Source: an uncultured bacterium (GTDB taxonomy: Bacteria > Cyanobacteriota > Vampirovibrionia > Gastranaerophilales > Gastranaerophilaceae). From it: DNA of 64,000 bases. How positions within the stretch are numbered: the stretch's first letter is position 1; each line of letters opens with the position of its first letter. A program made the position numbers and the translations under genes. Positions 1 to 64,000 of this stretch are shown here, in pieces. The notes beneath the pieces were generated by a model. It did no database searches and had not been told where the DNA came from. It saw only the letters and a list, made by a program, of their open reading frames with translations. The DNA lies in the NCBI GenBank assembly GCA_902761735.1, contig CACWLL010000001.1, positions 1 through 64,000 of the forward strand, given 5' to 3'.

Positions 1-27
1 TCTGGCTTGAGATGCCGCCATACCCAT
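1..27 (-). CDS. Start of an unknown protein, cut by the window edge
   Basis: Nine codons are visible on the minus strand, reading MGMAASQAR, and the gene continues beyond base 1. The start ATG (27-25) lies about nine bases after an AAAGGGA run that can serve as ribosome binding site. The peptide resembles the N-terminus of a family of short, Gln-rich hypothetical proteins that I associate with Gastranaerophilales, but nine residues cannot prove it. The next gene on the same strand (AsmA-like, 158-3970) ends about 130 bases upstream, so this gene probably lies downstream of it in the same direction. Confidence 0.45.
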
Positions 28-157
28 GACTTTGTCCCTTTCATTTTAATTTCCGTATTTTTTATATCGGCATTCTTTTCTGAAATCTTTAATTTTTTGT
101 CTGTTTTTCTTTACATTTTGTTACATTTAGTGCCGTAATACAGAAATAACAAGGGAT

Positions 158-3100
158 TTACTGTCCACTTGAATTATCGGTATTTGTAGTATTTTGCGTA
201 TTTTCTGTTGAATTAGAGGGGGTTGTTTCGGTTGTTTGAGTTTTAGGTTTAAACATGTTTTTAAGATTTTTAAGTTCATTTATACTTTCTTTAGTTTTTT
301 GAACTTGATTTTGAATATCTTCTTTAGTAGTTTGTATTGCTTTTTTAGTGTCTTCAACAGATTGTTTAGCATCATTAATAGTATTTTGCCCTGATTGTTT
401 AATCGCATTAATATTACTCTTAACTTGTTCTTTTATTGTACCTGTTTCAATAGCAGAAGTATCACATATTGAAAGCCATTTAAACGATTTTACAGATGCA
501 GGACTTGATACGTTGCCTATAAACAAAACTTTAAAGTCTTTATGGTTCGTGTTATTCCCTGATAGAGCGGGGATTTCGGAAACTTTTTCGGTTTTCGGGT
601 CAGAAGTTAGGCTGCTTAGCATCGTCAATGTTTTTGCCCCAAAAGATGGCAAATAAGAGGTCAATTTTGATACAGACATATCGCCGAGAGGTCCGAGGGC
701 TTTAACAATATCTGCCCCCATCCTTCCTAATATTATTACATTTGTATAGCCGTTTATTACATTATATTGTCCGGTGACAAAATATGAAACCGAAGGCCCT
801 GATGATTTTACGGATTTAAGTGTTGCTATACCGTTTGATAAAGTTAGATTACCCGATATCTTTGAAAAAGCGGATGAATTTTTAATTGCAGGTAAATTTT
901 TAATCGGTTTCAATGCAACATTTAGTATTGCGTTTGATGCGATATTACTTGCAAAAACGAACTGATCAATTGTCCCAATATTCATATAACTGCCTTCATT
1001 GACTTCAAATTTAATATTACCTGTAACGGATTTAAGCATAGAATTATAATTTGGGGCGAATGCGTTTAAGTGTAAATCCGCAGCAAAGTCAAGAGTTCCT
1101 GATAATGCATTAGGAATACCGGCTGCACCTGCAAGGGCTTTAACCGCACTCATCGCTGTTCCGGTCATCTTTACGGAACTATTACCTTTTAACACATTGC
1201 AAGATATATCTCCTGCAATTTTTCCGTCAAAAGCATTTCCTTTTAAATCCTTCAAATAAAAGATATTATTTTTAAGATTAAAGTTTGAAGTTAATGTATT
1301 TGCAATAATTTTCCCTGATATAAATCGTGATATTAAGCCTTTCCCATTAATAATTACTATACCGAGATTAGCGTCAGATGCCGCAGATGAAGTTGAACCT
1401 GATGTCAGAGGAGCAAGAGCTGATATCATCTTATCAGAATCAAATACAGAAGCTTTATAATCCATGTCATCAACTATAATTCCCTTTGTAAAATTCGGAT
1501 TTATCGAAAGCTTTACACTCATATCAGAATTATCAATTTTCATATGAGGTATGCTTAATGATATAGTTTTTCCAAGGTTTGCTGAAGAGTTTTTTAATTC
1601 AGTTTTTATTGTAGGTAGTGTGATAATCGAGGAATTTATACTACCGGACAATACCGGTTTCATGGCATTCCCGTTTAAGGTTACATTCCCATTCAAAGTC
1701 GCCGTTGAATTTTTAAAAGTCGGTACCGATATTGTCTGAGCACCGCTTGTAGATACGCTAAGATTTTTCAGTGTTAAATTTGATAAATCTGAAATCCCGC
1801 CTGTTAATTTTAGAAGATTAGTACCTGATATGTTTTGTGAAGAATTGTCTGATAAAGATTTTAAATTTGTTGCATACACACCTGAATTTTCAAAGACCAG
1901 AGAATTACCCTCTATTAATATATCTGAGGTTAACAACGTACTTTTGCCGTTTACTGATTTTAAATCACATACATGGAAGTAATCCGTTGGTAATGCAAGT
2001 AATTGAGCATTAATTGTTTGTTTCTTATCATTTCCTCTGACAGTTACCAGTATAGGCATTGCACCTTTTGCGATTATCAGTCTTTTTATATCAGAAGGGA
2101 GCATATTTTTCAGGTCATTCGAGATTAATGCGCCTTTTGCCTTTAAATTAATTGCGATATCTTTTGTTGTATAATCCGAAATTTTTCCGGAAACATAAAT
2201 TTTTGAATTATCTATTAATAAATGGGTTTTATCTATTAAAATGTCTTTTTCATTTAGTTGAACAAGGATTTTTGGAACAGAAAATTTTACCGCAGGGTTT
2301 ACAATATTGATTGTTGACGCGTCAATATTACCTTTATAATTTTTACCATTAGTGTATAAATTAATTTTTGAATTTGCTAAATTTAATGAAGTCTTTGTTG
2401 GTTTATTGTATACATTAATATTACTCAAATTAACTTCGGCTGTCGGGCTAATGTTTTTTAAAGGTCCTTTTATAACGGCATCAACAGAAACCGTACCTGA
2501 CTTTACATCATTTTCTTTTAGTATATTAATTTGTCCGGCTGCAGTAAGTAATCCTTTCAAGAGAAGTTTATCTGCAATTAAATGAATATCTGCAATTGCA
2601 TCATGTGAAATTGTCCCTGCAATTTTTAGAGGTTGAGATAGTATATTAAAGCTGAGATTTTTTATATTAACCATATTTTTTAAATCAACGTCAGCATTAA
2701 TATTATCTATAAGAATATTATATAAGCCGTAACGGACTGCTGCTGTCGGGATTCTGATATATCCTGATGAATTAACAGATTTTAGGTCCGATTTAATATT
2801 AAAATCAATATCTAAATTGCCTTTAGCACTTAATGTTTTTAAATCATCAATATTGAACGAAGAACAAACGGTATTCAAAAATCTGAAAATATTATTTATC
2901 CCTGCATTTGACTTAACTTTAATATCAAGTCCGGCATTTTTACCATGATAAATCGTTCCTGAAACGGATGTTAATTCGTTACTTGCTGTATAAAGTGCTA
3001 TATCCGATAAAAATTTCTTACCTTTAAAATTCAGTTTAAAATGTCCCTCCGGAAGAGGCATTCCGTCAACCAGTACAGATAATTTATCAAATGACAGCAG

Positions 3101-3970
3101 GCCTTTAACTTTAACATCATCGACTGTTCCCTCAGTTTCAATATCAAGCTTAGCTTCTGCTTTCAGTTGATTTGATTTAATTTGCTTTAGTATATCGGTT
3201 ATATTACATGTAGAATTTTGGTTTTGAGTTTTTTTTTCCTGATTATTGCAGTTATCAGCATTTTGAGCAAAAATTAAATCATTTAAATTTATATCAGGCA
3301 TTATTTTATTGTAAATTTTTATATCATATTTGAATTGTTCTGTACCATTAAAGGAAATTGTTCCGACAGTTGAAAATTTAACTCGTTTATCCAGTACAAA
3401 ATCTGTTACTTTCAAATTGCCGCCTTGCAGAGTATAAGCTCTATTATCTCTCATATCAACCATAGATAGAGAATATTCATCAATACGAATATTTGGTAAT
3501 CTGTTAGAAAGCTTCAACCCGAGAGGTAGCGATGTCAGCTGCTCTTTCTCTTCGTTTTCGGCAACATCAGGAAGATAATCAATAATCAGCAAATCTCCGT
3601 TTGGCTTAACTTTTAAAATTGCATCAATATTTTCTATTGATATAACATCCCCTTCGACTTTTTTGGCTAATAACGGAATTATTGATAATTTTGCTTGAGT
3701 ATTATCCATTGACAAAAATTCTTCGCCATTAGGCAATGCTGCTTTTAAAGATGCAATTTTAAAACCTACGGTAAGCTTAGGGGTCGTAACAATACGCAGT
3801 TTATCAATAGAAATTTTTAACCCGCAAGTATCTTCTGTCATTTTTGAAATACTATCCGAGTATTTTGTTAAAAACGGATTTACTATAAAAGGAAGTATTA
3901 AAAATAGCAGGTATATTCCACCAAGGACATATAATACACTCAACCCTAATTTTTTTATTATATTTTTCAT
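158..3970 (-). CDS. AsmA/TamB-like large envelope protein
   Basis: The protein has 1270 residues. A single N-terminal membrane helix (about residues 9-32) is followed by a very long, Ser/Asn/Thr-rich, beta-strand-like periplasmic part with recurring phrases such as LSGTLDFAADLHLN and ISGNLTLSNGIATLKSV. This is the texture of AsmA and the C-terminal AsmA_2 module, which bridge inner and outer membrane and move or organise phospholipids in diderm bacteria. The last 100 residues are a Lys/Gln/Asn-rich coiled-coil-like tail ending in a Thr/Asn-rich run. The ATG at 3970 is preferred because AGGGAG lies seven bases ahead; an upstream start would add nine residues and has no site. The family assignment is by pattern only; substrate and partners are unknown. 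Confidence 0.7.
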   Translation of the reverse strand: MKNIIKKLGLSVLYVLGGIYLLFLILPFIVNPFLTKYSDSISKMTEDTCGLKISIDKLRIVTTPKLTVGFKIASLKAALPNGEEFLSMDNTQAKLSIIPLLAKKVEGDVISIENIDAILKVKPNGDLLIIDYLPDVAENEEKEQLTSLPLGLKLSNRLPNIRIDEYSLSMVDMRDNRAYTLQGGNLKVTDFVLDKRVKFSTVGTISFNGTEQFKYDIKIYNKIMPDINLNDLIFAQNADNCNNQEKKTQNQNSTCNITDILKQIKSNQLKAEAKLDIETEGTVDDVKVKGLLSFDKLSVLVDGMPLPEGHFKLNFKGKKFLSDIALYTASNELTSVSGTIYHGKNAGLDIKVKSNAGINNIFRFLNTVCSSFNIDDLKTLSAKGNLDIDFNIKSDLKSVNSSGYIRIPTAAVRYGLYNILIDNINADVDLKNMVNIKNLSFNILSQPLKIAGTISHDAIADIHLIADKLLLKGLLTAAGQINILKENDVKSGTVSVDAVIKGPLKNISPTAEVNLSNINVYNKPTKTSLNLANSKINLYTNGKNYKGNIDASTINIVNPAVKFSVPKILVQLNEKDILIDKTHLLIDNSKIYVSGKISDYTTKDIAINLKAKGALISNDLKNMLPSDIKRLIIAKGAMPILVTVRGNDKKQTINAQLLALPTDYFHVCDLKSVNGKSTLLTSDILIEGNSLVFENSGVYATNLKSLSDNSSQNISGTNLLKLTGGISDLSNLTLKNLSVSTSGAQTISVPTFKNSTATLNGNVTLNGNAMKPVLSGSINSSIITLPTIKTELKNSSANLGKTISLSIPHMKIDNSDMSVKLSINPNFTKGIIVDDMDYKASVFDSDKMISALAPLTSGSTSSAASDANLGIVIINGKGLISRFISGKIIANTLTSNFNLKNNIFYLKDLKGNAFDGKIAGDISCNVLKGNSSVKMTGTAMSAVKALAGAAGIPNALSGTLDFAADLHLNAFAPNYNSMLKSVTGNIKFEVNEGSYMNIGTIDQFVFASNIASNAILNVALKPIKNLPAIKNSSAFSKISGNLTLSNGIATLKSVKSSGPSVSYFVTGQYNVINGYTNVIILGRMGADIVKALGPLGDMSVSKLTSYLPSFGAKTLTMLSSLTSDPKTEKVSEIPALSGNNTNHKDFKVLFIGNVSSPASVKSFKWLSICDTSAIETGTIKEQVKSNINAIKQSGQNTINDAKQSVEDTKKAIQTTKEDIQNQVQKTKESINELKNLKNMFKPKTQTTETTPSNSTENTQNTTNTDNSSGQ

Positions 3971-4037
3971 TAAACACTCCCTATATGATTTACCCATATT
4001 TTACTACATAAATCCTTTTTTACAAATTACATGCATA

Positions 4038-4940
4038 TTATTTTACTTTTGTATCAGGGAAATAATTCCATTTTATTTTTTCATTTTTCCTAAACCATGT
4101 AAGTTGCCTTTTGGCATATCTTCTTGTATTTTGTTTTAATTTGTCTAACGCTTCGTCTAGTGTTAAAACTTTATCAAGATACATAATAATTTCTTGATAT
4201 CCGATAGTATTAATAAGATTGGGAATTCTTCCGTGTTTTTCAAGTAATAGTTTTGTTTCCTCAATTATGCCGTTTTGAAGCATTAAATCCACTCTGTTAT
4301 TTATCCGATTGTAAAGTTCATCTCTTGGGTAATTTCTACCTATCCAATTTATATCAAATTCGCTTTCGCTTGATACGCTACGAGATTCGCTAAGTGTTTT
4401 ATTCCCGAACGTAACAATTTCTATGGCTCTGATAATTTTTTTGCTATCATTAGAATCTATTGTTGATGCCCCTTCAGAATCTATTTCTTTTAGTCTGTTA
4501 TATAATTCATCTTTGGGTAAGTTTTTCAATTCATTTCTAAATTCGTAATTAGGTTCAACTTTAGGCGGTAAATAATTTTCAAGCAATAATCTGAAATATA
4601 ATCCTGTACCGCCGACAATAATCGGCGTCTTACCTCTTTTTAATATGTCATATATTATTTTTTTTGCATCCTTAGCGTACAAACCCGCAGAATAATTATC
4701 CTCGGGTTCAACAATGTCCATCATATGATGAGGGATACTTTCTCTTTCTTTCAAGGTCGGTTTTGCACATGCAATATCAAATCCTTTATATACAAGTCTT
4801 GAATCGGCAGAAATAATTTCACCGTCAATTTCTTTTGCAAGTTCGATTGAATATGCAGTTTTCCCGCTTGCCGTGGCTCCGACGACAGCAACTACTTTAG
4901 GTTTTTGAGATTTGTTTTGCAGGTTTGCTGTTAAACTCAT
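4038..4940 (-). CDS. miaA: tRNA dimethylallyltransferase MiaA
   Basis: MiaA transfers a dimethylallyl group from DMAPP to N6 of A37 in tRNAs that read UNN codons. The N-terminal P-loop GATASGKT, the segment ISADSRLVYKGFDIACAKP and the GGTGLYFR motif are all present, and the length (300 aa) is normal. The substrate loop reads DSRLVY rather than the usual DSMQVY, a mild variation. The ATG at 4940 is chosen because it sits exactly six bases after a TATACT -10 hexamer; another ATG two codons upstream lies inside that spacer. The 5' end overlaps the 3' end of the membrane-protein gene by about 44 bases, so the promoter would lie inside the neighbouring coding sequence. Confidence 0.92.
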   Translation of the reverse strand: MSLTANLQNKSQKPKVVAVVGATASGKTAYSIELAKEIDGEIISADSRLVYKGFDIACAKPTLKERESIPHHMMDIVEPEDNYSAGLYAKDAKKIIYDILKRGKTPIIVGGTGLYFRLLLENYLPPKVEPNYEFRNELKNLPKDELYNRLKEIDSEGASTIDSNDSKKIIRAIEIVTFGNKTLSESRSVSSESEFDINWIGRNYPRDELYNRINNRVDLMLQNGIIEETKLLLEKHGRIPNLINTIGYQEIIMYLDKVLTLDEALDKLKQNTRRYAKRQLTWFRKNEKIKWNYFPDTKVK

Positions 4941-5772
4941 TGTCATAGTATAAAAATATTAACACAACAATATATACAAGAAAATAAAAATAAAAAATCA
5001 TATACAACATATAAAGAATCGGATTTAAGAATGATATTGGGGATATAAAGTAAATTATCATATTTAAAATTGTAATATATATAAATAGCATAATTGATTT
5101 AGAAAATGGCTTAAATAATTTTTTTATAGACGTAAACAATGCAAAAAGAGGGTTTTTATATGTATAAATTATTTCCGGCATCCAAAGCATAACAAGGTAT
5201 GAAAATATAGACGGAATTATTGTGACTACCAGTAAAAGTTTTATCCCTGAAAAAAGTATTTTATTAAAGATTTCAAGTATTATATCAGGTTGAACTGTAT
5301 TCAGCGCAGCTTTCATCTCTTGAGGGGTTGCAACATTTATTCCATAACTTAAAAATACACTATCGATATGCGCTTTAATTGGCAGTGCAAAAAACCCGAT
5401 TAAAAACACCATAAAAAGTGCTATTGCTAAAAACAAAAGACAAGTTTCAACATAATACAAGAAAAATCTGCCGACTCCTCTTGGAATTGCTTTTAAAAGA
5501 TTTAATGTTTCGCTGTTTTTGTCATTATCAATAATAAAGTGTTTTTTTGATATTTTTACGCACTTTTTAATCATATAGAACCAACCGGAACAGAATGCAC
5601 TGCACATAAATAATACAGTGATAAATGAGAGTATCATTTTTGGCGTATTATCAACCACATTCATTGAATAATCAACATACATTGTAATAAGCCAAGCAAA
5701 AACTGCAAGCGGAATCGTTAAAATTATCCCTTCATTTGTTGTTTTGAAAGCATCTTTATATAATTTAAACAT
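4897..5772 (-). CDS. Polytopic membrane protein of unknown function
   Basis: The protein has 291 residues and about five or six hydrophobic helices (near residues 20-35, 48-68, 105-135, 175-205, 230-280). I recognise no transport or catalytic motif. The ATG at 5772 follows the purine-rich GGTGAGGG by a few bases; a GTG four codons upstream is part of that site and is not preferred. It lies 14 bases after the activase-like gene 5787-6932 and its end overlaps miaA, so it is probably cotranscribed with the former. The general layout resembles DUF-type membrane proteins with repeated helical pairs, but I cannot name a family. Confidence 0.75.
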   Translation of the reverse strand: MFKLYKDAFKTTNEGIILTIPLAVFAWLITMYVDYSMNVVDNTPKMILSFITVLFMCSAFCSGWFYMIKKCVKISKKHFIIDNDKNSETLNLLKAIPRGVGRFFLYYVETCLLFLAIALFMVFLIGFFALPIKAHIDSVFLSYGINVATPQEMKAALNTVQPDIILEIFNKILFSGIKLLLVVTIIPSIFSYLVMLWMPEIIYTYKNPLFALFTSIKKLFKPFSKSIMLFIYITILNMIIYFISPISFLNPILYMLYMIFYFYFLVYIVVLIFLYYDNEFNSKPAKQISKT

Positions 5773-5786
5773 ATTATCCCTCACCT

Positions 5787-6932
5787 TTACGCTTTAGCGG
5801 AATTTTTACCTGTACGATTTTCAAGTTCAAGTTTGCGCTTTCTTCTTCGCATTAAATCCACAAAAGCTTCTAATCTGGTTAAATAGCCGGCTTTACCTGT
5901 TTGTTCATCCATAATGAGCGGCAATATCGGCACATCACAATTTTCTCTCATTGCTGGAAATATATTTTGTGACATAATTTCCGGCATACAAGTAAACGGA
6001 CTTATGTGTATTATTCCATCAATTCCTCTTTCGTCAGCATATGCAACATCAGAAACACATTCTAACGCATCTCCGCCAATATCTCTCATAAGATACGGTT
6101 TGGCAAGACGGTTTGCTCTCTGCAGGTGTGTTTCGCCTTTTCGGAATAATTTAGGGATTATTGCATCTTTTAAGAAACCGCTGACAGTAAGACTTTTTCT
6201 TGTTTCAACTCCCATTTTGCCAAGTTCTTTCAATATATCTTGATTTGAAAATTTATCGCACACAAGATATATTTCTCCTGTTATATCAACATGCAAAACA
6301 TCCCTGTTTTCATCAAGTTCAACATTATTCATTTCAGCAAAAGCCAGTTTTTTTGCCTTATTCATTTGACGGGTATTCATTGCTTCATCAACAATTTTAA
6401 CAGCTTTGTTAAAAGCTTTTTCAGAGCTCCCGAAAACTTTTTCTCTTGCTCTGCAATATGAAAGTTTTGCTTGTAAATCATCTAACAGGAACACTTTCCT
6501 TATTGCCAATATAATTGCTCTTAAAAATAAAACTAAATCGGTTTTACCTGATATTCTTTTTAAGAAATCAAGCATTCCTTGAATCCCATCATAGAGGGTG
6601 AGTTCAATATAATTTGCCTTATAGCCCATATCTTCTAATGCGTGATTAATGCCTGCCCCGTATTCTCCCAATCTGCAGCAACCCGGAGATGTAATCATCG
6701 CAACGTAATCCGCCCCACCCTCAATAGCCTCGATAAAATTACCCATTATTAATTTATACGGTAAGCAAATTGCCTCAGGGGAATTTTTTGTTCCCAGCGA
6801 TAGTGTACGTTTGCTTGTATAAGGCGGAATATACGGTTCAACCCCTATTTTCCTTAATGCTGCTGACCACGCTATATATATTAAACCCATATGGGGAAAT
6901 GCTACTTTTAATTTTTCTTTTTTCTCTGTCAT
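5787..6932 (-). CDS. 2-hydroxyacyl-CoA dehydratase / activase-related protein
   Basis: The 381-residue protein resembles the DUF2229 and HgdB/BcrC-like part of the large acyl-CoA dehydratase activases. Visible signs are the Cys in AICLPYKLIMGNF (about residue 55), the SPGCCRLGEYG motif (about 82-92), a conserved FTCMPE segment and the C-terminal DEQTGKAGYLTRLEAFVDLM. These Cys would ligate a [4Fe-4S] cluster in relatives. The actin-fold ATPase half normally present in the long activases (DxGSTTxK motif) is absent here. Stand-alone copies of this module are of unknown function. It is followed at 14 bases by the membrane-protein gene and preceded by gcvPB. Confidence 0.75.
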   Translation of the reverse strand: MTEKKEKLKVAFPHMGLIYIAWSAALRKIGVEPYIPPYTSKRTLSLGTKNSPEAICLPYKLIMGNFIEAIEGGADYVAMITSPGCCRLGEYGAGINHALEDMGYKANYIELTLYDGIQGMLDFLKRISGKTDLVLFLRAIILAIRKVFLLDDLQAKLSYCRAREKVFGSSEKAFNKAVKIVDEAMNTRQMNKAKKLAFAEMNNVELDENRDVLHVDITGEIYLVCDKFSNQDILKELGKMGVETRKSLTVSGFLKDAIIPKLFRKGETHLQRANRLAKPYLMRDIGGDALECVSDVAYADERGIDGIIHISPFTCMPEIMSQNIFPAMRENCDVPILPLIMDEQTGKAGYLTRLEAFVDLMRRRKRKLELENRTGKNSAKA

Positions 6933-6955
6933 AATCGCTTACCTTGCTATAATAT

Positions 6956-8380
6956 TTATTCTTTAAATGCTAAATCCGGATGTCTTGCAGCTAAAGTCTC
7001 ATCAACCTTTTTTACCGGAGTGGTATGAGGTGCTGAAAGAACTTTTTGAGGATTTTCTTTTGCTTCTCGTGCAATATCAATCATTGTTTGTATAAATTCA
7101 TCTAATTTTGCCTTAGTTTCTGATTCTGTCGGCTCAATCATTATTGCCTCGTGGACTATTAGTGGGAAATAAACCGTAGGCGGGTGAGTATTGCCATCCA
7201 TAAGTCTTTTGGCAATATTTAATGTTGAAACGCCATTTTCTTCTTTTTGCTTTTCACCAGTTAGCACAAATTCATGCATACAAGGTTCATCATAAGGTAA
7301 ATGATAATATTTTTTAAGTTTTTCTTTTATATAATTTGCATTTAATACTGCATTTTCGGTTGCGTTTTTAAGATTATCCCCCATCATAAGAATATATGCA
7401 TAAGCTCTAATCATTACGCCGAAATTACCGTAAAAACCTTTCACAGAACCAATAGAATTTTTTAAGTTATAATTCCTGAAATATTTTTCTCCGTCATAAC
7501 CTACAATCGGTGTCGGTAAAAATTCTTTTAATTTTTCAACAACACCAACCGGCCCTGCGCCCGGACCTCCGCCGCCATGAGGGGTTGCAAATGTCTTATG
7601 CAAATTTATATGAACGACATCAAACCCCATAAGTTTTGGATTAGTATAACCTAAAATGGCATTTGAATTAGCTCCGTCATAATATAGCAAAGAGCCGTTA
7701 TCATGCATCAATTTAGAAATTTCAAGAACCTTTTCCTCAAATAAACCCAAAGTATTTGGATTAGTCATCATTATTGCGGCTACATCCTTGTCAATAAGCC
7801 GTTTTAAATCGTCTATATCCACCTGACCTTTTTCATTTGACTTTACCGGAACAATTTCAAATCCGCACATATGAGCACTAGCCGGATTAGTACCATGCGC
7901 TGAATCGGGAATTAAAACCTTTTTCCTATTATCGTTGATACTCTCAAAATATTTCTTGATAATCATCATACCGGTAAGCTCTCCATGAGCACCCGCTGCC
8001 GGTTGTAATGTTACTGCAGACATTCCGGTAATCTTTTTTAAAGCTTCCTGCAAATTATACATTAATTTTAGCGCACCTTGAGAATGTTCGTCATCCGAAC
8101 ATGGATGTAAATCCGTAAATCCGTTCAGTGCGGCTAAAAGTTCGTTTACCTTAGGGTTATACTTCATAGTGCAAGAACCTAACGGATAAAAGCCTTTTTC
8201 AATACAAAAATTCATATCTGAAAGTTCTTTGTAATGCCTCATTACTTCAAGTTCACCAAGCTGAGGTAGTCCGATTTTATCTTTTCTTAGATAGGCTGAG
8301 CTTATGAAATTAATATCAGTACTTTCATCCGTGAGAAATATACCTCCGGAATTATCAGATTTTTCAAATATAGTTTTCAT
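6956..8380 (-). CDS. gcvPB: Glycine dehydrogenase (decarboxylating) subunit 2
   Basis: This is the PLP-binding half of the P protein of the glycine cleavage system, which decarboxylates glycine and loads the aminomethyl group on lipoyl-GcvH. The 474-residue length fits the two-subunit type. NLHKTFATPHGGGGPGAGP (about residues 252-270) holds the PLP lysine, and GFYPLGSCTMKYNPK is the typical N-terminal signature. The start ATG overlaps the stop of the upstream sigma-factor gene (TAATG), so translation is probably coupled. The partner gcvPA, usually immediately upstream, is absent from the window, as are gcvT and gcvH. Confidence 0.95.
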   Translation of the reverse strand: MKTIFEKSDNSGGIFLTDESTDINFISSAYLRKDKIGLPQLGELEVMRHYKELSDMNFCIEKGFYPLGSCTMKYNPKVNELLAALNGFTDLHPCSDDEHSQGALKLMYNLQEALKKITGMSAVTLQPAAGAHGELTGMMIIKKYFESINDNRKKVLIPDSAHGTNPASAHMCGFEIVPVKSNEKGQVDIDDLKRLIDKDVAAIMMTNPNTLGLFEEKVLEISKLMHDNGSLLYYDGANSNAILGYTNPKLMGFDVVHINLHKTFATPHGGGGPGAGPVGVVEKLKEFLPTPIVGYDGEKYFRNYNLKNSIGSVKGFYGNFGVMIRAYAYILMMGDNLKNATENAVLNANYIKEKLKKYYHLPYDEPCMHEFVLTGEKQKEENGVSTLNIAKRLMDGNTHPPTVYFPLIVHEAIMIEPTESETKAKLDEFIQTMIDIAREAKENPQKVLSAPHTTPVKKVDETLAARHPDLAFKE

Positions 8381-8988
8381 TATATAACCCCCCGCCTTTT
8401 TAAATCTCTTTTTACTTTGTCTAAACCTGCTTGAATAATTCTTGAGATACGAGATTGTGAAATGTTAAATTCTTCTGCAATTTCGCGCAGTTTTTTCTCT
8501 CTAAAAAATTTGTATTCAATAAGTTCTCGCTCTCTTGGTGACAAACGCTTAATCGCCTCAACAATCTCCCCTTTTAATTCGATAAATTCAATTGCCTCAT
8601 CAGGTGTTTGATCTTCTGCTTTGATTTGTGTAGGAATTTCGGCATCCTGCATTTCTTCAATAGAAAGTATTGTTTTATAAACTTCACATCTTACTTCTTG
8701 GTTGTCTTCAGCCTGTGCCGCTTGCCTTCTGTTTTTCAGAGTGTACCATTTGTAACGTCTGCGAACTTCATTTCTGATTGCCCACTTAATAGCCGTAGAA
8801 AGGTAAGTATTATTATAATGCTCAGGCGGATTTGATTGAAACAAAATGTACAAGGCGTGGGTCGCAATATTAATAAGCTCAGGCAACTCAACAAGATGAG
8901 ATACCGAGAATTTCTGATACTCAACCTTTGCAATAGTTTCTATTAAATTTTTATATTCCCTAAGATTTACCTTATCAGCAGCAGGCAT
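8380..8988 (-). CDS. Small sigma-70 family sigma factor (FliA/WhiG-like)
   Basis: The protein has about 202 residues. Region 2 covers residues 25-95, including YLSTAIKWAIRNEVRRRYKWY, which matches 2.3-2.4, the -10 binding and melting part. Region 4 (about 148-195) reads LSPRERELIEYKFFREKKLREIAEEF followed by a helix-turn-helix that would bind the -35 element; the NISQSRISRI helix is clear. Region 3 is short or missing. Neither candidate start has a Shine-Dalgarno site: a TTG at 9003 and the ATG at 8988 are possible, and I prefer the ATG. Its stop overlaps the gcvPB start by one base. Which promoters it reads cannot be deduced here. Confidence 0.85.
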   Translation of the reverse strand: MPAADKVNLREYKNLIETIAKVEYQKFSVSHLVELPELINIATHALYILFQSNPPEHYNNTYLSTAIKWAIRNEVRRRYKWYTLKNRRQAAQAEDNQEVRCEVYKTILSIEEMQDAEIPTQIKAEDQTPDEAIEFIELKGEIVEAIKRLSPRERELIEYKFFREKKLREIAEEFNISQSRISRIIQAGLDKVKRDLKRRGVI

Positions 8989-9106
8989 AACTATAACGTC
9001 CAATCAATTTATCTATATAGATTACTTCATTATTTTAACAAAAAAAATTTACTTTGTATACAGTGATTAGTTTTGCTTAACATAATTTAGTAATTAAATC
9101 TTGAAT

Positions 9107-9496
9107 TTATTGCAAGTTTTTAAAAACTTCAAAATAGTTATTTATGTTCCTGCAATTATATTTTGGGAGATAATCAACATTATATTTTTCCGCAATTAAT
9201 TTAATATTTTGAGCAGCAGAACATATTACTATTTTACAATTTAAATATTTAGGTAATTTCTGTATTTGCTCAATTAGCCACTCTCCTGCGAATAACGGTA
9301 AAAAATCACTTTCCATCTGCATATCAGTCATTATAATATCATAAGGAGCATCTTCATTAAGATATATTTTCTCATTTGCTTGCTTAGCTGAAAATGCCGT
9401 ATCAATTTCATATTTATCGCCAAATAATTGTTTTATAACCTCAAAATGGTGTTTTACCCAAGATTGAGAGTCGTCAGTAATTAATATTTTTTTCAT
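9107..9496 (-). CDS. Stand-alone response-regulator receiver domain
   Basis: This is a 129-residue CheY-like receiver with no output domain. The acidic pair is in LITDDSQSW (about residues 7-8), the phospho-acceptor Asp is in IIMTDMQM (about 58), the conserved Ser/Thr is in VICSAAQ and the Lys is in YLPKYNC. No histidine kinase is present in the window. The gene head carries a TAAACT hexamer six bases from the ATG and no ribosome binding site. It lies about 100 bases upstream of the sigma-factor gene on the same strand. A link between receiver and sigma factor, as in partner-switching or anti-sigma control, is possible but unsupported. Confidence 0.85.
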   Translation of the reverse strand: MKKILITDDSQSWVKHHFEVIKQLFGDKYEIDTAFSAKQANEKIYLNEDAPYDIIMTDMQMESDFLPLFAGEWLIEQIQKLPKYLNCKIVICSAAQNIKLIAEKYNVDYLPKYNCRNINNYFEVFKNLQ

Positions 9497-9620
9497 ATAT
9501 AAAGTTTAGCACACAAAAAATATTATTTAGATATGTAAACATTATTTACAATTTGTCAATTTAAATATCAAAAAATACTTTATTAATATGTAAGGGAAAA
9601 TAAAAGGTTACGGTTAGGAA

Positions 9621-10478
9621 ATGGTTTGTTCAGTCAGCACAGTGTCAGCATACGCCACAGAAAAATGTGGGAATCTGCTTACAAGATATTTTTCAAGCGG
9701 AACTAATTGTTCTGCTGATTCTGTTTCATTATTTGGGACAACATTCTCTCAACCTACAGTCAGTCAAAATATATTTTATCATCCGTTTGTAAATCATTCA
9801 TCAAATTTTAGTGCTCAAACAAATTTACCAGATATAAGTTCATATATTCAGCCTTTGAATACGGGACTATTTGATTTTAATTTATTTTCCCCAATAACAA
9901 ACTTATTTAGCAGGTTTTTACCTGAAAGCCAAAATATATTTACAACAAAAGTTTCAACTGTAGCTTCCGGCAGAGCCCAATCCGCTCAAAAAAAAGCTCC
10001 ACAGGTTTTAAGAAGTTCAAACCGCTCATTTACTACCGTTAAACCTAAATCGGGTAAAACCTATGCATCCGTTTCTGAAGCAGGCTATAATTCAAATTTA
10101 GGGGCAAAAATTGCAGCAGACGCAAAAAGTCACGCATGCCGCAGATCTCAACATAAATGCGCCCATTATGTAGGAAACGTATTTGACAGATTAGGTATAA
10201 GCTGGACAAGGGAAGGTTCAGCGGCTGATTTACCAAGACAAATTGTAAAGAACAAAAACTTTAGAGAAGTTTCAATTAATTCTGTCGATTTGAGAAATCT
10301 TCCGGCAGGTTGTGTTATAGTTTATCCGAGACGAGCTGCAGGCTACAGTTCGGAACACGGACACGTAGAAATATCATTAGGCAACGGAACTGCAGCCAGC
10401 GATTTTATTAATAGCAACATAAAATACGCATCAAATGCAAGAGTGTTTGTTCCTGTTAGTTCAAGCCGTCTTGCGTAA
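9621..10478 (+). CDS. CHAP/NlpC-like cysteine peptidase, probably cell-wall acting
   Basis: The protein has 285 residues. Residues 1-130 are Ser/Asn/Phe-rich and low in similarity to anything I know. The C-terminal 130 residues look like a papain-fold amidase: the Cys of HKCAHYVGNVFDRLG (about 186) would be the nucleophile, and GHVEISLGNGTAASDF (about 250-265) carries the His and a downstream Asp. The N-terminus (MVCSVSTVSAYA) looks like the end of a signal peptide rather than a whole one, yet a stop codon sits just upstream (TAG at 9615), so it cannot be extended. AGGA is only two or three bases from the ATG. The 3' end overlaps coaE by 23 bases, tail to tail. Confidence 0.65.
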   Translation: MVCSVSTVSAYATEKCGNLLTRYFSSGTNCSADSVSLFGTTFSQPTVSQNIFYHPFVNHSSNFSAQTNLPDISSYIQPLNTGLFDFNLFSPITNLFSRFLPESQNIFTTKVSTVASGRAQSAQKKAPQVLRSSNRSFTTVKPKSGKTYASVSEAGYNSNLGAKIAADAKSHACRRSQHKCAHYVGNVFDRLGISWTREGSAADLPRQIVKNKNFREVSINSVDLRNLPAGCVIVYPRRAAGYSSEHGHVEISLGNGTAASDFINSNIKYASNARVFVPVSSSRLA

Positions 10479-11049
10479 TTTTAGTCAGAGTTTCTAGGAC
10501 AGAGGTTTTTAATCTGTCTATATCGCTATTATTGAGAATTACATAATTACATAGAGCTGACTTTTTATCTTGAGAATCCTGCGAGTTTAGCCTTTTCAAC
10601 GCATATTCATCCGAATACCCATTTCTATCAATCAGTCTTTTTAATCTGATATTGTCATTTGCATATACTAATATAATTTTATCAAATAAAGATTGCATAT
10701 TAGCCTCAAATAAAAGCGGTATAGAAACAAAAACTATTTTTTCGCTCATATTACTATCGAAAAACTTACTTATTTGAACCTTTATTTTAGGATGAATATA
10801 TTTTTCAAGCTTATCCTTTGCTTTCTGTACAGTAAACACAATTCGACCAAGCTTTTCCCTTGATATTTTCCCGTCTGTGTCGGATATATCAAAATCCTTA
10901 AAAATACTCCGAATTTCCGAACCATATTCATTCAGCAGCTTATGTGCAACAATATCCGTATCTAATACTTTGTAGCCTTTTTCGACGAGGATATTTTGAA
11001 CCTCGGATTTTCCTGATGCAATGTTTCCGGTAACAGCAACTTTAATCAT
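10456..11049 (-). CDS. coaE: Dephospho-CoA kinase
   Basis: CoaE phosphorylates the 3'-hydroxyl of dephospho-CoA with ATP, the last step of coenzyme A synthesis. The P-loop TGNIASGKSEV lies at residues 7-17, VLDTDIVAHKLL (about 27-40) is the conserved Asp segment, and FVSIPLLFE (about 100) matches the lid/CoA region. Length is 197 aa, typical. The start overlaps the end of rluB by eight bases and its end overlaps the peptidase gene on the other strand. It is the last gene of a thioesterase-rluB-coaE cluster whose members all overlap. Confidence 0.93.
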   Translation of the reverse strand: MIKVAVTGNIASGKSEVQNILVEKGYKVLDTDIVAHKLLNEYGSEIRSIFKDFDISDTDGKISREKLGRIVFTVQKAKDKLEKYIHPKIKVQISKFFDSNMSEKIVFVSIPLLFEANMQSLFDKIILVYANDNIRLKRLIDRNGYSDEYALKRLNSQDSQDKKSALCNYVILNNSDIDRLKTSVLETLTKITQDGLN

Positions 11050-11779
11050 TTTTTGCCATAATCCTATTTAAAAAATTTTTTAATTCTTTAATTTGACGAG
11101 GTTTAATGGGTTTAAATTCGCCCTTTTTTAACCCTTCTAATTGTATTGTGGCATGTTGTATTCTTTTTAAAGTTTTAACTTCATACCCGAAATGTTCAAA
11201 CATTTTTCTGATTTGTCTGTTCATACCCTGATAAAGAATTATTTTCATAAATGTATGTTCTTTATCAATTTCCAAAACTTCAATATCGGCATATGCAATC
11301 TTACCAGGCTCAATTTCAACGCCGTTTGCTATTTTTTCAAGATCAGATGATGGAATTTCTTTATCTACTGATACAAGATATATCTTAGGTACCTTTATTG
11401 ACGGATGTGTAAGCTCATTTATAAGCTCTCCGTCATTTGTTAATATTAAGAGTCCGGTTGAGTCTTTGTCAAGCCTGCCGACAGGTTTTAGCCCCCATAA
11501 TTCTTTTGGAAGAATATCATATATTGTTTTTCTTCCTTTTTCATCATCTGAGGTAGTAATATAACCGGGCGGCTTAAAAAATCTGTAGTATTGATGCTTT
11601 ACAGGATGGATAAGTTGTCCGTTAACATAAACTTTATCCTTATCCCTGACAATAAAACCTAGCATAGTAATTTTTTTATCATTAACAGAAACTGCACCCG
11701 ATTCAATAAGAGCATCGGCATTTCGTCTGGAGCATAATCCGGAAGATGCAATATACTTATTTAAACGGGTTGGAGACAT
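11042..11779 (-). CDS. rluB: RsuA/RluB-family rRNA pseudouridine synthase
   Basis: The N-terminal S4 RNA-binding domain (residues 3-60, starting RLNKYIASSGLCSRRNAD) precedes the RsuA-family catalytic domain with the active-site Asp in PVGRLDKDSTGLLILTNDG (about 99-117). The enzyme isomerises a uridine of rRNA, most likely in 23S if it is RluB. The gene symbol is by family; RluB, RluE and RsuA cannot be separated safely by eye. Length is 245 aa. The ATG overlaps the upstream thioesterase by 19 bases, and the end overlaps coaE by eight. Confidence 0.9.
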   Translation of the reverse strand: MSPTRLNKYIASSGLCSRRNADALIESGAVSVNDKKITMLGFIVRDKDKVYVNGQLIHPVKHQYYRFFKPPGYITTSDDEKGRKTIYDILPKELWGLKPVGRLDKDSTGLLILTNDGELINELTHPSIKVPKIYLVSVDKEIPSSDLEKIANGVEIEPGKIAYADIEVLEIDKEHTFMKIILYQGMNRQIRKMFEHFGYEVKTLKRIQHATIQLEGLKKGEFKPIKPRQIKELKNFLNRIMAKND

Positions 11780-12186
11780 TTTAGTTCCTTTTCAAATGTT
11801 TCTGCCAAGATAGCAGGCATTCTTCTGTATAGTTTACCGGTAGAATTAGATATTGCCACGACATCGAATGTTGCCTCGACACATGTTTTACCTGATTCTT
11901 TGTTTACGATTTTTTGTGAAAAAGTCACCGATAAGCCGTTAAACTTGGATACTTCTGTTTCAATAATAACTGTTTCATTTAATTTCGCAGACAGTTTATA
12001 TTTTACGTTCATGTTTGTAACGGGCAGTAAAATATCCTGAGCGGTTAATTCTTCAAGCTTATAACCTAAGGCTGCACAATATTCAACCCTGCCTGCTTCT
12101 AGCCATCTTAAATAAGACCCATGCCAAACCACACCATAAGCATCTGTATCTGCATAATATACTTTTCTTTCAAATGTATGTTTCAT
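11761..12186 (-). CDS. YbgC/FadM-type acyl-CoA thioesterase
   Basis: This is a 141-residue single hot-dog domain. The signature YADTDAYGVVWHGSYLRWLE (residues 11-30) includes the catalytic Asp and the long helix typical of 4-hydroxybenzoyl-CoA thioesterase relatives. It would hydrolyse acyl-CoA thioesters; the natural substrate cannot be read from sequence. It heads the thioesterase-rluB-coaE cluster. Its ATG is seven bases after an extended -10 (TGATAAACT, minus strand) and no ribosome binding site is present, so the transcript may be leaderless. Confidence 0.88.
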   Translation of the reverse strand: MKHTFERKVYYADTDAYGVVWHGSYLRWLEAGRVEYCAALGYKLEELTAQDILLPVTNMNVKYKLSAKLNETVIIETEVSKFNGLSVTFSQKIVNKESGKTCVEATFDVVAISNSTGKLYRRMPAILAETFEKELKCLQPV

Positions 12187-12199
12187 AATAAGAAGTTTA
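12187..12199 (-). promoter_or_regulatory. Extended -10 for leaderless thioesterase gene
   Basis: On the minus strand TAAACT is followed by seven bases and the ATG at 12186. TG one base before the hexamer makes it an extended -10. There is no Shine-Dalgarno sequence. Confidence 0.5.
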
Positions 12200-12261
12200 T
12201 CATATCGATATTATCTTTTCAAGTAGCATAACCTGTTATACTAACTCTTAAGTATTAATTG

Positions 12262-12300
12262 TTTTTTTATAAAAACACTCTTTAGAATGGTGAAAAGAGT
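12262..12300 (-). terminator. Terminator-like hairpin, minus strand
   Basis: ACTCTTT (277-283) and AAAGAGT (294-300) are perfectly complementary around a ten-base loop. On the minus strand they are followed by GTTTTTAT and more U/A. The stem is A+T-rich, so it would be weak. It would stop a minus-strand RNA before the thioesterase promoter. Confidence 0.4.
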
Positions 12301-12464
12301 TGCAAAATGAGTTATAGTATAAATGCAAGCTCTTCGTATCCGGACACTTATTCGTGGTTGCGACAAGATTTTTCTTAGAGCGGGTTCGGTCTAAAATATG
12401 TTGGGCTTGTTTCTTAAAAAAATAATAAGACTTTTGCATATAGTGGTTTTCATATTAGATTTCA

Positions 12465-12502
12465 CCCTGTTCCAATCCTCCGGAATAGGGCTTTCTGTTT
12501 TG
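12465..12502 (+). terminator. Hairpin plus U-rich tail
   Basis: CCCTGTTCC (465-473) pairs with GGAATAGGG (482-490), with one G-U pair and an eight-base loop. CTTTCTGTTTTG follows. It stands just ahead of the parvulin gene's own promoter region, and would end a plus-strand RNA starting near 12250. Confidence 0.5.
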
Positions 12503-12556
12503 TATATTTACTTATTTTTGTTTTGTATGTTACAATGAGCAAAAAGGAGTATATTT

Positions 12557-12841
12557 ATGTCAGAAGAAATCAGAGCAAGCCATATTTTGGTAAAAACAGA
12601 AGAAGAAGCAAATAAATTATATGAAGAAATTCTTGCGGGAGAAAAGAATTTTGAAGATGCTGCCGCTATGTATTCATTGTGTCCTTCTGGAGCTGCCGGC
12701 GGTGATTTAGGGTATTTCGGAAAAGGGATGATGGTTAAACCGTTTGAAGATGCCGCTTTTGCGCTTGAGAAAGGTGAACTTTCAAAACCGGTAGAAACAC
12801 AGTTTGGATGGCATTTAATTTTACTTACTGATAAGGATTAA
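12557..12841 (+). CDS. Parvulin-type peptidyl-prolyl isomerase, single domain
   Basis: The 94-residue protein consists of one rotamase domain. ASHILVKTEEEA (residues 6-17), GGDLGYFGKGMMVKPFEDAAF (about 49-69) and the closing FGWHLILL are canonical, as in PpiC. There is no signal peptide, so it acts in the cytosol. AAAGGAG precedes the ATG by eight bases, and TACAAT (12531-12536) can serve as -10. It is followed three bases later by the Xaa-Pro peptidase, so the two probably share a transcript. Confidence 0.92.
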   Translation: MSEEIRASHILVKTEEEANKLYEEILAGEKNFEDAAAMYSLCPSGAAGGDLGYFGKGMMVKPFEDAAFALEKGELSKPVETQFGWHLILLTDKD

Positions 12842-12844
12842 TTT

Positions 12845-14401
12845 ATGATTAATAAGGTTCGTGAGGTTATTAAATCAAACAACCTTGATGCAATATTGAT
12901 AAATTCTACAAATGAGTATTTGGTGGAATATAATTTGTTATCCGAAAACGCACGCTATAAATTAACCGGGTTTACGGGTTCGACGGGAGATGCCGTTGTT
13001 ACAAAAGAGGGAATCTTTTTATTTGTAGATGGCAGGTACCATATACAAGCTGATGAAGAAGTTGATTCCTCTATTGTGACTGTTGTAAAACTGCAAACGG
13101 GGGATACTTTTTTATCTAAGTTGAAAGATATATTGCCTGAAGGTTCAATATTAGGTATGCATGCCTCAAAAAATTCACAAAGCCGAGTTGAAAACACAGA
13201 AAAATATTATAAAGTAGAGTTATTGGATTTTGATGGAATAGAAGTTTCACCCCCTCCTTCCGATGAAAACTCTGAAAAAATCAGCATAATGTTGTGCGGG
13301 AAATCTTCTGAGAACAAAATTCTCGAAATAAAGCGTCTTTTGGGAGATGATGATTGCCTTTTAATTTCGAATCCCGAAGAAGTTTCCTATCTTTTTAATA
13401 TTCGAGATTTTTCACGCCCATATTCGGCAAAAGTTTTTAAAAGAGCTATAATATTAAAGAACGATAATTTTTTATTCGGATATAAAGATTTTGATAATTA
13501 TAAAAAAGTGTTATCCTATGTAAAGGGTAAAATATACGCAGATAAATTGACGATTAATGCTCGAGATTTCTCGATAATCAAAGACAGGGCAGAATGTTTT
13601 TCAATGAATCCTATTTCCGAAATGAAAGCGATTAAAACGGAAAGCGAGTTAGAACATTACAAAGATGCCTTTAGAAAAACAGATTTGGCAATTAAAGCAA
13701 TACGTAAATATATTGAAGATAATGACAATATCAGTGAATATGATATTGCGCAAAAACTTGAAGAAGAATTTAAAAAATTTGGTGCAAAAAGCCTAAGCTT
13801 TAACTCTATTGTTGCAAAAGATAAAAATTCGGCGCTGGCTCATTATTCTAAATCATCAAAAGATGAAATTATTTCTGACGGAAGCTTAATTTTAATAGAC
13901 TGCGGTGCATACTATGAAGGCGGTTTGGCGACAGATATTACAAGGGCCTTTGTAAAGGGTGAGCCGAATTCTTTGCAAAAGAGAGTTTATACATCTGTAT
14001 TAAAGGCATTTTTAAATGCGTTTAACACAAAAATTGTAAAGGGAATATCCGGATTTGATATTGATAGCAAAGTACGCAAAATTTTTGAAAAAAATCCTAT
14101 TGAAGGTTTTGTATTTAATCACGGTTTGGGACACGGAATAGGCATTAATGTTCATGAAATTCCGCCGAATTTGAGTTGTAACGAAGTTGCAAAAACCGAA
14201 TTAAAAAATAACATGTGTTTTACTATAGAACCGGGATTGTATAACAAAGACCATTTTGGTGTAAGATTAGAAAATTCTTGTTACATAAAGGATAATAAAA
14301 TTCATTCTTTTGTAAATATGAATTATGAAAGAAAACTGATAGATTACAATGAATTATCCGAACAAGAAATAATATGGCTTAATGAATTTGAGGTGCTTTA
14401 A
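12845..14401 (+). CDS. Xaa-Pro aminopeptidase (M24B)
   Basis: The enzyme removes an N-terminal residue ahead of proline. It has 518 residues: N-terminal creatinase-type domains (about 1-280) followed by the pita-bread catalytic domain. Metal ligands are visible: the Asp pair in LIDCGAYYEGGLATDITR (about 350), His in HGLGHGIGINVHEIPP (about 428), Glu in FTIEPGLY and Glu in GVRLENSCYI. The start is three bases after the parvulin stop. Its end overlaps the methyltransferase start (TAATGG), so translation is likely coupled. Confidence 0.92.
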   Translation: MINKVREVIKSNNLDAILINSTNEYLVEYNLLSENARYKLTGFTGSTGDAVVTKEGIFLFVDGRYHIQADEEVDSSIVTVVKLQTGDTFLSKLKDILPEGSILGMHASKNSQSRVENTEKYYKVELLDFDGIEVSPPPSDENSEKISIMLCGKSSENKILEIKRLLGDDDCLLISNPEEVSYLFNIRDFSRPYSAKVFKRAIILKNDNFLFGYKDFDNYKKVLSYVKGKIYADKLTINARDFSIIKDRAECFSMNPISEMKAIKTESELEHYKDAFRKTDLAIKAIRKYIEDNDNISEYDIAQKLEEEFKKFGAKSLSFNSIVAKDKNSALAHYSKSSKDEIISDGSLILIDCGAYYEGGLATDITRAFVKGEPNSLQKRVYTSVLKAFLNAFNTKIVKGISGFDIDSKVRKIFEKNPIEGFVFNHGLGHGIGINVHEIPPNLSCNEVAKTELKNNMCFTIEPGLYNKDHFGVRLENSCYIKDNKIHSFVNMNYERKLIDYNELSEQEIIWLNEFEVL

Positions 14402-15162
14402 TGGATGAAAAAATAACATCAATAAATAATTCTCTGGTAAAATATTCTCAAAAACTTCAGCAAAAAAAATATCGAGATGAAGAAGATAAATTTTTACTTG
14501 AAGGATATAAATCAATTGAAGAAGCTGTAAATGCAAAATTGGATATCGAATATATTTTTGTTCTTGAGGACAAGATTAACAAATATTCCTTTTACAAAGG
14601 TAGAAAATATATAACAACAGAAGCTGTTCTTGGTAAGATTTCTGTTGCAGATACTCCTCCGGAAGCAGTTGGAATTGCGAGAAAAAAGCACTTTAATTTG
14701 GGCGATTTTAAAAATTATAAAAGAGTTATTTTACTTGAAGACATAAAAGATTTAGGCAACTTAGGGACAATTATAAGAACGGCATGTGCATTTGGAGCAA
14801 ACGGAATAATTTTATATGGCAATTGTGCTGATATGTACAATCCTAAATGTGTGCGAGCATCCGTTGGAAATCTTTGGAAGATTCCGATTGCAAAAACTTC
14901 TTCAATAAGCGAATTAAATGCGATTTTTAATGACTTTGACAGAATAGCAACATTACCGTTAGCAAAAAAACATTTAAAGGAGTATAAAATTGGAGAAAAA
15001 GCTCTAATAATGTTTGGTTCCGAAGCAAACGGTCTATCTGACGAATTAATAAATTTTTCTACGGATTCGATAAAAATTGAAATGTCTGAAAATGTAGAAT
15101 CTTTAAATTTAGCAGTGTCTTGTTCGGTTATTATGTATAATTGTTTCAATAACGGTAAATAG
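14401..15162 (+). CDS. SpoU/TrmH-family RNA 2'-O-methyltransferase
   Basis: This is a 253-residue SPOUT enzyme that methylates a ribose 2'-OH of rRNA or tRNA with SAM. The N-terminal substrate-binding part begins with SINNSLVKYSQKLQQKKYRD (RlmB-like). The knotted motifs are in order: LEDIKDLGNLGTIIRTACAF (about 115-135), MFGSEANGLSD (about 203) and MSENVESLNLAVSCSV (about 227-242). The target site cannot be assigned. It overlaps the preceding peptidase stop by one base. Confidence 0.9.
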   Translation: MDEKITSINNSLVKYSQKLQQKKYRDEEDKFLLEGYKSIEEAVNAKLDIEYIFVLEDKINKYSFYKGRKYITTEAVLGKISVADTPPEAVGIARKKHFNLGDFKNYKRVILLEDIKDLGNLGTIIRTACAFGANGIILYGNCADMYNPKCVRASVGNLWKIPIAKTSSISELNAIFNDFDRIATLPLAKKHLKEYKIGEKALIMFGSEANGLSDELINFSTDSIKIEMSENVESLNLAVSCSVIMYNCFNNGK

Positions 15163-15177
15163 TATAAATTTTTGTTG

Positions 15178-15189
15178 TAAAATATAAAT
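15178..15189 (+). promoter_or_regulatory. -10 for leaderless dnaA
   Basis: TAAAAT at 15178-15183 is followed by six bases (ATAAAT) and the dnaA ATG. No Shine-Dalgarno sequence is present, and no clear -35 is visible. The same string TAAAATATAAATATG recurs before the gene at 26652. Confidence 0.6.
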
Positions 15190-16587
15190 ATGGATATTTT
15201 GGAAGCTAAAAAAATATGGACAAATGTAAAAAATGAATTGCGTACATTGCTTCCTGAACATGTGTTTAGTACATGGCTTGACGGAACAGAAGCCGCAGGG
15301 TGTGATGACGGTCGATTTAACCTTATTACAGCACATGCAATGGCGCCAATGATTTTAAAGCAGCAATATTCCGGTAAAATTCGAGAAGCTTTTAAGGCTG
15401 TAACCGGAGAAGAATATTTGTTCTCAATTGTTCATGATGAAGATTTTGCAAAGGCATATGAAAAGCAAAGGAAAAAAGAGTCCGTAAAAGCAAAAAAATA
15501 TGGCTCCCCTGAGGATGAACAGCAGACTCTGGCAAAAGAAAATCTTGCACAAATGCAATCTTTTGCAAATCTGAATTTAAAATACAAATTTGAAAATTTT
15601 GTTGTTGGTGAAAACAGTGAATTTACTTTTGCATTGGCGCAAAATGTAGCAAAAAATCCTGCAAAAAAGTATAATCCTTTATTTATATATGGTGCACCGG
15701 GGTTAGGGAAAACTCATATTATGCAAGCTATTGGTCATCATATAATTTTTAATAAACCAAAACTTAAAGTAAGATATATAAAAACAGAAGAATATGTAAA
15801 CGAGCTTATTAAGTCGATTCAAAAAGGTTCAGAAACAAATAAAAGAATGGAAGCTTTCAGACAAAAATACCGAAACGTAGATGTTCTCCTGATAGATGAT
15901 ATTCAATTTATTGAATCAAAAAAACGCACAATGGATGAAATATTTCATACCTTTGATTCTTTGTTAAATAAAAACAAACAAATTGTTATTACTTCAGATA
16001 GGATACCTGCGGATATTCCAACATTACCGACAAGGTTAAAAAGCAGGTTTGAGATGGGTATAATGACAGAAATTACTCCTCCTGATTTTGAAACCAGGGT
16101 TGCAATTTTACAAAATCTTGCAGAACAGGAAGGTATGAACGCTGATTTTTCGGTATTTGAGTATATCGCAACTAATTTCGAGAATAACGTTAGAGAGTTA
16201 GAGGGAGCATACAATAAAGTTAGTGCTTACTCTATTTTTTCAAAATCACCTATGACGTTAGAGCTTGCAAAAAAAGTCTTAAAATGTGAAGAAATGCAGA
16301 AAAATATTACACTCGATAAAATAGCAACGGAAACCGCATTATATTATGGTGTAACGCTAAAAGACTTTCAAAGCTCATCAAGAGCTCAGAAGATTTCCGG
16401 AGCAAGGCAGGTAGCTGTTTATTTATCCAGAGAATTAACAGGAGAAAATTTTGAAGATATTGCTGATTTCTTTAACAAAAAGCATCCGACAATGCTGTAT
16501 TCATACGATAAGATTAAAAATGAGCTTATAAATAATACAAAACTTCAAAATGATATAAAAGAGATTACTAAAAAAATCAGGGGATAA
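15190..16587 (+). CDS. dnaA: Chromosomal replication initiator DnaA
   Basis: DnaA binds oriC boxes and melts the origin with ATP. The 465-residue protein has domain I (1-85, IWTNVKNELRTLLPEHVFSTW), a short linker, the AAA+ domain with Walker A FIYGAPGLGKTHIM (about 160) and Walker B VLLIDDIQFIESK (about 236), and the DNA-binding domain IV with RAQKISGARQVAVYLSREL and the KKHPTMLYSYDKI signature at the C-terminus. Unlike in many bacteria it is not followed by dnaN; ruvA begins four bases downstream. I found no cluster of TTATCCACA-type boxes nearby. Confidence 0.97.
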   Translation: MDILEAKKIWTNVKNELRTLLPEHVFSTWLDGTEAAGCDDGRFNLITAHAMAPMILKQQYSGKIREAFKAVTGEEYLFSIVHDEDFAKAYEKQRKKESVKAKKYGSPEDEQQTLAKENLAQMQSFANLNLKYKFENFVVGENSEFTFALAQNVAKNPAKKYNPLFIYGAPGLGKTHIMQAIGHHIIFNKPKLKVRYIKTEEYVNELIKSIQKGSETNKRMEAFRQKYRNVDVLLIDDIQFIESKKRTMDEIFHTFDSLLNKNKQIVITSDRIPADIPTLPTRLKSRFEMGIMTEITPPDFETRVAILQNLAEQEGMNADFSVFEYIATNFENNVRELEGAYNKVSAYSIFSKSPMTLELAKKVLKCEEMQKNITLDKIATETALYYGVTLKDFQSSSRAQKISGARQVAVYLSRELTGENFEDIADFFNKKHPTMLYSYDKIKNELINNTKLQNDIKEITKKIRG

Positions 16588-16590
16588 TTA

Positions 16591-17202
16591 ATGTACGATT
16601 ATATAACAGGAAATATTGGCGGGAAAGTTTCATCATCAACAGGATGTAAAATTACGATAGAAGCCGGAGGAATCGGGTATTTAATTGAAGTTACATCAAA
16701 AGATTTTGCAACAATAGACAAAGACTCCGCAAAAATATATGTAGTACTAATTCACAGAGAAGATAAAATGGCATTATGCGGTTTTTTACATAAGGAGGAT
16801 AGAGATATCTTCAACATTTTAACATCAGTATCAGGTGTTGGAAGTAAAATGGCTCTTTCCTTATTAGATGAGTTTGATTCTTCTGAACTTATTGGATATG
16901 TTATCCAGGGTAATTATAAAGAAATTACAAGAACAAAGGGAATTGGTCCAAAACTTGCACAAAAAATTATATTGGAATTAAAAGATAAATTAATGAATTA
17001 TAAAGAATGTGAACCAATTGTCATAGAATCAGCTAATAATGTTCAATCTCAGGATATTGAAGATGCTCAATCTGTTCTTACATCATTAGGATATGAAAGA
17101 GAAGAAATAAAATCGGGTATTTCAAAGGCTTTGACGGTATTGGGAAGCAATCCGACAGCTGAAGATATTTTGAAAACAACCCTGAGAATTTTATCCTCAT
17201 AG
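16591..17202 (+). CDS. ruvA: Holliday junction DNA helicase subunit RuvA
   Basis: RuvA holds the four-way junction while RuvB drives branch migration. The 203-residue protein has the N-terminal OB fold (1-63, with VVLIHREDKMALCGF), helix-hairpin-helix repeats (LTSVSGVGSKMALSLL at about 79-94; TRTKGIGPKLAQKIILELKD at about 113-132) and the C-terminal RuvB-contact domain (about 150-203). GGGGATAATTA supplies the ribosome binding site within the dnaA end. ruvB and ruvC are not nearby. Confidence 0.96.
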   Translation: MYDYITGNIGGKVSSSTGCKITIEAGGIGYLIEVTSKDFATIDKDSAKIYVVLIHREDKMALCGFLHKEDRDIFNILTSVSGVGSKMALSLLDEFDSSELIGYVIQGNYKEITRTKGIGPKLAQKIILELKDKLMNYKECEPIVIESANNVQSQDIEDAQSVLTSLGYEREEIKSGISKALTVLGSNPTAEDILKTTLRILSS

Positions 17203-17264
17203 GTTTCCCTTTTGGCTAATATATGTTATAGTTTTTATGGCAGATTAGCATATTGAGGAGTATA

Positions 17265-19550
17265 ATGTACGATTTTCCTTTTGAGTTGGATGATTTTCAA
17301 AAAGAAGCATGTAACTATATAAATGAAGGCAAAAGTGTTGTTGTCTGTGCACCAACAGGCGCCGGTAAAACTGTAATTGCGCAGCACGCCATACATAGAG
17401 CATTGGAGGAAGGCAGTAGAATATTCTATACAACACCGCTTAAAGCCTTATCAAACCAAAAATATTATGATTTTTCGGAAAAATACGGACAAGAAAAGGT
17501 CGGTCTGTTAACAGGCGATACCTCTATCAATCGTAATGCACAAATTGTTGTTATGACAACGGAAGTTTTCAGAAATATGCTTTATGGCACAAATTTTGGA
17601 GCTGTCGCAGATAATCTAAAAGGGGTAAAATACGTTGTACTCGACGAAGTTCACTATATGAACGACGAACAGAGAGGTACTGTTTGGGAAGAAAGTATTA
17701 TTTATTGTCCTACAAATGTTCAAATCATAGCACTTTCTGCAACGGTTGCTAATGCACAGGAGCTGACAGACTGGATAAATACTGTTCATTCAAAAACAGA
17801 ACTTGTTAATACTGATTTTAGACCGGTACCGCTTAAATTTTTCTATTTTGACAGTTCGCAACCCGACAGAATATTGCCTTTATTTACCCCAACAGGTCAA
17901 CTAAACAAAAAAATTAAACCGGAAAAAAGAGTTTGGGGAGCAAAAAGAAAAAAACAGAAATCTTTTGTCCCTGATGTTGTAAGAAATTTGGCGAATCAAG
18001 ATATGCTCCCTGCAATATATTTCACTTTTTCAAGAAAAAAATGTGATGAGCAAATGGAAAAATGTTCCGGTTTAGAGCTTGTAACCAGAGGTGAACAAGC
18101 ACAGATAAGACAATTCATAGATGAATACATTGCAGAAAATCCTCACCTATATAATAACAAGCATATTGAATATCTTCTTCAAGGTGTAGCGTCGCATCAT
18201 GCAGGACTCTTACCCGCATGGAAGAATTTGGTCGAAAAATTGTTTCAAAAAGGTCTAATAAAAGTTGTTTTTGCTACAGAAACTCTTGCTGCGGGGATAA
18301 ATATGCCGGCGCGTTCAACTGTTATAAGCTCTATCAGTAAAAGAACAGATACGGGACACAGAATGCTGACAGCAAGCGAATTTTTACAAATGTCAGGACG
18401 TGCCGGTCGCCGAGGAATGGATGAAGTCGGATACGTTACAATTGTTGGAACTATGTTTCAAGAGCCCGAAGAAGTGGCTGAACTTGTTCTTAGCGGTGCA
18501 AACCCTCTTGAAAGTCGTTTCTCTCCGAGTTATTCAATGGTTCTTAACCTGTTGCAAAGATTTTCTTTAGACGAGGCAAAAGAACTAATACTAAAAAGTT
18601 TTGGATACTTTTCATCAAGTACAAGACTTACCCCGCTTATCGCAATTAAAAATTCCTATGAAACAGAGATAAAAAATGCAAAACTTATTTGTCCGTCAAA
18701 GCATACTGATGATGATATGGCAGAGTATGACAAAATAAGAAGCATCTATGTCCAAAATCGCAGAACTTATAAGAAAATCTGTAAGCAGGAAAAGAATAAA
18801 AATCGTCCGTTATCTGATGACGCAATAAATTTCGGGAAAGAAACAAAAGACTTGCTGCATAAAATGCATTCATATGCCTGTGATAACTGCAAACTGTATA
18901 AAAAGCATACAAAATCAATTGAAATGATTGTCAGAACCCAATCAAAATTAAAAAAACTTGAAAAAGAGATAGATCGCCAGAGAGATATCTTTTGGAATAA
19001 GTTTTTAGCACACAGAAGTGTTTTGTATGAATTTGGATATCTAAAAGACGATTATCCGACATCGGAAGGCATTATGACGGCACAAATTCGTTCCGAAAAT
19101 GAACTGTTTCTGGCGGAAATAATTAAATCACAATTGCTTGAAGAATTGACGTCTGCTGAGCTGGCGGCTGTAATTTGTGCTATTACAACCGAAGATTTGA
19201 GGGCAGAAATTCCATACCTTCCGTTTTCTCCAAATGTTAGAAAAACTCTTAATAAAATAAGAGATATAAGGAGACGTGTAGAGAAAATTCAAGGGCAATA
19301 TATGGTAGATGCACCGTGTTATATAAATCCGTATTTTAGTTCGCTAATCGAACTTTGGGTAGAAGGTTCTGAGTGGGAAAATATAATTGAGCAAATTGAT
19401 ATGGGAGAAGGAGACATCGTTCGTTCTTTCAAAAGAGTTGTGGACGTACTAAGACAACTTACTGTTATCGATAATATTCCTGAGGCTCTTGTATATACTG
19501 CAAGAGATGCAATTGATAAAATTCAAAGAGAGCCTGTTAACATTGATTAA
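17265..19550 (+). CDS. Ski2-like DEAD/H-box superfamily 2 helicase
   Basis: This is a 761-residue RNA or DNA helicase. Motifs in order are: I CAPTGAGKT (about 32), Ia TTPLKALSNQK, II DEVHYMN (about 130), III LSATVAN, then in the second RecA domain HHAGLLPAWKN, FATETLAAGINMPARS (about 347-362) and VI QMSGRAGRRGMD (about 380). The C-terminal half has the rRNA-processing-arch/DSHCT character of Ski2/Mtr4, as in cyanobacterial and actinobacterial relatives. The ATG at 17265 is preferred because TTGAGGAG lies five bases ahead; an in-frame TTG at 17253 is part of that site. TATAGT (17227-17232) is a plausible -10. Confidence 0.93.
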   Translation: MYDFPFELDDFQKEACNYINEGKSVVVCAPTGAGKTVIAQHAIHRALEEGSRIFYTTPLKALSNQKYYDFSEKYGQEKVGLLTGDTSINRNAQIVVMTTEVFRNMLYGTNFGAVADNLKGVKYVVLDEVHYMNDEQRGTVWEESIIYCPTNVQIIALSATVANAQELTDWINTVHSKTELVNTDFRPVPLKFFYFDSSQPDRILPLFTPTGQLNKKIKPEKRVWGAKRKKQKSFVPDVVRNLANQDMLPAIYFTFSRKKCDEQMEKCSGLELVTRGEQAQIRQFIDEYIAENPHLYNNKHIEYLLQGVASHHAGLLPAWKNLVEKLFQKGLIKVVFATETLAAGINMPARSTVISSISKRTDTGHRMLTASEFLQMSGRAGRRGMDEVGYVTIVGTMFQEPEEVAELVLSGANPLESRFSPSYSMVLNLLQRFSLDEAKELILKSFGYFSSSTRLTPLIAIKNSYETEIKNAKLICPSKHTDDDMAEYDKIRSIYVQNRRTYKKICKQEKNKNRPLSDDAINFGKETKDLLHKMHSYACDNCKLYKKHTKSIEMIVRTQSKLKKLEKEIDRQRDIFWNKFLAHRSVLYEFGYLKDDYPTSEGIMTAQIRSENELFLAEIIKSQLLEELTSAELAAVICAITTEDLRAEIPYLPFSPNVRKTLNKIRDIRRRVEKIQGQYMVDAPCYINPYFSSLIELWVEGSEWENIIEQIDMGEGDIVRSFKRVVDVLRQLTVIDNIPEALVYTARDAIDKIQREPVNID

Positions 19551-19626
19551 TATATCTTCAAAAATTTTAACAATTAAGTGTAAAAATACCATTATTTAGT
19601 TTTGTTAACGCAAGTATAGATTGATA

Positions 19627-19655
19627 TTGCAGGAATTGTAAAAATATGTTACAAT
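19627..19655 (+). promoter_or_regulatory. Sigma-70 promoter of the glycosidase gene
   Basis: TTGCAG (19627-19632) and TACAAT (19650-19655) are spaced by 17 bases. Transcription would start near 19662, leaving a 5' leader of about 110 bases with two possible hairpins. The second (TTACTTC-AAAA-GAAG plus GTGA) would cover the AGGTG ribosome binding site. Confidence 0.65.
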
Positions 19656-19770
19656 AGTAGTAGGAAAGCATGAGATATTAAAATTTTCTGTTTTCTGATG
19701 AGTGTTATTCCCCACCCCACTCTTAAATAAAAAAGGTATCCGGTTACTTCAAAAGAAGCAGGTGACAAAA

Positions 19771-21036
19771 ATGGATACTCTTGATCTTTACAACGGGAAT
19801 ACTGAAAATACCTCCAAAATTGCTGCACATTTAGCGATAGCGGGTGCGATTATAGTGTTGTTACCACTGATTTTCAACCCGCCAATAATGGCAGACGATT
19901 TAATCATAGCACGAGCTCCTGTTCCCGCTTTTAATTTCGGAACAGAAAATCTTTACAATCAGATGTTAGAGGAAATTTCGCCGGAGGTTAGACAAAAAAA
20001 CTTTGATGAAAGTGTTCGAAAAAGATACGCCGGTGGTGCAATAAAAACCATCGATAAAGGCATAAAACACATAAGGATAACTAAATACTATGACGGGAAA
20101 CCTGTCAAGATTAATGTCGTTGAGATAGATCGTACATTAGCAAAAAATTATGAATTAAGACCGGCACTATCTTCAACTTCAGAAAATCTTCACAGTCGTC
20201 GCACAATCACAACAATTGCCAAAAACACAAACTCAATTGCTGCGATAAACGGAACATTTTTCAAACCACAAACAGGCGTTCCGCTAGGGACACTTATGAT
20301 AGACGGGAAAATGTATACGGGACCAATATACAATAGAGTATCAATGGGCATATTTGATGACGGATATGCGGTAGCACGAGTAGAAATGAATGCGAAATTA
20401 GTCGCGGGAGGTAAAACACTAAAAATAGACAATATTAATCAACCGAGAATGTTATCATCCTACACTCTTGCATATACAAGAAAATGGGGGACTAAAGCAC
20501 CGCCGACACCAAAATACGGCTGGCAGATTGCAATAAAGGACAACAAGATTATTTCATCATCATCCAATCCTCTGGACATACCTGACGGCGGCTACGTTAT
20601 CGTAGCCCCGGTCAGGGCTTTAGCTCCTTTCTTGAACGAGAATGAAGTCAACGTAAAAATCAATACATTTCCTGAATGGAAAAACGTTAAACATATAATT
20701 AGCGGTGGCCCGTATCTTGTAAAGGATTCTCAAATATATGTAGACATCAATGATGAAAAACTTACGGCAATCGGCGGGAAAAATCCAAGAACCGCTATCG
20801 GTTATACAAAATCAAATAATTTAGTTATGGTTGCAGTAGATGGCAGGGAACATCACTCGGTTGGAATGACACTTGTACAACTTGCCGGATTTATGAAGTC
20901 CATAGGTTGTACAAATGCAATAAATTTGGACGGTGGCGGTTCTACCGTAATGTATGTAAACGGTCAGGTTGTTAACAGTCCTGCATTCAAAGGCGGAATT
21001 GCAATCTCCAACGCTCTTGTAATAGCGAGAAAATAA
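19771..21036 (+). CDS. Phosphodiester glycosidase family exported protein (NAGPA domain)
   Basis: The 421-residue protein has an N-terminal hydrophobic helix (about 20-42, IAAHLAIAGAIIVLLPLIF) that could be a signal anchor. A NAGPA-type domain runs from about residue 130 to the end. Its hallmark NLDGGGSTVMYVNG (about 388) and the preceding AAINGTFFKP, SGGPYLVKD and NPRTAIGYT segments are clear. The family acts on phosphodiester-linked sugars of cell-surface or exopolysaccharide material. The ATG at 19771 follows AGGTG by seven bases; an in-frame GTG at 19702 has no such site. It is transcribed alone from its own promoter. Confidence 0.88.
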   Translation: MDTLDLYNGNTENTSKIAAHLAIAGAIIVLLPLIFNPPIMADDLIIARAPVPAFNFGTENLYNQMLEEISPEVRQKNFDESVRKRYAGGAIKTIDKGIKHIRITKYYDGKPVKINVVEIDRTLAKNYELRPALSSTSENLHSRRTITTIAKNTNSIAAINGTFFKPQTGVPLGTLMIDGKMYTGPIYNRVSMGIFDDGYAVARVEMNAKLVAGGKTLKIDNINQPRMLSSYTLAYTRKWGTKAPPTPKYGWQIAIKDNKIISSSSNPLDIPDGGYVIVAPVRALAPFLNENEVNVKINTFPEWKNVKHIISGGPYLVKDSQIYVDINDEKLTAIGGKNPRTAIGYTKSNNLVMVAVDGREHHSVGMTLVQLAGFMKSIGCTNAINLDGGGSTVMYVNGQVVNSPAFKGGIAISNALVIARK

Positions 21037-21041
21037 AAAGA

Positions 21042-21095
21042 CCATGGTTAAAACATGGGTTTTGGGTGCGGCGTGAAGCCGCACTCATCGTTTTT
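21042..21095 (+). terminator. Terminator region after the glycosidase gene, two hairpins
   Basis: A weak CCATG/CATGG hairpin (42-58) is followed by a strong one: GGGTGCGGC (64-72) pairs with GCCGCACTC (78-86) over the loop GTGAA. Five T follow after a four-base gap (91-95). The offset makes it a less than ideal terminator, so a regulatory RNA structure is also possible. Confidence 0.55.
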
Positions 21096-21216
21096 AATCC
21101 TCCATTTGAACTACAATATGCTGCTAAAACTATATAATCGGTTGATGTAATTTTTATTAAAATTTCAGATAATATCAAAGTGCCCTGGGCAATTAGTTTA
21201 TACAGGTGGTTATAAT
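21096..21216. other. Spacer with no recognisable gene
   Basis: Together with the hairpins before it and the doubtful small ORF after it, the stretch 21037-21395 is 359 bases without an assured gene. I see no tRNA arms, riboswitch core or repeats here. Confidence 0.5.
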
Positions 21217-21390
21217 ATGAATTTACATGAACAATGTTTACTCAGATATTTAAAAAACCCTGATGGTTTATTCTATTCAACAGAGGTCTTAAAATTAAAT
21301 AATTTTATTTTAGAAAAACGTTTTTTGATGAAAAATTGTGTTGCAAAATCTTCTCAAATCAATTATACTTGTAATGTAGATTTGGGTTAG
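21217..21390 (+). CDS. Doubtful 57-codon ORF
   Basis: The reading frame MNLHEQCLLRYLKNPDG... to a TAG at 21388 has AGGTGG seven bases before its ATG. Against it, the strong promoter of the next gene (21341-21369) lies inside its 3' half, its composition is not distinctive, and I recognise no relative. I list it because the ribosome binding site is good; it may be chance. Confidence 0.25.
   Translation: MNLHEQCLLRYLKNPDGLFYSTEVLKLNNFILEKRFLMKNCVAKSSQINYTCNVDLG
21341..21369 (+). promoter_or_regulatory. Sigma-70 promoter of the CHASE2-GGDEF gene
   Basis: TTGCAA (21341-21346) and TATACT (21364-21369) are separated by 17 bases. The expected start is near 21376, about 20 bases ahead of the ATG at 21396, which has its own GAGGG site. 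Confidence 0.7.
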
Positions 21391-21395
21391 AGGGT

Positions 21396-23180
21396 ATGTT
21401 AAAAAAATTTTTATATACGATTTGGCTGGTATTTGTTATAGCGTTTATTATAGTATTTACCAGAAATGCGAATTTAAAAAATCTTGTTGCTGTTATGGAA
21501 AACAGGACATTTGACATGAGGCAGAGTATTCTTGCTCGTGACAAAACCAGAAAACCCTCTGAAAAAATTGTTATTGTTACTATAGATGATGCTTCTTACG
21601 AATATGTACTAAACCGCTACGGAGAGTGGCCATTGCCAAGAGATGTTTATTCCAAGCTGGCCGAATACATTGAAGCCTCAAAGCCGCAAAGTATTGCATT
21701 TGATTTAATGTTTGTCAAATCTTTAAAAAGTTCTAAAGAAGCGGATAATGCAATAATAAATACTATTTCAAAATACAAAAATATTTATACTGCAATGAAT
21801 TTTGATAATCAGGAAACTTCATTAAGAAAGCCTCCGATATTGCCGGAAAAAATTTCAATCCCTATTGAAAATAATTCTAAAAATGTTGATTTTTCGTATC
21901 AAGAATACAATAATTGCAGAAAAATTCTTGACGAATTAATTAATAACACAAACAATATCGGAATAACAAACGTATCACGCTCTGATGACGGAATTCTCAG
22001 AAAAATGCCGATTGCAGTCCGATATAAAGACAAATTTTACCCGCAATTGGGCTTTGCGGTTGGCTTGCATTATTTAAACCAAAATAACATATATAACGAC
22101 TCAAAAATTATTATTGATAAAAATTCTAAAATCCGGCTTGGGGACAGGGTTATTCCGATTGATTTTGACGGAAGTGTTATTCTAAATTGGTACGGAGGAA
22201 GAGGAAGTTATAAATATATTCCGTTATATAAATTAATTCAGGCGGCTGAGGGTGAAAAAGGAGCTGAACAATTTGATTTTAAGGATAAAATTGTATATAT
22301 CGGTACAACCGCTGTTAGTTTGTTCGATATAAAGACCGTTCCGGTCAGTAAAACTTATCCCGGAGTTGAAGTTCAGGCAACTTATGTGAATAACATCATT
22401 GATAATAATTTTATAATAAGATATGACGGATGGATAACCTTATTAGTAGGACTTATTCTGTCTATATTAACTATTATTATTGTTTTGAATGAAACCTCAG
22501 TTATTATAGGTGCGCTGGCGTCTTCGACTGTTTATATTTTGTACTTACTTGCAAACTATTTTGCAATGAAGTATTTTAATATTTGGCTTGATGTCGTATA
22601 TCCGTTACTGTTCACTGTTTCTGCGTTTATGCTTGCATATATTATCAAATATTTAATAAAGGCACGAGATTTTGAGCAGCAATATCTTCTTGCAACAACT
22701 GACGGATTAACAGAACTATATAACCACAGATATTTTCAAGAGCAGATGAAACAGATGGTTGATTCGTGTGCACGTTACGAAACGAGTTTTTCTCTGATAA
22801 TTCTTGATATAGATTTCTTTAAAAAATTTAACGACACTTTCGGACACCAAGCGGGTGATGCCGTTCTAAGGCAAGTAGCACAAACGTTAAAAAAGAATGT
22901 TCGTGCTTCTGATATTGTATGCCGTTACGGCGGAGAAGAAATGAGTATTATATTGTCAAATACAGACTATGAAACCGCAGTTTCTACTGCTCAAAAAATT
23001 TGTGACAGGGTTTCCTCTCATCATTTTCATCTGCCAAACGGTAAAGAAGCTTCTGTAACTATAAGTTTAGGCGTTTCAACGTATCCTCAAGACGGGATAA
23101 CTCCATCTGAGCTAATAGACGCTGCGGATAAGCACCTTTATAAAGCAAAAGAAGAAGGTAGAAACAGAGTCGGAAATTAA
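21396..23180 (+). CDS. CHASE2-sensor diguanylate cyclase
   Basis: The 594-residue protein would make cyclic di-GMP in response to an extracytoplasmic signal. Order: N-terminal membrane helix (about 5-22), periplasmic CHASE2 domain (about 35-335, with IVIVTIDDASYEYVLNRYGEWPLPRD and FDLMFVKS), two or three membrane helices (about 345-425), then the GGDEF domain (about 440-594). The active site is GGEEM rather than GGEEF/GGDEF; the substrate segment FFKKFNDTFGHQAGD is intact. RASD five residues upstream is the allosteric I-site (RxxD), so product inhibition is expected. No c-di-GMP effector or EAL/HD-GYP enzyme is in the window. Confidence 0.93.
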   Translation: MLKKFLYTIWLVFVIAFIIVFTRNANLKNLVAVMENRTFDMRQSILARDKTRKPSEKIVIVTIDDASYEYVLNRYGEWPLPRDVYSKLAEYIEASKPQSIAFDLMFVKSLKSSKEADNAIINTISKYKNIYTAMNFDNQETSLRKPPILPEKISIPIENNSKNVDFSYQEYNNCRKILDELINNTNNIGITNVSRSDDGILRKMPIAVRYKDKFYPQLGFAVGLHYLNQNNIYNDSKIIIDKNSKIRLGDRVIPIDFDGSVILNWYGGRGSYKYIPLYKLIQAAEGEKGAEQFDFKDKIVYIGTTAVSLFDIKTVPVSKTYPGVEVQATYVNNIIDNNFIIRYDGWITLLVGLILSILTIIIVLNETSVIIGALASSTVYILYLLANYFAMKYFNIWLDVVYPLLFTVSAFMLAYIIKYLIKARDFEQQYLLATTDGLTELYNHRYFQEQMKQMVDSCARYETSFSLIILDIDFFKKFNDTFGHQAGDAVLRQVAQTLKKNVRASDIVCRYGGEEMSIILSNTDYETAVSTAQKICDRVSSHHFHLPNGKEASVTISLGVSTYPQDGITPSELIDAADKHLYKAKEEGRNRVGN

Positions 23181-23255
23181 TATTTGTGCTAAATACTTTA
23201 TATATACAAAAATTAATTTCTTAAAATTTTATTTTTATTAAAACCTTTCCGCTAA

Positions 23256-23290
23256 AACACACAAATATCCGATATTTGAGCGTGTTATTT
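23256..23290 (+). terminator. A+T-rich hairpin after the cyclase gene
   Basis: CAAATAT and ATATTTG pair perfectly around CCG, and flanking AACAC (56-60) pairs with GTGTT (82-86). ATTTTATT follows. It is weak as a terminator because of its low G+C. Confidence 0.4.
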
Positions 23291-23292
23291 TA

Positions 23293-23321
23293 TTGTAAAG
23301 TTTTGTAAAGCATTATATACT
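23293..23321 (+). promoter_or_regulatory. Sigma-70 promoter of the 160-aa gene
   Basis: TTGTAA (23293-23298) and TATACT (23316-23321) are spaced by 17 bases. The start would be near 23328, giving a leader of about 60 bases that contains the shared element at 23344-23360. Confidence 0.6.
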
Positions 23322-23343
23322 AAAAAAGGCAATTTTATATAAC

Positions 23344-23360
23344 GTATATACTTTATATAT
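23344..23360 (+). promoter_or_regulatory. 17-base element shared with the small gene at 32086-32253
   Basis: GTATATACTTTATATAT begins 45 bases before the ATG. The identical 17 bases occur on the minus strand at 32300-32284, beginning 47 bases before the ATG of another small-protein gene. It contains TATACT and TATAT strings, so it could be a second promoter -10 or an operator. Confidence 0.5.
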
Positions 23361-23388
23361 TTAGAGTAACTAAAACACGAGGTATATT

Positions 23389-23871
23389 ATGGTCGACTTG
23401 CACGCATATAGAATTTATAGACATGCAGAGACTCAGAGCAGAATAGCTGAGTATAAAAGATCTGATATTCAAGATCAAATCAATTTAGCCCAAGATAACC
23501 TTGGCATGGAGCAAATGAATATGCAAGAGACTCTTAATACCGGTCTTATGAATCTTAATTACAAGTATCAGGGATTAATTTCAAATTTATCACAAGCTGC
23601 TCAGGAAGCTCTTGCAAATAACGATCAAGCCAGATACCAAGATTACCAAAACCAAATTAGTCAATTGCAAAGAGAACAAACCTATGCTGAACAACAACTA
23701 AGAAATAGTTGCAATCAAAGAACAAGAGCATTATCGAATCCTATAAAATATGCTGATTCAATGCTCCAAAGTCAATTGAGTTTTTGGGATGCAAGGTATC
23801 AAACATATAGTTCACAGGCAAAAGAGTATAAGAGCATATGGCAACAAAGCATTAAAGGTTCAAATTCATAA
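23389..23871 (+). CDS. Gln/Asn-rich coiled-coil hypothetical protein
   Basis: The 160-residue protein is almost wholly helical in pattern, rich in Gln, Asn and Tyr, without signal peptide, membrane helix or Cys pair (one Cys). Heptad-like segments span about 10-120 (for example NQISQLQREQTYAEQQLRN). The texture resembles FliJ-like or secretion-chaperone coiled coils, but I find no specific family. A good promoter precedes it and a perfect terminator follows, so it is a single-gene unit. Its leader carries an element shared with the 55-residue gene at 32086-32253. I think it is a lineage-restricted protein, without proof. Confidence 0.7.
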   Translation: MVDLHAYRIYRHAETQSRIAEYKRSDIQDQINLAQDNLGMEQMNMQETLNTGLMNLNYKYQGLISNLSQAAQEALANNDQARYQDYQNQISQLQREQTYAEQQLRNSCNQRTRALSNPIKYADSMLQSQLSFWDARYQTYSSQAKEYKSIWQQSIKGSNS

Positions 23872-23878
23872 AAGGTAT

Positions 23879-23906
23879 AAAGCGGATGTAACTCATCCGC
23901 TTTTTT
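23879..23906 (+). terminator. Rho-independent terminator
   Basis: AGCGGATG (81-88) pairs with CATCCGCT (94-101) over a TAACT loop, followed by a T run. It ends the 160-aa gene's transcript. Confidence 0.85.
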
Positions 23907-24082
23907 AGCGTATCTTTCATTGTTGCACATGCAAGTGGTTATATTTGTGTAAGAATATCGTTAAAATCCTTAAATATAGCGAATAAACATCTTGTTGCCC
24001 TGTTATTTAATTGTCTTATATTACAAAACTTGTATTTTTTATCTTTGTGGTATAATATAACCAAAATGAGGTTCATAATTAT

Positions 24083-25024
24083 ATGAAAGTTAGTATAAGA
24101 GTGCCGGCAACGGTTGCAAATATCGGTCCGGGTTTTGATTGCCTAGGAATGGCGCTCCCATTATATAATACAATTACAATTGAAGAGACAGTACTCCCCG
24201 GTTCAGGTGTAGAAATTAATGTTATTGCAAGCGAAGATATGAATAATGAGCTATCTTTAGAGCATATACCTATGGATGAAAACAGTATTGTTTATAAGGC
24301 TGTTGAATTATTATATAACTCTATCGGGCAAACCCCTAGTGAATTAAAGATAACAATCCACTCTGAAATCCCGATAGCAAAGGGCTTAGGCAGCAGTGCT
24401 TCAGTTATTGTAGGCGGATTGATTGCGGCTAACGAGTTATTAGGCAAACCTGCTGATGAGGCCGCTCTTTTATCAATAGCAACAGAAGTCGAAGGGCATC
24501 CGGATAACGTTACACCTGCAATTATAGGAGGTTTAGTTTTTTCTTCAATTGAAGAAGACGGCAGTATATTATACAGGAAACTTGATTGGCCTGAAGAATG
24601 GGTATTAACCCTTTGCGTTCCCGAAACAGAACTGGCAACAGAAATTGCTCGCTCGGTATTACCTTCGGAAGTACCTATGGCTGATGCTGTTTATAATGCC
24701 CAGAGAATGGCAATGTTTGTTCAAGCTGTAAATACTAAAGATGCGGACTTAATGAAGTTTGCCTTAAAAGATAGACTGCACCAACCTTACAGAATGAAAC
24801 TTGTTCCGGGTTTGGAAAAAGTTATGAATAATTTGAAACACGAAGACTCTGTTTTAGGCGTTGTCTTGAGTGGTGCCGGTCCGTCAGTTCTTGTTATTTC
24901 AAAGAAGAATGATTTGGATAGAATTAAAAATCTCATTAAAGATTCGTGGAATGAGTTAAACATCAATGTCCAACTATATAATTTTAATGTTGAAGAAAAT
25001 GGTGCAACAATAGTCACCGAGTAA
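24083..25024 (+). CDS. thrB: Homoserine kinase
   Basis: This GHMP kinase phosphorylates homoserine on the way to threonine. VPATVANIGPGFDCLGMALPL (split here as PATVANIGPGFDCLG, residues 6-20) and the ATP loop KGLGSSASVIVGG (about 100) are typical, as is GHPDNVTPAIIGG (about 137). LSGAGPSVLV (about 260) is the third GHMP motif. Length is 313 aa. A TATAAT (about 24051) and GAGG (about 24068) lie upstream. thrA and thrC are not in the window. Confidence 0.94.
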   Translation: MKVSIRVPATVANIGPGFDCLGMALPLYNTITIEETVLPGSGVEINVIASEDMNNELSLEHIPMDENSIVYKAVELLYNSIGQTPSELKITIHSEIPIAKGLGSSASVIVGGLIAANELLGKPADEAALLSIATEVEGHPDNVTPAIIGGLVFSSIEEDGSILYRKLDWPEEWVLTLCVPETELATEIARSVLPSEVPMADAVYNAQRMAMFVQAVNTKDADLMKFALKDRLHQPYRMKLVPGLEKVMNNLKHEDSVLGVVLSGAGPSVLVISKKNDLDRIKNLIKDSWNELNINVQLYNFNVEENGATIVTE

Positions 25025-25074
25025 ATTTTAGGTGTATGAATATCGGTTTATTATAGAATATTCTACTTAACAAA

Positions 25075-25109
25075 TTGCCCAAAAACCTTATCTGGCTTAT
25101 AATTAAGCT
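25075..25109 (+). promoter_or_regulatory. Promoter of leaderless mnmD-like gene
   Basis: TTGCCC (25075-25080) and TATAAT (25098-25103) are spaced by 17 bases. Six bases (TAAGCT) then lead straight to the ATG. There is no Shine-Dalgarno sequence. Confidence 0.65.
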
Positions 25110-26564
25110 ATGTATGAATTTTATCCGTATATCACAAAAGATGCTTCAATAGGGCTTTTTAGCCCATCCGTAGATGATATATACCACTCCAGCTACGGTG
25201 CTGCAACGGAAGCGTACCAAAAGTTCATCTTCCCTGCGGGGATTGAACGTTTACTGCATAAAACTGACGAGATACGAGTTCTTGATATTTGCTATGGAAT
25301 TGGATATAACACAAAAAGTTTTTTAAATTATATTTTTTATATAAAAAATAAAAAATATTTTTCGAAAAAATATAAAAACCATGAAAAAATATTATCGTTA
25401 TATACCGATACGATACCTACCGATAATATGATTAATTCAAAAAATATAAATAATATCGATACGCTATATACCGATAATAATAAAAAGCAAGAAAATATTT
25501 TATCAAACAATATAAATATCGATAAGATATATTCCGATAATATTTTAGATAAGATTGAAGAAAAATTTCAGCATGATAACGTAAGAAAAAATTTTTTTAA
25601 TAATAAAATAAAAATTTATATAAAAGCAATCGACAATGATAAAATTTTATCTTTTTTATCTCCATTTATAAATTCAAAAATTTCTGAAAATTTAAAAATT
25701 AAAAATAACAATATAAATTTTAAAAATGAGAAAATTTCTAAAATTTTAAATGGTGAAAAATCGCAAAATTCCGATAAAAAATCAATTAACAAAAATACCC
25801 CCAAAATCCCCTCGTTTTTGCTAGAGTACCCTGATGCAATAAATATAGCACTATTAGACAGTATTATAGTGCAGTATCCTGAAATGATATTAAGTACAGA
25901 ATTAACAAATATATTATGTGATAAGAAATTGAACAAATTTTTTAGTAAATATGTTGCCCGATATTTCAAATTAAAAAATAAAATGAGTATATTTAGTAAT
26001 AAAGACGATTTTTGCTCGTTCTTACATAATATATATTATATGTACCTATCTAAGCGTTATAAAAGCGATTTAAAAGCCTTAAAAACACTAGATATTAATT
26101 TTGAACTAAAAATCAACGATGCGCGGCTTGAAATCGATTCTGACGTTTTTGAGTATGACTTGATATTTCTAGACGCATTTACGCCATCAAAATGTCCATG
26201 TTTATGGACTATTGATTTTTTCAAACTGCTTTATAATCATCTTTCGAGCGATGGAATAATTTTGACTTATTCAAATTCAGCACCTGTCAAAAATGCATTT
26301 TTGAATGCGGGATTTTATGTCGGAAAAATTTATAATCCGATTGAAAATAAATTTACCGGCACAATTGCTGCTAAAAATAAAGCTTTAATAAAATACCCCC
26401 TCTCAGAATTCGATTTAGGGCTCTTAAAAACAAAAGCAGGTATATTTTATCGTGACACTGATTTAAAAACCTCTAATGAGGCAATTTTGTCCGACAGAAA
26501 AAATGAAGTTGAAAAATGCGATTTGATTTCAGCAACCTTATATAAGAAAAAGTATCCAAATTGA
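25110..26564 (+). CDS. MnmD/MnmC1-like tRNA methyltransferase with a very large insert
   Basis: The ends match the SAM-dependent domain that methylates aminomethyl-uridine 34 of tRNA: DDIYHSSYGAATEAYQKF (residues 19-36), SAM motif VLDICYGIGYNTKSF (about 55-69), and near the C-terminus NDARLEID, IFLDAFTPSKCPCLW (about 354-368), LTYSNSAPVKNAFLNAGF. That core needs about 240 residues, yet the protein has 484. The excess lies between the SAM motif and NDARLEI. Its first part (about 75-165) is Asn/Ile/Lys/Asp low-complexity sequence containing repeats (YTDN, YSDN). KIYIKAIDNDKI (about 170) may be the acidic SAM motif. The frame stays open throughout. The FAD-dependent C-terminal MnmC2 half is absent. 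Confidence 0.75.
   Translation: MYEFYPYITKDASIGLFSPSVDDIYHSSYGAATEAYQKFIFPAGIERLLHKTDEIRVLDICYGIGYNTKSFLNYIFYIKNKKYFSKKYKNHEKILSLYTDTIPTDNMINSKNINNIDTLYTDNNKKQENILSNNINIDKIYSDNILDKIEEKFQHDNVRKNFFNNKIKIYIKAIDNDKILSFLSPFINSKISENLKIKNNNINFKNEKISKILNGEKSQNSDKKSINKNTPKIPSFLLEYPDAINIALLDSIIVQYPEMILSTELTNILCDKKLNKFFSKYVARYFKLKNKMSIFSNKDDFCSFLHNIYYMYLSKRYKSDLKALKTLDINFELKINDARLEIDSDVFEYDLIFLDAFTPSKCPCLWTIDFFKLLYNHLSSDGIILTYSNSAPVKNAFLNAGFYVGKIYNPIENKFTGTIAAKNKALIKYPLSEFDLGLLKTKAGIFYRDTDLKTSNEAILSDRKNEVEKCDLISATLYKKKYPN
25394..25545 (+). repeat. In-frame degenerate repeats inside the mnmD-like gene
   Basis: Two 27-base units at 25453-25479 and 25516-25542 differ at three positions and start 63 bases (21 codons) apart. 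A more diverged pair of copies lies at about 25394-25430. All share the core CCGATA, mostly in the form TATACCGATA, and CGATA/TATCG strings give them palindromic character. They encode the (I/T)DxxY(T/S)DN peptide. Confidence 0.7.
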
Positions 26565-26617
26565 TTTTATTGCCATATATCTATTCGGTATAATAATATT
26601 AAGTATAATAAACTATT

Positions 26618-26651
26618 TTGCAAATTTTATTTTACAATCTAAAATATAAAT
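26618..26651 (+). promoter_or_regulatory. Promoter of leaderless FAD-oxidoreductase gene
   Basis: TTGCAA (26618-26623) and TAAAAT (26640-26645) are spaced by 16 bases. Six bases (ATAAAT) then lead to the ATG at 26652. Confidence 0.6.
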
Positions 26652-27962
26652 ATGAGTAATTATGATTTAATTGTTGTTGGCGGTGGTACAGCCGGATGTG
26701 CCGCAGCATATATGGCAGGAAAACTAAAATTAAAAACGTTATTAATTGAGAAATCAGGTGTTCTTGGGGGCTCAACCACAGCAGGACTTGTTGTTCCGGC
26801 GATGAAGTCTTCTGAAAGCCAAATAAATACTGAGTTTATGGATGTCCTAATTCGAAAAATGAAGATTATGGGCGGACAAGTTGATTATTTGGGAAATCCG
26901 GGATGGTTTAATCCGGAATTATTAAAATGTGCTCTCGATGATTTGATGGCGGAAGCAAATGTAAAAGTGCTGTATTACACTACTGTACAAGGAATACAGC
27001 ATACCTTGGATACTATTACGTCTGTTTCTGTTTATAGTGAATTATTATCGCCATGTACCTATTCGATAGATAACTCGGCCTTTAAAGATTTATCGGTATC
27101 TATCGGTACGAGATATCTTGTAGACGCAACTGGAAATGCGGATATTTTTAAAAATTTGAATTGCGAATTTTTAAAAAATAATGAAGATGAAACTCAACCT
27201 TTTAGTTTGAGATTTATTATGTCCGGTATAGACTTAAATGCATATTCCGAGTGGCTTTTAGATATTGATAAGGATAAAGATGTTACCACTGTACAACAAA
27301 TTGACGGGGTTCTGCACTTGTCTACGGCCTGCACATGGGATAAGACAAGAAAGTGGGCATTGTTGCCTATTTTCAAAGCCGGAGTAGCAAATGGGCTTCT
27401 GAAACCCGATGATCTTAATTATTTTCAGGTATTTACTATTCCGGGTATGCCTAATAGCATAGCTTTTAACTGTCCAAGACTTGTTAACTGCGAAGGTACA
27501 ATTGATATTGAAAATATATCAAAATCCTTACAGGATGGGCGTTCTACCATATATAGGCTTGCTGAATTTTTTAAAAAATATTTTCCGGGATTTAAAAAAG
27601 CTTATATTTCGCAAATCTCCGATATGCTTGGAATAAGAACTTCTCGCAGAATTAAAGGGAAATACATATATAAAATTGATGACATATTAAACGGTACATC
27701 TTTTGAAAATCCTGTTGCTGTTGCAAATTATCCGATAGACGTGCATTCTAAAAAGAAAAACGGTTCTACACTAAAGAAAGTTCAGGAGTACCAAGTTCCG
27801 CTTGAAAGTTTGATGTCGGAACAGTATGAAAACTTGTTTGCCGTTGGCAGATGTATATCCGCGGATTTTATGGCTCAAGGTGCAATTCGTATTCAACCAA
27901 CTTGCTTTTCAATGGGTGTTGGTTTGGCTAAATATCTTGCAAAACATCGTCGGCACCGCTAA
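26652..27962 (+). CDS. FAD-dependent oxidoreductase (FAD_oxidored family)
   Basis: The 436-residue protein opens with the dinucleotide fold DLIVVGGGTAGCAAAYMAG (residues 5-23), then ESKSG-like IEKSGVLGGSTTAGLVVPA. YLVDATGNADIF (about 155) and the C-terminal NLFAVGRCISADFMAQGAIR (about 396-415) are the usual second FAD contacts. It belongs to the FAD_oxidored group whose substrates are mostly unknown. It converges on and overlaps the next gene, on the other strand, by 35 bases. It has a leaderless-type start. Confidence 0.85.
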   Translation: MSNYDLIVVGGGTAGCAAAYMAGKLKLKTLLIEKSGVLGGSTTAGLVVPAMKSSESQINTEFMDVLIRKMKIMGGQVDYLGNPGWFNPELLKCALDDLMAEANVKVLYYTTVQGIQHTLDTITSVSVYSELLSPCTYSIDNSAFKDLSVSIGTRYLVDATGNADIFKNLNCEFLKNNEDETQPFSLRFIMSGIDLNAYSEWLLDIDKDKDVTTVQQIDGVLHLSTACTWDKTRKWALLPIFKAGVANGLLKPDDLNYFQVFTIPGMPNSIAFNCPRLVNCEGTIDIENISKSLQDGRSTIYRLAEFFKKYFPGFKKAYISQISDMLGIRTSRRIKGKYIYKIDDILNGTSFENPVAVANYPIDVHSKKKNGSTLKKVQEYQVPLESLMSEQYENLFAVGRCISADFMAQGAIRIQPTCFSMGVGLAKYLAKHRRHR

Positions 27963-29310
27963 TATGCTCTTTTAGTATTTGTGCCGCATTTAACAAGGGA
28001 TCAATTGTAGTTGAAAAAGGCGGTGCATACGTTAGGTCATTTTGCTCAAATTCCTCAGCTGTCAACCCCCCAAGTATTGCTGCGGTAAGAGTATTTATTC
28101 TTTTATCGGTATCTCCGTAGCCAACTGCCTGCCCACCAAGCAATTTCCCTGTATTTTTATCTGCAACAAGCTTTAATGTGATATTTTTTGCATCAGGCAT
28201 ATATCCTACTTTGTCATACTTTGTGACGGTTGCAGTCACTATATCATAGCCAAGAGCAATTGCAGCTTTTTCTGTTAAGCCTGTTTTTGAAATTGTTAAC
28301 TTTAAGCATCTTGTAACTGCTGACGATAAGATACCCGGAAATTCTTCATCCCCGCCGCAAACATTTATAGCAGCACATCGACCTGTTTTGTTGGCGGTTG
28401 AACCCATAGGCACCCATACCGGAGTATTAGTTATTACAAAATTCATTTCTGCACAATCACCGCAGGCATAGATGTTTTCGTCGGATGTTTTCATATGCTT
28501 ATCAACCCAAATAGCACCTGTTTCACCTATTTCAAGATTTGCATCAATTGCAAGAGCTGTATTTGGCTTAACTCCGGTACAAACAATTGCAATATCACAA
28601 TCTATATCTTTACCGGAAGATGTTATAACACCCGTAATACCTTCCCTATCCCCCTTAAACTCAACAACTGATTCAGACGTAATAATTTCAAATTTATATT
28701 CATTTATGAGATTTAACTGTTCAATAACAAGCCTACCCATATCTTCATCCATGGAAGGCATAAGTGTACTTGAAGATTCAATAAGTGTTGTATAGATATT
28801 ATTTTTTGCAAATGCTTCAAGCATTTCCAGTCCGATGTAACCGCCCCCGATAATAACGGCGCGTTTCGAGGTTTGAATTTTTTCTTTAATTCTTATAGCA
28901 TCTTCAATTTTCCTAACGGTAAATATGTTGTTGTACCAGTTGTTCTTTATATTCGGCATAGTAGGACTTGCACCGGTGGCTAATATTAACTTGTCGTATT
29001 TATCTATAAAAGCCTCATTCTTTTCAAGATTAAATACGACAATTTGCTTACTTTTCGGCAATATTTTAATAACTCTATGCTTTAAATATACACGAACGCC
29101 GCTTGCCTCAAATTCTTCAGGAGAACGTACAAGCAATGTTTCATACTTTTCAAAATTACCTTCAATATAATATGGAATACCACAGGAAGAATATGATACA
29201 TGTGTGTCTTCCGTGTAAATCGTAATTTCTGAGTCGTCATTTAATAATCTGCGTGATTTTGCGGCAGCTTTTGCGCCTGCCGCTACGGCACCTATAATAA
29301 TAATTTTCAT
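27928..29310 (-). CDS. CoA-disulfide reductase / NADH oxidase-like flavoprotein
   Basis: The 460-residue enzyme belongs to the pyridine nucleotide-disulfide reductase superfamily with a single redox Cys. FAD fold IIIIGAVAAGAKAAAKSRR is at residues 3-21, the active Cys is in SYSSCGIPYYIEG (about 43), the NAD fold is AVIIGGGYIGLEMLEAF (about 152-168) and the second FAD motif is NIYACGDCAE (about 275). It may reduce CoA disulfide or polysulfide, or oxidise NADH with O2 in an anaerobe's defence. There is no rhodanese fusion. The ATG at 29310 lies six bases after TATAAC; a GTG six codons upstream lies in the promoter. Confidence 0.88.
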   Translation of the reverse strand: MKIIIIGAVAAGAKAAAKSRRLLNDDSEITIYTEDTHVSYSSCGIPYYIEGNFEKYETLLVRSPEEFEASGVRVYLKHRVIKILPKSKQIVVFNLEKNEAFIDKYDKLILATGASPTMPNIKNNWYNNIFTVRKIEDAIRIKEKIQTSKRAVIIGGGYIGLEMLEAFAKNNIYTTLIESSSTLMPSMDEDMGRLVIEQLNLINEYKFEIITSESVVEFKGDREGITGVITSSGKDIDCDIAIVCTGVKPNTALAIDANLEIGETGAIWVDKHMKTSDENIYACGDCAEMNFVITNTPVWVPMGSTANKTGRCAAINVCGGDEEFPGILSSAVTRCLKLTISKTGLTEKAAIALGYDIVTATVTKYDKVGYMPDAKNITLKLVADKNTGKLLGGQAVGYGDTDKRINTLTAAILGGLTAEEFEQNDLTYAPPFSTTIDPLLNAAQILKEHISGADDVLQDI

Positions 29311-29322
29311 ATTATTGTTATA
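29311..29322 (-). promoter_or_regulatory. -10 for leaderless CoA-disulfide reductase gene
   Basis: On the minus strand TATAAC (29322-29317), six bases (AATAAT), then ATG. No Shine-Dalgarno sequence is present. Confidence 0.45.
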
Positions 29323-29362
29323 GAACACAACTTAAATATTTACATTCAACACAAGTCTAATA

Positions 29363-29512
29363 TTAATTTTGGCAAGAAGTATTAAGGAAAACCTGACGCA
29401 TAAATTCACAGTATTTATCAATGTCATTTTTAAATTCTTCTGCTTGTTGAAGAATTTTTTCCATATCCTTAATTAATTCATTTCTTTTTAAATCTTCATA
29501 CATGACACACAT
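29363..29512 (-). CDS. Small 49-residue protein
   Basis: The sequence begins MCVMYEDLKRNEL and is mostly charged, amphipathic helix (KDMEKILQQAEEFKNDID) ending in a Cys-containing tail. A near-consensus AAGGAGCT directly precedes the ATG at the right distance. The gene lies between the flavoprotein and the ABC permease, all on the minus strand. The good ribosome binding site and coding-like composition make it likely real. I know no family. Confidence 0.6.
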   Translation of the reverse strand: MCVMYEDLKRNELIKDMEKILQQAEEFKNDIDKYCEFMRQVFLNTSCQN

Positions 29513-29587
29513 AGCTCCTTCTTATGTCATGTATTACGGAAATAAATTATAAAACTTTAGTAAAATGCACAAAAATGTTACAAAGTT

Positions 29588-30469
29588 TTACTCTTCGTTA
29601 TATACAAGTTTTTTACGCAAGTTCCACTGAATAAGAGTTAAAACTAATATAATAAAAAACAAGACATAAGCAAGAGCGCTTGCTTTTCCGGCATTAAAAT
29701 ATTCAAAAGCATTCTTATAAATAGCATATACCAATACATTTGTGCTGTCTAAAGGCCCGCCTTCTGTCATTAAGTAGATTAAATCAAAAACTTGAAAAGA
29801 ATTTATTGCCGTAATTATAACAACAAAAAATATTGTTGGAGATAAAAGCGGTATTGTGACATTTTTAAAAATTTGAACAGAATTTGCGCCGTCAATTTTT
29901 GCAGCTTCAAAAAAACTTTGAGATATACCGCTCAGTGATGCCAAAAATATTATCATATTGTAACCAATAAGTTTCCAAACCGTAACGATTATAAGGGCAG
30001 GTAATGCAAAATTGGTATCATAAAGCCAATTTATATGAATATTCAAAATAGTATTAAGTAATCCTATATTTGGGTCAAATATCCACTCCCACACTATACC
30101 AATTACAATCATCGGAGTTATAAACGGTAAAAAATACGCTGTTTTATAAAACTCACTGCCGCGAATTTTTGCATTTAATATAGCAGCAAGAATAAGAGGA
30201 ATAATGACCCCTAATACAGAAACCGACAGTGCAAAAACAAGGGTATTTATCAATATTTTTATAAATATTGGCTCAGAAAAAATTATCTTATAATTACTTA
30301 ACCCGACAAATTCAGGAGGATTTAATAGATCCCACTTCATAAAGCTCAGGCTAAATGAGCAAATAACCGGAATAATAATAAAAATAAAAGTACCTAAAAT
30401 TGCAGGTAGAATAAAAATCCATGCCGCAGATTTTTCATTATTTACAAGATTTTTAATAAACTTTTTCAT
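29588..30469 (-). CDS. ABC sugar transporter permease (MalF/UgpA type)
   Basis: This is a 293-residue inner-membrane permease with about six helices (about 17-40, 72-100, 110-130, 155-180, 205-228, 262-283). The EAA loop EAAKIDGANSVQIFKNVTIP (about 193-212) contacts the ATPase. In the usual arrangement a binding protein, a second permease and sometimes an ATPase are adjacent. None is here: the downstream minus-strand genes are the small ORF and a flavoprotein. It is divergent from the mutase gene at 30512. The ATG at 30469 is six bases after TATAAT. Confidence 0.9.
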   Translation of the reverse strand: MKKFIKNLVNNEKSAAWIFILPAILGTFIFIIIPVICSFSLSFMKWDLLNPPEFVGLSNYKIIFSEPIFIKILINTLVFALSVSVLGVIIPLILAAILNAKIRGSEFYKTAYFLPFITPMIVIGIVWEWIFDPNIGLLNTILNIHINWLYDTNFALPALIIVTVWKLIGYNMIIFLASLSGISQSFFEAAKIDGANSVQIFKNVTIPLLSPTIFFVVIITAINSFQVFDLIYLMTEGGPLDSTNVLVYAIYKNAFEYFNAGKASALAYVLFFIILVLTLIQWNLRKKLVYNEE

Positions 30470-30481
30470 GTTATAATTATA
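30470..30481 (-). promoter_or_regulatory. -10 for leaderless permease gene
   Basis: On the minus strand TATAAT (30481-30476), six bases (TATAAC), then the ATG. No Shine-Dalgarno sequence and no good -35 are seen. The plus-strand mutase gene starts 31 bases beyond. Confidence 0.55.
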
Positions 30482-30511
30482 CAATAAATCAGACAATTAG
30501 GGAGAAATTTA

Positions 30512-31987
30512 ATGAGTGAAAAATATGCACACGCTTTTGGCAAAAATGATATAAGAGGAATTTATGGCGAAGATATTACCGAAGAACTTTTCTTTAATAT
30601 AGGTAAAAATTTTATAAGTTTTTTAAAAGATAAATCAGAAATATCCGATACTAACGATATGTATCTGACTGTTTGCATGGATGCAAGAACTCATTCCCCG
30701 TCACTATTGAAAGCTCTCATTGCCGGAATAACCTCAACCGGAGCACATGCTGTTAATTTAGGACTTGCGCCAACTCCAATCGGTTATTATTCCGAAGTTG
30801 TAGGTGTCCCTTCCGAAATCACCAATGGGCATGAAATTCTTTCTGCATGTATAATTACGGCAAGTCATAACCCAAAAGAATACAACGGTATGAAAATGAC
30901 TTTTAAAAACAGGACTTTATCAGAAGAACAAATAAAAGAAGTTAAGGATATTACTTTAAGCAATTGGGAAGATTCTATATCCGAAGTAAATGACGATTTG
31001 GTTATTCAATACAATATTATACCTACTTATATTTCCGATATGGTAAACAGATTTTCTAACGCGGGAGAAGGTGTTAAAGTTGTTGTTGACAGTGCAAATG
31101 CAACAGGCGGAATTGTCGGCCCCGAGTTATACAGAAAATTGGGTTGTGACGTTGTTGAACTTTTTTCCGAACCTGACGGAACTTTTCCGAATCATCACCC
31201 GAATCCGAGTGTTGAATCCACATTGGATACACTAAAAGAAACGGTAATAAAAGAAAATGCTGACTTAGGTATTGCCTACGACGGTGATAGTGACAGGATT
31301 GGTGTAATTGATAATAACGGGAATTATTTAACCGGGGACAAGCTACTGCTTATATATGCTCAAGATGTAATTAATGAATATAAAAAGAAAAATATTGTTC
31401 CTAATATTGTAAGTGAAGTAAAATGTTCTCAAGTATTATTTGATACCATAGATAGCATTGGGGGAAAATCCTTCATGGCTAAAACGGGACATGGTTATAT
31501 TAAAAGTAAAATGTTTGAAACAAATGCCGTTTTAGCAGGAGAAATGAGCGGTCATACATTTTTCAAAGATCGCTACTACGGCTTTGATGATGCTGTTTAT
31601 GCAGGATGTCGAATTATTGAAATAATATCAAAAAATAAAAAATTTAACCCAAATTTTACAATTCAAGATATACTCACACCTTTTACCAAAGTGTACACCT
31701 CTCCTGAATGCAGATACACTTGCCCAAATGAACTAAAAAAATCAACATTGGAGGCTGTAAAAGAAAAAATTAATAATAATAAAAATATATTCGGCTCAGA
31801 AATAAAAGATATAATAACTCTTGACGGTATGCGCATTGTCTTTGACGGAGGCTTTGCATTGATTCGACAAAGCAATACAGAACCTGTTTTTACCTTACGT
31901 TTTGAAGCAAAAACAAAAGAAGAATGTGAGAGATTTCAATCTGTAATGCTCTCAATGCTTGATAATATCTTAAAGATAAAGGCATAG
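30512..31987 (+). CDS. Phosphomannomutase / phosphoglucomutase
   Basis: This is a 491-residue alpha-D-phosphohexomutase. The catalytic serine loop ITASHNPKEYNGMKM is at about 117-131, the Mg loop AYDGDSDRIGVID at about 255-267, the sugar loop GEMSGHTFFKDR at about 350 and the phosphate loop RQSNTEPVFTLRFEAK at about 458. It interconverts hexose-1- and hexose-6-phosphates for polysaccharide or LPS synthesis. The loop alone does not separate PMM from PGM. GGGAG precedes the ATG. The next gene is on the opposite strand beyond a terminator. Confidence 0.93.
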   Translation: MSEKYAHAFGKNDIRGIYGEDITEELFFNIGKNFISFLKDKSEISDTNDMYLTVCMDARTHSPSLLKALIAGITSTGAHAVNLGLAPTPIGYYSEVVGVPSEITNGHEILSACIITASHNPKEYNGMKMTFKNRTLSEEQIKEVKDITLSNWEDSISEVNDDLVIQYNIIPTYISDMVNRFSNAGEGVKVVVDSANATGGIVGPELYRKLGCDVVELFSEPDGTFPNHHPNPSVESTLDTLKETVIKENADLGIAYDGDSDRIGVIDNNGNYLTGDKLLLIYAQDVINEYKKKNIVPNIVSEVKCSQVLFDTIDSIGGKSFMAKTGHGYIKSKMFETNAVLAGEMSGHTFFKDRYYGFDDAVYAGCRIIEIISKNKKFNPNFTIQDILTPFTKVYTSPECRYTCPNELKKSTLEAVKEKINNNKNIFGSEIKDIITLDGMRIVFDGGFALIRQSNTEPVFTLRFEAKTKEECERFQSVMLSMLDNILKIKA

Positions 31988-32010
31988 TGTTAATTCAAGT
32001 AAATTTTTTG

Positions 32011-32037
32011 CAAAAAAAAACTGACGTAACGTCAGTT
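32011..32037 (-). terminator. Rho-independent terminator of the 55-aa gene
   Basis: On the minus strand AACTGACG pairs with CGTCAGTT around TTA, followed by nine T residues (the A run at 32012-32020 in the plus strand). The hairpin is perfect, so this is a strong call. Confidence 0.85.
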
Positions 32038-32085
32038 AAAAATTTGTAGGGGAAAAATTAATTGGAGTTATTTATGAAAAAATTT

Positions 32086-32253
32086 TTAAATCAAGTGAAG
32101 TGATTGTCTGTTTGCCATTGCAATAAAATTCATCTGAGCCAATAATATATCTGATCTGTCAACAAACTTTTCGTTATCAACATTCGTCGTTACTTGATCT
32201 TTGTACATATTATTAAGCTTTTCATCAATCTTTTTTAAATTTGCAACAGCCAT
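32086..32253 (-). CDS. Small 55-residue protein with its own promoter and terminator
   Basis: The sequence begins MAVANLKKIDEKLNNMYKDQ and ends MNFIAMANRQSLHLI. It is helical and charged, without Cys or a membrane segment. GAGAGGT sits six bases before the ATG, a strong terminator follows 50 bases after the stop, and the 17-base element shared with the gene at 23389 lies 47 bases ahead of the start. These flanks make it a real single-gene unit although it is short. Function is unknown. Confidence 0.75.
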   Translation of the reverse strand: MAVANLKKIDEKLNNMYKDQVTTNVDNEKFVDRSDILLAQMNFIAMANRQSLHLI

Positions 32254-32276
32254 ATTGACCTCTCTTCTAAATTGCT

Positions 32277-32300
32277 CTCGTATATATATAAAGTATATAC
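32277..32300 (-). promoter_or_regulatory. Second copy of the 17-base element
   Basis: On the minus strand GTATATACTTTATATAT begins at 32300 and continues ATACGAG. It is identical over 17 bases to 23344-23360 and similarly placed before a start codon. TTGAAA upstream is at a poor spacing for TATACT, so a plain sigma-70 reading is uncertain. Confidence 0.5.
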
Positions 32301-32423
32301 CAAATTAAAAATTTCAAATTTTGGACATTTCGTTACATTTGTTTACAATTTTGTAAAATTTGGGTGAAAATGGGCAATTATCAATAAAAATATGTTTTTA
32401 TATTAATATAGGGAAATTTGTGT

Positions 32424-34550
32424 ATGGTAGAAAATTTTGACATTCAGAATAGATATGCCTCAAAGCCGTTAAACGGAACTTTTGGTATGAATGTTGCAGG
32501 CAACGGTAGCTCAGTAACTCCAATGCAGGCGCAAATTGATGTGTCAAAAATTCAAGAAGCAGGTAGTGATACGTATCTTGGGCAAAGATTAACGTCTTTT
32601 AGTGATATTGATCCGCTCATACAATATGGTGTTACGATTCCAACATGGATTGCCGTAAATCAAGCAATGGAGCAATACTCAAGATTGTGCAGAGGAGATT
32701 ACAACTCATCAGTCATACATAAATTTGGTGCCTTAGGCGATAAAATTAGCAATTTTCTCTTTGGTAATTCTGTCGGACAAGCTGTAAATAAGACTGCAAA
32801 CGGGACAAAAAATGCTTTTAAAAAATATATATATGATAATTCAGCTTTACTGAGAGCTTTTGATAAAACTCCATCCGTTCCTGAAATAGGTCTTGTAAGG
32901 ACACAAGTCGGCGGTATTAAATCTATGCTTTCTCATGATGCTATAACTGTACTTGACGGCTTTTTGGAACCGTTAAAATCATACAAAGATTTTGACAGTT
33001 TAGGTGCGAGTAAAGCTGAAATAGATCAAATTAAAGCGGCAGTCGCAAAAGGTGTAAATGAAGAAGAACGTGCATTATTGCTTCAGGCAGAGGAATACAA
33101 ATTTTTAAATAAAGGTGCAAAACCTGGACAAGTTCAAGCTTTCAAGAATATGGAAGCCGCTAAACGTCTTGAGAAACTTAAAGAATTAAAGATAAAATCT
33201 ATTGGCTTTGCGGATTTGGCAGAATATAACGAAATAAAAAAAGCTCCAGAAAAGCACATCCCAAGAATACTTGAAATTCTTGAAAAAACAGACAAAAAAT
33301 TCTTCGCAAGAATGAGCTACTCAAATAAAAATTTCGCAACGATAATAAAAGGTGAACTTGCAGGAAGAAAAGTATATTTCTCTGAACTCTATAATAAATT
33401 ATACTCAGCGAGTGGAGGAAATCATAGAACTGTACTTGGAAGAACCTTTGCAAAACTTAGCAATCAAATTCTTGAAGGTGCTACTAGCAGAATTTCCGGC
33501 GGCAAGATTGCCGCATTAATGCAAGCTTACTTCCTTGCAGAAGTTTTAATAAGAGCAAACAGGCAAGAAACTAACGGCGATAAATTCAAATCATTTATGG
33601 AAAGATTTGCTGAATTAATTGGTTTCTTCGTATTTATGCCGCCATCAATTCAGTTGATGCACAAAATAGGCGGACTGCAGTATTCTGGAATGACACCTCA
33701 ACAAATTGAAGAATATCGTGCAGCTTTAAAAGAGTTTAATGAGCACGTAATGAATTGTGACTGGACAAAAGATGTTTATAAACAAAAACGTAAAGAATTA
33801 CGGGCGAAATTCAGACCTCATACAAAAAATCCGTTCGTATACGCTGCAAGAAAAGTCGGTGACATCATAACCGTTGGGTTGGAACAAGTAAGACCATACA
33901 CAAAACACAAAGTTGAAAAAGTTGACTTAACCATTAACAAAGTAATGGAGAGTCCAGTTAAATACTTCAAGAGTATCCCAAAACGTTTAGCAGACGTAAT
34001 GCGCAACCCTAAATACTGGTTAAAACAAATGGCAGGATATCCGGTCAGATTCCTACTTCCTATGGTAGTATTCGTATCATTCTTCAACAAGTGCCTGGTT
34101 AAAGGTGTAAATGCGATATTTGGTAAGCCTAAAGAAGCTCTTGCTGACGAAAGCAAGCATGAAGAAATGCAAGAAGCTGCAAGGCAGCAAGCTTCTCAAC
34201 AACAGGTAACTGCAGAGCAGCAAAGACAAATTTTAGCGGCAGCTGCAGCTGCTCAAGCTGCTCAACAGAACAAACAAGTTGTTTCTGTTCAACAAGCTCC
34301 GCAAACATCTAAAGCCTCAAATGAACCACACGCACAAATAAGTCATACCGGGAACCCTAATAATGTACAAACGGAAACTTCTCAAAAAAGTACCATGCAA
34401 CCTGACATACCTGATGAAAAGAGATATATCCCATCGACGGAGGGCGTAAAAATTAAAGATGCAAATAAAAATGATGATGCCCTTGAAAAAGCACTAGCAA
34501 GAGTTGAAAGAATGGAAAAAGAAGCATATAAAACATTAGGTAAACTTTAA
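32424..34550 (+). CDS. Large hypothetical protein with Gln/Ala-rich tail
   Basis: The 708-residue protein has a mostly helical body (about 60-560) with Lys/Glu-rich segments and two hydrophobic stretches (about 390-412 and 538-560, PVRFLLPMVVFVSFF) that may be membrane-inserted. A Gln/Ala-rich linker (about 575-625) leads to a polar tail ending in a short coiled coil. There is no signal peptide and no enzyme motif. The ATG at 32424 follows AGGGAAA by about eight bases. It shares the membrane and coiled-coil theme with the hypothetical pair at 53676-54994. I take it as lineage-specific. Confidence 0.7.
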   Translation: MVENFDIQNRYASKPLNGTFGMNVAGNGSSVTPMQAQIDVSKIQEAGSDTYLGQRLTSFSDIDPLIQYGVTIPTWIAVNQAMEQYSRLCRGDYNSSVIHKFGALGDKISNFLFGNSVGQAVNKTANGTKNAFKKYIYDNSALLRAFDKTPSVPEIGLVRTQVGGIKSMLSHDAITVLDGFLEPLKSYKDFDSLGASKAEIDQIKAAVAKGVNEEERALLLQAEEYKFLNKGAKPGQVQAFKNMEAAKRLEKLKELKIKSIGFADLAEYNEIKKAPEKHIPRILEILEKTDKKFFARMSYSNKNFATIIKGELAGRKVYFSELYNKLYSASGGNHRTVLGRTFAKLSNQILEGATSRISGGKIAALMQAYFLAEVLIRANRQETNGDKFKSFMERFAELIGFFVFMPPSIQLMHKIGGLQYSGMTPQQIEEYRAALKEFNEHVMNCDWTKDVYKQKRKELRAKFRPHTKNPFVYAARKVGDIITVGLEQVRPYTKHKVEKVDLTINKVMESPVKYFKSIPKRLADVMRNPKYWLKQMAGYPVRFLLPMVVFVSFFNKCLVKGVNAIFGKPKEALADESKHEEMQEAARQQASQQQVTAEQQRQILAAAAAAQAAQQNKQVVSVQQAPQTSKASNEPHAQISHTGNPNNVQTETSQKSTMQPDIPDEKRYIPSTEGVKIKDANKNDDALEKALARVERMEKEAYKTLGKL

Positions 34551-34563
34551 ACCTGCTATCGGT

Positions 34564-34598
34564 TTTACAACATAGCCGATTTGTGATAAAATCTATAT
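34564..34598 (+). promoter_or_regulatory. Promoter of leaderless nadD
   Basis: TTTACA (34564-34569), 17 bases, extended -10 TGATAAAAT (hexamer 34587-34592), then six bases (CTATAT) to the ATG at 34599. This is the best-formed example of the leaderless class here. Confidence 0.7.
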
Positions 34599-35189
34599 AT
34601 GGATTTATGCTTATTTCAAGGAACTTTTAACCCAATACATAATGCACATTTGAGAGTGGCAGAATATATTTTAAATAATTCCGAAATTGAGACTATAACA
34701 TTTATTCCGGCATATCTGCCACCCCACAAAGAATCGGACATCTCATTAGCAGAACATCGCTATGAGATGCTAAAAATTGCACTTGCCTACAATCCAAATT
34801 TTAAAATATCCGACATTGAATATAAACGCAAAGGAGTATCTTACACATACCTTACAATTTGTGAACTAAAAAAATTATATAAAATTAATGAAAAAATAAA
34901 GTTTATAATAGGAACGGACGCATTTAGGCAAATAGAATCGTGGTACGAAACTGATAAGCTTAAAGAACTTGTTGAATTTATAGTTTTTCTAAGAGATACT
35001 GAATTTAAAGAAATAGAATTAGAATATTTAAGGAAAAAAGGATACAGTTTCAGAATTATGCCTCTTGATTTTGAGGATATATCTTCAAGTGATATAAGGA
35101 ATAAAATATCAAATAATCAGCCTATCTCTGGACTTGTTCCGCAAGAAGTTGAGGAGTATATTATAAAAAATGAATTATACAAAATTTAA
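34599..35189 (+). CDS. nadD: Nicotinate-nucleotide adenylyltransferase
   Basis: NadD adenylates nicotinate mononucleotide to deamido-NAD. The nucleotidyl-transferase signature GTFNPIHNAHLRVAE lies at residues 8-22, FIPAYLPPHK at about 38-47, and the closing loop SSSDIRNKI at about 163-171. Length is 196 aa. The start has no ribosome binding site but a strong promoter exactly six bases upstream. yqeK overlaps the end by 20 bases, the usual nadD-yqeK order. Confidence 0.94.
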   Translation: MDLCLFQGTFNPIHNAHLRVAEYILNNSEIETITFIPAYLPPHKESDISLAEHRYEMLKIALAYNPNFKISDIEYKRKGVSYTYLTICELKKLYKINEKIKFIIGTDAFRQIESWYETDKLKELVEFIVFLRDTEFKEIELEYLRKKGYSFRIMPLDFEDISSSDIRNKISNNQPISGLVPQEVEEYIIKNELYKI

Positions 35190-35763
35190 AACAGAAGAAA
35201 TTCTCAATTGGTTAAAAAAAAATTTGAACGAAAAACGATATTTGCATTCGGTTGGGACTGCACAATGTGCCAAGGAACTTGCTTATAAATACAATTTAGA
35301 TTCGGAAAAGGCGTATCTTGCAGGATTATTGCATGATGCGGCGAAATGTTTTCCGACTGAGAAACTGCTTTCTATTATAGATGCTCATATAAAAATTGAA
35401 GAACAGGAAAAACTAAGTTATAAAACCCTACACGCACCGGTGAGTGCATATATTGCCCAAACAGAATTTGGAGTTGAAGATAAGGGAATTCTTTCTGCAA
35501 TACGCTGGCATACCATCGGTAAAATTAATATGTCTGACTTTGAAAAAATTATATTTCTTGCTGATAAAATTGAACCAAATACAAGAGATAAAGAATATTC
35601 TCAAAATATTAGAAAACTGCTGGACGAGAATAACGGATTGGACAAGGCGTTATTAAAATGTTATAAATATACGATAATAAGCCTGGTAGAAAGAGATCTT
35701 AGAATCTGTATGCCTACAATTGATATATATAACGAACTAGAACAAATTATATCCGAATTATAA
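35170..35763 (+). CDS. yqeK: YqeK-type HD-domain hydrolase (Ap4A hydrolase)
   Basis: The 197-residue HD protein has YLHSVGTAQCAKELA (residues 24-38, first His), GLLHDAAKCFP (about 58-68, HD pair) and RWHTIGK (about 111). Members cleave diadenosine tetraphosphate symmetrically. It overlaps nadD and is probably translated by coupling, because GAGGAG lies rather far (13 bases) from its ATG. rsfS, which often comes third, is replaced here by the HerA-like gene. Confidence 0.9.
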   Translation: MNYTKFKTEEILNWLKKNLNEKRYLHSVGTAQCAKELAYKYNLDSEKAYLAGLLHDAAKCFPTEKLLSIIDAHIKIEEQEKLSYKTLHAPVSAYIAQTEFGVEDKGILSAIRWHTIGKINMSDFEKIIFLADKIEPNTRDKEYSQNIRKLLDENNGLDKALLKCYKYTIISLVERDLRICMPTIDIYNELEQIISEL

Positions 35764-35836
35764 TTCATTTATTTAATTGATACACCATTTTGGCATGTTT
35801 ATGTTAAAATAAAATCGATAGTAAAAGGAAGTATAT

Positions 35837-38095
35837 ATGAAGATATTAGAAATAAAAAATAACTTGGTAAAGATATCGTATACAGCTGACGATAATCTTG
35901 TTATTTCAAGTTTTGTTATTATTGAAGATAGCCAATATGCATACGTTGCACAAATTATGAGTTTAAAAGCAGATAGCGGAATAAATTATGCCATCGTAAA
36001 ACTTTTATTCACATTTAATGAACAGGGTGTAGTAAAAAACTATAATGGCTCAATCCCTGAGATGAATGCAAATATTTCCGCTTTAACGTCAGAAGAACTT
36101 CTTGATATATTGCCGATAGATACACCTTTAACTATCGGTAAATTAGCACAACAAAGCTTTATTCTAAATATTGATTATTCAACATTGGAAAAAAATCTGT
36201 TAATTTGCTCAGACAACATTGAAAATACCGACATTTTACTATCAAATATTGCAAAACAAATTACGTCAAATAATGATAAATCAGTAATTTTTGACACTAC
36301 CGGAACAATTAATGCTGAAAACAGACTGGTATTTGGTCATGATTTTAAACTTCCGCTTAATTATGACACAATAAATTATATCTATGAACATGACTTAAAT
36401 GATGTATCTCCTACCAGCAAAGCTATTATCCAAGATATATTGTTGGAAGTTCAAGAGTACTCAAAGACTGTTCTTGACAATTTTGTACCGTTTGATTCAT
36501 TGCTAAGAGTGGTAGATGCACAATATAAAGTTTTACAAATGCCCGAGTTGGCATTACTTAAGAGCAGATTAATCAAATATAAAGATGAAAATGCATTCGC
36601 TCAGGATGCACAAGAGTTTCAAACCATAAGAGCTTCAATAAGAGCAAATTTATCAACATTATTTGATATTTCATCAGCGGATTCCTCTTTGCAAAACTTG
36701 ATTATTTCAACGGTATACAATGAAATTGATGCTCTTGATTTGTATGTATACAGTTTGGTAAAAATTGATAATGATAATTCTGATAAAAAATTAATAAAAA
36801 AATTCTTACACCAGAATAAAATTTCTACAACAGTTGCTTGTGCACACAGTTATAAATATGTTCATGAGCTTAAAGAACTTGCAGGTAATATGATTATGTT
36901 TGCACCACTTACCGTTCAACATGATTTTAATGCCTACAACGTATTTTTAAATAAATTAAATCAAGATGAATGTGTTATTTATGGCAAATCAACTCAGTAT
37001 ATTCCATTGATTATTGAAATGATGACACTTGAAGAATTACAGGATTTTATTGAAAATGTTAAGAATGCCGAACCTGTTGACACATTAAATATAGGTCCGG
37101 GTTTTGTTGAAAATCCTGATTCATATTCTCAGGAATCTCTAATGAATGATAACCCGCCTATTGAACAAATAAATTTAAATACTGCGGAAGATATTTCTGA
37201 AAGCGCACAATCCGAAGAAGATATTGAAGTTGCAAATGACACGTTTAATGAAATAGCTGAAGAAGAAAGTCCGGACAACTCAGATGAGACTGAAGTTAGT
37301 CCTATGGAATTAAATAATATTGAAGATTTAACTAACCTTCAGGAAGACACTTTTGATGCAGAACAAGAGGATATGACGGAAATTCCTGTCCTTGATGAGG
37401 ATTCTGAATATGATGAAACCTATACGGAAGAAGCAGTAAATGCTCCTGAAGATGAAGTTATTGAAGAATCATTATTATTAGAAGAAGAAGAAGAAAAGGT
37501 CGAAACTATTAGTGAGGAGTCTTCGTTAGATGCGAATATTGAGCAAGATTCAATAACGGAAGAAGATTTAGACTTCATTGATAATGCCGCACAATATCAG
37601 AATGAAGAAATTTCAGAAGAAGTTATAGAAACAGATGCGGAAACAGACAGTTCTATGGATATAATACCTGATGCGGCAGAGTTTGAAGAACTGCAAAATG
37701 AATCAATTGAAGAATCTTCTGAGCCTTCTGAAACTTCTGAAAATTTTGAAAATCTTCAAGAGGACTTAGTTCCTGATAGCTATGAATTTAATGAAAATTC
37801 GAATAATGAAGAAAACGCTGACATTCCGGAAGAATTTCCTTCAGATTTTGACTCTCAGGAGTCTTTTGATGATAATGAACAGTCTCCTGTTGTACCTATT
37901 TATCCGGCTGAGGAAACTCCGGTTAACGGTCCTGTCGAAATATATGAATCCGGCGATAGAGTTACTCACCCTAAATATGGGGAAGGTGTTGTAGAAAAAA
38001 TGGTTAAGTTCGGAAATAAAGTTTTATGCGCAATTAATTTTGCTAACGGCAGAAGGCTTCTTGACCCGACTATTTCTCAAATTTCAAAAATATAA
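35837..38095 (+). CDS. Degenerate HerA-like protein with acidic linker and UvrD-type C-terminal domain
   Basis: The 752-residue protein begins with a beta-rich domain (1-75) resembling the HAS barrel of HerA ATPases, then KLAQQSFILNIDYSTLEKNLLICSDN-like sequence (about 98-125) where HerA has its P-loop. No GKS/T is present. KSVIFDTTG (about 150) looks like Walker B. A helical part runs to about 400. Residues 410-690 are Glu/Asp/Ser-rich and probably unfolded. The last 50 (SGDRVTHPKYGEGVVEKMV) match the small DNA/RNA-polymerase-binding domain at the C-terminus of PcrA/UvrD. GGAAG precedes the ATG. The HerA relation is my inference; the tail match is firmer. Confidence 0.6.
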   Translation: MKILEIKNNLVKISYTADDNLVISSFVIIEDSQYAYVAQIMSLKADSGINYAIVKLLFTFNEQGVVKNYNGSIPEMNANISALTSEELLDILPIDTPLTIGKLAQQSFILNIDYSTLEKNLLICSDNIENTDILLSNIAKQITSNNDKSVIFDTTGTINAENRLVFGHDFKLPLNYDTINYIYEHDLNDVSPTSKAIIQDILLEVQEYSKTVLDNFVPFDSLLRVVDAQYKVLQMPELALLKSRLIKYKDENAFAQDAQEFQTIRASIRANLSTLFDISSADSSLQNLIISTVYNEIDALDLYVYSLVKIDNDNSDKKLIKKFLHQNKISTTVACAHSYKYVHELKELAGNMIMFAPLTVQHDFNAYNVFLNKLNQDECVIYGKSTQYIPLIIEMMTLEELQDFIENVKNAEPVDTLNIGPGFVENPDSYSQESLMNDNPPIEQINLNTAEDISESAQSEEDIEVANDTFNEIAEEESPDNSDETEVSPMELNNIEDLTNLQEDTFDAEQEDMTEIPVLDEDSEYDETYTEEAVNAPEDEVIEESLLLEEEEEKVETISEESSLDANIEQDSITEEDLDFIDNAAQYQNEEISEEVIETDAETDSSMDIIPDAAEFEELQNESIEESSEPSETSENFENLQEDLVPDSYEFNENSNNEENADIPEEFPSDFDSQESFDDNEQSPVVPIYPAEETPVNGPVEIYESGDRVTHPKYGEGVVEKMVKFGNKVLCAINFANGRRLLDPTISQISKI

Positions 38096-38113
38096 TGAAA
38101 TAAAATACATATA

Positions 38114-38149
38114 AAAAAGGCCGATAATTTTGCTATTATCGGTCTTTTT
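38114..38149. terminator. Bidirectional terminator between convergent genes
   Basis: CCGATAA and TTATCGG form a stem that extends into flanking A and T runs on both sides. It serves the HerA-like gene (plus) and the metallo-hydrolase gene (minus). Confidence 0.8.
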
Positions 38150-38165
38150 ATTTGTATAAAAGATT

Positions 38166-38870
38166 TTATTTTGCAGCAGCTGCAGTTTTCTCTTCTTGTG
38201 TTTCCTGATTAATTTGTTCAGGATTCAAAATTGCAACATTTGTATTATTAACTTGCATCAATTGAGCAAAACGCTTCAAGTCAGCTTGAATTTCAGGGAA
38301 TGTATTATAATGCATAGGAATAACAGTTTTTGCTCCTAACCAATCAGCTGCAACAACAGCGTGTTCAACATCCATTGTGTAAGTTCCTCCAATTGGTAAA
38401 AGTGCAATATTTGGTCTGTATATTTCTTTATATGTTTTAAAATCTGCAGATAAACATGTATCACCCGCATGGAAAATTCTTACACCTTCAATATCAAACA
38501 AAATACTTGCTGCTACACCGCCATAAGTACCATCCGGCAACGTACTTGAATGATATGCAGGTAAGAAAATAGCACGCCCCCAATCATAATTTAACCAACT
38601 GCCAAGTCCAACAGGACGTGATTTACACTTTCTGCCGGTACAATAATTTGCAACTTCGGCAATTGCAGTAATAGGAGCCTTTTTATTTTTTGAAATATCA
38701 ATTGCTTCTCCTAAATGATCAGGATGGGCATGCGTAACAAAAATATCAGTAATATTTGATTTTTTATAGTCATATTTTTCATTATGAGAGACATAAGGGT
38801 CAACTAAAATTGATTTATCTCCTGTTCTAAATTCAAAGGCACTATGACCAATATACTTTAAATCTACCAT
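38166..38870 (-). CDS. UPF0173-family metal-dependent hydrolase
   Basis: The 234-residue protein has a metallo-beta-lactamase fold with the metal motif FVTHAHPDHLGEA (about 47-59), HAGDTC (about 145) and PMHYNTF (about 195). It starts with DLKYIGHSAFEF, as the YtkL/UPF0173 group does. The substrate is unknown. The second of two in-frame ATGs (38870) is nine bases from AAGGAG; the first (38876) is only three away and is less likely. The C-terminus is Ala/Lys/Glu-rich. Confidence 0.88.
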   Translation of the reverse strand: MVDLKYIGHSAFEFRTGDKSILVDPYVSHNEKYDYKKSNITDIFVTHAHPDHLGEAIDISKNKKAPITAIAEVANYCTGRKCKSRPVGLGSWLNYDWGRAIFLPAYHSSTLPDGTYGGVAASILFDIEGVRIFHAGDTCLSADFKTYKEIYRPNIALLPIGGTYTMDVEHAVVAADWLGAKTVIPMHYNTFPEIQADLKRFAQLMQVNNTNVAILNPEQINQETQEEKTAAAAK

Positions 38871-38930
38871 GTTCATACTCTCCTTATAAATAAAAATCAC
38901 ACATAACTACTATTAGAATATCATTATTTT

Positions 38931-38945
38931 TGGTAAAATACAAGT
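38931..38945 (+). promoter_or_regulatory. Extended -10 for leaderless ribD
   Basis: TGGTAAAAT (hexamer 38934-38939) is an extended -10. Six bases (ACAAGT) lead to the ATG at 38946. No Shine-Dalgarno sequence is present. Confidence 0.55.
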
Positions 38946-40022
38946 ATGATTTACGACACTCTTATGAAAAAGTGTATAAAACTTGCAACAAAAGGAATGG
39001 GTTCTGTATCGCCAAATCCTCTTGTTGGCTGTATCGTTCTTAACAAAGACGGATTAATTATTTCTAAAGGATTTCACAAAAAATATGGTTTAAACCATGC
39101 GGAACGTAATGCATTAATAAATCTAAATAATGATGAAACCAGGGATGGGACACTAATAGTCACTCTTGAACCCTGCTCACATTTTGGGAAAACTCCTCCT
39201 TGTGCTGATTTAATAATTGAAAAAGAAATAAAAAAAGTAGTGATTGGAATGAGAGATGTAAACCCAATTGTTTCCGGAAAAGGAATTAAAAAATTAAAAG
39301 ACGCAGGAATAGAGATAATTGAGGGTATTATGGAGAAGGAATGCAAAGAATTAAATGAAGTATTTATAAAAAATATGACCGAACATAAAACATTTGTGGC
39401 AATTAAAACTGCAACAACTTTGGACGGGAAAATTGCAACATCAACAGGTTCTTCAAAATGGATTACATCAGAAAAAGCAAGAAAAGAAGTTAAAAATATT
39501 CGCAAAAGATATGACGCAATATTAACAACTGCTTCAACAATAATCGCAGATAATCCGCAGATGGAGCACAAAAACAAGATTATTCTTGACAGAAATTTAA
39601 GAACAGATTTTGTAAATGCACAAATATACAAAAACGGAATTTGCTACGTATTTTATGATAAAAAAATTGCGTCTGAACATTTAGATAATACTTTAACTGC
39701 TATTAGTAAGATGAAGAATGTAAAACTATACCCGATTAAGACAAAATTCGATAAAATCGATTTAGACGATTTATTATCAAAAATTTATGATTTGGGTATC
39801 ATGAGTGTTCTTGTGGAAACCGGAGGTCATTTAAACGGCTCTATTCTTAAATATGCAGATAAAATTTATCATTTTATTGCACCAAAAATTTTGGGCGACA
39901 ACAGCGGGTTATCCTGCTTTGATTTTCAAAAAATATCTGATATAGCGAAAGCAAGTGAATTTGAATACTGTGACATTAAAACTTTTAAGCCGGATATTTT
40001 GTTAACGTATAAACGGAAATGA
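38946..40022 (+). CDS. ribD: Bifunctional riboflavin deaminase/reductase RibD
   Basis: RibD deaminates and then reduces the pyrimidine intermediate of riboflavin synthesis. The N-terminal deaminase (1-140) has the zinc set NHAERNAL (about 49-56) and TLEPCSHFGKTPPC (about 77-90). The C-terminal reductase (about 145-358) begins VAIKTATTLDGKIAT and has the STGSSKWITSEKAR segment. Length is 358 aa. ribE, ribBA and ribH are not adjacent, and I see no FMN riboswitch upstream. Confidence 0.95.
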   Translation: MIYDTLMKKCIKLATKGMGSVSPNPLVGCIVLNKDGLIISKGFHKKYGLNHAERNALINLNNDETRDGTLIVTLEPCSHFGKTPPCADLIIEKEIKKVVIGMRDVNPIVSGKGIKKLKDAGIEIIEGIMEKECKELNEVFIKNMTEHKTFVAIKTATTLDGKIATSTGSSKWITSEKARKEVKNIRKRYDAILTTASTIIADNPQMEHKNKIILDRNLRTDFVNAQIYKNGICYVFYDKKIASEHLDNTLTAISKMKNVKLYPIKTKFDKIDLDDLLSKIYDLGIMSVLVETGGHLNGSILKYADKIYHFIAPKILGDNSGLSCFDFQKISDIAKASEFEYCDIKTFKPDILLTYKRK

Positions 40023-40114
40023 AAGCACCTTTTGGGATGAAAAATACATCTTAATAGTTTGAACAATACGAATATTTATAGTATAGTTATGACTAAATCG
40101 GGGTTGCATAACAC

Positions 40115-41059
40115 GTGAATTTAGAGGAAATTGCAAATGAATGCGGACTATTTAACCAAGAAAATAAATCCGCTGTTATAGAAAACATCATTGCACTTGA
40201 AAACAAGTACAGTAGGGGTGACCTTGTAATCATTTATAACTACTGTCTTACAGTATGCAAGTTTCCCGATTACATTATGGAATTAATTCGTGCAGAAGAT
40301 AAAATAAGAGATAAAGCGTCTTTACCGGTACTAATTGATATTTTACTGGGTAAAACACTTGAAATGAGTGAATTTCCCGAAGAATATGTAAATGTACGTG
40401 TTATGTGTGCTAAGGCAATTGCAAATTTAAAAGATACCTCTGCTGTTCACGCATTACTATATTGCCTCAATAACAAGAATGAAAATTATAAAGTCAGATT
40501 TGCCTGTGCCGATGCATTAGGCAAAATTGGGGATAAGTATGCAGTTGCTCCTCTTATAGATGTTGTTAAAGATGAAGATGAAAAATCACTATATATAAGA
40601 GAATCTGCGGCATCTGCGTTGGGTATGCTTGGTGATATAAGGGCAATTGATCCTTTGGTAAGCATTTTAGAAACAAAAAACGGAATATTAGATAAATTTA
40701 CCTTTTTAAAAGAACGCATATTAGAAGCTTTAGGAAAACTTAAAATCAGTAATAACCAAAGAGTATTCAACGTTCTAAAAAATTCTCTGATGGATGAATC
40801 CCCCCAAATACGAATAAATGCAATTGAAGCTCTTATGGAGTCCGATATTCCGCAAGCTTTTGAAACAATTAAGAGTTGCCTTTTGGATAAAGATGATGAA
40901 GTTAAACGCAATGCGCTTATTGCGTTATATAATATGTCAGATAGAAGCATTCTTGATGAAATAATCAGTGATAAAAAATATTCTGAATTTTTAAAAGAAG
41001 AGGCAAACTCAATTATAGAAGAGTATGAAACAGATGACGAGGAGAGAAAATATGAATAA
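40115..41059 (+). CDS. HEAT-repeat (PBS-lyase-like) protein
   Basis: The 314-residue protein is built of five or six HEAT repeats between about 60 and 290, for example VRVMCAKAIANLKD, VRFACADALGKIGDK, IRESAASALGMLGD and IRINAIEALMES. Such repeats form a scaffold for protein binding; no enzyme motif is present. It uses a GTG start with an in-frame stop just upstream. Its last eight bases overlap the queC start, whose ribosome binding site GAGGAG lies within its end. The tie to queC suggests shared expression, not necessarily shared function. Confidence 0.85.
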   Translation: MNLEEIANECGLFNQENKSAVIENIIALENKYSRGDLVIIYNYCLTVCKFPDYIMELIRAEDKIRDKASLPVLIDILLGKTLEMSEFPEEYVNVRVMCAKAIANLKDTSAVHALLYCLNNKNENYKVRFACADALGKIGDKYAVAPLIDVVKDEDEKSLYIRESAASALGMLGDIRAIDPLVSILETKNGILDKFTFLKERILEALGKLKISNNQRVFNVLKNSLMDESPQIRINAIEALMESDIPQAFETIKSCLLDKDDEVKRNALIALYNMSDRSILDEIISDKKYSEFLKEEANSIIEEYETDDEERKYE

Positions 41060-41711
41060 ATCAATTATACTTCTTTCCGGTGGTTTAGATTCACTTGTAT
41101 GTTTAGGCTTGTGTCGAGATAAGTACAATGTAGAACTTGCTATTACTTTTGATTACGGTCAAAAATCTGCCGAAAAAGAGCTTCGTGCCTCTAAACAACT
41201 TTGTGATTACTACAAGCTTTCTCACAAAATTATAAAATTAGATTGGTTAAAAGAGATTACCCATACATCAATTGTAAGTAGCGATGTATTACCGGAAGGA
41301 ACTGACGACCCTGAAAAATCAGCAAAAGCAGTTTGGGTACCGAACAGAAACGGCTTATTTCTAAATATAGCAGCATCTTTTGCCGATAGCGGAAGTTATA
41401 ATTATATTATATTGGGAGCGAACAAGGAAGAAGGTTTAACTTTCCCGGATAATACGTATGAGTTTGCTAACAGGGTAACCGCCGAATTTGAATATTCAAC
41501 AATGGTAAAACCTAAGGTACTTGTCCCCTTGATAAATTACGATAAAAATGATATAGTAAGTTTGGCACTAAAAGAATCAATGCCGCTTGAACTTGTTCAA
41601 AGTTGCTATGATTCTACAGAGGGGCATTGCGGGAAATGTGAATCCTGCACAAGATTGAAAAATGCTCTGAAAGCAAATGGTGACACGTACTATACAAGTA
41701 TTCTTTTTTGA
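41052..41711 (+). CDS. queC: 7-cyano-7-deazaguanine (preQ0) synthase QueC
   Basis: QueC converts carboxy-deazaguanine to preQ0 with ATP and ammonia, for queuosine in tRNA. The PP-loop ILLSGGLDSLVCLG is at residues 5-18, and the zinc site CYDSTEGHCGKCESC at about 186-200. YGQKSAEKE and PNRNGLFLNIAASFA are conserved. The ATG at 41052 has GAGGAG six to eight bases upstream; an earlier in-frame ATG at 41025 has none. The stop (TTTTGA) abuts the DUF366 gene. queD and queE are not present. Confidence 0.95.
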   Translation: MNKSIILLSGGLDSLVCLGLCRDKYNVELAITFDYGQKSAEKELRASKQLCDYYKLSHKIIKLDWLKEITHTSIVSSDVLPEGTDDPEKSAKAVWVPNRNGLFLNIAASFADSGSYNYIILGANKEEGLTFPDNTYEFANRVTAEFEYSTMVKPKVLVPLINYDKNDIVSLALKESMPLELVQSCYDSTEGHCGKCESCTRLKNALKANGDTYYTSILF

Positions 41712-41719
41712 TAAATAAA

Positions 41720-42274
41720 ATGAAAACTAAATTTGTTGACAATGAGATTAAATACGAGGGTTTTCAACTCTCCCCACATTGGATTTACAAAAATTTTAAT
41801 ATCCAAGGTGATGCTATTGTTGCATTTATTGGAGAATGTGATGTTAAGTTGGGAGAAATGGTTGATATCGAGGATGTAATAAACAATGAACCAATTTACA
41901 GCAAATCAATGCTTAGTTTTATATCAGAGCAATTTAATATAGGACTTATTGAAGGAGTCCTTCGTCAGAGGTTAATGATTTCTACAATCAAAGAAGAATT
42001 GGAACAAAGAGGGTATACCGTCAGAAGAGATGGTGATGATTTATTTTATGACAATCGTAAATTAACTGTTTCAATCGCAACGAAATCTCAAACATCTATA
42101 TTGATTCACACAGGAGTTAATATTATTTCAACAGGTGCACCCGTAAAAGCGTCAGGATTGAGTGAAGATATAGGAATTACTGATATAAAGGGTTTCGCCC
42201 TTAATATAATGCAAAAATATTCAGATGAACTTGATGATATTGTAATGGCAAGTACAAAAGTAAGAGGAGTTTAA
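41720..42274 (+). CDS. DUF366 family protein
   Basis: The 184-residue protein fits DUF366: QLSPHWIYKNFNIQGDAIVA (residues 17-36), CDV..MVDIEDV, SKSMLSFISEQF, QRLM, RDGDDLFYDNRKLTVSIAT (about 114-132) and LIHTGVNI. The family occurs in archaea and anaerobic bacteria and lacks an assigned activity as far as I know. Directly after queC it may act in deazaguanine metabolism; that is inference. A TTG at 41708 overlapping the queC stop is an alternative start; neither has a ribosome binding site, so coupling is likely. Confidence 0.75.
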   Translation: MKTKFVDNEIKYEGFQLSPHWIYKNFNIQGDAIVAFIGECDVKLGEMVDIEDVINNEPIYSKSMLSFISEQFNIGLIEGVLRQRLMISTIKEELEQRGYTVRRDGDDLFYDNRKLTVSIATKSQTSILIHTGVNIISTGAPVKASGLSEDIGITDIKGFALNIMQKYSDELDDIVMASTKVRGV

Positions 42275-42275
42275 T

Positions 42276-43010
42276 ATGAGAACAGACAGCAATAACAATA
42301 AAGAGATGTCATATAAAGATTATCAACAAAAACAAATAAGAAACAAAAAGCAAGCAATGATAACCTTTGCTTCTGTGTTTTTAATATTATTAATTGCACT
42401 TTTGGGGATTATGAAGATGATGTCTCCTGATGTAGATATATCATTGGGCGACAATACGCAACAAGAGGCTGAAAGTGATGACTCAACAGGTATAGATAGT
42501 CGCTTACGCAGACTCCAGCAAGAAGATGAAATGTCAGGAATGACAACAGAAAATGCTGCAGAAGATGCAGGAATTGTTAGAATCCCAAAAACTGAAGATA
42601 ATTCTATATTATCTATACACGATAATGAGCCGGCAGATACAAACAGAGATACGTCAAAAACCGGGCAGGCTGCGGACGGAAACGCAAAAAACCCACATCC
42701 TATTGATGCAAATTCAGCTCCTACCGCAATTCAGCATAATCAATATCCTGCTCCTCAAACCGTACAGACTCCTGCAGTTCCTCAGCCAAAGACATTTAGG
42801 GTATATGTCGGCATGTACGCAACAAAAGCTCAAGCAGAAGTTGCCCGCGGAATTTTGCAAGAGGCAGGTTTAGGGTTAACCCCGAATATAAAACAAGCTG
42901 CCGGAGGTTACACATTGCAGGTAGGTGCATTTAGCCAAAAGGAATCTGCTCATAATTTATCTAACAGATTGCTTATCAACAATTACCCTGCACGTGTAGT
43001 TGCCGAATAA
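42276..43010 (+). CDS. Membrane-anchored SPOR-domain protein
   Basis: The 244-residue protein has one membrane helix (about 28-47), a Ser/Asp/Glu- and Pro/Gln-rich periplasmic linker (about 50-165) and a C-terminal SPOR domain (about 168-244: TFRVYVGMYATKAQAEVARG, YTLQVGAFSQKESAHNLSNR). SPOR domains bind peptidoglycan stripped of stem peptides at division sites, so a role in septation is likely. AGAGGAG precedes the ATG. It starts one base after DUF366, at the end of the HEAT-queC-DUF366-SPOR run. Confidence 0.92.
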   Translation: MRTDSNNNKEMSYKDYQQKQIRNKKQAMITFASVFLILLIALLGIMKMMSPDVDISLGDNTQQEAESDDSTGIDSRLRRLQQEDEMSGMTTENAAEDAGIVRIPKTEDNSILSIHDNEPADTNRDTSKTGQAADGNAKNPHPIDANSAPTAIQHNQYPAPQTVQTPAVPQPKTFRVYVGMYATKAQAEVARGILQEAGLGLTPNIKQAAGGYTLQVGAFSQKESAHNLSNRLLINNYPARVVAE

Positions 43011-43101
43011 TATATAATGCAGTTAAATCTCAATATCTTACTGGACAGCGTCAATTGTTTGTGTTACGCTAATTTCATAGGGATTTAAATAAGGAGAAAC
43101 T

Positions 43102-44547
43102 ATGGAAAGCAGTTTAAGAGATAAGTATGAGGTAGTCATAGGTCTTGAAGTTCATGCTCAACTAAAGACTAAATCAAAAATATTTGCACCGGACGGAACA
43201 GAGTTTGGAAAAGAACCGAATAGTGAAACGAGCCCTATTACCCTTGGTATGCCGGGTGTTTTACCGGTTTTAAACAAAGAAGTTGTTAATATGGGAATTT
43301 TAACCGGTCTTGCTCTTAACTGCACAATACCGCCAAGATGCAAGTTTGACAGAAAGCAGTATTTTTATCCTGATTTGCCAAAAGGCTATCAAATATCTCA
43401 ATATGATGAGCCGATTTGCGTTGACGGATATTTGAACATAAAAGGTAAAAAAATAGGAATTACTCGTGCTCATTTGGAAGAAGATGCAGGAAAACTTGTT
43501 CACGCAGGTGCTGATGGCATAGCCGGTTCAAGTTACTCGCTTGTTGACCTTAACAGAGCAGGCACACCGCTATTAGAAATCGTATCAGAACCTGATATGA
43601 GAAGTTCCGAAGAAGCAAGAGCTTATATGGAAGAGCTAAGAAATATTGTAAGATATATAGGAGTTTGTGACGGAAACCTTGAAGAAGGTTCTATGAGATG
43701 CGATGCAAATATTTCAATTATGCCAAAAGGTTCAGATAAATTCGGAACCAGAGCAGAAATCAAAAACGTAAACAGTTTTTCAGCACTCCAAAGAGCAATC
43801 GAATATGAAATTGACAGACAAATAGAAATTGTAGAAGAAGGCGGAGAAGTTGTTCAAGAGACAAGACTTTGGGATGATAATTCAAGAGAAACTCGCTCAA
43901 TGAGAGGAAAAGAAGATGCTCATGATTACAGATATTTCCCTGAACCTGACTTAATGCCGCTTGAGATATCAAGAGAATGGGTAAACGGTATTAAAGAAAA
44001 AATGCCGGAATTACCTCAACAGAAAAGGGAAAGATATCAAAGCCTCGGACTTAGTGAATATGATGCAAGCGTTATTGTTGAACAAATGAATCTTGCTTTA
44101 TTCTTCGACAAAGTTCTAAAATTAGGTGCAACACCAAAGATTGCAGTAAACTTTATTATGGGTGAAATTGCGGCATACTTAAAAGAAGAAAAACTTGATA
44201 TTAACGAAACAAAATTAACACCGGAAAATCTTGTAGAGTTAATTCAACTTATTGAAAAGAACACAATATCCAATAATATTGGTAAACAAATTATTATTGA
44301 TATGCTAAAAGACGGAACCTCTGCCAAAGAAATTGTTGAAAAGAGAGGTTTAAGTCAAATTACGGATGAAGGTGCAATTAAAGAAATATGCGAAAAAGTT
44401 GTTGCGGCACATCCGAATGAAGTGGAAGCTTATAAAAACGGGAAAGTTCAACTCTTAGGATTCTTTGTAGGCCAAGTAATGAAAGAAACTAAAGGGCGAG
44501 CTAATCCTAAATCCGTAAATGAATTGATTAGAGAAGTCCTCGGATAA
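43102..44547 (+). CDS. gatB: Asp-tRNA(Asn)/Glu-tRNA(Gln) amidotransferase subunit B
   Basis: GatB is the kinase/tRNA-binding subunit that, with GatA and GatC, turns misacylated Glu-tRNAGln into Gln-tRNAGln. YEVVIGLEVHAQLKTKSKIF is at residues 9-28, the YFYPDLPKGYQISQYD segment at about 89, and EEDAGKLVH at about 128. The C-terminal YqeY-like helical domain ends at 481 aa. AAGGAG lies six bases ahead. gatA and gatC are elsewhere. Confidence 0.97.
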   Translation: MESSLRDKYEVVIGLEVHAQLKTKSKIFAPDGTEFGKEPNSETSPITLGMPGVLPVLNKEVVNMGILTGLALNCTIPPRCKFDRKQYFYPDLPKGYQISQYDEPICVDGYLNIKGKKIGITRAHLEEDAGKLVHAGADGIAGSSYSLVDLNRAGTPLLEIVSEPDMRSSEEARAYMEELRNIVRYIGVCDGNLEEGSMRCDANISIMPKGSDKFGTRAEIKNVNSFSALQRAIEYEIDRQIEIVEEGGEVVQETRLWDDNSRETRSMRGKEDAHDYRYFPEPDLMPLEISREWVNGIKEKMPELPQQKRERYQSLGLSEYDASVIVEQMNLALFFDKVLKLGATPKIAVNFIMGEIAAYLKEEKLDINETKLTPENLVELIQLIEKNTISNNIGKQIIIDMLKDGTSAKEIVEKRGLSQITDEGAIKEICEKVVAAHPNEVEAYKNGKVQLLGFFVGQVMKETKGRANPKSVNELIREVLG

Positions 44548-44575
44548 GTTCTTGAGGAATGGATGATAAAATAAT

Positions 44576-44612
44576 AAGAGGGCTAGCCGAATTTAAGCGC
44601 AAACCCTCTTTA
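44576..44612 (+). terminator. Probable terminator after gatB
   Basis: AAGAGGG (576-582) pairs with CCCTCTT (604-610), with further partial pairing inside. The tail is short in T. Confidence 0.5.
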
Positions 44613-44637
44613 TCTATAAAATAGCAGGAGTAACAAT

Positions 44638-45690
44638 ATGTATCAATTTTCAAAGAAATCCAGCATGGAATCTGAAATTTATGAACAACCAAAAATATTA
44701 TCCGACTTAATTTCGAACATAGTTACAAATGATGATATAAAAATTGACATTCCAACAGGGATTGAGAAGGTTGTTTTTGTTGCAAGCGGCTCATCCTATC
44801 ACTGTTCCAGATATGGCGCAGATTTATTCGGAAATATTGCAAACATTGAAGCCCGAGCAATATATTCCAGCGAATTTTTGATGAAAGCAACAGTGCCGCA
44901 CGAAAATAATATTTTATACGTTTTTATTACCCAATCAGGAGAAACCTCAGACACAAAAGAAGCGCTAAAAAGGGCAAAAGAACTTGGAATGAGGACTCTT
45001 GCAATAACTAATAAAATCGGTTCAACAATATGGAATGCTGCGGATTATAAAGTTGATTGCCACGCCGGTGAAGAAAAGAGTATTGCGGCAACGAAATCCC
45101 TTACGACGCAAATGATGTGCGTTACCCTCTTGGTATTAAAATTCGCAGCACAAAAAGGACTTGATATATCTAAATACTTATATCAGGTTAAATCAATTTC
45201 TCAAGAAGCAGAAAAAGCTCTTGCAATGCATAAGGAAGCAAAAATTGTAGGTAAGAAATTATCAAAATACAAATTAATCGTAGTTACCGCTGACGGGATA
45301 TCTTATGCACTTGCAAAAGAACTTGCCCTTAAAATAAAAGAGACTTCATATATTTGTGCAATATCAAGTATATTAGGGGAATTTATGCACGGTCACGTTG
45401 CTATATTGAATAATAAAGCTGCACAAATTCACATATCCGTTGAAAATTTGCATGAAATTGCCGTAAGAAACTTAAACAAAATACAAGAAGACTACAATAT
45501 TCCGTTGTGTTACATCGGTGATTTACAAGACCCGATAAAAAGTGAGTTCATTCTTAACGTTGGAAATGATGACTATATATCAAGAGCTTTTTCAACCGTA
45601 ATTTTAAGTCAATTGCTTGCTCTTGAAATAGCAAAAGCATTGAAACGCAACGTTGATAAACCGCATGGATTAAATAAAGTTGTAAAATAA
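44638..45690 (+). CDS. SIS-domain sugar-phosphate isomerase/deaminase (GlmS-like, no glutaminase)
   Basis: The 350-residue protein corresponds to the two SIS domains of glucosamine-6-phosphate synthase. VASGSSYHCSRYGADLF (about 49-65), ITQSGETSDTKEALKRA (about 100-116), EEKSIAATKSLTTQM (about 144) and the C-terminal DKPHGLNKVVK correspond to GlmS isomerase motifs. The N-terminal glutamine amidotransferase domain with its Cys1 is missing. Candidates are an ammonia-dependent isomerase/deaminase (GlmD-type) or AgaS/FrlB-type enzyme; I cannot choose. CAGGAG precedes the ATG. Confidence 0.85.
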   Translation: MYQFSKKSSMESEIYEQPKILSDLISNIVTNDDIKIDIPTGIEKVVFVASGSSYHCSRYGADLFGNIANIEARAIYSSEFLMKATVPHENNILYVFITQSGETSDTKEALKRAKELGMRTLAITNKIGSTIWNAADYKVDCHAGEEKSIAATKSLTTQMMCVTLLVLKFAAQKGLDISKYLYQVKSISQEAEKALAMHKEAKIVGKKLSKYKLIVVTADGISYALAKELALKIKETSYICAISSILGEFMHGHVAILNNKAAQIHISVENLHEIAVRNLNKIQEDYNIPLCYIGDLQDPIKSEFILNVGNDDYISRAFSTVILSQLLALEIAKALKRNVDKPHGLNKVVK

Positions 45691-46347
45691 TTAACACAAT
45701 CCGATTAATTGAAGAAATTTACTCGTTGCATCAACTGCCAAAGAAATATTTTGATTTTCACTGATTATCTGATTATCTATACTGTTCTGATTGACACTAG
45801 TTTTGCCTCTTTTGGCGGCAATTGAGACTTCTTTAAATAAATCTTTTAATGTATTCGAAACGAATTTATATCGTGGCACATATGTTTCATGAATTTTCTC
45901 ATTTTGTGTCATAGTAAAAGTATCAATTGTTTTTGATGCGAGATTTTCAACATTACTTTTTTTATTAACATGATTTGAAACTAAAATATTAGGGTTCGAA
46001 ATTTCATGTAAATACCTGAGGGCTTTGCCTGCTTCTTCTAATGCCTGATTAGGTTTACCTAACATTAATAACTTCTTAAAATTTTGACAATGTGAAATAT
46101 ATTTTTCTTCAGGGGACAATTTGCAGCCAATACCAAGAAAATTCAAAAAATTTTCAAAAACTTTCACAAATCTCGGTTTACTCTTTCTTGCAAGTTCTGC
46201 AAGTTCCTCGTTTTGTGCACCTTTTTCCAAAAGTGTCTTGACATAGTTGGGCAACCCAGAATCACTCATTGATTTTTCAATGAATCTACCGTGGGTTGGT
46301 GCAGTCCAACCGAAACTCGGTGAATTATTAAGTTTTTCCGGATACAT
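45691..46347 (-). CDS. Hypothetical protein with N-terminal NSPSFGW motif
   Basis: The 218-residue protein has no signal peptide or membrane helix. It is helical and Lys/Asn-rich, with three Cys. The N-terminus (NNSPSFGWTAPTHGRF) resembles the short Asn-x-Pro-[SA]-Phe tags of other proteins in this lineage, including the one at 48929. AGGAG lies eight bases ahead of the ATG. Its stop abuts that of the SIS gene on the other strand. Function unknown. Confidence 0.65.
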   Translation of the reverse strand: MYPEKLNNSPSFGWTAPTHGRFIEKSMSDSGLPNYVKTLLEKGAQNEELAELARKSKPRFVKVFENFLNFLGIGCKLSPEEKYISHCQNFKKLLMLGKPNQALEEAGKALRYLHEISNPNILVSNHVNKKSNVENLASKTIDTFTMTQNEKIHETYVPRYKFVSNTLKDLFKEVSIAAKRGKTSVNQNSIDNQIISENQNISLAVDATSKFLQLIGLC

Positions 46348-46414
46348 AAAACGACTCCTAAAAATATATCTGTTTTTAGTAAAACAAATGAAAGAAAAAT
46401 ATTGCTATTATTTA

Positions 46415-46948
46415 TTAATATTTTAACATTGAAACAATTTTCCCGTCATTCTTAAGTTTCTCTCTGCCATTGAGGGCTTCCAATTCAATTAAGAAACCCA
46501 TACCTACCAAATTCGCACCAGATTTCTTAACTAATTTTGCAGCTGCTTCTGCAGTGCCTCCTGTTGCCAATAAATCATCAATTATTAACACATTATCGCC
46601 CTGACCAAAAGCATCTTTATGAATTTCAATCTTATCAGTTCCATATTCAAGTTCATATTCCTGTGATATTGTTTCTGCTGGGAGTTTATTCGGCTTTCTG
46701 ACCGGAACAAAGCCACATCCTAACTTATATGCCATTGGCATACCAAAAATAAAACCACGGCTTTCAATACCTGCAATGTAATCAATTTTTTCATCTTTAA
46801 ATTTGTCACACAAATAATCTACAATTAAAGGTAATATTTTTTTATCTTTAATTGCTGTAGTAATATCCCTGAATATAATTCCTTTTTTAGGAAAATCATT
46901 TACTGTTCTTATTGATTCTTTTACAGTCTCTTCAATTGTTATAGTCAT
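46415..46948 (-). CDS. apt: Adenine phosphoribosyltransferase
   Basis: Apt salvages adenine to AMP with PRPP. The 177-residue protein has GIIFRDITTAIKDK (about 23), GIESRGFIFGMPMAYKLG (about 60) and the PRPP loop NVLIIDDLLATGGTAEAA (about 121-138). It is preceded at 21 bases by the glycosyltransferase gene on the same strand. GGAG lies upstream of the ATG. Confidence 0.95.
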   Translation of the reverse strand: MTITIEETVKESIRTVNDFPKKGIIFRDITTAIKDKKILPLIVDYLCDKFKDEKIDYIAGIESRGFIFGMPMAYKLGCGFVPVRKPNKLPAETISQEYELEYGTDKIEIHKDAFGQGDNVLIIDDLLATGGTAEAAAKLVKKSGANLVGMGFLIELEALNGREKLKNDGKIVSMLKY

Positions 46949-46969
46949 TATTATTTCTCCATTCTGAAT

Positions 46970-48310
46970 TTATACTGAAACTCGTTCTTGTTCTCTTTTT
47001 ATATTTTCTTCTTCTTCTCTAATTAAGCCATGAGTTGTCTTTCCCCATTTCATATCCTTTTTTAAGAATAAAATTTTAAAGCAAATAAACAACTCCAAAG
47101 GGAACCACAAAGCTAATAAATATAAACTTGTAATAAAAGCCTCTTTTATTGCAGCTATTCTACCGCAATTATCATATCTTCTAAGTGCATACCTTGCAGC
47201 AGAAAAGAAGCCTAGACCTATGATACAACTTATAAATATTGAAGAATAAAGCATGTGAGGCGGAGCTTCTTTTGCCAAAATTTTAAATAACCTTATTAAA
47301 ATCTCCATGACACACCACAAAGGCATGATAAACTCGGAAATATAAGCCATCATATCAACTCTCGCCCTTAATGATATGTCTTTTGAACGAAATGCTGCGC
47401 CCACCAGTTCTAAATATCGTCTGATTGTTCCTTCTAGCCATCTCCTGCGCTGTTTAAACAGCGGTAAAAGGTATATTATACCTTCTTCATATACAATAGC
47501 CTCTAAACAAAATCTTATATCCCAACCTTTTATATGAAGCCTGGTTGACATGTCTAAATCATCCGTAATCGTATAATTATTCCATCCGCCAATATCTTCT
47601 AACGCTTCTCTTTTAATAAGTTCGCCATTTCCTCTGAGTTCAACAGCTCCTTTTACGGAATCTCGACTTAATTGACAATGAACATCAATACTATATTCAT
47701 CACTTTGACATCTCGTCAACCAATTATAATCCTTATTTCTTATAACTTTTCTTGCCTGAACAGCACCGACATCTTTCGGCTCAAGCTGTGGTACAAGTTT
47801 TTTTAAGAAATCAGAATCAACAGTAGCATCGGCATCAAAGACTAATATTGCCTCTCCTTTTGCAAGCTTTAAAGCGTCATTTAAAACTGCTGATTTCCCC
47901 GGAAACGCATCTTTATCACGAATTAGTGCCGTAACTTTTTCGTATTTGTTTTCCAAATCCTTAATTACGGATGCGGTATTATCGGAACTTCTATCATCAA
48001 TAACAATAATTTCAAATTTTTCATAATCAATTGACAAAATATTCTCAACAGTTGCAGTTATAACAGATTCTTCGTCGTGTGCAGGTATCATAATTGAGAT
48101 ATATGGCTTATAATCTTCATTTATAACTTGCGGATATTTTTGTAGTTTACGCTTTTTATATTGATAGGCTAAAGTTGAAAAGATAAAATATACAGCCATT
48201 AAAGAGCAAAGGAAAGCCAATCCCCACACGGTATTGAAATAACTTTGGAATATATAAATAAATACTCCCAGTCCAAATACAATAACAAATAAAATTAACC
48301 TTTCTTTCAT
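46970..48310 (-). CDS. Processive family-2 glycosyltransferase, membrane-bound
   Basis: The 446-residue protein has two N-terminal helices (about 4-48), a GT2 catalytic domain (about 70-300) and three or four C-terminal helices. Catalytic motifs are VIDDRSSD (about 101), VFDADATVD (DxD-like), ITDDLDMS (TED-like Asp) and QRRRWLEG (about 287). This set belongs to cellulose, hyaluronan and poly-GlcNAc synthase relatives such as PgaC/IcaA. The polymer made is unknown. Three tandem heptamers stand just before its start. Confidence 0.9.
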   Translation of the reverse strand: MKERLILFVIVFGLGVFIYIFQSYFNTVWGLAFLCSLMAVYFIFSTLAYQYKKRKLQKYPQVINEDYKPYISIMIPAHDEESVITATVENILSIDYEKFEIIVIDDRSSDNTASVIKDLENKYEKVTALIRDKDAFPGKSAVLNDALKLAKGEAILVFDADATVDSDFLKKLVPQLEPKDVGAVQARKVIRNKDYNWLTRCQSDEYSIDVHCQLSRDSVKGAVELRGNGELIKREALEDIGGWNNYTITDDLDMSTRLHIKGWDIRFCLEAIVYEEGIIYLLPLFKQRRRWLEGTIRRYLELVGAAFRSKDISLRARVDMMAYISEFIMPLWCVMEILIRLFKILAKEAPPHMLYSSIFISCIIGLGFFSAARYALRRYDNCGRIAAIKEAFITSLYLLALWFPLELFICFKILFLKKDMKWGKTTHGLIREEEENIKREQERVSV

Positions 48311-48324
48311 TCAGAAAATATTCC

Positions 48325-48345
48325 TAATCTCTAATCTCTAATCTC
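48325..48345. repeat. Three tandem TAATCTC heptamers
   Basis: TAATCTC occurs at 325-331, 332-338 and 339-345 without interruption (GAGATTA on the minus strand). The array is 15-35 bases upstream of the glycosyltransferase ATG, so copy number could alter promoter or leader spacing. Confidence 0.8.
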
Positions 48346-48532
48346 AATCCACTTATATTTTAACAAAAAACAAATAAAAAGGCAGTTTTTTTAAGTTTTT
48401 GTATCATTTTTAAATCTTAAAAATAAAATAATATAAAAATTAAAAAAGTCATATATATCAGGATTCCGGGGATAAATTTCATACGTTTGTATGTTTTATT
48501 TAGCATGAATTGTTAAAATTCCTTAAGCATAC

Positions 48533-48560
48533 TTGCACAAATCCGAAAATCAGCTATAAT
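48533..48560 (+). promoter_or_regulatory. Sigma-70 promoter of hup
   Basis: TTGCAC (48533-48538) and TATAAT (48555-48560) are spaced by 16 bases. The leader to the ATG at 48595 contains AAAGGAG. Confidence 0.75.
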
Positions 48561-48594
48561 AAGAAAGTACAAAATAAGAAAAGGAGTTTTACAC

Positions 48595-48873
48595 ATGAAC
48601 AAAGAAGAATTAGTACAAGAAGTTGCTAAAAAAGCTAGCGTATCACAAAAAGAAGCTGCAGAAGTAATCAACGCATGGGTTGATACAGTACAAAAAACAG
48701 TTGCTAAAGGTAAAAAAGTTACTTTAGTTGGCTTCGGTACATTCGAATCTAGAAAAAGAGCCGCTAGAACCGGCAGAAACCCTCAAACTGGTAAGGAAAT
48801 TAAAATCCCTGCTAAAACAGTTCCTGCATTCTCAGCTGGTAAGAAATTCAAAACTATTGTTAACGGCAAATAG
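48595..48873 (+). CDS. hup: HU-family DNA-binding protein
   Basis: The 92-residue protein is a standard HU: MNKEELVQEVAKKASVSQKE at the N-terminus, VTLVGFGTFESRKRAARTGR (about 40-59) and the arm tip RNPQTGKEIKIPA (about 60-72). It bends and coats DNA. A strong promoter and ribosome binding site fit an abundant protein, and a perfect terminator follows. Confidence 0.97.
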   Translation: MNKEELVQEVAKKASVSQKEAAEVINAWVDTVQKTVAKGKKVTLVGFGTFESRKRAARTGRNPQTGKEIKIPAKTVPAFSAGKKFKTIVNGK

Positions 48874-48892
48874 TTTTTGATATTCCAAATTT

Positions 48893-48921
48893 AAAAGGCA
48901 TCCGAAAGGGTGCCTTTTTTA
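48893..48921 (+). terminator. Rho-independent terminator of hup
   Basis: AAAGGCATCC pairs with GGGTGCCTTT around the tetraloop GAAA, then T run. The upstream A run lets it work also for the minus-strand gene ending at 48929. Confidence 0.9.
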
Positions 48922-48928
48922 ATACTTA

Positions 48929-50152
48929 TTACAATGCATTTACAGCTTTAATAAACTCTTTCTCAGTAATTTCCTCTTTTGATGGAGAATAAAATCGTTG
49001 ATTTATTATTGTATTAGTATCAATATTAAATCTTGTTTCTGCCTTATAAACTTGTCTATCCTGTCCATATATTTCATGAATTTGTATATGCATATTTCCT
49101 GTTTCAATATCTTTATCAATTCTTGCAAGATGTTCATTTGCATCGTAATACTTATGAATATTAACTTTTAAAGCAGGGACAATACCATTTACATCAAATT
49201 TACGAGATACATCCTCAAGTATTTTATCATCACTGCTATACAAACGGGTTCTTATTGGCAATCCTGTTGAATTAAATTCATCAACTTGCTTAGTTTCAAC
49301 TGGTAGCAGATTGGTTTTATATCGTCTTAATAATCGGCCGTCAAGTCCATATTCACAGTTTATTACATAAGATAATTCTCTTTTTTTGTTATAGCCTTTT
49401 ATCTGCATAGGTTTGGCATTTAGCCCATATTTCGTTATTTGCAAAGAATCCTCTGCTTTGGGATTTTTTATGTGTGTAATTGCTTTCAACGGAATAGATT
49501 CAATAATTGTATTTGGTGGTAAAGGCTTACCTTTTTGAGCGAGTCGCACAATATTATCAAAAGAATTTTTTTCTAATAATTGTCTGAATTCGGTATAATA
49601 CTTTTCTGAATCGTTATAAATAAACTCTGATCTTAAATATTTATCTACAATTGTCGCATATTTTTTATTATTATGTTGGTCATAATGAGTAATTATATTG
49701 TCATTTATATGCATTTCAATCGGATAATCAAAATACGGATTAATATGATACGTTTTATTAAAAACAGGGATACCGTTTTTTGTTACCTGCATCAATTCTC
49801 CGGTAGCATCGCTGTATTTGTACTCCTTTTTATATAAACTCTTTATTGGCTTTTTAACCTTAATGGTTTTTGCACCTTCAGGAGTGAACTTTAAAAGATA
49901 GCAAAAAGGTTCGCTAAATCTTTCTGCAGTTTGTAAAATTCCCTTTTTAAATTCTAAGGCAATTTTTTGACCGTCGTTACCCTTTTTATCTGGGAAATAG
50001 CAATCTATTATACCGGAAAATTTTTTCTTATCCTCTTTTAGTACATTTTTATAGAACTTAAATGCCCCTTGCGGTTTTAGCGATTTAGCTGTAAATGCAG
50101 GCTTATTCTGATTATTACTTAATGAAAAATTAGTTATCGGTCTTATCATCAT
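48929..50152 (-). CDS. Hypothetical protein with YD-like repeats
   Basis: The 407-residue protein begins MMIRPITNFSLSNNQNKPAF, again with an Asn-x-Pro-Ala-Phe-type tag near residue 17. From about 230 on it has repeated beta-strand phrases such as YGLDGRLLRRYKTN, FNSTGLPIRTRLYSSDDK and YDANEHLARIDKD, similar to the RHS/YD-repeat or toxin-like antigen-repeat texture but short. There is no signal peptide. AAGGA is about eleven bases before the ATG. Function unknown. Confidence 0.65.
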   Translation of the reverse strand: MMIRPITNFSLSNNQNKPAFTAKSLKPQGAFKFYKNVLKEDKKKFSGIIDCYFPDKKGNDGQKIALEFKKGILQTAERFSEPFCYLLKFTPEGAKTIKVKKPIKSLYKKEYKYSDATGELMQVTKNGIPVFNKTYHINPYFDYPIEMHINDNIITHYDQHNNKKYATIVDKYLRSEFIYNDSEKYYTEFRQLLEKNSFDNIVRLAQKGKPLPPNTIIESIPLKAITHIKNPKAEDSLQITKYGLNAKPMQIKGYNKKRELSYVINCEYGLDGRLLRRYKTNLLPVETKQVDEFNSTGLPIRTRLYSSDDKILEDVSRKFDVNGIVPALKVNIHKYYDANEHLARIDKDIETGNMHIQIHEIYGQDRQVYKAETRFNIDTNTIINQRFYSPSKEEITEKEFIKAVNAL

Positions 50153-50204
50153 ATTTTATCAATCCTTAATCATATATTTTATATTAAACATAAACACGTA
50201 AATT

Positions 50205-51605
50205 TTATTTTTTGCTATCTATTTTCTGAGGTTTGTATGCAATATATGCACAAATTAAACATACAATGCCGAATAAAATGCCAAAACACATCGTTGTATG
50301 GAACGAATTAAGAAAAGCATCAATATGCTTTTGTCCATGCGATGAAAACATTTCCCTAAAGGTTTCAAATAGTGTAATCGTAACTGCGACACCAAGAATA
50401 TTTCCCATATTTCTTGATAGAGCAAGAATACCTGAGGCTATTCCCAATTCGTCCTTTTTTACACTGGTCATAATTGCATTATTTGACGGAGATTGAAATA
50501 ACCCATTACCAATACCCATAATACCTGAAGCAGTAATCATCAACCAAATTGGTGTAGATTTATCAAAAGTAGTAAAAATTAACAGTGCAAGAACATATAC
50601 AATAGGACCGGCAATAGTAAGCTGTCTGCTGCCGTACTTACCTGATAAGCGTCCGCTGATTGGCGCAACTACTGATAAGGTTACAGAATAAGGTAATATT
50701 AAACACCCGGCAATCAATGCACTATATTGCATTATATCCTGCAAATAAAAAGGCAAAAGTATACTGTTTGTGTACATAGCCATATAGGAAGTCATAACAG
50801 CAATATTACCGAATGTAAAAGGTTTGATTTTAAACATTGAAAAGTTAATTAAAGGATAATTAATTTTCATATCTCTAAAATAAAATAACCCGCCAAATAA
50901 TAAGGTTATAAAGCCTAATATAATTATCTGCAAGGATGTCCATCCCCATTTTTGCCCCTGAGATATAGCAATAAGCAAAGCAAACAAGCATAACGTAAAA
51001 TATAAAAATCCTTTATAATCAAATTTAAAAACAGTCTGCTTCACATGTTTCGGTAATAACCGCCAACTATAAACAGCTCCTATTATTGCAACCGGAATAC
51101 AGGGGAAAAATACAGAATGCCAACCAAAAAAGTTTATCAAAATACCGCCTAAAGCGGGTCCGCTCATGCCGCCAATTGCGACAAGACATCCATTTAATCC
51201 TAAGGCTTTTCCTCTGCGCTTTCCCGTAAATATTCTTGCTATTATTGCTTGTGCATTTGATAGCATAATTGAGGCGCCAAAAGCTTCAACAACTCTGAAA
51301 GAAATTAACATTGGATAGTTTGGAGCAAGCATGCTTAAAAAAGCGCCTATACCGAACAAGATATAGCCGGTAGCATACAATTTATTTTTTGGGAATATGT
51401 CACCAAGTTTACCAAAAAATGGCAAAAATACAGTTAATACAAGCATATATGCAACCATAACCCACTGTATTTTTTCAATAGAAACATTTAAATCAACAGA
51501 CATAGGATAAAGTGCTAGATTTACCGTTGTAGAATCGAGCATTGCGATAAAATTACCAATTGCGGCAATTGTAAACATTTCCCATTTTATTGTTCTGTCT
51601 GCCAT
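50205..51605 (-). CDS. MFS drug-exporter-like transporter (DHA2 family)
   Basis: The 466-residue membrane protein has about 14 helices. FIAMLDSTTVNLALYPM in helix 1 is the DHA2 (EmrB/QacA) signature D, GKLGDIFPKNKLYATG is motif A, and GLNGCLVAIGGMSGPALGGIL is the exporter motif C. The substrate is unknown. The ATG is six bases after TAAAAT, and a GGAG also overlaps that hexamer on its 5' side, so the start may be leaderless or led. hydE lies upstream on the same strand. Confidence 0.92.
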   Translation of the reverse strand: MADRTIKWEMFTIAAIGNFIAMLDSTTVNLALYPMSVDLNVSIEKIQWVMVAYMLVLTVFLPFFGKLGDIFPKNKLYATGYILFGIGAFLSMLAPNYPMLISFRVVEAFGASIMLSNAQAIIARIFTGKRRGKALGLNGCLVAIGGMSGPALGGILINFFGWHSVFFPCIPVAIIGAVYSWRLLPKHVKQTVFKFDYKGFLYFTLCLFALLIAISQGQKWGWTSLQIIILGFITLLFGGLFYFRDMKINYPLINFSMFKIKPFTFGNIAVMTSYMAMYTNSILLPFYLQDIMQYSALIAGCLILPYSVTLSVVAPISGRLSGKYGSRQLTIAGPIVYVLALLIFTTFDKSTPIWLMITASGIMGIGNGLFQSPSNNAIMTSVKKDELGIASGILALSRNMGNILGVAVTITLFETFREMFSSHGQKHIDAFLNSFHTTMCFGILFGIVCLICAYIAYKPQKIDSKK

Positions 51606-51617
51606 ATTATAATTTTA
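51606..51617 (-). promoter_or_regulatory. -10-like hexamer before the MFS gene
   Basis: On the minus strand TAAAAT (51617-51612), six bases (TATAAT), then the ATG. A GGAG sits just upstream, so this member of the class is less certain. Confidence 0.4.
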
Positions 51618-51634
51618 CTCCAAACACTGATTTC

Positions 51635-52639
51635 TCAAGAATTAATCTTAAAATGTTTACTTTTTCCATAATCACTTGATATTGTACGTCCGATTGACAT
51701 TATTTTTGAGCCAATGCAATTCCTGCATTTTTCAGGATTTTCCGTTATACATATTTTGTTAGGATAAATCTCATACTTTGCACGATATTCAGGTGCCGTA
51801 ACATTTGGCATTACAACATTTGCACCACTTTGAAGAGCTAATATTCTGCCATTCGGATTTAACGTTTCCATAGCAGTTGTTGCAGGAATATTTATGTCAG
51901 GCAGCAGCAATCTTGTCAAAGCCATAACTTTCAATGATAACTCAAAATTTCCATGAGAACAGTCCTTCAATGGTGTTTGCGGGTGAGGAATAAACGGGCC
52001 TATCCCAACCATGTCCGCCTCAATATTTTTAAAATACAGTATATCGTCGGCAAGAGATTCAATTGTCTGATTTGGTAAACCTACAAGGCAGCCGGTTCCT
52101 ACTTCATATCCAAGGGTCTTAATATCTTCAAGACATCTGAACCTGTTGTCTATATCCATATTTGGATGCATCAGTTTATACAATTCTCTGTCTGTTGTTT
52201 CAATCCTGATTAAATATCTGTCCGCACCTTCTTTTTTAAAAGCTTTATACTCATCAAAAGATTTCTCCCCAATGCTCAAGGTCAATGCGACGTCCAACTT
52301 TTTTATGCCTCTTATTATTTCGCATATTTTATCCGAAGAATAATATTCATCCTCTCCTGACTGGAGAACAATCGTTTTATAACCCATTTTTGCCGCATTA
52401 TCCGCATACTTAATTATATCTGACGGACTTAATCGATATCGGTCAATATCTGAGTTTTCGGAGCGCAAACCACAATACTTACACTGTCTTTTACAAATAT
52501 TAGAAAACTCAATTAAGCCCCTTAAATGGACCGCATCTCCAACAGAGTCATGCCTTACTTTATCGGCAAGCAAAAATAACCGGTCATTTTTACTGTTATC
52601 TTTTAATATCTCAATAATATTTTCACGAGTTAATCGCAA
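51635..52639 (-). CDS. hydE: [FeFe]-hydrogenase H-cluster maturase HydE
   Basis: This 334-residue radical-SAM enzyme acts in building the dithiolate-bridged cluster of [FeFe] hydrogenase. The radical-SAM motif is CKRQCKYC (about 49-56), GEDEYYSS follows strand 2, and IGPFIPHPQTPL (about 212) is typical of HydE. The C-terminal CITENPEKCRNC is CX7CX2C, the second cluster site of HydE, which separates it from BioB and PylB. It begins with TTG; GGAG overlaps the bioB stop ten bases upstream, so the two form an operon. hydF, hydG and hydrogenase genes are not in the window. Confidence 0.88.
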   Translation of the reverse strand: MRLTRENIIEILKDNSKNDRLFLLADKVRHDSVGDAVHLRGLIEFSNICKRQCKYCGLRSENSDIDRYRLSPSDIIKYADNAAKMGYKTIVLQSGEDEYYSSDKICEIIRGIKKLDVALTLSIGEKSFDEYKAFKKEGADRYLIRIETTDRELYKLMHPNMDIDNRFRCLEDIKTLGYEVGTGCLVGLPNQTIESLADDILYFKNIEADMVGIGPFIPHPQTPLKDCSHGNFELSLKVMALTRLLLPDINIPATTAMETLNPNGRILALQSGANVVMPNVTAPEYRAKYEIYPNKICITENPEKCRNCIGSKIMSIGRTISSDYGKSKHFKINS

Positions 52640-52649
52640 ATTTTATCTC

Positions 52650-53588
52650 CTATTGAAGGACTAAATCCAGTTCTTTAAACATTTCTTTATCTTCCTCAGG
52701 AGTAGAGCCGACAGTTGTCAGGTAATTCCCGACAAGAACAGAATTTATTCCCGCAAGCATACCTAATTTTTGGTTTTCTTTGCTTAAACGAGAAGTTCTG
52801 CCGCCAGCATATCTTAACAACGCTTTTGGTAAAATAATTCTAAAGATACAAATTGTTTTCAATACTTCTTCTTCATCTATCTTATCTTCATATCCTTCAA
52901 GCGGAGTGCCTTTAATCGGATTAAGAATATTTATAGGAACAGTTTTCGGATTTAATTCTTTCAAAGAAAGAGCTAAGTCAATCCTGTCTTCTCTTGTTTC
53001 CCCCATTCCGATAATTCCACCGCAACAAGCTTCAATATCATATTTTTTTAGAAGTTTTACAGTATTCACTCTATCTGAAAATTTGTGCGTTGTACAAATT
53101 TTTGAATGATAATTTTCAGATGTATTTAAGTTATGATTAAATCTTTCTACTCCGGCTTCTTTTATACGTTTAATCTGTTCTTCAGATAATAAACCTAAAG
53201 AAGCACAACAGTGAATCCCGTCTATTGATGCCACTGCTTTAATCATCTCCAAAATCTTTTCAAAATCTTCTCCTTGCGGAACTCTGCCCGATGTCACAAT
53301 GCAAAAACGTGTAGCACCGTTTTCTTTAGCACTCAAAGCTGCTTTTTTCACAGTTTCAATGTCCAATAACGGATGACACTCAATCTCCGCATGATTATGA
53401 GAACTTTGCGAGCAATATTTACAATTTTCTTGGCATTTTCCTGTTTTAGCACTTATAATACTGCAAGCCTCAACCGTATTATCAAAATTTTCTTTTGTGA
53501 TTTCGTTTGCTATTTCTATAAGTTCTTCTAATGGTCTTTCATACAATTTTAAGTAGTCGGCTTTTGTGTAATTTTCAAAATTTTCCAT
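52650..53588 (-). CDS. bioB: Biotin synthase
   Basis: BioB inserts sulfur into dethiobiotin. The 312-residue protein has CQENCKYCSQSSHNH (about 47-61, radical-SAM CX3CX2C), RFNHNLNTSENYH (about 147), CCGGIIGMGETREDR (about 185) and LRYAGGRTSRL (about 267). The ATG at 53588 has AGAGGG eight bases ahead. An upstream in-frame ATG would add 15 residues and overlap the promoter. Other bio genes are not present nearby. Confidence 0.95.
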   Translation of the reverse strand: MENFENYTKADYLKLYERPLEELIEIANEITKENFDNTVEACSIISAKTGKCQENCKYCSQSSHNHAEIECHPLLDIETVKKAALSAKENGATRFCIVTSGRVPQGEDFEKILEMIKAVASIDGIHCCASLGLLSEEQIKRIKEAGVERFNHNLNTSENYHSKICTTHKFSDRVNTVKLLKKYDIEACCGGIIGMGETREDRIDLALSLKELNPKTVPINILNPIKGTPLEGYEDKIDEEEVLKTICIFRIILPKALLRYAGGRTSRLSKENQKLGMLAGINSVLVGNYLTTVGSTPEEDKEMFKELDLVLQ

Positions 53589-53621
53589 TCTATATCCCTC
53601 TAAATATATATTTACAATAAT

Positions 53622-53629
53622 ATTATAGC
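53622..53629 (-). promoter_or_regulatory. Extended -10 of bioB-hydE
   Basis: On the minus strand TGCTATAAT gives an extended -10 (hexamer 53627-53622). The leader to the bioB ATG is about 27 bases. Confidence 0.55.
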
Positions 53630-53675
53630 ACAAACAATACCGCGCGTTAATAATATTTAAAATTAAGGAGGTTGC

Positions 53676-54398
53676 CTATATTTTTAATCCGGAACTTGGA
53701 GGATAAGCAGAAAAGGTTGCTCTCTGTCTAAATAAGTCCATAGAAATGTTTTGATAAGGAGCCGCTATTTCGGTCTTTTCAGCTTGCGTAAATGGATTTT
53801 GCTGCTGACGTTTCTCCTTAACGTTATTATAAACAGCAATCATATCTTGTTGTCTTCTTGAGGCATATACATTTCTTAGAAGAGGGGTAACAATATTGCT
53901 TGAAATAACAGAACCAATAAGTCCTGTAATTACTTCTGCACCATTATTAAACGGCTTATAAACAGGCTGTATTTCTTCTTTATAATTATCAAGTTTCGTA
54001 ACATCAAAATCCCAATCTCCTGCATAGACTTTACCTTCAACTCTTGTCTGCCCTTTTTCTAAAATTAAGCCTCTATTCCGCAAAACTTCGGATAAATCTT
54101 TTGTTCTGAGTTTTGCTGTTTGGGTTAATTTTTTACCAATAAACTTTATACCGTTTGTCAAGGTATAAAAAGAAAGAATATTTACGGCAGCATCTCCCAT
54201 TTCCTGAGGGATAAGAAACATTTTTTGTTCAGGGGAAATTTTATCATTAAATACAACCGCACTAATTTGTGCTAATGAGGATAGTATCCAACCTACGGCA
54301 CCGGTATGCACAAGCATCGTACCAGGATTTTCACCATAACTTTTATAAATAGTGTTTTTAAAAGATTGCCATTTTGTTTGTTTAAAAGGAGATTTCAT
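53676..54398 (-). CDS. Hypothetical membrane-associated protein, second of a coupled pair
   Basis: The 240-residue protein has moderately hydrophobic helices (about 28-52, 65-95, 155-178) and a polar, Gln-rich C-terminus. Its ATG overlaps the stop of the preceding gene (TAATG), so the two are translated together. The phrase TNGIKFIGKKLTQTAKLR resembles the GVEYIGRKWTSPQQR region of its partner, hinting at a distant common origin. Lineage-specific; function unknown. Confidence 0.65.
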   Translation of the reverse strand: MKSPFKQTKWQSFKNTIYKSYGENPGTMLVHTGAVGWILSSLAQISAVVFNDKISPEQKMFLIPQEMGDAAVNILSFYTLTNGIKFIGKKLTQTAKLRTKDLSEVLRNRGLILEKGQTRVEGKVYAGDWDFDVTKLDNYKEEIQPVYKPFNNGAEVITGLIGSVISSNIVTPLLRNVYASRRQQDMIAVYNNVKEKRQQQNPFTQAEKTEIAAPYQNISMDLFRQRATFSAYPPSSGLKI

Positions 54399-54994
54399 TA
54401 TTTAACATCTCCTTTCTTATGTTCATCAGGTTTAAGCTTATTATCATTAGTAACCTTGATAAGTCCGTTTGTCATAAGTTTTGTCAATGGTGCATCAACA
54501 GCAAAATTTGTAATTGACATAACAATTAAGGATATAATTGTACCCATAGCATTTCTGTACTGTGAAACAGCATCCGCGTTTTTAGGATCAATATTTGGTG
54601 GGGTAAAGAAAGTATACAGTTTCTTTTTAAACGGAGATACATCATGCGAAAGCTCTCCAAGAGATTTAGAACATGTTTTAATAGCTTTAATACAACCGTA
54701 TCTAATTAGAAATCCGGTGGCAGTGCCGACACATATCTTAGCAATAGTTCTGGCGACAGAAACATCTCTCGTTTTATCATCCACATGTCTGTTATGGTAG
54801 TCGATAAAAGGTTGCAGCATCAATGCAGTGACACCTAAAGCAACACGTTGCTGCGGAGATGTCCATTTTCTTCCAATATATTCAACCCCGTTCAAGACAG
54901 AATTTTTGGCAAACTCTGCCGAAGGGACTTCATTATAGAGTGCCTTTACAGGTTTTGTTATTGAAGATGTAATTCTGCCTATTGATACTGCCAT
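54398..54994 (-). CDS. Hypothetical membrane-associated protein, first of a coupled pair
   Basis: About 198 residues with hydrophobic helices near 50-65, 82-100 and 145-172, and a Lys/Asp-rich end (PDEHKKGDVK). Possible starts are 54994 (TAGGA close upstream), 55012 and a TTG at 55024; I prefer 54994. Stop overlaps the next gene's start by one base. No enzyme motif or signal peptide. Function unknown. Confidence 0.6.
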   Translation of the reverse strand: MAVSIGRITSSITKPVKALYNEVPSAEFAKNSVLNGVEYIGRKWTSPQQRVALGVTALMLQPFIDYHNRHVDDKTRDVSVARTIAKICVGTATGFLIRYGCIKAIKTCSKSLGELSHDVSPFKKKLYTFFTPPNIDPKNADAVSQYRNAMGTIISLIVMSITNFAVDAPLTKLMTNGLIKVTNDNKLKPDEHKKGDVK

Positions 54995-55178
54995 ATTCCT
55001 ACCCAAACCCATAAAGATTATCAAGGTTCAGAATTGCCTTAATTTCGAGGTAAATTAACAAATATTTACAAACATAATATGCAATAAAAATTCATAATGA
55101 AAATATAACATAAAAATTTTTCATACTATTTGCATTATCAAATTAAAATTATTAAAATTATATTATAGGAAATAAAAC

Positions 55179-55955
55179 ATGGATAAACTTCATAATATTG
55201 AAGAAATTGAACAACAACTAAATTTAGATATAAAAAGACATAACAAACACAAAAATATCATTCTTGTACTCGTTGTGCTAATCTTTTGCTTTTGTTTTAG
55301 AAACGTAATATCATATCATATTAAATTTGCTTTTGCCTTTCCTGCAGGAACAGACAAAACTATTATAAATACTAATCAAGAACCTATACAGGTTAATTAT
55401 GACGAAAACCTCAGTAATAAAAAAACTATAAAATATCACTCAATGATTGAGAACAAGACGATTGAGCTTATTCCAAGAGCAAGCTATAAGATTAGTGCTT
55501 TGGTAACTGCGCACAACAGTTTTTTCCCTGTAAAAGATAAAATGTTTGATGCTGCAGCACTGTACGATATCGGATTAGCCTGGGGAAAATTGGGCGATAG
55601 AGATTTTTATAAAAAATATTTTAACAGTTATACCGCAAAAAACGGATTGTTTGGTCCGAGATTGTTGTGGACAGAAATGAAAACTTCCCAAATGCCGATA
55701 ACTCAGGAATATGCAAAAGCACACTTTTCACACTCTCACCTAATTCCTGCGACACGTAATATCATGTCGGCTTTGCTTAAAATTAAAGACCATGAAAATA
55801 TTGAGATAGAAGGAGAGCTGGTAGATATGAAGTATGTTGACGGCAGAAGAACCTACAGTTCTCAAACAAGCCTCACCAGACTCGATACCGGCCTTGGAGC
55901 TTGCGAAAATATTTATGTAACAAAAATAAAATACCGTAACAAAATATACAAATAA
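55179..55955 (+). CDS. Hypothetical single-pass membrane protein
   Basis: The 258-residue protein has one membrane helix (about 28-48, IILVLVVLIFCFCF) after a short charged N-terminus, and an extracytoplasmic domain of about 200 residues. The arrangement LVTAHNSFFPVKDKMFDAAALYDIGLAWGKLGD (seen in parts at about 108-140) is soluble and globular in look. No motif known to me fits. AGGAAAT is eight to ten bases before the ATG. It converges with recR. Confidence 0.65.
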   Translation: MDKLHNIEEIEQQLNLDIKRHNKHKNIILVLVVLIFCFCFRNVISYHIKFAFAFPAGTDKTIINTNQEPIQVNYDENLSNKKTIKYHSMIENKTIELIPRASYKISALVTAHNSFFPVKDKMFDAAALYDIGLAWGKLGDRDFYKKYFNSYTAKNGLFGPRLLWTEMKTSQMPITQEYAKAHFSHSHLIPATRNIMSALLKIKDHENIEIEGELVDMKYVDGRRTYSSQTSLTRLDTGLGACENIYVTKIKYRNKIYK

Positions 55956-55963
55956 TAAATACT

Positions 55964-56560
55964 TTAAAGTTCTCGCCTACCCTCAATTGCACGGGCTATA
56001 GTTATTTCATCGGCATATTCCAAATCCGCCCCAACAGGTAAACCAAACGCTATACGAGAAATTTTTATTCCAAAAGGTTTTATAAGTTTACTTAAGTATA
56101 AACTTGTCGCTTCTCCCTCAACTGAAGGGCTTAGGGCTAGTATAACTTCTTTTACATTTTCATCAGTCAGTCTTGACAGTAATTCTTTAATTCTTATATC
56201 ATCAGCCCCAATACCATCCATTGGAGAAATTACACCTTGAAGTACATGGTATAAACCTGTATATTCATTTGTTTTTTCAATCGCAATAAGGTCTTTTGTT
56301 TCAGCAACAACGCAAATTGTTGATTTATCTCTCCTTTCTGACGCACATATTTCACAAGGAGAGGATGAAGAAAGATTAAAACATACCTCACAGGTTTTTG
56401 TATTTTCTTTTGCATCAACAATGCATTGCGCCAATCTTTGCACTTCAGAGATAGGCATTCTCAACAAATAAAACGCCATACGTTGGGCAGATTTTGGACC
56501 AACAGACGGGAATTTTTGAAACTGCTCGATTAAAGCGGCAACGGATTTTGGATATATCAT
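55964..56560 (-). CDS. recR: Recombination mediator RecR
   Basis: RecR with RecO and RecF loads RecA at gaps. The 198-residue protein has the helix-hairpin-helix [17 protein letters not shown] (about 17-33), the zinc site [16 protein letters not shown] (about 57-72) and the Toprim domain with [14 protein letters not shown] (about 81). Its start overlaps the ybaB stop by one base, the common ybaB-recR arrangement. Confidence 0.97.
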
Positions 56561-56877
56561 TAGAATAATCCCGGAATATTAAGTCCGCCGGTAGCAGCTT
56601 TTAGACGTGATTCCATTTCCTTTGACGCCTTTTCCGTTGCAGAATTTATTGCCGTAGAAATTAAATCCTCAAGCATTTCTCTATCATCAGCACTCAACCC
56701 TGATGCAGCACTTTCGGAAATTTTAATAGACTTAAATTTTCCTTGCCCGTCACATGTTACAACAATTGCGCCACCGCCTGATTCACCGGTAATTTCCAAA
56801 TCGGCAAGTTCAGCTTGAGCACTTTTTAATTTTGACTGCATATTTTGTGCTTGTTTCATTATTTGCATCATATTCAT
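56560..56877 (-). CDS. ybaB: YbaB/EbfC-family nucleoid-associated protein
   Basis: The 105-residue protein begins [20 protein letters not shown] and has the Gly-rich [20 protein letters not shown] (about 32-51). YbaB dimers bind DNA as a tweezer. GGAGG is close to the ATG. It is directly coupled to recR downstream. Confidence 0.95.
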
Positions 56878-56942
56878 AAGTTGATATCCTCCTAATCATA
56901 TTAATAAATTTTACTTAGATACACATTTGGCAACTTTTATTA

Positions 56943-56954
56943 TACAATAAAAAT
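56943..56954 (+). promoter_or_regulatory. -10 for leaderless matrixin gene
   Basis: TACAAT (56943-56948), six bases (AAAAAT), then the ATG at 56955. No Shine-Dalgarno sequence is present. Confidence 0.5.
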
Positions 56955-57755
56955 ATGCAAAGTAAAACGTATGTTTCTGAATCTTTAAAAAACGGGCGAT
57001 TAATGAGATGGACTTTTATGCCGTTAAAAGTTTATATTGCGCCTATGAAGTTTTACGCAAAACAAGGACAAGATTACAAATATAATGCTCTTGTAAAAAA
57101 AGCATTAAACGAATGGCAAAGCGCCACAAAAGGCAAGGTTTCATTTACCGTAGTAAATACGTTACTGGAATCAAACGTAAACATTGATTGGAAAAGAGTT
57201 GAACGAGTCGCCTTGGGGCACTGTTACTTTAGTTTTGATGCAAACAACAGACTGTATGGGGCAGAAGTTGCAATAGGGCTGACTGATGGACTCATACATA
57301 GCCAATACGGGAGTGAAGCAGAAGTTTATCACACTATCTTACACGAAATCGGACACGCCATTGGTTTAGGGCACAGTCCGTATAAAACGGATATAATGTA
57401 TACACCGCATCAAAAAGGTATTCATAAAGTTTCAAGTGGAGATGTTGCAACAATAAACTGGTTATACAAGCTGCCTCAAGGTGCGACCACTGCAGAAATA
57501 GCATCTCGTTATGGTGTTGGCGGCAGCAATCTGGATGAAATAATTGCAAAAATTATAGAAAAAAATGCTCCGAGCGAATTTGAGAAAGTAAAAGGCTCTA
57601 TAAAAGTTAAGCGCCGCGATTTAATGGAAGAAACCGAAAACTTGGCTCTTTTACAACGATATCACATATCTCTGCAGAACGTAGGGATTTCGGGTCAAGC
57701 TAAAGAATTTTTTAAAAATAAGGCTACAAACAATAAAAATAATAAAAATGATTAA
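56955..57755 (+). CDS. Matrixin-like zinc metalloprotease
   Basis: The 266-residue protein has the metzincin motif HTILHEIGHAIGLGHSPYKTD (about 128-148; HExxHxxGxxH) with the Met-turn residue in IMYTP just after. The preceding NEWQSATKGKVSF is a typical matrixin strand-helix. There is no signal peptide or propeptide with a Cys switch: the catalytic domain begins almost at once. The C-terminal 80 residues are charged and end in a Lys/Asn tail. It heads a plus-strand run with the formyltransferase and MlaA fusion, 15 bases before the former. Confidence 0.88.
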   Translation: MQSKTYVSESLKNGRLMRWTFMPLKVYIAPMKFYAKQGQDYKYNALVKKALNEWQSATKGKVSFTVVNTLLESNVNIDWKRVERVALGHCYFSFDANNRLYGAEVAIGLTDGLIHSQYGSEAEVYHTILHEIGHAIGLGHSPYKTDIMYTPHQKGIHKVSSGDVATINWLYKLPQGATTAEIASRYGVGGSNLDEIIAKIIEKNAPSEFEKVKGSIKVKRRDLMEETENLALLQRYHISLQNVGISGQAKEFFKNKATNNKNNKND

Positions 57756-57770
57756 ATTTTCTGAGGGGTT

Positions 57771-58679
57771 ATGGATAAAAAATTAAAAGTTGTTATACTG
57801 GGTAAAGGAGCAATGCTTGCAAATCTTATAAGAGGTGCAATTTTATCCGATGTCAATATAGTCGGAGTTCTCAGATATGAAAGAAACCATTTATCCCCGT
57901 TAATGCTGAAAATACATGATTTTTTTAAACCATCCCCCGAACTCACATTAATCAAAAGACACCGAATTAAAGATTTAAAGTTTAATTCGGCAAACTCTGA
58001 AAATTTCAGGAAATTCCTTATAAAGAATAATGTAGATATAGTCCTTGTTGGGACATGGAGTGAAAAAATTTCAAAACAGACAATTGATATCCCACAAATA
58101 GGCACAATTAATGTGCACCCTTCTTTATTACCAAAATATCGTGGAGTCAATCCCTATCTTGAAACAATACGTAACGGAGAAAAATACTCCGGAATAACAT
58201 TTCATATTATGACAGAAAAACTTGATGCCGGAGGAATCCTCGCTCAAGAAAAAATTGAAATTCTTGACAGTTACACTGGATTGGAATTAAGAAACAAAAC
58301 AGCATTCAGAGCAAGATTTTTATGTGAAGGGCTTTTAGAACAGCTAAAGCAGGGTTGTGTAATACCAATTCCTCAAGATGAAAATGAAGCAACATATTTT
58401 AAAGATATAGCACCGGAAGAAATGACACTTGATTTCACAAAAGAAACTTCTGACGAAATAATCCGACATGTAAGGGCTTTTCATCCGTTTCGACCGACAT
58501 ATATACAGGAATGTAACACTTTTTGGCTTGTGGATGCTTATAAAATTAAAAAATCGGAACTTACCGGGCAACCTTATGAATATCTGCATTCTGACAAAAA
58601 TTCTAAAATAATTGCGTGTGCAGATAGAATTGCCGTAGAATTTAACGGCTTAAAAAAATATAATAATCTCCCCCTCTAA
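57771..58679 (+). CDS. Methionyl-tRNA formyltransferase-like protein
   Basis: The 302-residue protein has the formyl-THF motif INVHPSLLPKYRGVNPYLE (about 106-124; Asn and His of the active site) and the catalytic Asp in KLDAGGILA (about 144). A C-terminal Fmt-like domain follows (RHVRAFHPFRPTYI). The N-terminus (VVILGKGAML) departs from Fmt's GTPxFA pattern, and the tRNA-contact loop seems different. It may be the true Fmt of this organism or a formyltransferase for sugar or amino groups of the envelope. GAGGGG precedes the ATG. Confidence 0.75.
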   Translation: MDKKLKVVILGKGAMLANLIRGAILSDVNIVGVLRYERNHLSPLMLKIHDFFKPSPELTLIKRHRIKDLKFNSANSENFRKFLIKNNVDIVLVGTWSEKISKQTIDIPQIGTINVHPSLLPKYRGVNPYLETIRNGEKYSGITFHIMTEKLDAGGILAQEKIEILDSYTGLELRNKTAFRARFLCEGLLEQLKQGCVIPIPQDENEATYFKDIAPEEMTLDFTKETSDEIIRHVRAFHPFRPTYIQECNTFWLVDAYKIKKSELTGQPYEYLHSDKNSKIIACADRIAVEFNGLKKYNNLPL

Positions 58680-58758
58680 AAGCCCAACAGGCTAATATAC
58701 TTATTTGATTAATTATTAAAAAAATATAATGTATATCAAATAAAATTATGAGGGCGAA

Positions 58759-60837
58759 ATGAATAATTTTAAAAATTTACTATTTATTATTGCAGTTATT
58801 ATCAACTTGCTCACACCTACAAAAGCAGAGGAACCGGTAAAAAGCATACCGACTAAGCATCCGGATTATGCCTGCATGTTTTTAGGAGAAGATAAATGTG
58901 AAAACTTTAACAGAAAGGTTTTCAAGTTTAATGCAGGATTAAATAAGTACATAATTAAGCCCGTTGATATATTATGGGCATCAATTATGCCGAAATACGG
59001 TATGGATAGGATAAGAGGCATATATAAAAATATAGAATTTCCAAAACGAGTTGTAAGTTCACTTATTCAAAAAGATTATAAAGGAAGCGGTAGAGAAGCT
59101 CTTAGATTCCTTACTAACTCAACATTAGGTCTTGGAGGAATGTTTGATCCGGCAAAATCAATATTTCACCTTGAGCCTGTAGATGAAAACATGGAACAAG
59201 CCTTAACACGCTGCAAATGTAATCAGGGGAGATACATAGTCATGCCATTTATAAATGGAGCAACCCCAAGAGGCTTATGCGGGAAAGCTCTTGATACAGC
59301 GTTAAACCCAACCAGCTACATCGGAACACCTATACTTGCTCTCATAAAACTCGGTTTCACTATCAACGAAACGACATATATGCAACCACTGGCAGATATA
59401 GTGCAATCGAATTATGCCGACCCGTATGATATAGCAAAAAAGTTGTACGGCATCGAAAACCATATAAAAGCTTACAATTTAGACAGAGAATCAGTAATAA
59501 AAGAACATGAAGAAAAATTAAACAGCAATATTGACTTGGTAAATAACGAATCAACCTCGGATGAAATCACATTGCGAGCCGAAGATAAAACCTTTGATCC
59601 GAATAAAATTTCATATACAGAACTGCTTAAAGACGGTATTACAAAAGAAAGCTACATTCTTAAACATTCAAAACCTAAAGCTGACCTTATACTTGAAAAT
59701 TATAATGCACAATCACCAAGCATTGATGCAATGAGAACAGCACTTTTTAATTTACCGGGGATAAATGATTCAATTTGGACAGATTTATCAATTTGGAACA
59801 GAAGCTTTGCGCATAGAATCAAAACTGCTTCGGTTAAAACCTATGAAGACTGTGAAAACTACAAATATCGATATATAATGCAAAAGGATAAAAATTCTCC
59901 TTTAGCAATTCTCTTTCCCTCCATTGGGGAAGGAGTTAAATCGCATCATTCAGTTGTTTTTGCTAAACTGTTTTACGATATCGGCTATTCAGTCATCATT
60001 GAAGGCAGCAGTTTTAATTGGGAATTTGTAAAAAGTATGCCCGTTGGCTACGCCCCGGGATTACCGGAAAAAGACGCCAAAGAACTGGCAATTATCACAC
60101 ATAAAATAATAAATCAATTACAAGAAAAATATAATTGTGAATTTAAAAACAAAACAGTTCTGGGAACATCCTTCGGCGGATTAACAACACTATTCTTAGC
60201 AAGTAATGAATATAAAGAGAATACTCTTGGGATAAATAAATTCATATCGATAAACCCTCCAATTGAACTCTTATACGCAATGAAGGTTGTCGATAAACAA
60301 AATGAAGAATGGCAAAAAGACCCAAATAATTTAAAGGAAAGAGTTGCACTCACTTCAGCCAAAATCTTAAATCTTTGGAATAAAAAAGACGAAAAGAATT
60401 TTAAAATAGACACACTACCCTTCAACGATTATGAAGCTAAACTTATAACCGGATTTATAATGCATCAAAAGTTATCTGATTTAATATTTGCAATCGAAAA
60501 AATTCCAAATCATAAAAAGACGAATTTTTACGATTTAGTTAATAATATGAACTATGGAGATTACATGAAAAAATATATTTTAGGGAGTAGTATCCTTGCC
60601 TACGACGACGTAAACTATGATACAAGCCTGTATTCAATTTCTAATTATCTTGAAAATAACGATAATTATAGAATTTATCACACAATTGACGATTATCTTG
60701 TAAATTCTCAGCAATTAAATATACTAAAAAAATACACAGGAAATAAAAGTATATTCCTAAATAACGGTTCACACTTAGGGTATATGTACAGAGAAGAGTT
60801 TATTAATTCATTGAAAAATGATATCGCCTTAAAATAA
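58759..60837 (+). CDS. MlaA (VacJ)-alpha/beta-hydrolase fusion protein
   Basis: The 692-residue protein has a signal peptide (1-24, cleaving after TKAEE-like sequence; no lipobox Cys at the site). The MlaA domain (about 35-230) is shown by FNRKVFKFNAGLNKYIIKPV, KNIEFPKRVVSSLI, RFLTNSTLGLGGMFDPAKS and GRYIVMPFINGATPRG. MlaA pulls mislocalised phospholipid from the outer leaflet of the outer membrane. Residues about 320-692 look like an alpha/beta hydrolase: LGTSFGGLTTLFLAS (about 473-487) supplies the Ser elbow, IDDYLVNSQQ an acid and NNGSHLGYM the His. MlaA alone is usually about 250 residues. Confidence 0.8.
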   Translation: MNNFKNLLFIIAVIINLLTPTKAEEPVKSIPTKHPDYACMFLGEDKCENFNRKVFKFNAGLNKYIIKPVDILWASIMPKYGMDRIRGIYKNIEFPKRVVSSLIQKDYKGSGREALRFLTNSTLGLGGMFDPAKSIFHLEPVDENMEQALTRCKCNQGRYIVMPFINGATPRGLCGKALDTALNPTSYIGTPILALIKLGFTINETTYMQPLADIVQSNYADPYDIAKKLYGIENHIKAYNLDRESVIKEHEEKLNSNIDLVNNESTSDEITLRAEDKTFDPNKISYTELLKDGITKESYILKHSKPKADLILENYNAQSPSIDAMRTALFNLPGINDSIWTDLSIWNRSFAHRIKTASVKTYEDCENYKYRYIMQKDKNSPLAILFPSIGEGVKSHHSVVFAKLFYDIGYSVIIEGSSFNWEFVKSMPVGYAPGLPEKDAKELAIITHKIINQLQEKYNCEFKNKTVLGTSFGGLTTLFLASNEYKENTLGINKFISINPPIELLYAMKVVDKQNEEWQKDPNNLKERVALTSAKILNLWNKKDEKNFKIDTLPFNDYEAKLITGFIMHQKLSDLIFAIEKIPNHKKTNFYDLVNNMNYGDYMKKYILGSSILAYDDVNYDTSLYSISNYLENNDNYRIYHTIDDYLVNSQQLNILKKYTGNKSIFLNNGSHLGYMYREEFINSLKNDIALK

Positions 60838-61329
60838 TTATAAATTAAAGCCGCCATTTTTCTTTATGTGTTCAACCAACCCCCCGTCATTTAACATTTT
60901 TATCATAACCGGCGGCAATGGTTCAATCGGAATAATAACACCGTTTGTCAGGTCTTTTAATACTCCGTTTTCAACATCTAAATCTAATTCATCACCCGCA
61001 TTAATGCCATCCGTATCACACTCTATTGCAAGCAAACCGATATTTATCGCATTGCGGTAAAATATCCTTGCAAATGATTTTGCAATTACAGCACCAACGC
61101 CTGCAATTTTAATAATTTGAGGAGCGTGTTCTCTTGAAGACCCCAGCCCGAAATTTGAACCGCCAACAACAAAATCGCCTTTTTGCATTTTTGATGCAAA
61201 TTCAGGGTCAGCATCTTCCAATACATGTTTTGCAAATTCAGGTAAATTTGAACGTAAATGAAAGAGTCTCCCCGGAGCTATATGGTCAGTTGAAATATTA
61301 TCGCCAAATTTAAATGCCTTTCCTCTCAT
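60838..61329 (-). CDS. leuD: 3-isopropylmalate dehydratase small subunit
   Basis: The 163-residue aconitase swivel domain begins GKAFKFGDNISTDHIAPGR and has VGGSNFGLGSSREHAPQIIK (about 56-75), the substrate loop. This length and the DNISTDHI form fit the short LeuD/HacB-type subunit of bacteria and archaea. It pairs with LeuC, which is not in the window. AAGGAG is seven bases upstream. It follows the flavoprotein gene by 11 bases and abuts the MlaA fusion's stop. Confidence 0.92.
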   Translation of the reverse strand: MRGKAFKFGDNISTDHIAPGRLFHLRSNLPEFAKHVLEDADPEFASKMQKGDFVVGGSNFGLGSSREHAPQIIKIAGVGAVIAKSFARIFYRNAINIGLLAIECDTDGINAGDELDLDVENGVLKDLTNGVIIPIEPLPPVMIKMLNDGGLVEHIKKNGGFNL

Positions 61330-61340
61330 TTTTTATCTCC

Positions 61341-62714
61341 TTATCTTGCACAAATCGTTCTTGCTGCATGAACACCGGAGGCCGATGCTTGCAAAAGACC
61401 TCTTGTTACACCTGCACCATCACCAATAGCAAATAAATTCTTTACACCATCTGTTTCAAGTTCATTTGTCAATTTTACTCTTGCAGAATAGAACTTAACT
61501 TCGATACCGTACAACAGAGTATATCTTGATGCCGTACCCGGAGCAATCTTATCCAAAGCATAAAGCATTTCGATAATACTTGTCATTTGTCTGTACGGAA
61601 TTACCAAACTTAAATCCCCCGGCGTAGCACACGCCAACGTAGGGGTTAAAATACTTGACTTAATCCTCTCAGGAGTAGAACGACGACCGTCTAATAAATC
61701 ACCGAATCTTTGAACAAGAATACCGCCCGCAAGCATATTTGCAAGTCTTGCAATATGCTGTCCGTATTGAATTGGCTCTTTAAACGGTTCAGTAAAACGC
61801 TCACTTACTAACAATGCAAAGTTAGTATTATTTGTAGTTTGTTCCGCATAACTATGCCCGTTTACTGTAGCAATACCGTTATAATTTTCCTGAACAACTT
61901 CACCATTTGGATTCATACAAAATGTTCTAACCTCATCCCCAAAAGTCGGAGAATGATAAATCAATTTTGATTCATATAATTTTGAAGTGATAGGTTCAAA
62001 TACAGGCGCCGGCAATTCGACACGAACACCGACATCAACGGCATTATTAACCATACCGATTTTATTTCTGCCAAATTCTGAGGTTAACCAATCTGCGCCT
62101 TCTCTGCCCGGAGCTATAATTGTATACTCCGCTCTTATCTCCTGCCCGTTATCAAGAACAAGTCCTTTTACCTGCTCACATTCAACAATCAGATTTCTGG
62201 CAACGGAATTATTTAAAATCGTAATTTTATCTTCCAAATAATCCTGCATAGCCTTTAAAACATCAAGACTACGCTCTGTACCAAGATGTCTTACTGGAGA
62301 ATATACAAGTTTTAATTCAGCCAATGCTGCCTGTCTTTCCAACTCCTTGAAGGTATTTATGTCTGTACCGAAAACTTCTTCTGTTGCACCAAATTCTAAA
62401 TACAAGTCATCAGAATACCTGATTAAATCTTCAACTTTTTCTCTTGACATATAGTCAACGAGGTGACCGCCTACGTCCGGAGTAAGAGTTAATTTGCCGT
62501 CAGAAAAAGCTCCTGCGCCGCCCCAACCGCAAAGTAATCCGCATTTTTTACATGTAGGACATTTCTCATAGCCTTCCCTTAGCAAGCATTTTCTCTTTTC
62601 TATCCTTTCACCTTTTTCGATTAAAACGACTTTCCAATCAGGTTTTAACTTCATAATTTCTAAAGCCGCAAAAATACCTGCCGGTCCTGCTCCAACTATT
62701 GCTACATTATACAT
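61341..62714 (-). CDS. COG2509-type FAD-dependent dehydrogenase
   Basis: The 457-residue flavoprotein opens with NVAIVGAGPAGIFAALEIMK (residues 3-22). CPTCKKCGLLCGWGGAGAFS (about 54-73) is the Cys-rich block of this uncharacterised family, and GVKNLFAIGDGAGVTRGLLQ (about 427-446) is the second FAD contact. Reaction unknown; distant relatives act on geranylgeranyl or aromatic compounds. GAGG is about ten bases ahead of the ATG. leuD follows in the same direction. Confidence 0.85.
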   Translation of the reverse strand: MYNVAIVGAGPAGIFAALEIMKLKPDWKVVLIEKGERIEKRKCLLREGYEKCPTCKKCGLLCGWGGAGAFSDGKLTLTPDVGGHLVDYMSREKVEDLIRYSDDLYLEFGATEEVFGTDINTFKELERQAALAELKLVYSPVRHLGTERSLDVLKAMQDYLEDKITILNNSVARNLIVECEQVKGLVLDNGQEIRAEYTIIAPGREGADWLTSEFGRNKIGMVNNAVDVGVRVELPAPVFEPITSKLYESKLIYHSPTFGDEVRTFCMNPNGEVVQENYNGIATVNGHSYAEQTTNNTNFALLVSERFTEPFKEPIQYGQHIARLANMLAGGILVQRFGDLLDGRRSTPERIKSSILTPTLACATPGDLSLVIPYRQMTSIIEMLYALDKIAPGTASRYTLLYGIEVKFYSARVKLTNELETDGVKNLFAIGDGAGVTRGLLQASASGVHAARTICAR

Positions 62715-62741
62715 ATCAGATTATCCTCACATTAACTCATT

Positions 62742-62761
62742 ACTTAATCAACCGATTAAGT
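62742..62761. promoter_or_regulatory. Perfect 8-base inverted repeat upstream of the flavoprotein gene
   Basis: ACTTAATC (742-749) and GATTAAGT (754-761) flank AACC. It lies between thyX's end and the flavoprotein start, with no T run, so an operator fits better than a terminator. Confidence 0.4.
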
Positions 62762-62805
62762 ATAACCCGAACAAAATAATTTTTACATAGTATATGAAGA
62801 AGATG

Positions 62806-63513
62806 TTACGAATTAGTTAATTCTTCCAATTTAGGTTTTCTGCCGCAAGATTTATCCTCGTCACAATATCCATACCTGTCACACTTAGCAACCAAATATG
62901 GTTTTAACCAAGGTTCTTCTGCGACAAGAGCGTCACACATCCCTTTTACCAGCATACGAATTTCAAATTGCGCTCTTGAACACAACCTTAAATTCGCCAA
63001 ATGAATAAGTTCTCTCAAATTTAAGCTTGCCACCATTGAAGTCGCTGTCGCATTAGGCAAAACTGCTCTTGCATCTTCTGCCGGTATTCCCGCATCAACA
63101 AATTCCTGATAAATATTTGAAATTTCACCCATAAAATCGATGAATTTTTGTTTTAACTCAGGATTTTTATCAATTGTCGGAGGAATTAAATAATCAAATT
63201 GTCCTTTTTCTTTAACATATCTTTGAGATTTTTGCGAAAACGACATATGACGATGGCGAACAAGCTGATGAGTGCAAGCCCTTGAAACATTTGCGATTGC
63301 AAAACTTATTTGAATATGTTCAATAGTTGAATAATGCCCTGAAGAAATAACTCTTTCAATAAGTTTAAGCATTTTCTCTGTATCATCGGTGCTGTTATAT
63401 ATATTTATTGGATAATCCGCACTATAACAAGTTCTGCATGCCGTATAAACTGTTTTCAACATATTCTCCGGCTTTGATATTAAATTTACAATCGGTTTAT
63501 TACTCTCTTCCAT
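62806..63513 (-). CDS. thyX: Flavin-dependent thymidylate synthase ThyX
   Basis: ThyX makes dTMP with FAD and methylene-THF. The 235-residue protein has the ThyX motif RHRHMSFSQKSQRY (about 85-98) and the conserved RACTHQLVRH just before. NLRELIHLANLRLCSRAQFEIR (seen at about 160-181) is the second signature. The Cys-rich C-terminus (CDRYGYCDEDKSCGRKPK) is somewhat longer than usual. AAGAGGG and AAGGA lie before the ATG. Confidence 0.95.
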   Translation of the reverse strand: MEESNKPIVNLISKPENMLKTVYTACRTCYSADYPINIYNSTDDTEKMLKLIERVISSGHYSTIEHIQISFAIANVSRACTHQLVRHRHMSFSQKSQRYVKEKGQFDYLIPPTIDKNPELKQKFIDFMGEISNIYQEFVDAGIPAEDARAVLPNATATSMVASLNLRELIHLANLRLCSRAQFEIRMLVKGMCDALVAEEPWLKPYLVAKCDRYGYCDEDKSCGRKPKLEELTNS

Positions 63514-63540
63514 ATGTTCCTTACCCTCTTTAAAAATCTC

Positions 63541-64000
63541 TTACACAACGCCACTGTTAAGGCAGTCATGAATATGAATTACGCCAACAGGTTTGCCGTT
63601 TTCTACCGCAAAAATATTTGTAATTTTCTTTTCGTGCATAAGTTTAACGGCTTCGCTAGCCATTGCATCAGGCGAAATGACTTTAGGATTTTTTGTCATA
63701 ACCTCAGCGGCCTTTCTTGACAAAATATCGCCTGACAAACATCTGCGCAAATCACCATCGGTTAATATCCCAACCAATAGACCATTTTCATCAACAAAAC
63801 CGACACAACCGAGGCGTTTTGAAGTCATTTCTAATAAAGATTCCTGCATACCTGCAGTAACAGGTAAAATAGGCATCTCATCATTTTTATGCATTAAATC
63901 TGATACTCTTTGTAAAACAGAACCCAACTTACCGCCCGGATGCCGTTGATTAAATTGCTCTTTTGAAAACCCGTTACGTTCAATCATAGCAACCGTCAAA
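63541..64000 (-). CDS. KdsD/KpsF arabinose-5-phosphate isomerase, C-terminal part
   Basis: Only the last 153 codons are in the window; the N-terminal SIS domain is cut off at base 64000. The visible part begins with the linker NGFSKEQFNQRHPGGKLG and then has two CBS domains (about 30-90 and 95-150), with GILTDGDLRRCL and VGVIHIHDCL. This is the layout of the isomerase that makes arabinose-5-phosphate, the Kdo precursor for lipopolysaccharide. It ends 28 bases before the thyX start. Confidence 0.9.
   Translation of the reverse strand, partial: LTVAMIERNGFSKEQFNQRHPGGKLGSVLQRVSDLMHKNDEMPILPVTAGMQESLLEMTSKRLGCVGFVDENGLLVGILTDGDLRRCLSGDILSRKAAEVMTKNPKVISPDAMASEAVKLMHEKKITNIFAVENGKPVGVIHIHDCLNSGVV

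Follow-up and report, generated by a model that had tools for sequence, protein, structure and literature searches.

In a 64,000-nucleotide stretch of DNA from a Gastranaerophilaceae bacterium (hereafter the window), one open reading frame joins an MlaA domain to an alpha/beta hydrolase in a single polypeptide of 692 amino acids. We consider this protein, with a probability of about 0.75, to be the single-chain counterpart of the two-protein MlaZ-MlaY system. In that system, according to two reports, MlaZ clears the outer leaflet of misplaced phospholipid, which the lipase MlaY receives from it and degrades (PMC11131202, PMC12569750); a third describes the discovery of the pair in a species that lacks PldA (PMC10925693). 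The frame starts with ATG and lies on the forward strand; its features, in window coordinates, are listed below.

58759..60837, + strand: whole fusion gene, 692 aa, with signal peptide, MlaA domain, linker and alpha/beta hydrolase (candidate MlaZ-MlaY type fusion)
58759..58827, + strand: signal-peptide-like N-terminus, residues 1-23 (...LTPTKA|EE), signal peptidase I style, without lipobox cysteine
58888..59448, + strand: MlaA domain (PF04333), residues 44-230; Pfam E = 4.8e-40; Foldseek matches 8i8r_D and 5nur_B, TM-score to target ~0.8
59485..59667, + strand: end of the MlaA helices and flexible, poorly conserved linker, residues ~243-303; pLDDT <50 at 257-278
59668..60834, + strand: residues 304-692, alpha/beta-hydrolase domain with homology to MlaY of P. 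aeruginosa (PA3238 type)
60169..60171, + strand: Ser471 of GTSFGG, the predicted nucleophile, opposite MlaY Ser187 in the alignment (MlaY numbering from PMC11977310)
60466..60480, + strand: residues 570-574, QKLSD motif conserved without exception across the fusion family
60691..60693, + strand: Asp645, predicted catalytic acid in IDDYLVN, opposite MlaY Asp388 in the alignment; the Fusobacterium homologue has Glu at this position
60772..60774, + strand: His672, predicted catalytic histidine in NGSHLGY; aligns with MlaY His415

The first-pass annotation of this gene had proposed that MlaA is fused to an alpha/beta hydrolase in one polypeptide, and the open reading frame, Pfam, AlphaFold2 and Foldseek all bear this out. 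The MlaA domain scored 137.7 bits against a Pfam cut-off of 25, and the MlaA half also matched solved MlaA structures by sequence. Residues 304-692 gave only weak Pfam matches, to alpha/beta hydrolases (Abhydrolase_1, E = 0.03), with relatives reaching 1.4e-6. The protein in the window has no lipobox cysteine, and a strict lipobox pattern occurred in only 2 of 69 homologues; Pfam found no PLA1 beta-barrel domain (PF02253, PldA/OMPLA) in the fusion protein. A phage link was considered and dismissed, the PHROG match (phrog_12179) being limited to the MlaA part, and a search for RNA elements near the gene found none.

We then modelled the protein with AlphaFold2, using an alignment of 69 full-length relatives as input. 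The whole fusion was predicted with a pLDDT of 83 and a pTM of 0.82, and the hydrolase domain alone with a pLDDT of 84.7 and a pTM of 0.87. The stretch 257-278 combined very low AlphaFold2 confidence with poor conservation, and is therefore assigned as linker. When the model was searched against the PDB with Foldseek, the best matches to the first half were MlaA chains (8i8r_D, 5nur_B, and others), and the second half matched many alpha/beta hydrolases, including the membrane phospholipase A 6i8w. TM-scores of the hydrolase half to any single hydrolase entry were moderate (0.4-0.6), probably owing to a long helical insertion; searched by sequence, neither the hydrolase profile nor MlaY returned a solved homologue. 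The motifs named in the first-pass annotation are present in the order it gave, namely GTSFGG (Ser471), IDDYLVN (Asp644/Asp645) and NGSHLGY (His672). It had also staked its proposal on a hydrolase fold for residues ~320-692 and on the placement of the Ser and His in an active site: the fold was seen with both AlphaFold2 and Foldseek, and the two residues occupy predicted catalytic positions that are invariant in the 69 homologues. In the model, Ser471 sits at a strand-helix turn (strand 465-470, helix 471-486), Asp645 falls just past strand 637-642, and His672 just past strand 664-668, so that the predicted order and topology of the three residues are those of a canonical alpha/beta hydrolase. 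Asp645, like Ser471 and His672, was identical in 69/69 aligned homologues, and the neighbouring Asp644 was variable (Asp in 50, Asn in 16 and Thr in 3). As judged from this alignment, conservation of the putative triad is far beyond what a chance spacing of motifs would give.

The closest comparison for the hydrolase half came from a collection-wide protein search of plasmid records (tblastn), which returned a P. aeruginosa 'alpha/beta fold hydrolase' (E = 3e-11) and a protein of Fusobacterium vincentii (E = 9e-11). The P. aeruginosa hydrolase is identified as MlaY because the reported active-site residues of MlaY, Ser187, Asp388 and His415 (PMC11977310), fall exactly on those residues in it, and because its gene lies beside a VacJ gene near minCDE. 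On this alignment and gene position, the plasmid gene pair corresponds to PA3238-PA3239 (MlaY, MlaZ). Profile comparison of the hydrolase half with MlaY (hhalign) gave 99.7% probability and E = 3e-25 over 328 columns, and alignment of the sequences paired MlaY Ser187, Asp388 and His415 with Ser471, Asp645 and His672 of the fusion. Asp574 of the QKLSD motif is likewise conserved in MlaY and in the Fusobacterium homologue. Identity to MlaY is only ~21%, a level that supports homology and the predicted triad and is too low to infer substrate. The MlaA half was 25% identical to MlaZ over 135 residues and 25-32% identical to the MlaA copies in proteobacterial records; as it does not resemble MlaZ more than it resembles ordinary MlaA, it may derive from MlaA rather than from MlaZ.

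In both P. aeruginosa and Fusobacterium, the hydrolase gene is followed by an MlaA-family gene. In P. aeruginosa, the VacJ/MlaA family gene begins 3 bases past the MlaY gene; in Fusobacterium, the MlaA gene comes next after the hydrolase gene with a 29-base overlap, as follows.

4794-6077 and 6049-6834 of locus L186, NZ_CP084075.1: Fusobacterium vincentii MlaY-like/MlaA pair

The gene order in both organisms is thus lipase first and MlaA second, and the domain order of the fusion is the reverse, so it did not arise by simple stop-codon loss in a Pseudomonas- or Fusobacterium-like operon. The Fusobacterium record is labelled a plasmid, yet at 2.1 Mb it is chromosome-sized. The MlaY-MlaZ pair lies on a chromosome-like segment of P. 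aeruginosa plasmids (5743-7911 in each of loci L187 and L188), and the L188 segment also carries a lipid A acyltransferase, a patatin and minCDE.

Gastranaerophilales belong to the Melainabacteria, the sister group of cyanobacteria, and most of the named records that carry this fusion come from Gastranaerophilales/Melainabacteria of animal guts. The first-pass annotation had suggested looking for the fusion in other genomes, where it proved widespread. Of 12 further species sampled from the host genus, 11 carried it. Among 286 Gastranaerophilales genomes, 137 had the hydrolase, in a frame of fused length except at contig ends; these open frames span ~600-830 aa save where contigs end. In a class sample of 240 genomes, which overlaps the order sample, the matches listed were confined to the host family. 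Across a phylum sample of 386 genomes, MlaA was detected in 92, all within two families of Gastranaerophilales, once per genome and always in a long fused frame apart from one contig-edge fragment. Since the hydrolase was present in all 92 of these genomes, MlaA never occurs apart from the hydrolase in the sampled phylum.

The tree built from 67 members followed the genus labels (23 changes, against a minimum of 21 and a shuffled mean of 50), which indicates old vertical inheritance with repeated losses; recent horizontal spread was accordingly rejected. Roughly one in two Gastranaerophilaceae genomes has no fusion, even among members of a single genus, yet retains LpxC, so the fusion is dispensable. 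A tie between loss of the fusion and loss of LPS was rejected, as LpxC was found in 114/116 genomes regardless of whether the fusion was present. We also clustered the neighbours of 80 loci, with flanks of up to 8 kb. Even the commonest neighbour groups were present at no more than 19 of 81 loci, so a conserved operon partner was rejected. By eye, the neighbour representatives included TonB-type C-termini, parts of RND pumps and cell-surface proteins, and none of those inspected was an mla gene. The fusion gene therefore mostly stands alone. In the window itself, a matrixin-type (M10) metalloprotease-like protein with the zinc motif HEIGHAIGLGH and no obvious signal peptide is encoded at 56955-57755 (+) and is followed immediately by a formyltransferase-like gene (57771-58679), an arrangement common to close relatives only; a putative ThyX-type (flavin-dependent) thymidylate synthase was recognized by eye at 62806-63513 (-).

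The lipid-transport genes of the host family were surveyed in 116 Gastranaerophilaceae genomes. As to the co-occurrence of mla genes, which the first-pass annotation had raised, it holds for the inner-membrane components and fails for the carrier: MlaD-type MCE proteins were found in 116/116 genomes and MlaE in 28/28 sampled relatives, and MlaC in 0/116, as sought with one Pfam model that a diverged carrier would escape. PldA was likewise found in 0/116 family genomes. The MCE proteins of the family include long forms of ~455 aa alongside forms of ~220 aa. A lipid A pathway and inner-membrane MCE machinery, with no MlaC or PldA found, favour destruction of lipid at the membrane over its return. 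Destruction rather than MlaC-mediated return fits these counts best, an argument from the absence of known protein families.

On the reading that we prefer, the MlaA/MlaZ half would occupy the inner leaflet of the outer membrane, from where, by homology, it would pull misplaced glycerophospholipid out of the outer leaflet through its pore. The C-terminal half would lie in the periplasm, held by the flexible linker, and would hydrolyse the extracted lipid with its predicted Ser471-Asp645-His672 triad, the tether substituting for the interaction of two separate proteins. As the only MlaA in a lineage for which neither MlaC nor PldA was found, the fusion would make lipid destruction the outer-membrane end of asymmetry maintenance. 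The first-pass proposal of a straight transfer of extracted phospholipid to an esterase agrees in this respect with the published MlaZ/MlaY model (PMC11131202, PMC12569750); for the present protein, we infer the outer-membrane location, phospholipid substrate, catalysis and direct hand-over. A published genetic result also speaks for this reading: upon addition of sphingosine, cardiolipin was not degraded in mlaY, mlaZ and mlaA mutants (PMC11977310). Counting against it are the low identity to MlaY, an MlaA half that resembles MlaZ no more than ordinary MlaA, a domain order opposite to that of the operons, the dispensability of the gene, the moderate TM-scores to single hydrolases, and the use of one Pfam model in the search for MlaC. 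A broader claim, that extraction and destruction in one tethered protein form a self-sufficient system keeping asymmetry by degradation alone in a major diderm lineage without MlaC or PldA, is more tentative, and we rate it somewhat below even odds.

The alternative that deserves most weight, although we consider it unlikely, is that intact phospholipid is not the substrate of the hydrolase, which would instead act on a different molecule, such as a lysophospholipid, an acyl-lipoprotein, a lipid A ester or a dietary or host lipid, and that the MlaA half is only an outer-membrane anchor or the supplier of that other lipid. Pfam and Foldseek reach only the general alpha/beta-hydrolase superfamily, the low identity to MlaY leaves room for another substrate, and the substrate evidence for MlaY is itself mainly genetic in the reports cited here (PMC11977310). 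However, the strict fusion to MlaA throughout the lineage, and the position of the same hydrolase family beside an MlaA gene in two further phyla, both point to glycerophospholipid delivered by MlaA.

It is far less probable that the hydrolase half is a degenerate, non-catalytic lipid-binding domain relaying lipid from MlaA in place of MlaC. Such a domain would fill the carrier role left vacant where MlaD and MlaE are present and MlaC was found in none of the 116 genomes, yet a pure binder would have no need of the Ser, Asp and His that are invariant in 69 divergent members, AlphaFold2 places the Gly-x-Ser-x-Gly elbow in canonical topology, and a tethered domain could hardly cross the periplasm. 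An artefact, be it a frameshift, a misassembly or a pair of overlapping genes taken for one, has a negligible probability; nothing was found in its favour, and it is refuted by the intact, uninterrupted architecture in >130 separately assembled genomes.

The MlaY-MlaZ system of P. aeruginosa (PA3238-PA3239) was reportedly first described by Guest et al. 2023 in PNAS (10.1073/pnas.2302546120), a paper outside the coverage of the literature that we searched; within that coverage, no MlaA-hydrolase fusion was described. The earlier impression that the architecture is uncharacterized thus stands for the fused form and not for the principle, because extraction followed by a lipase is already known from MlaY-MlaZ. 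New are the one-chain form, the lineage that carries it, and the finding that MlaA takes no other form there, as seen in the phylum sample. Direct hand-over from pore to lipase in MlaY-MlaZ is so far a proposal. That nature has joined these two families in one chain in a distant phylum, and that their genes are adjacent in two other phyla, is independent evidence for their working as a unit. If the one-polypeptide reading is true, the protein would show, as an experiment of nature, that lipid goes directly from MlaA-type pores to a lipase. It also offers a single protein for testing the hand-over and solving a structure, and suggests how fusion-carrying Melainabacteria, in which MlaC and PldA were not found, might keep an asymmetric outer membrane.

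Among known systems, the first-pass annotation had turned to MlaA and PldA of E. coli; the closest comparison is instead MlaY-MlaZ, in which an MlaA-family protein likewise has as its partner a lipase from this family of alpha/beta hydrolases. The three catalytic residues are identical by alignment, and the P. aeruginosa MlaZ homologue, like the fusion, lacks a lipobox cysteine. The differences are that MlaY-MlaZ consists of two proteins with the lipase gene first, whereas the fusion is one chain with the MlaA half first, and that P. aeruginosa also has the canonical MlaA-MlaC-MlaBDEF system, whereas in the fusion hosts MlaC was not found and the fusion is the only MlaA. The Fusobacterium vincentii pair resembles the fusion in setting a homologous hydrolase (22% identity) and MlaA side by side; unlike the fusion, it consists of separate overlapping genes, its MlaA carries a lipobox-like ISC, and the aligned catalytic acid of its hydrolase is a Glu beside a conserved Asp. 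Canonical MlaA is a lipoprotein that delivers lipid to MlaC, by which it is returned to the inner membrane, and the lipobox cysteine is a trait of canonical MlaA and not of every family member. The fusion shares the fold and Pfam family of canonical MlaA from E. coli and relatives (PDB 5nuo, 5nuq, 8i8r) and departs from it in having no lipobox, no MlaC found in its hosts, and a fused hydrolase. PldA (OMPLA) shares with the fusion the presumed goal of destroying misplaced outer-leaflet phospholipid, but it is a beta-barrel of unrelated fold.
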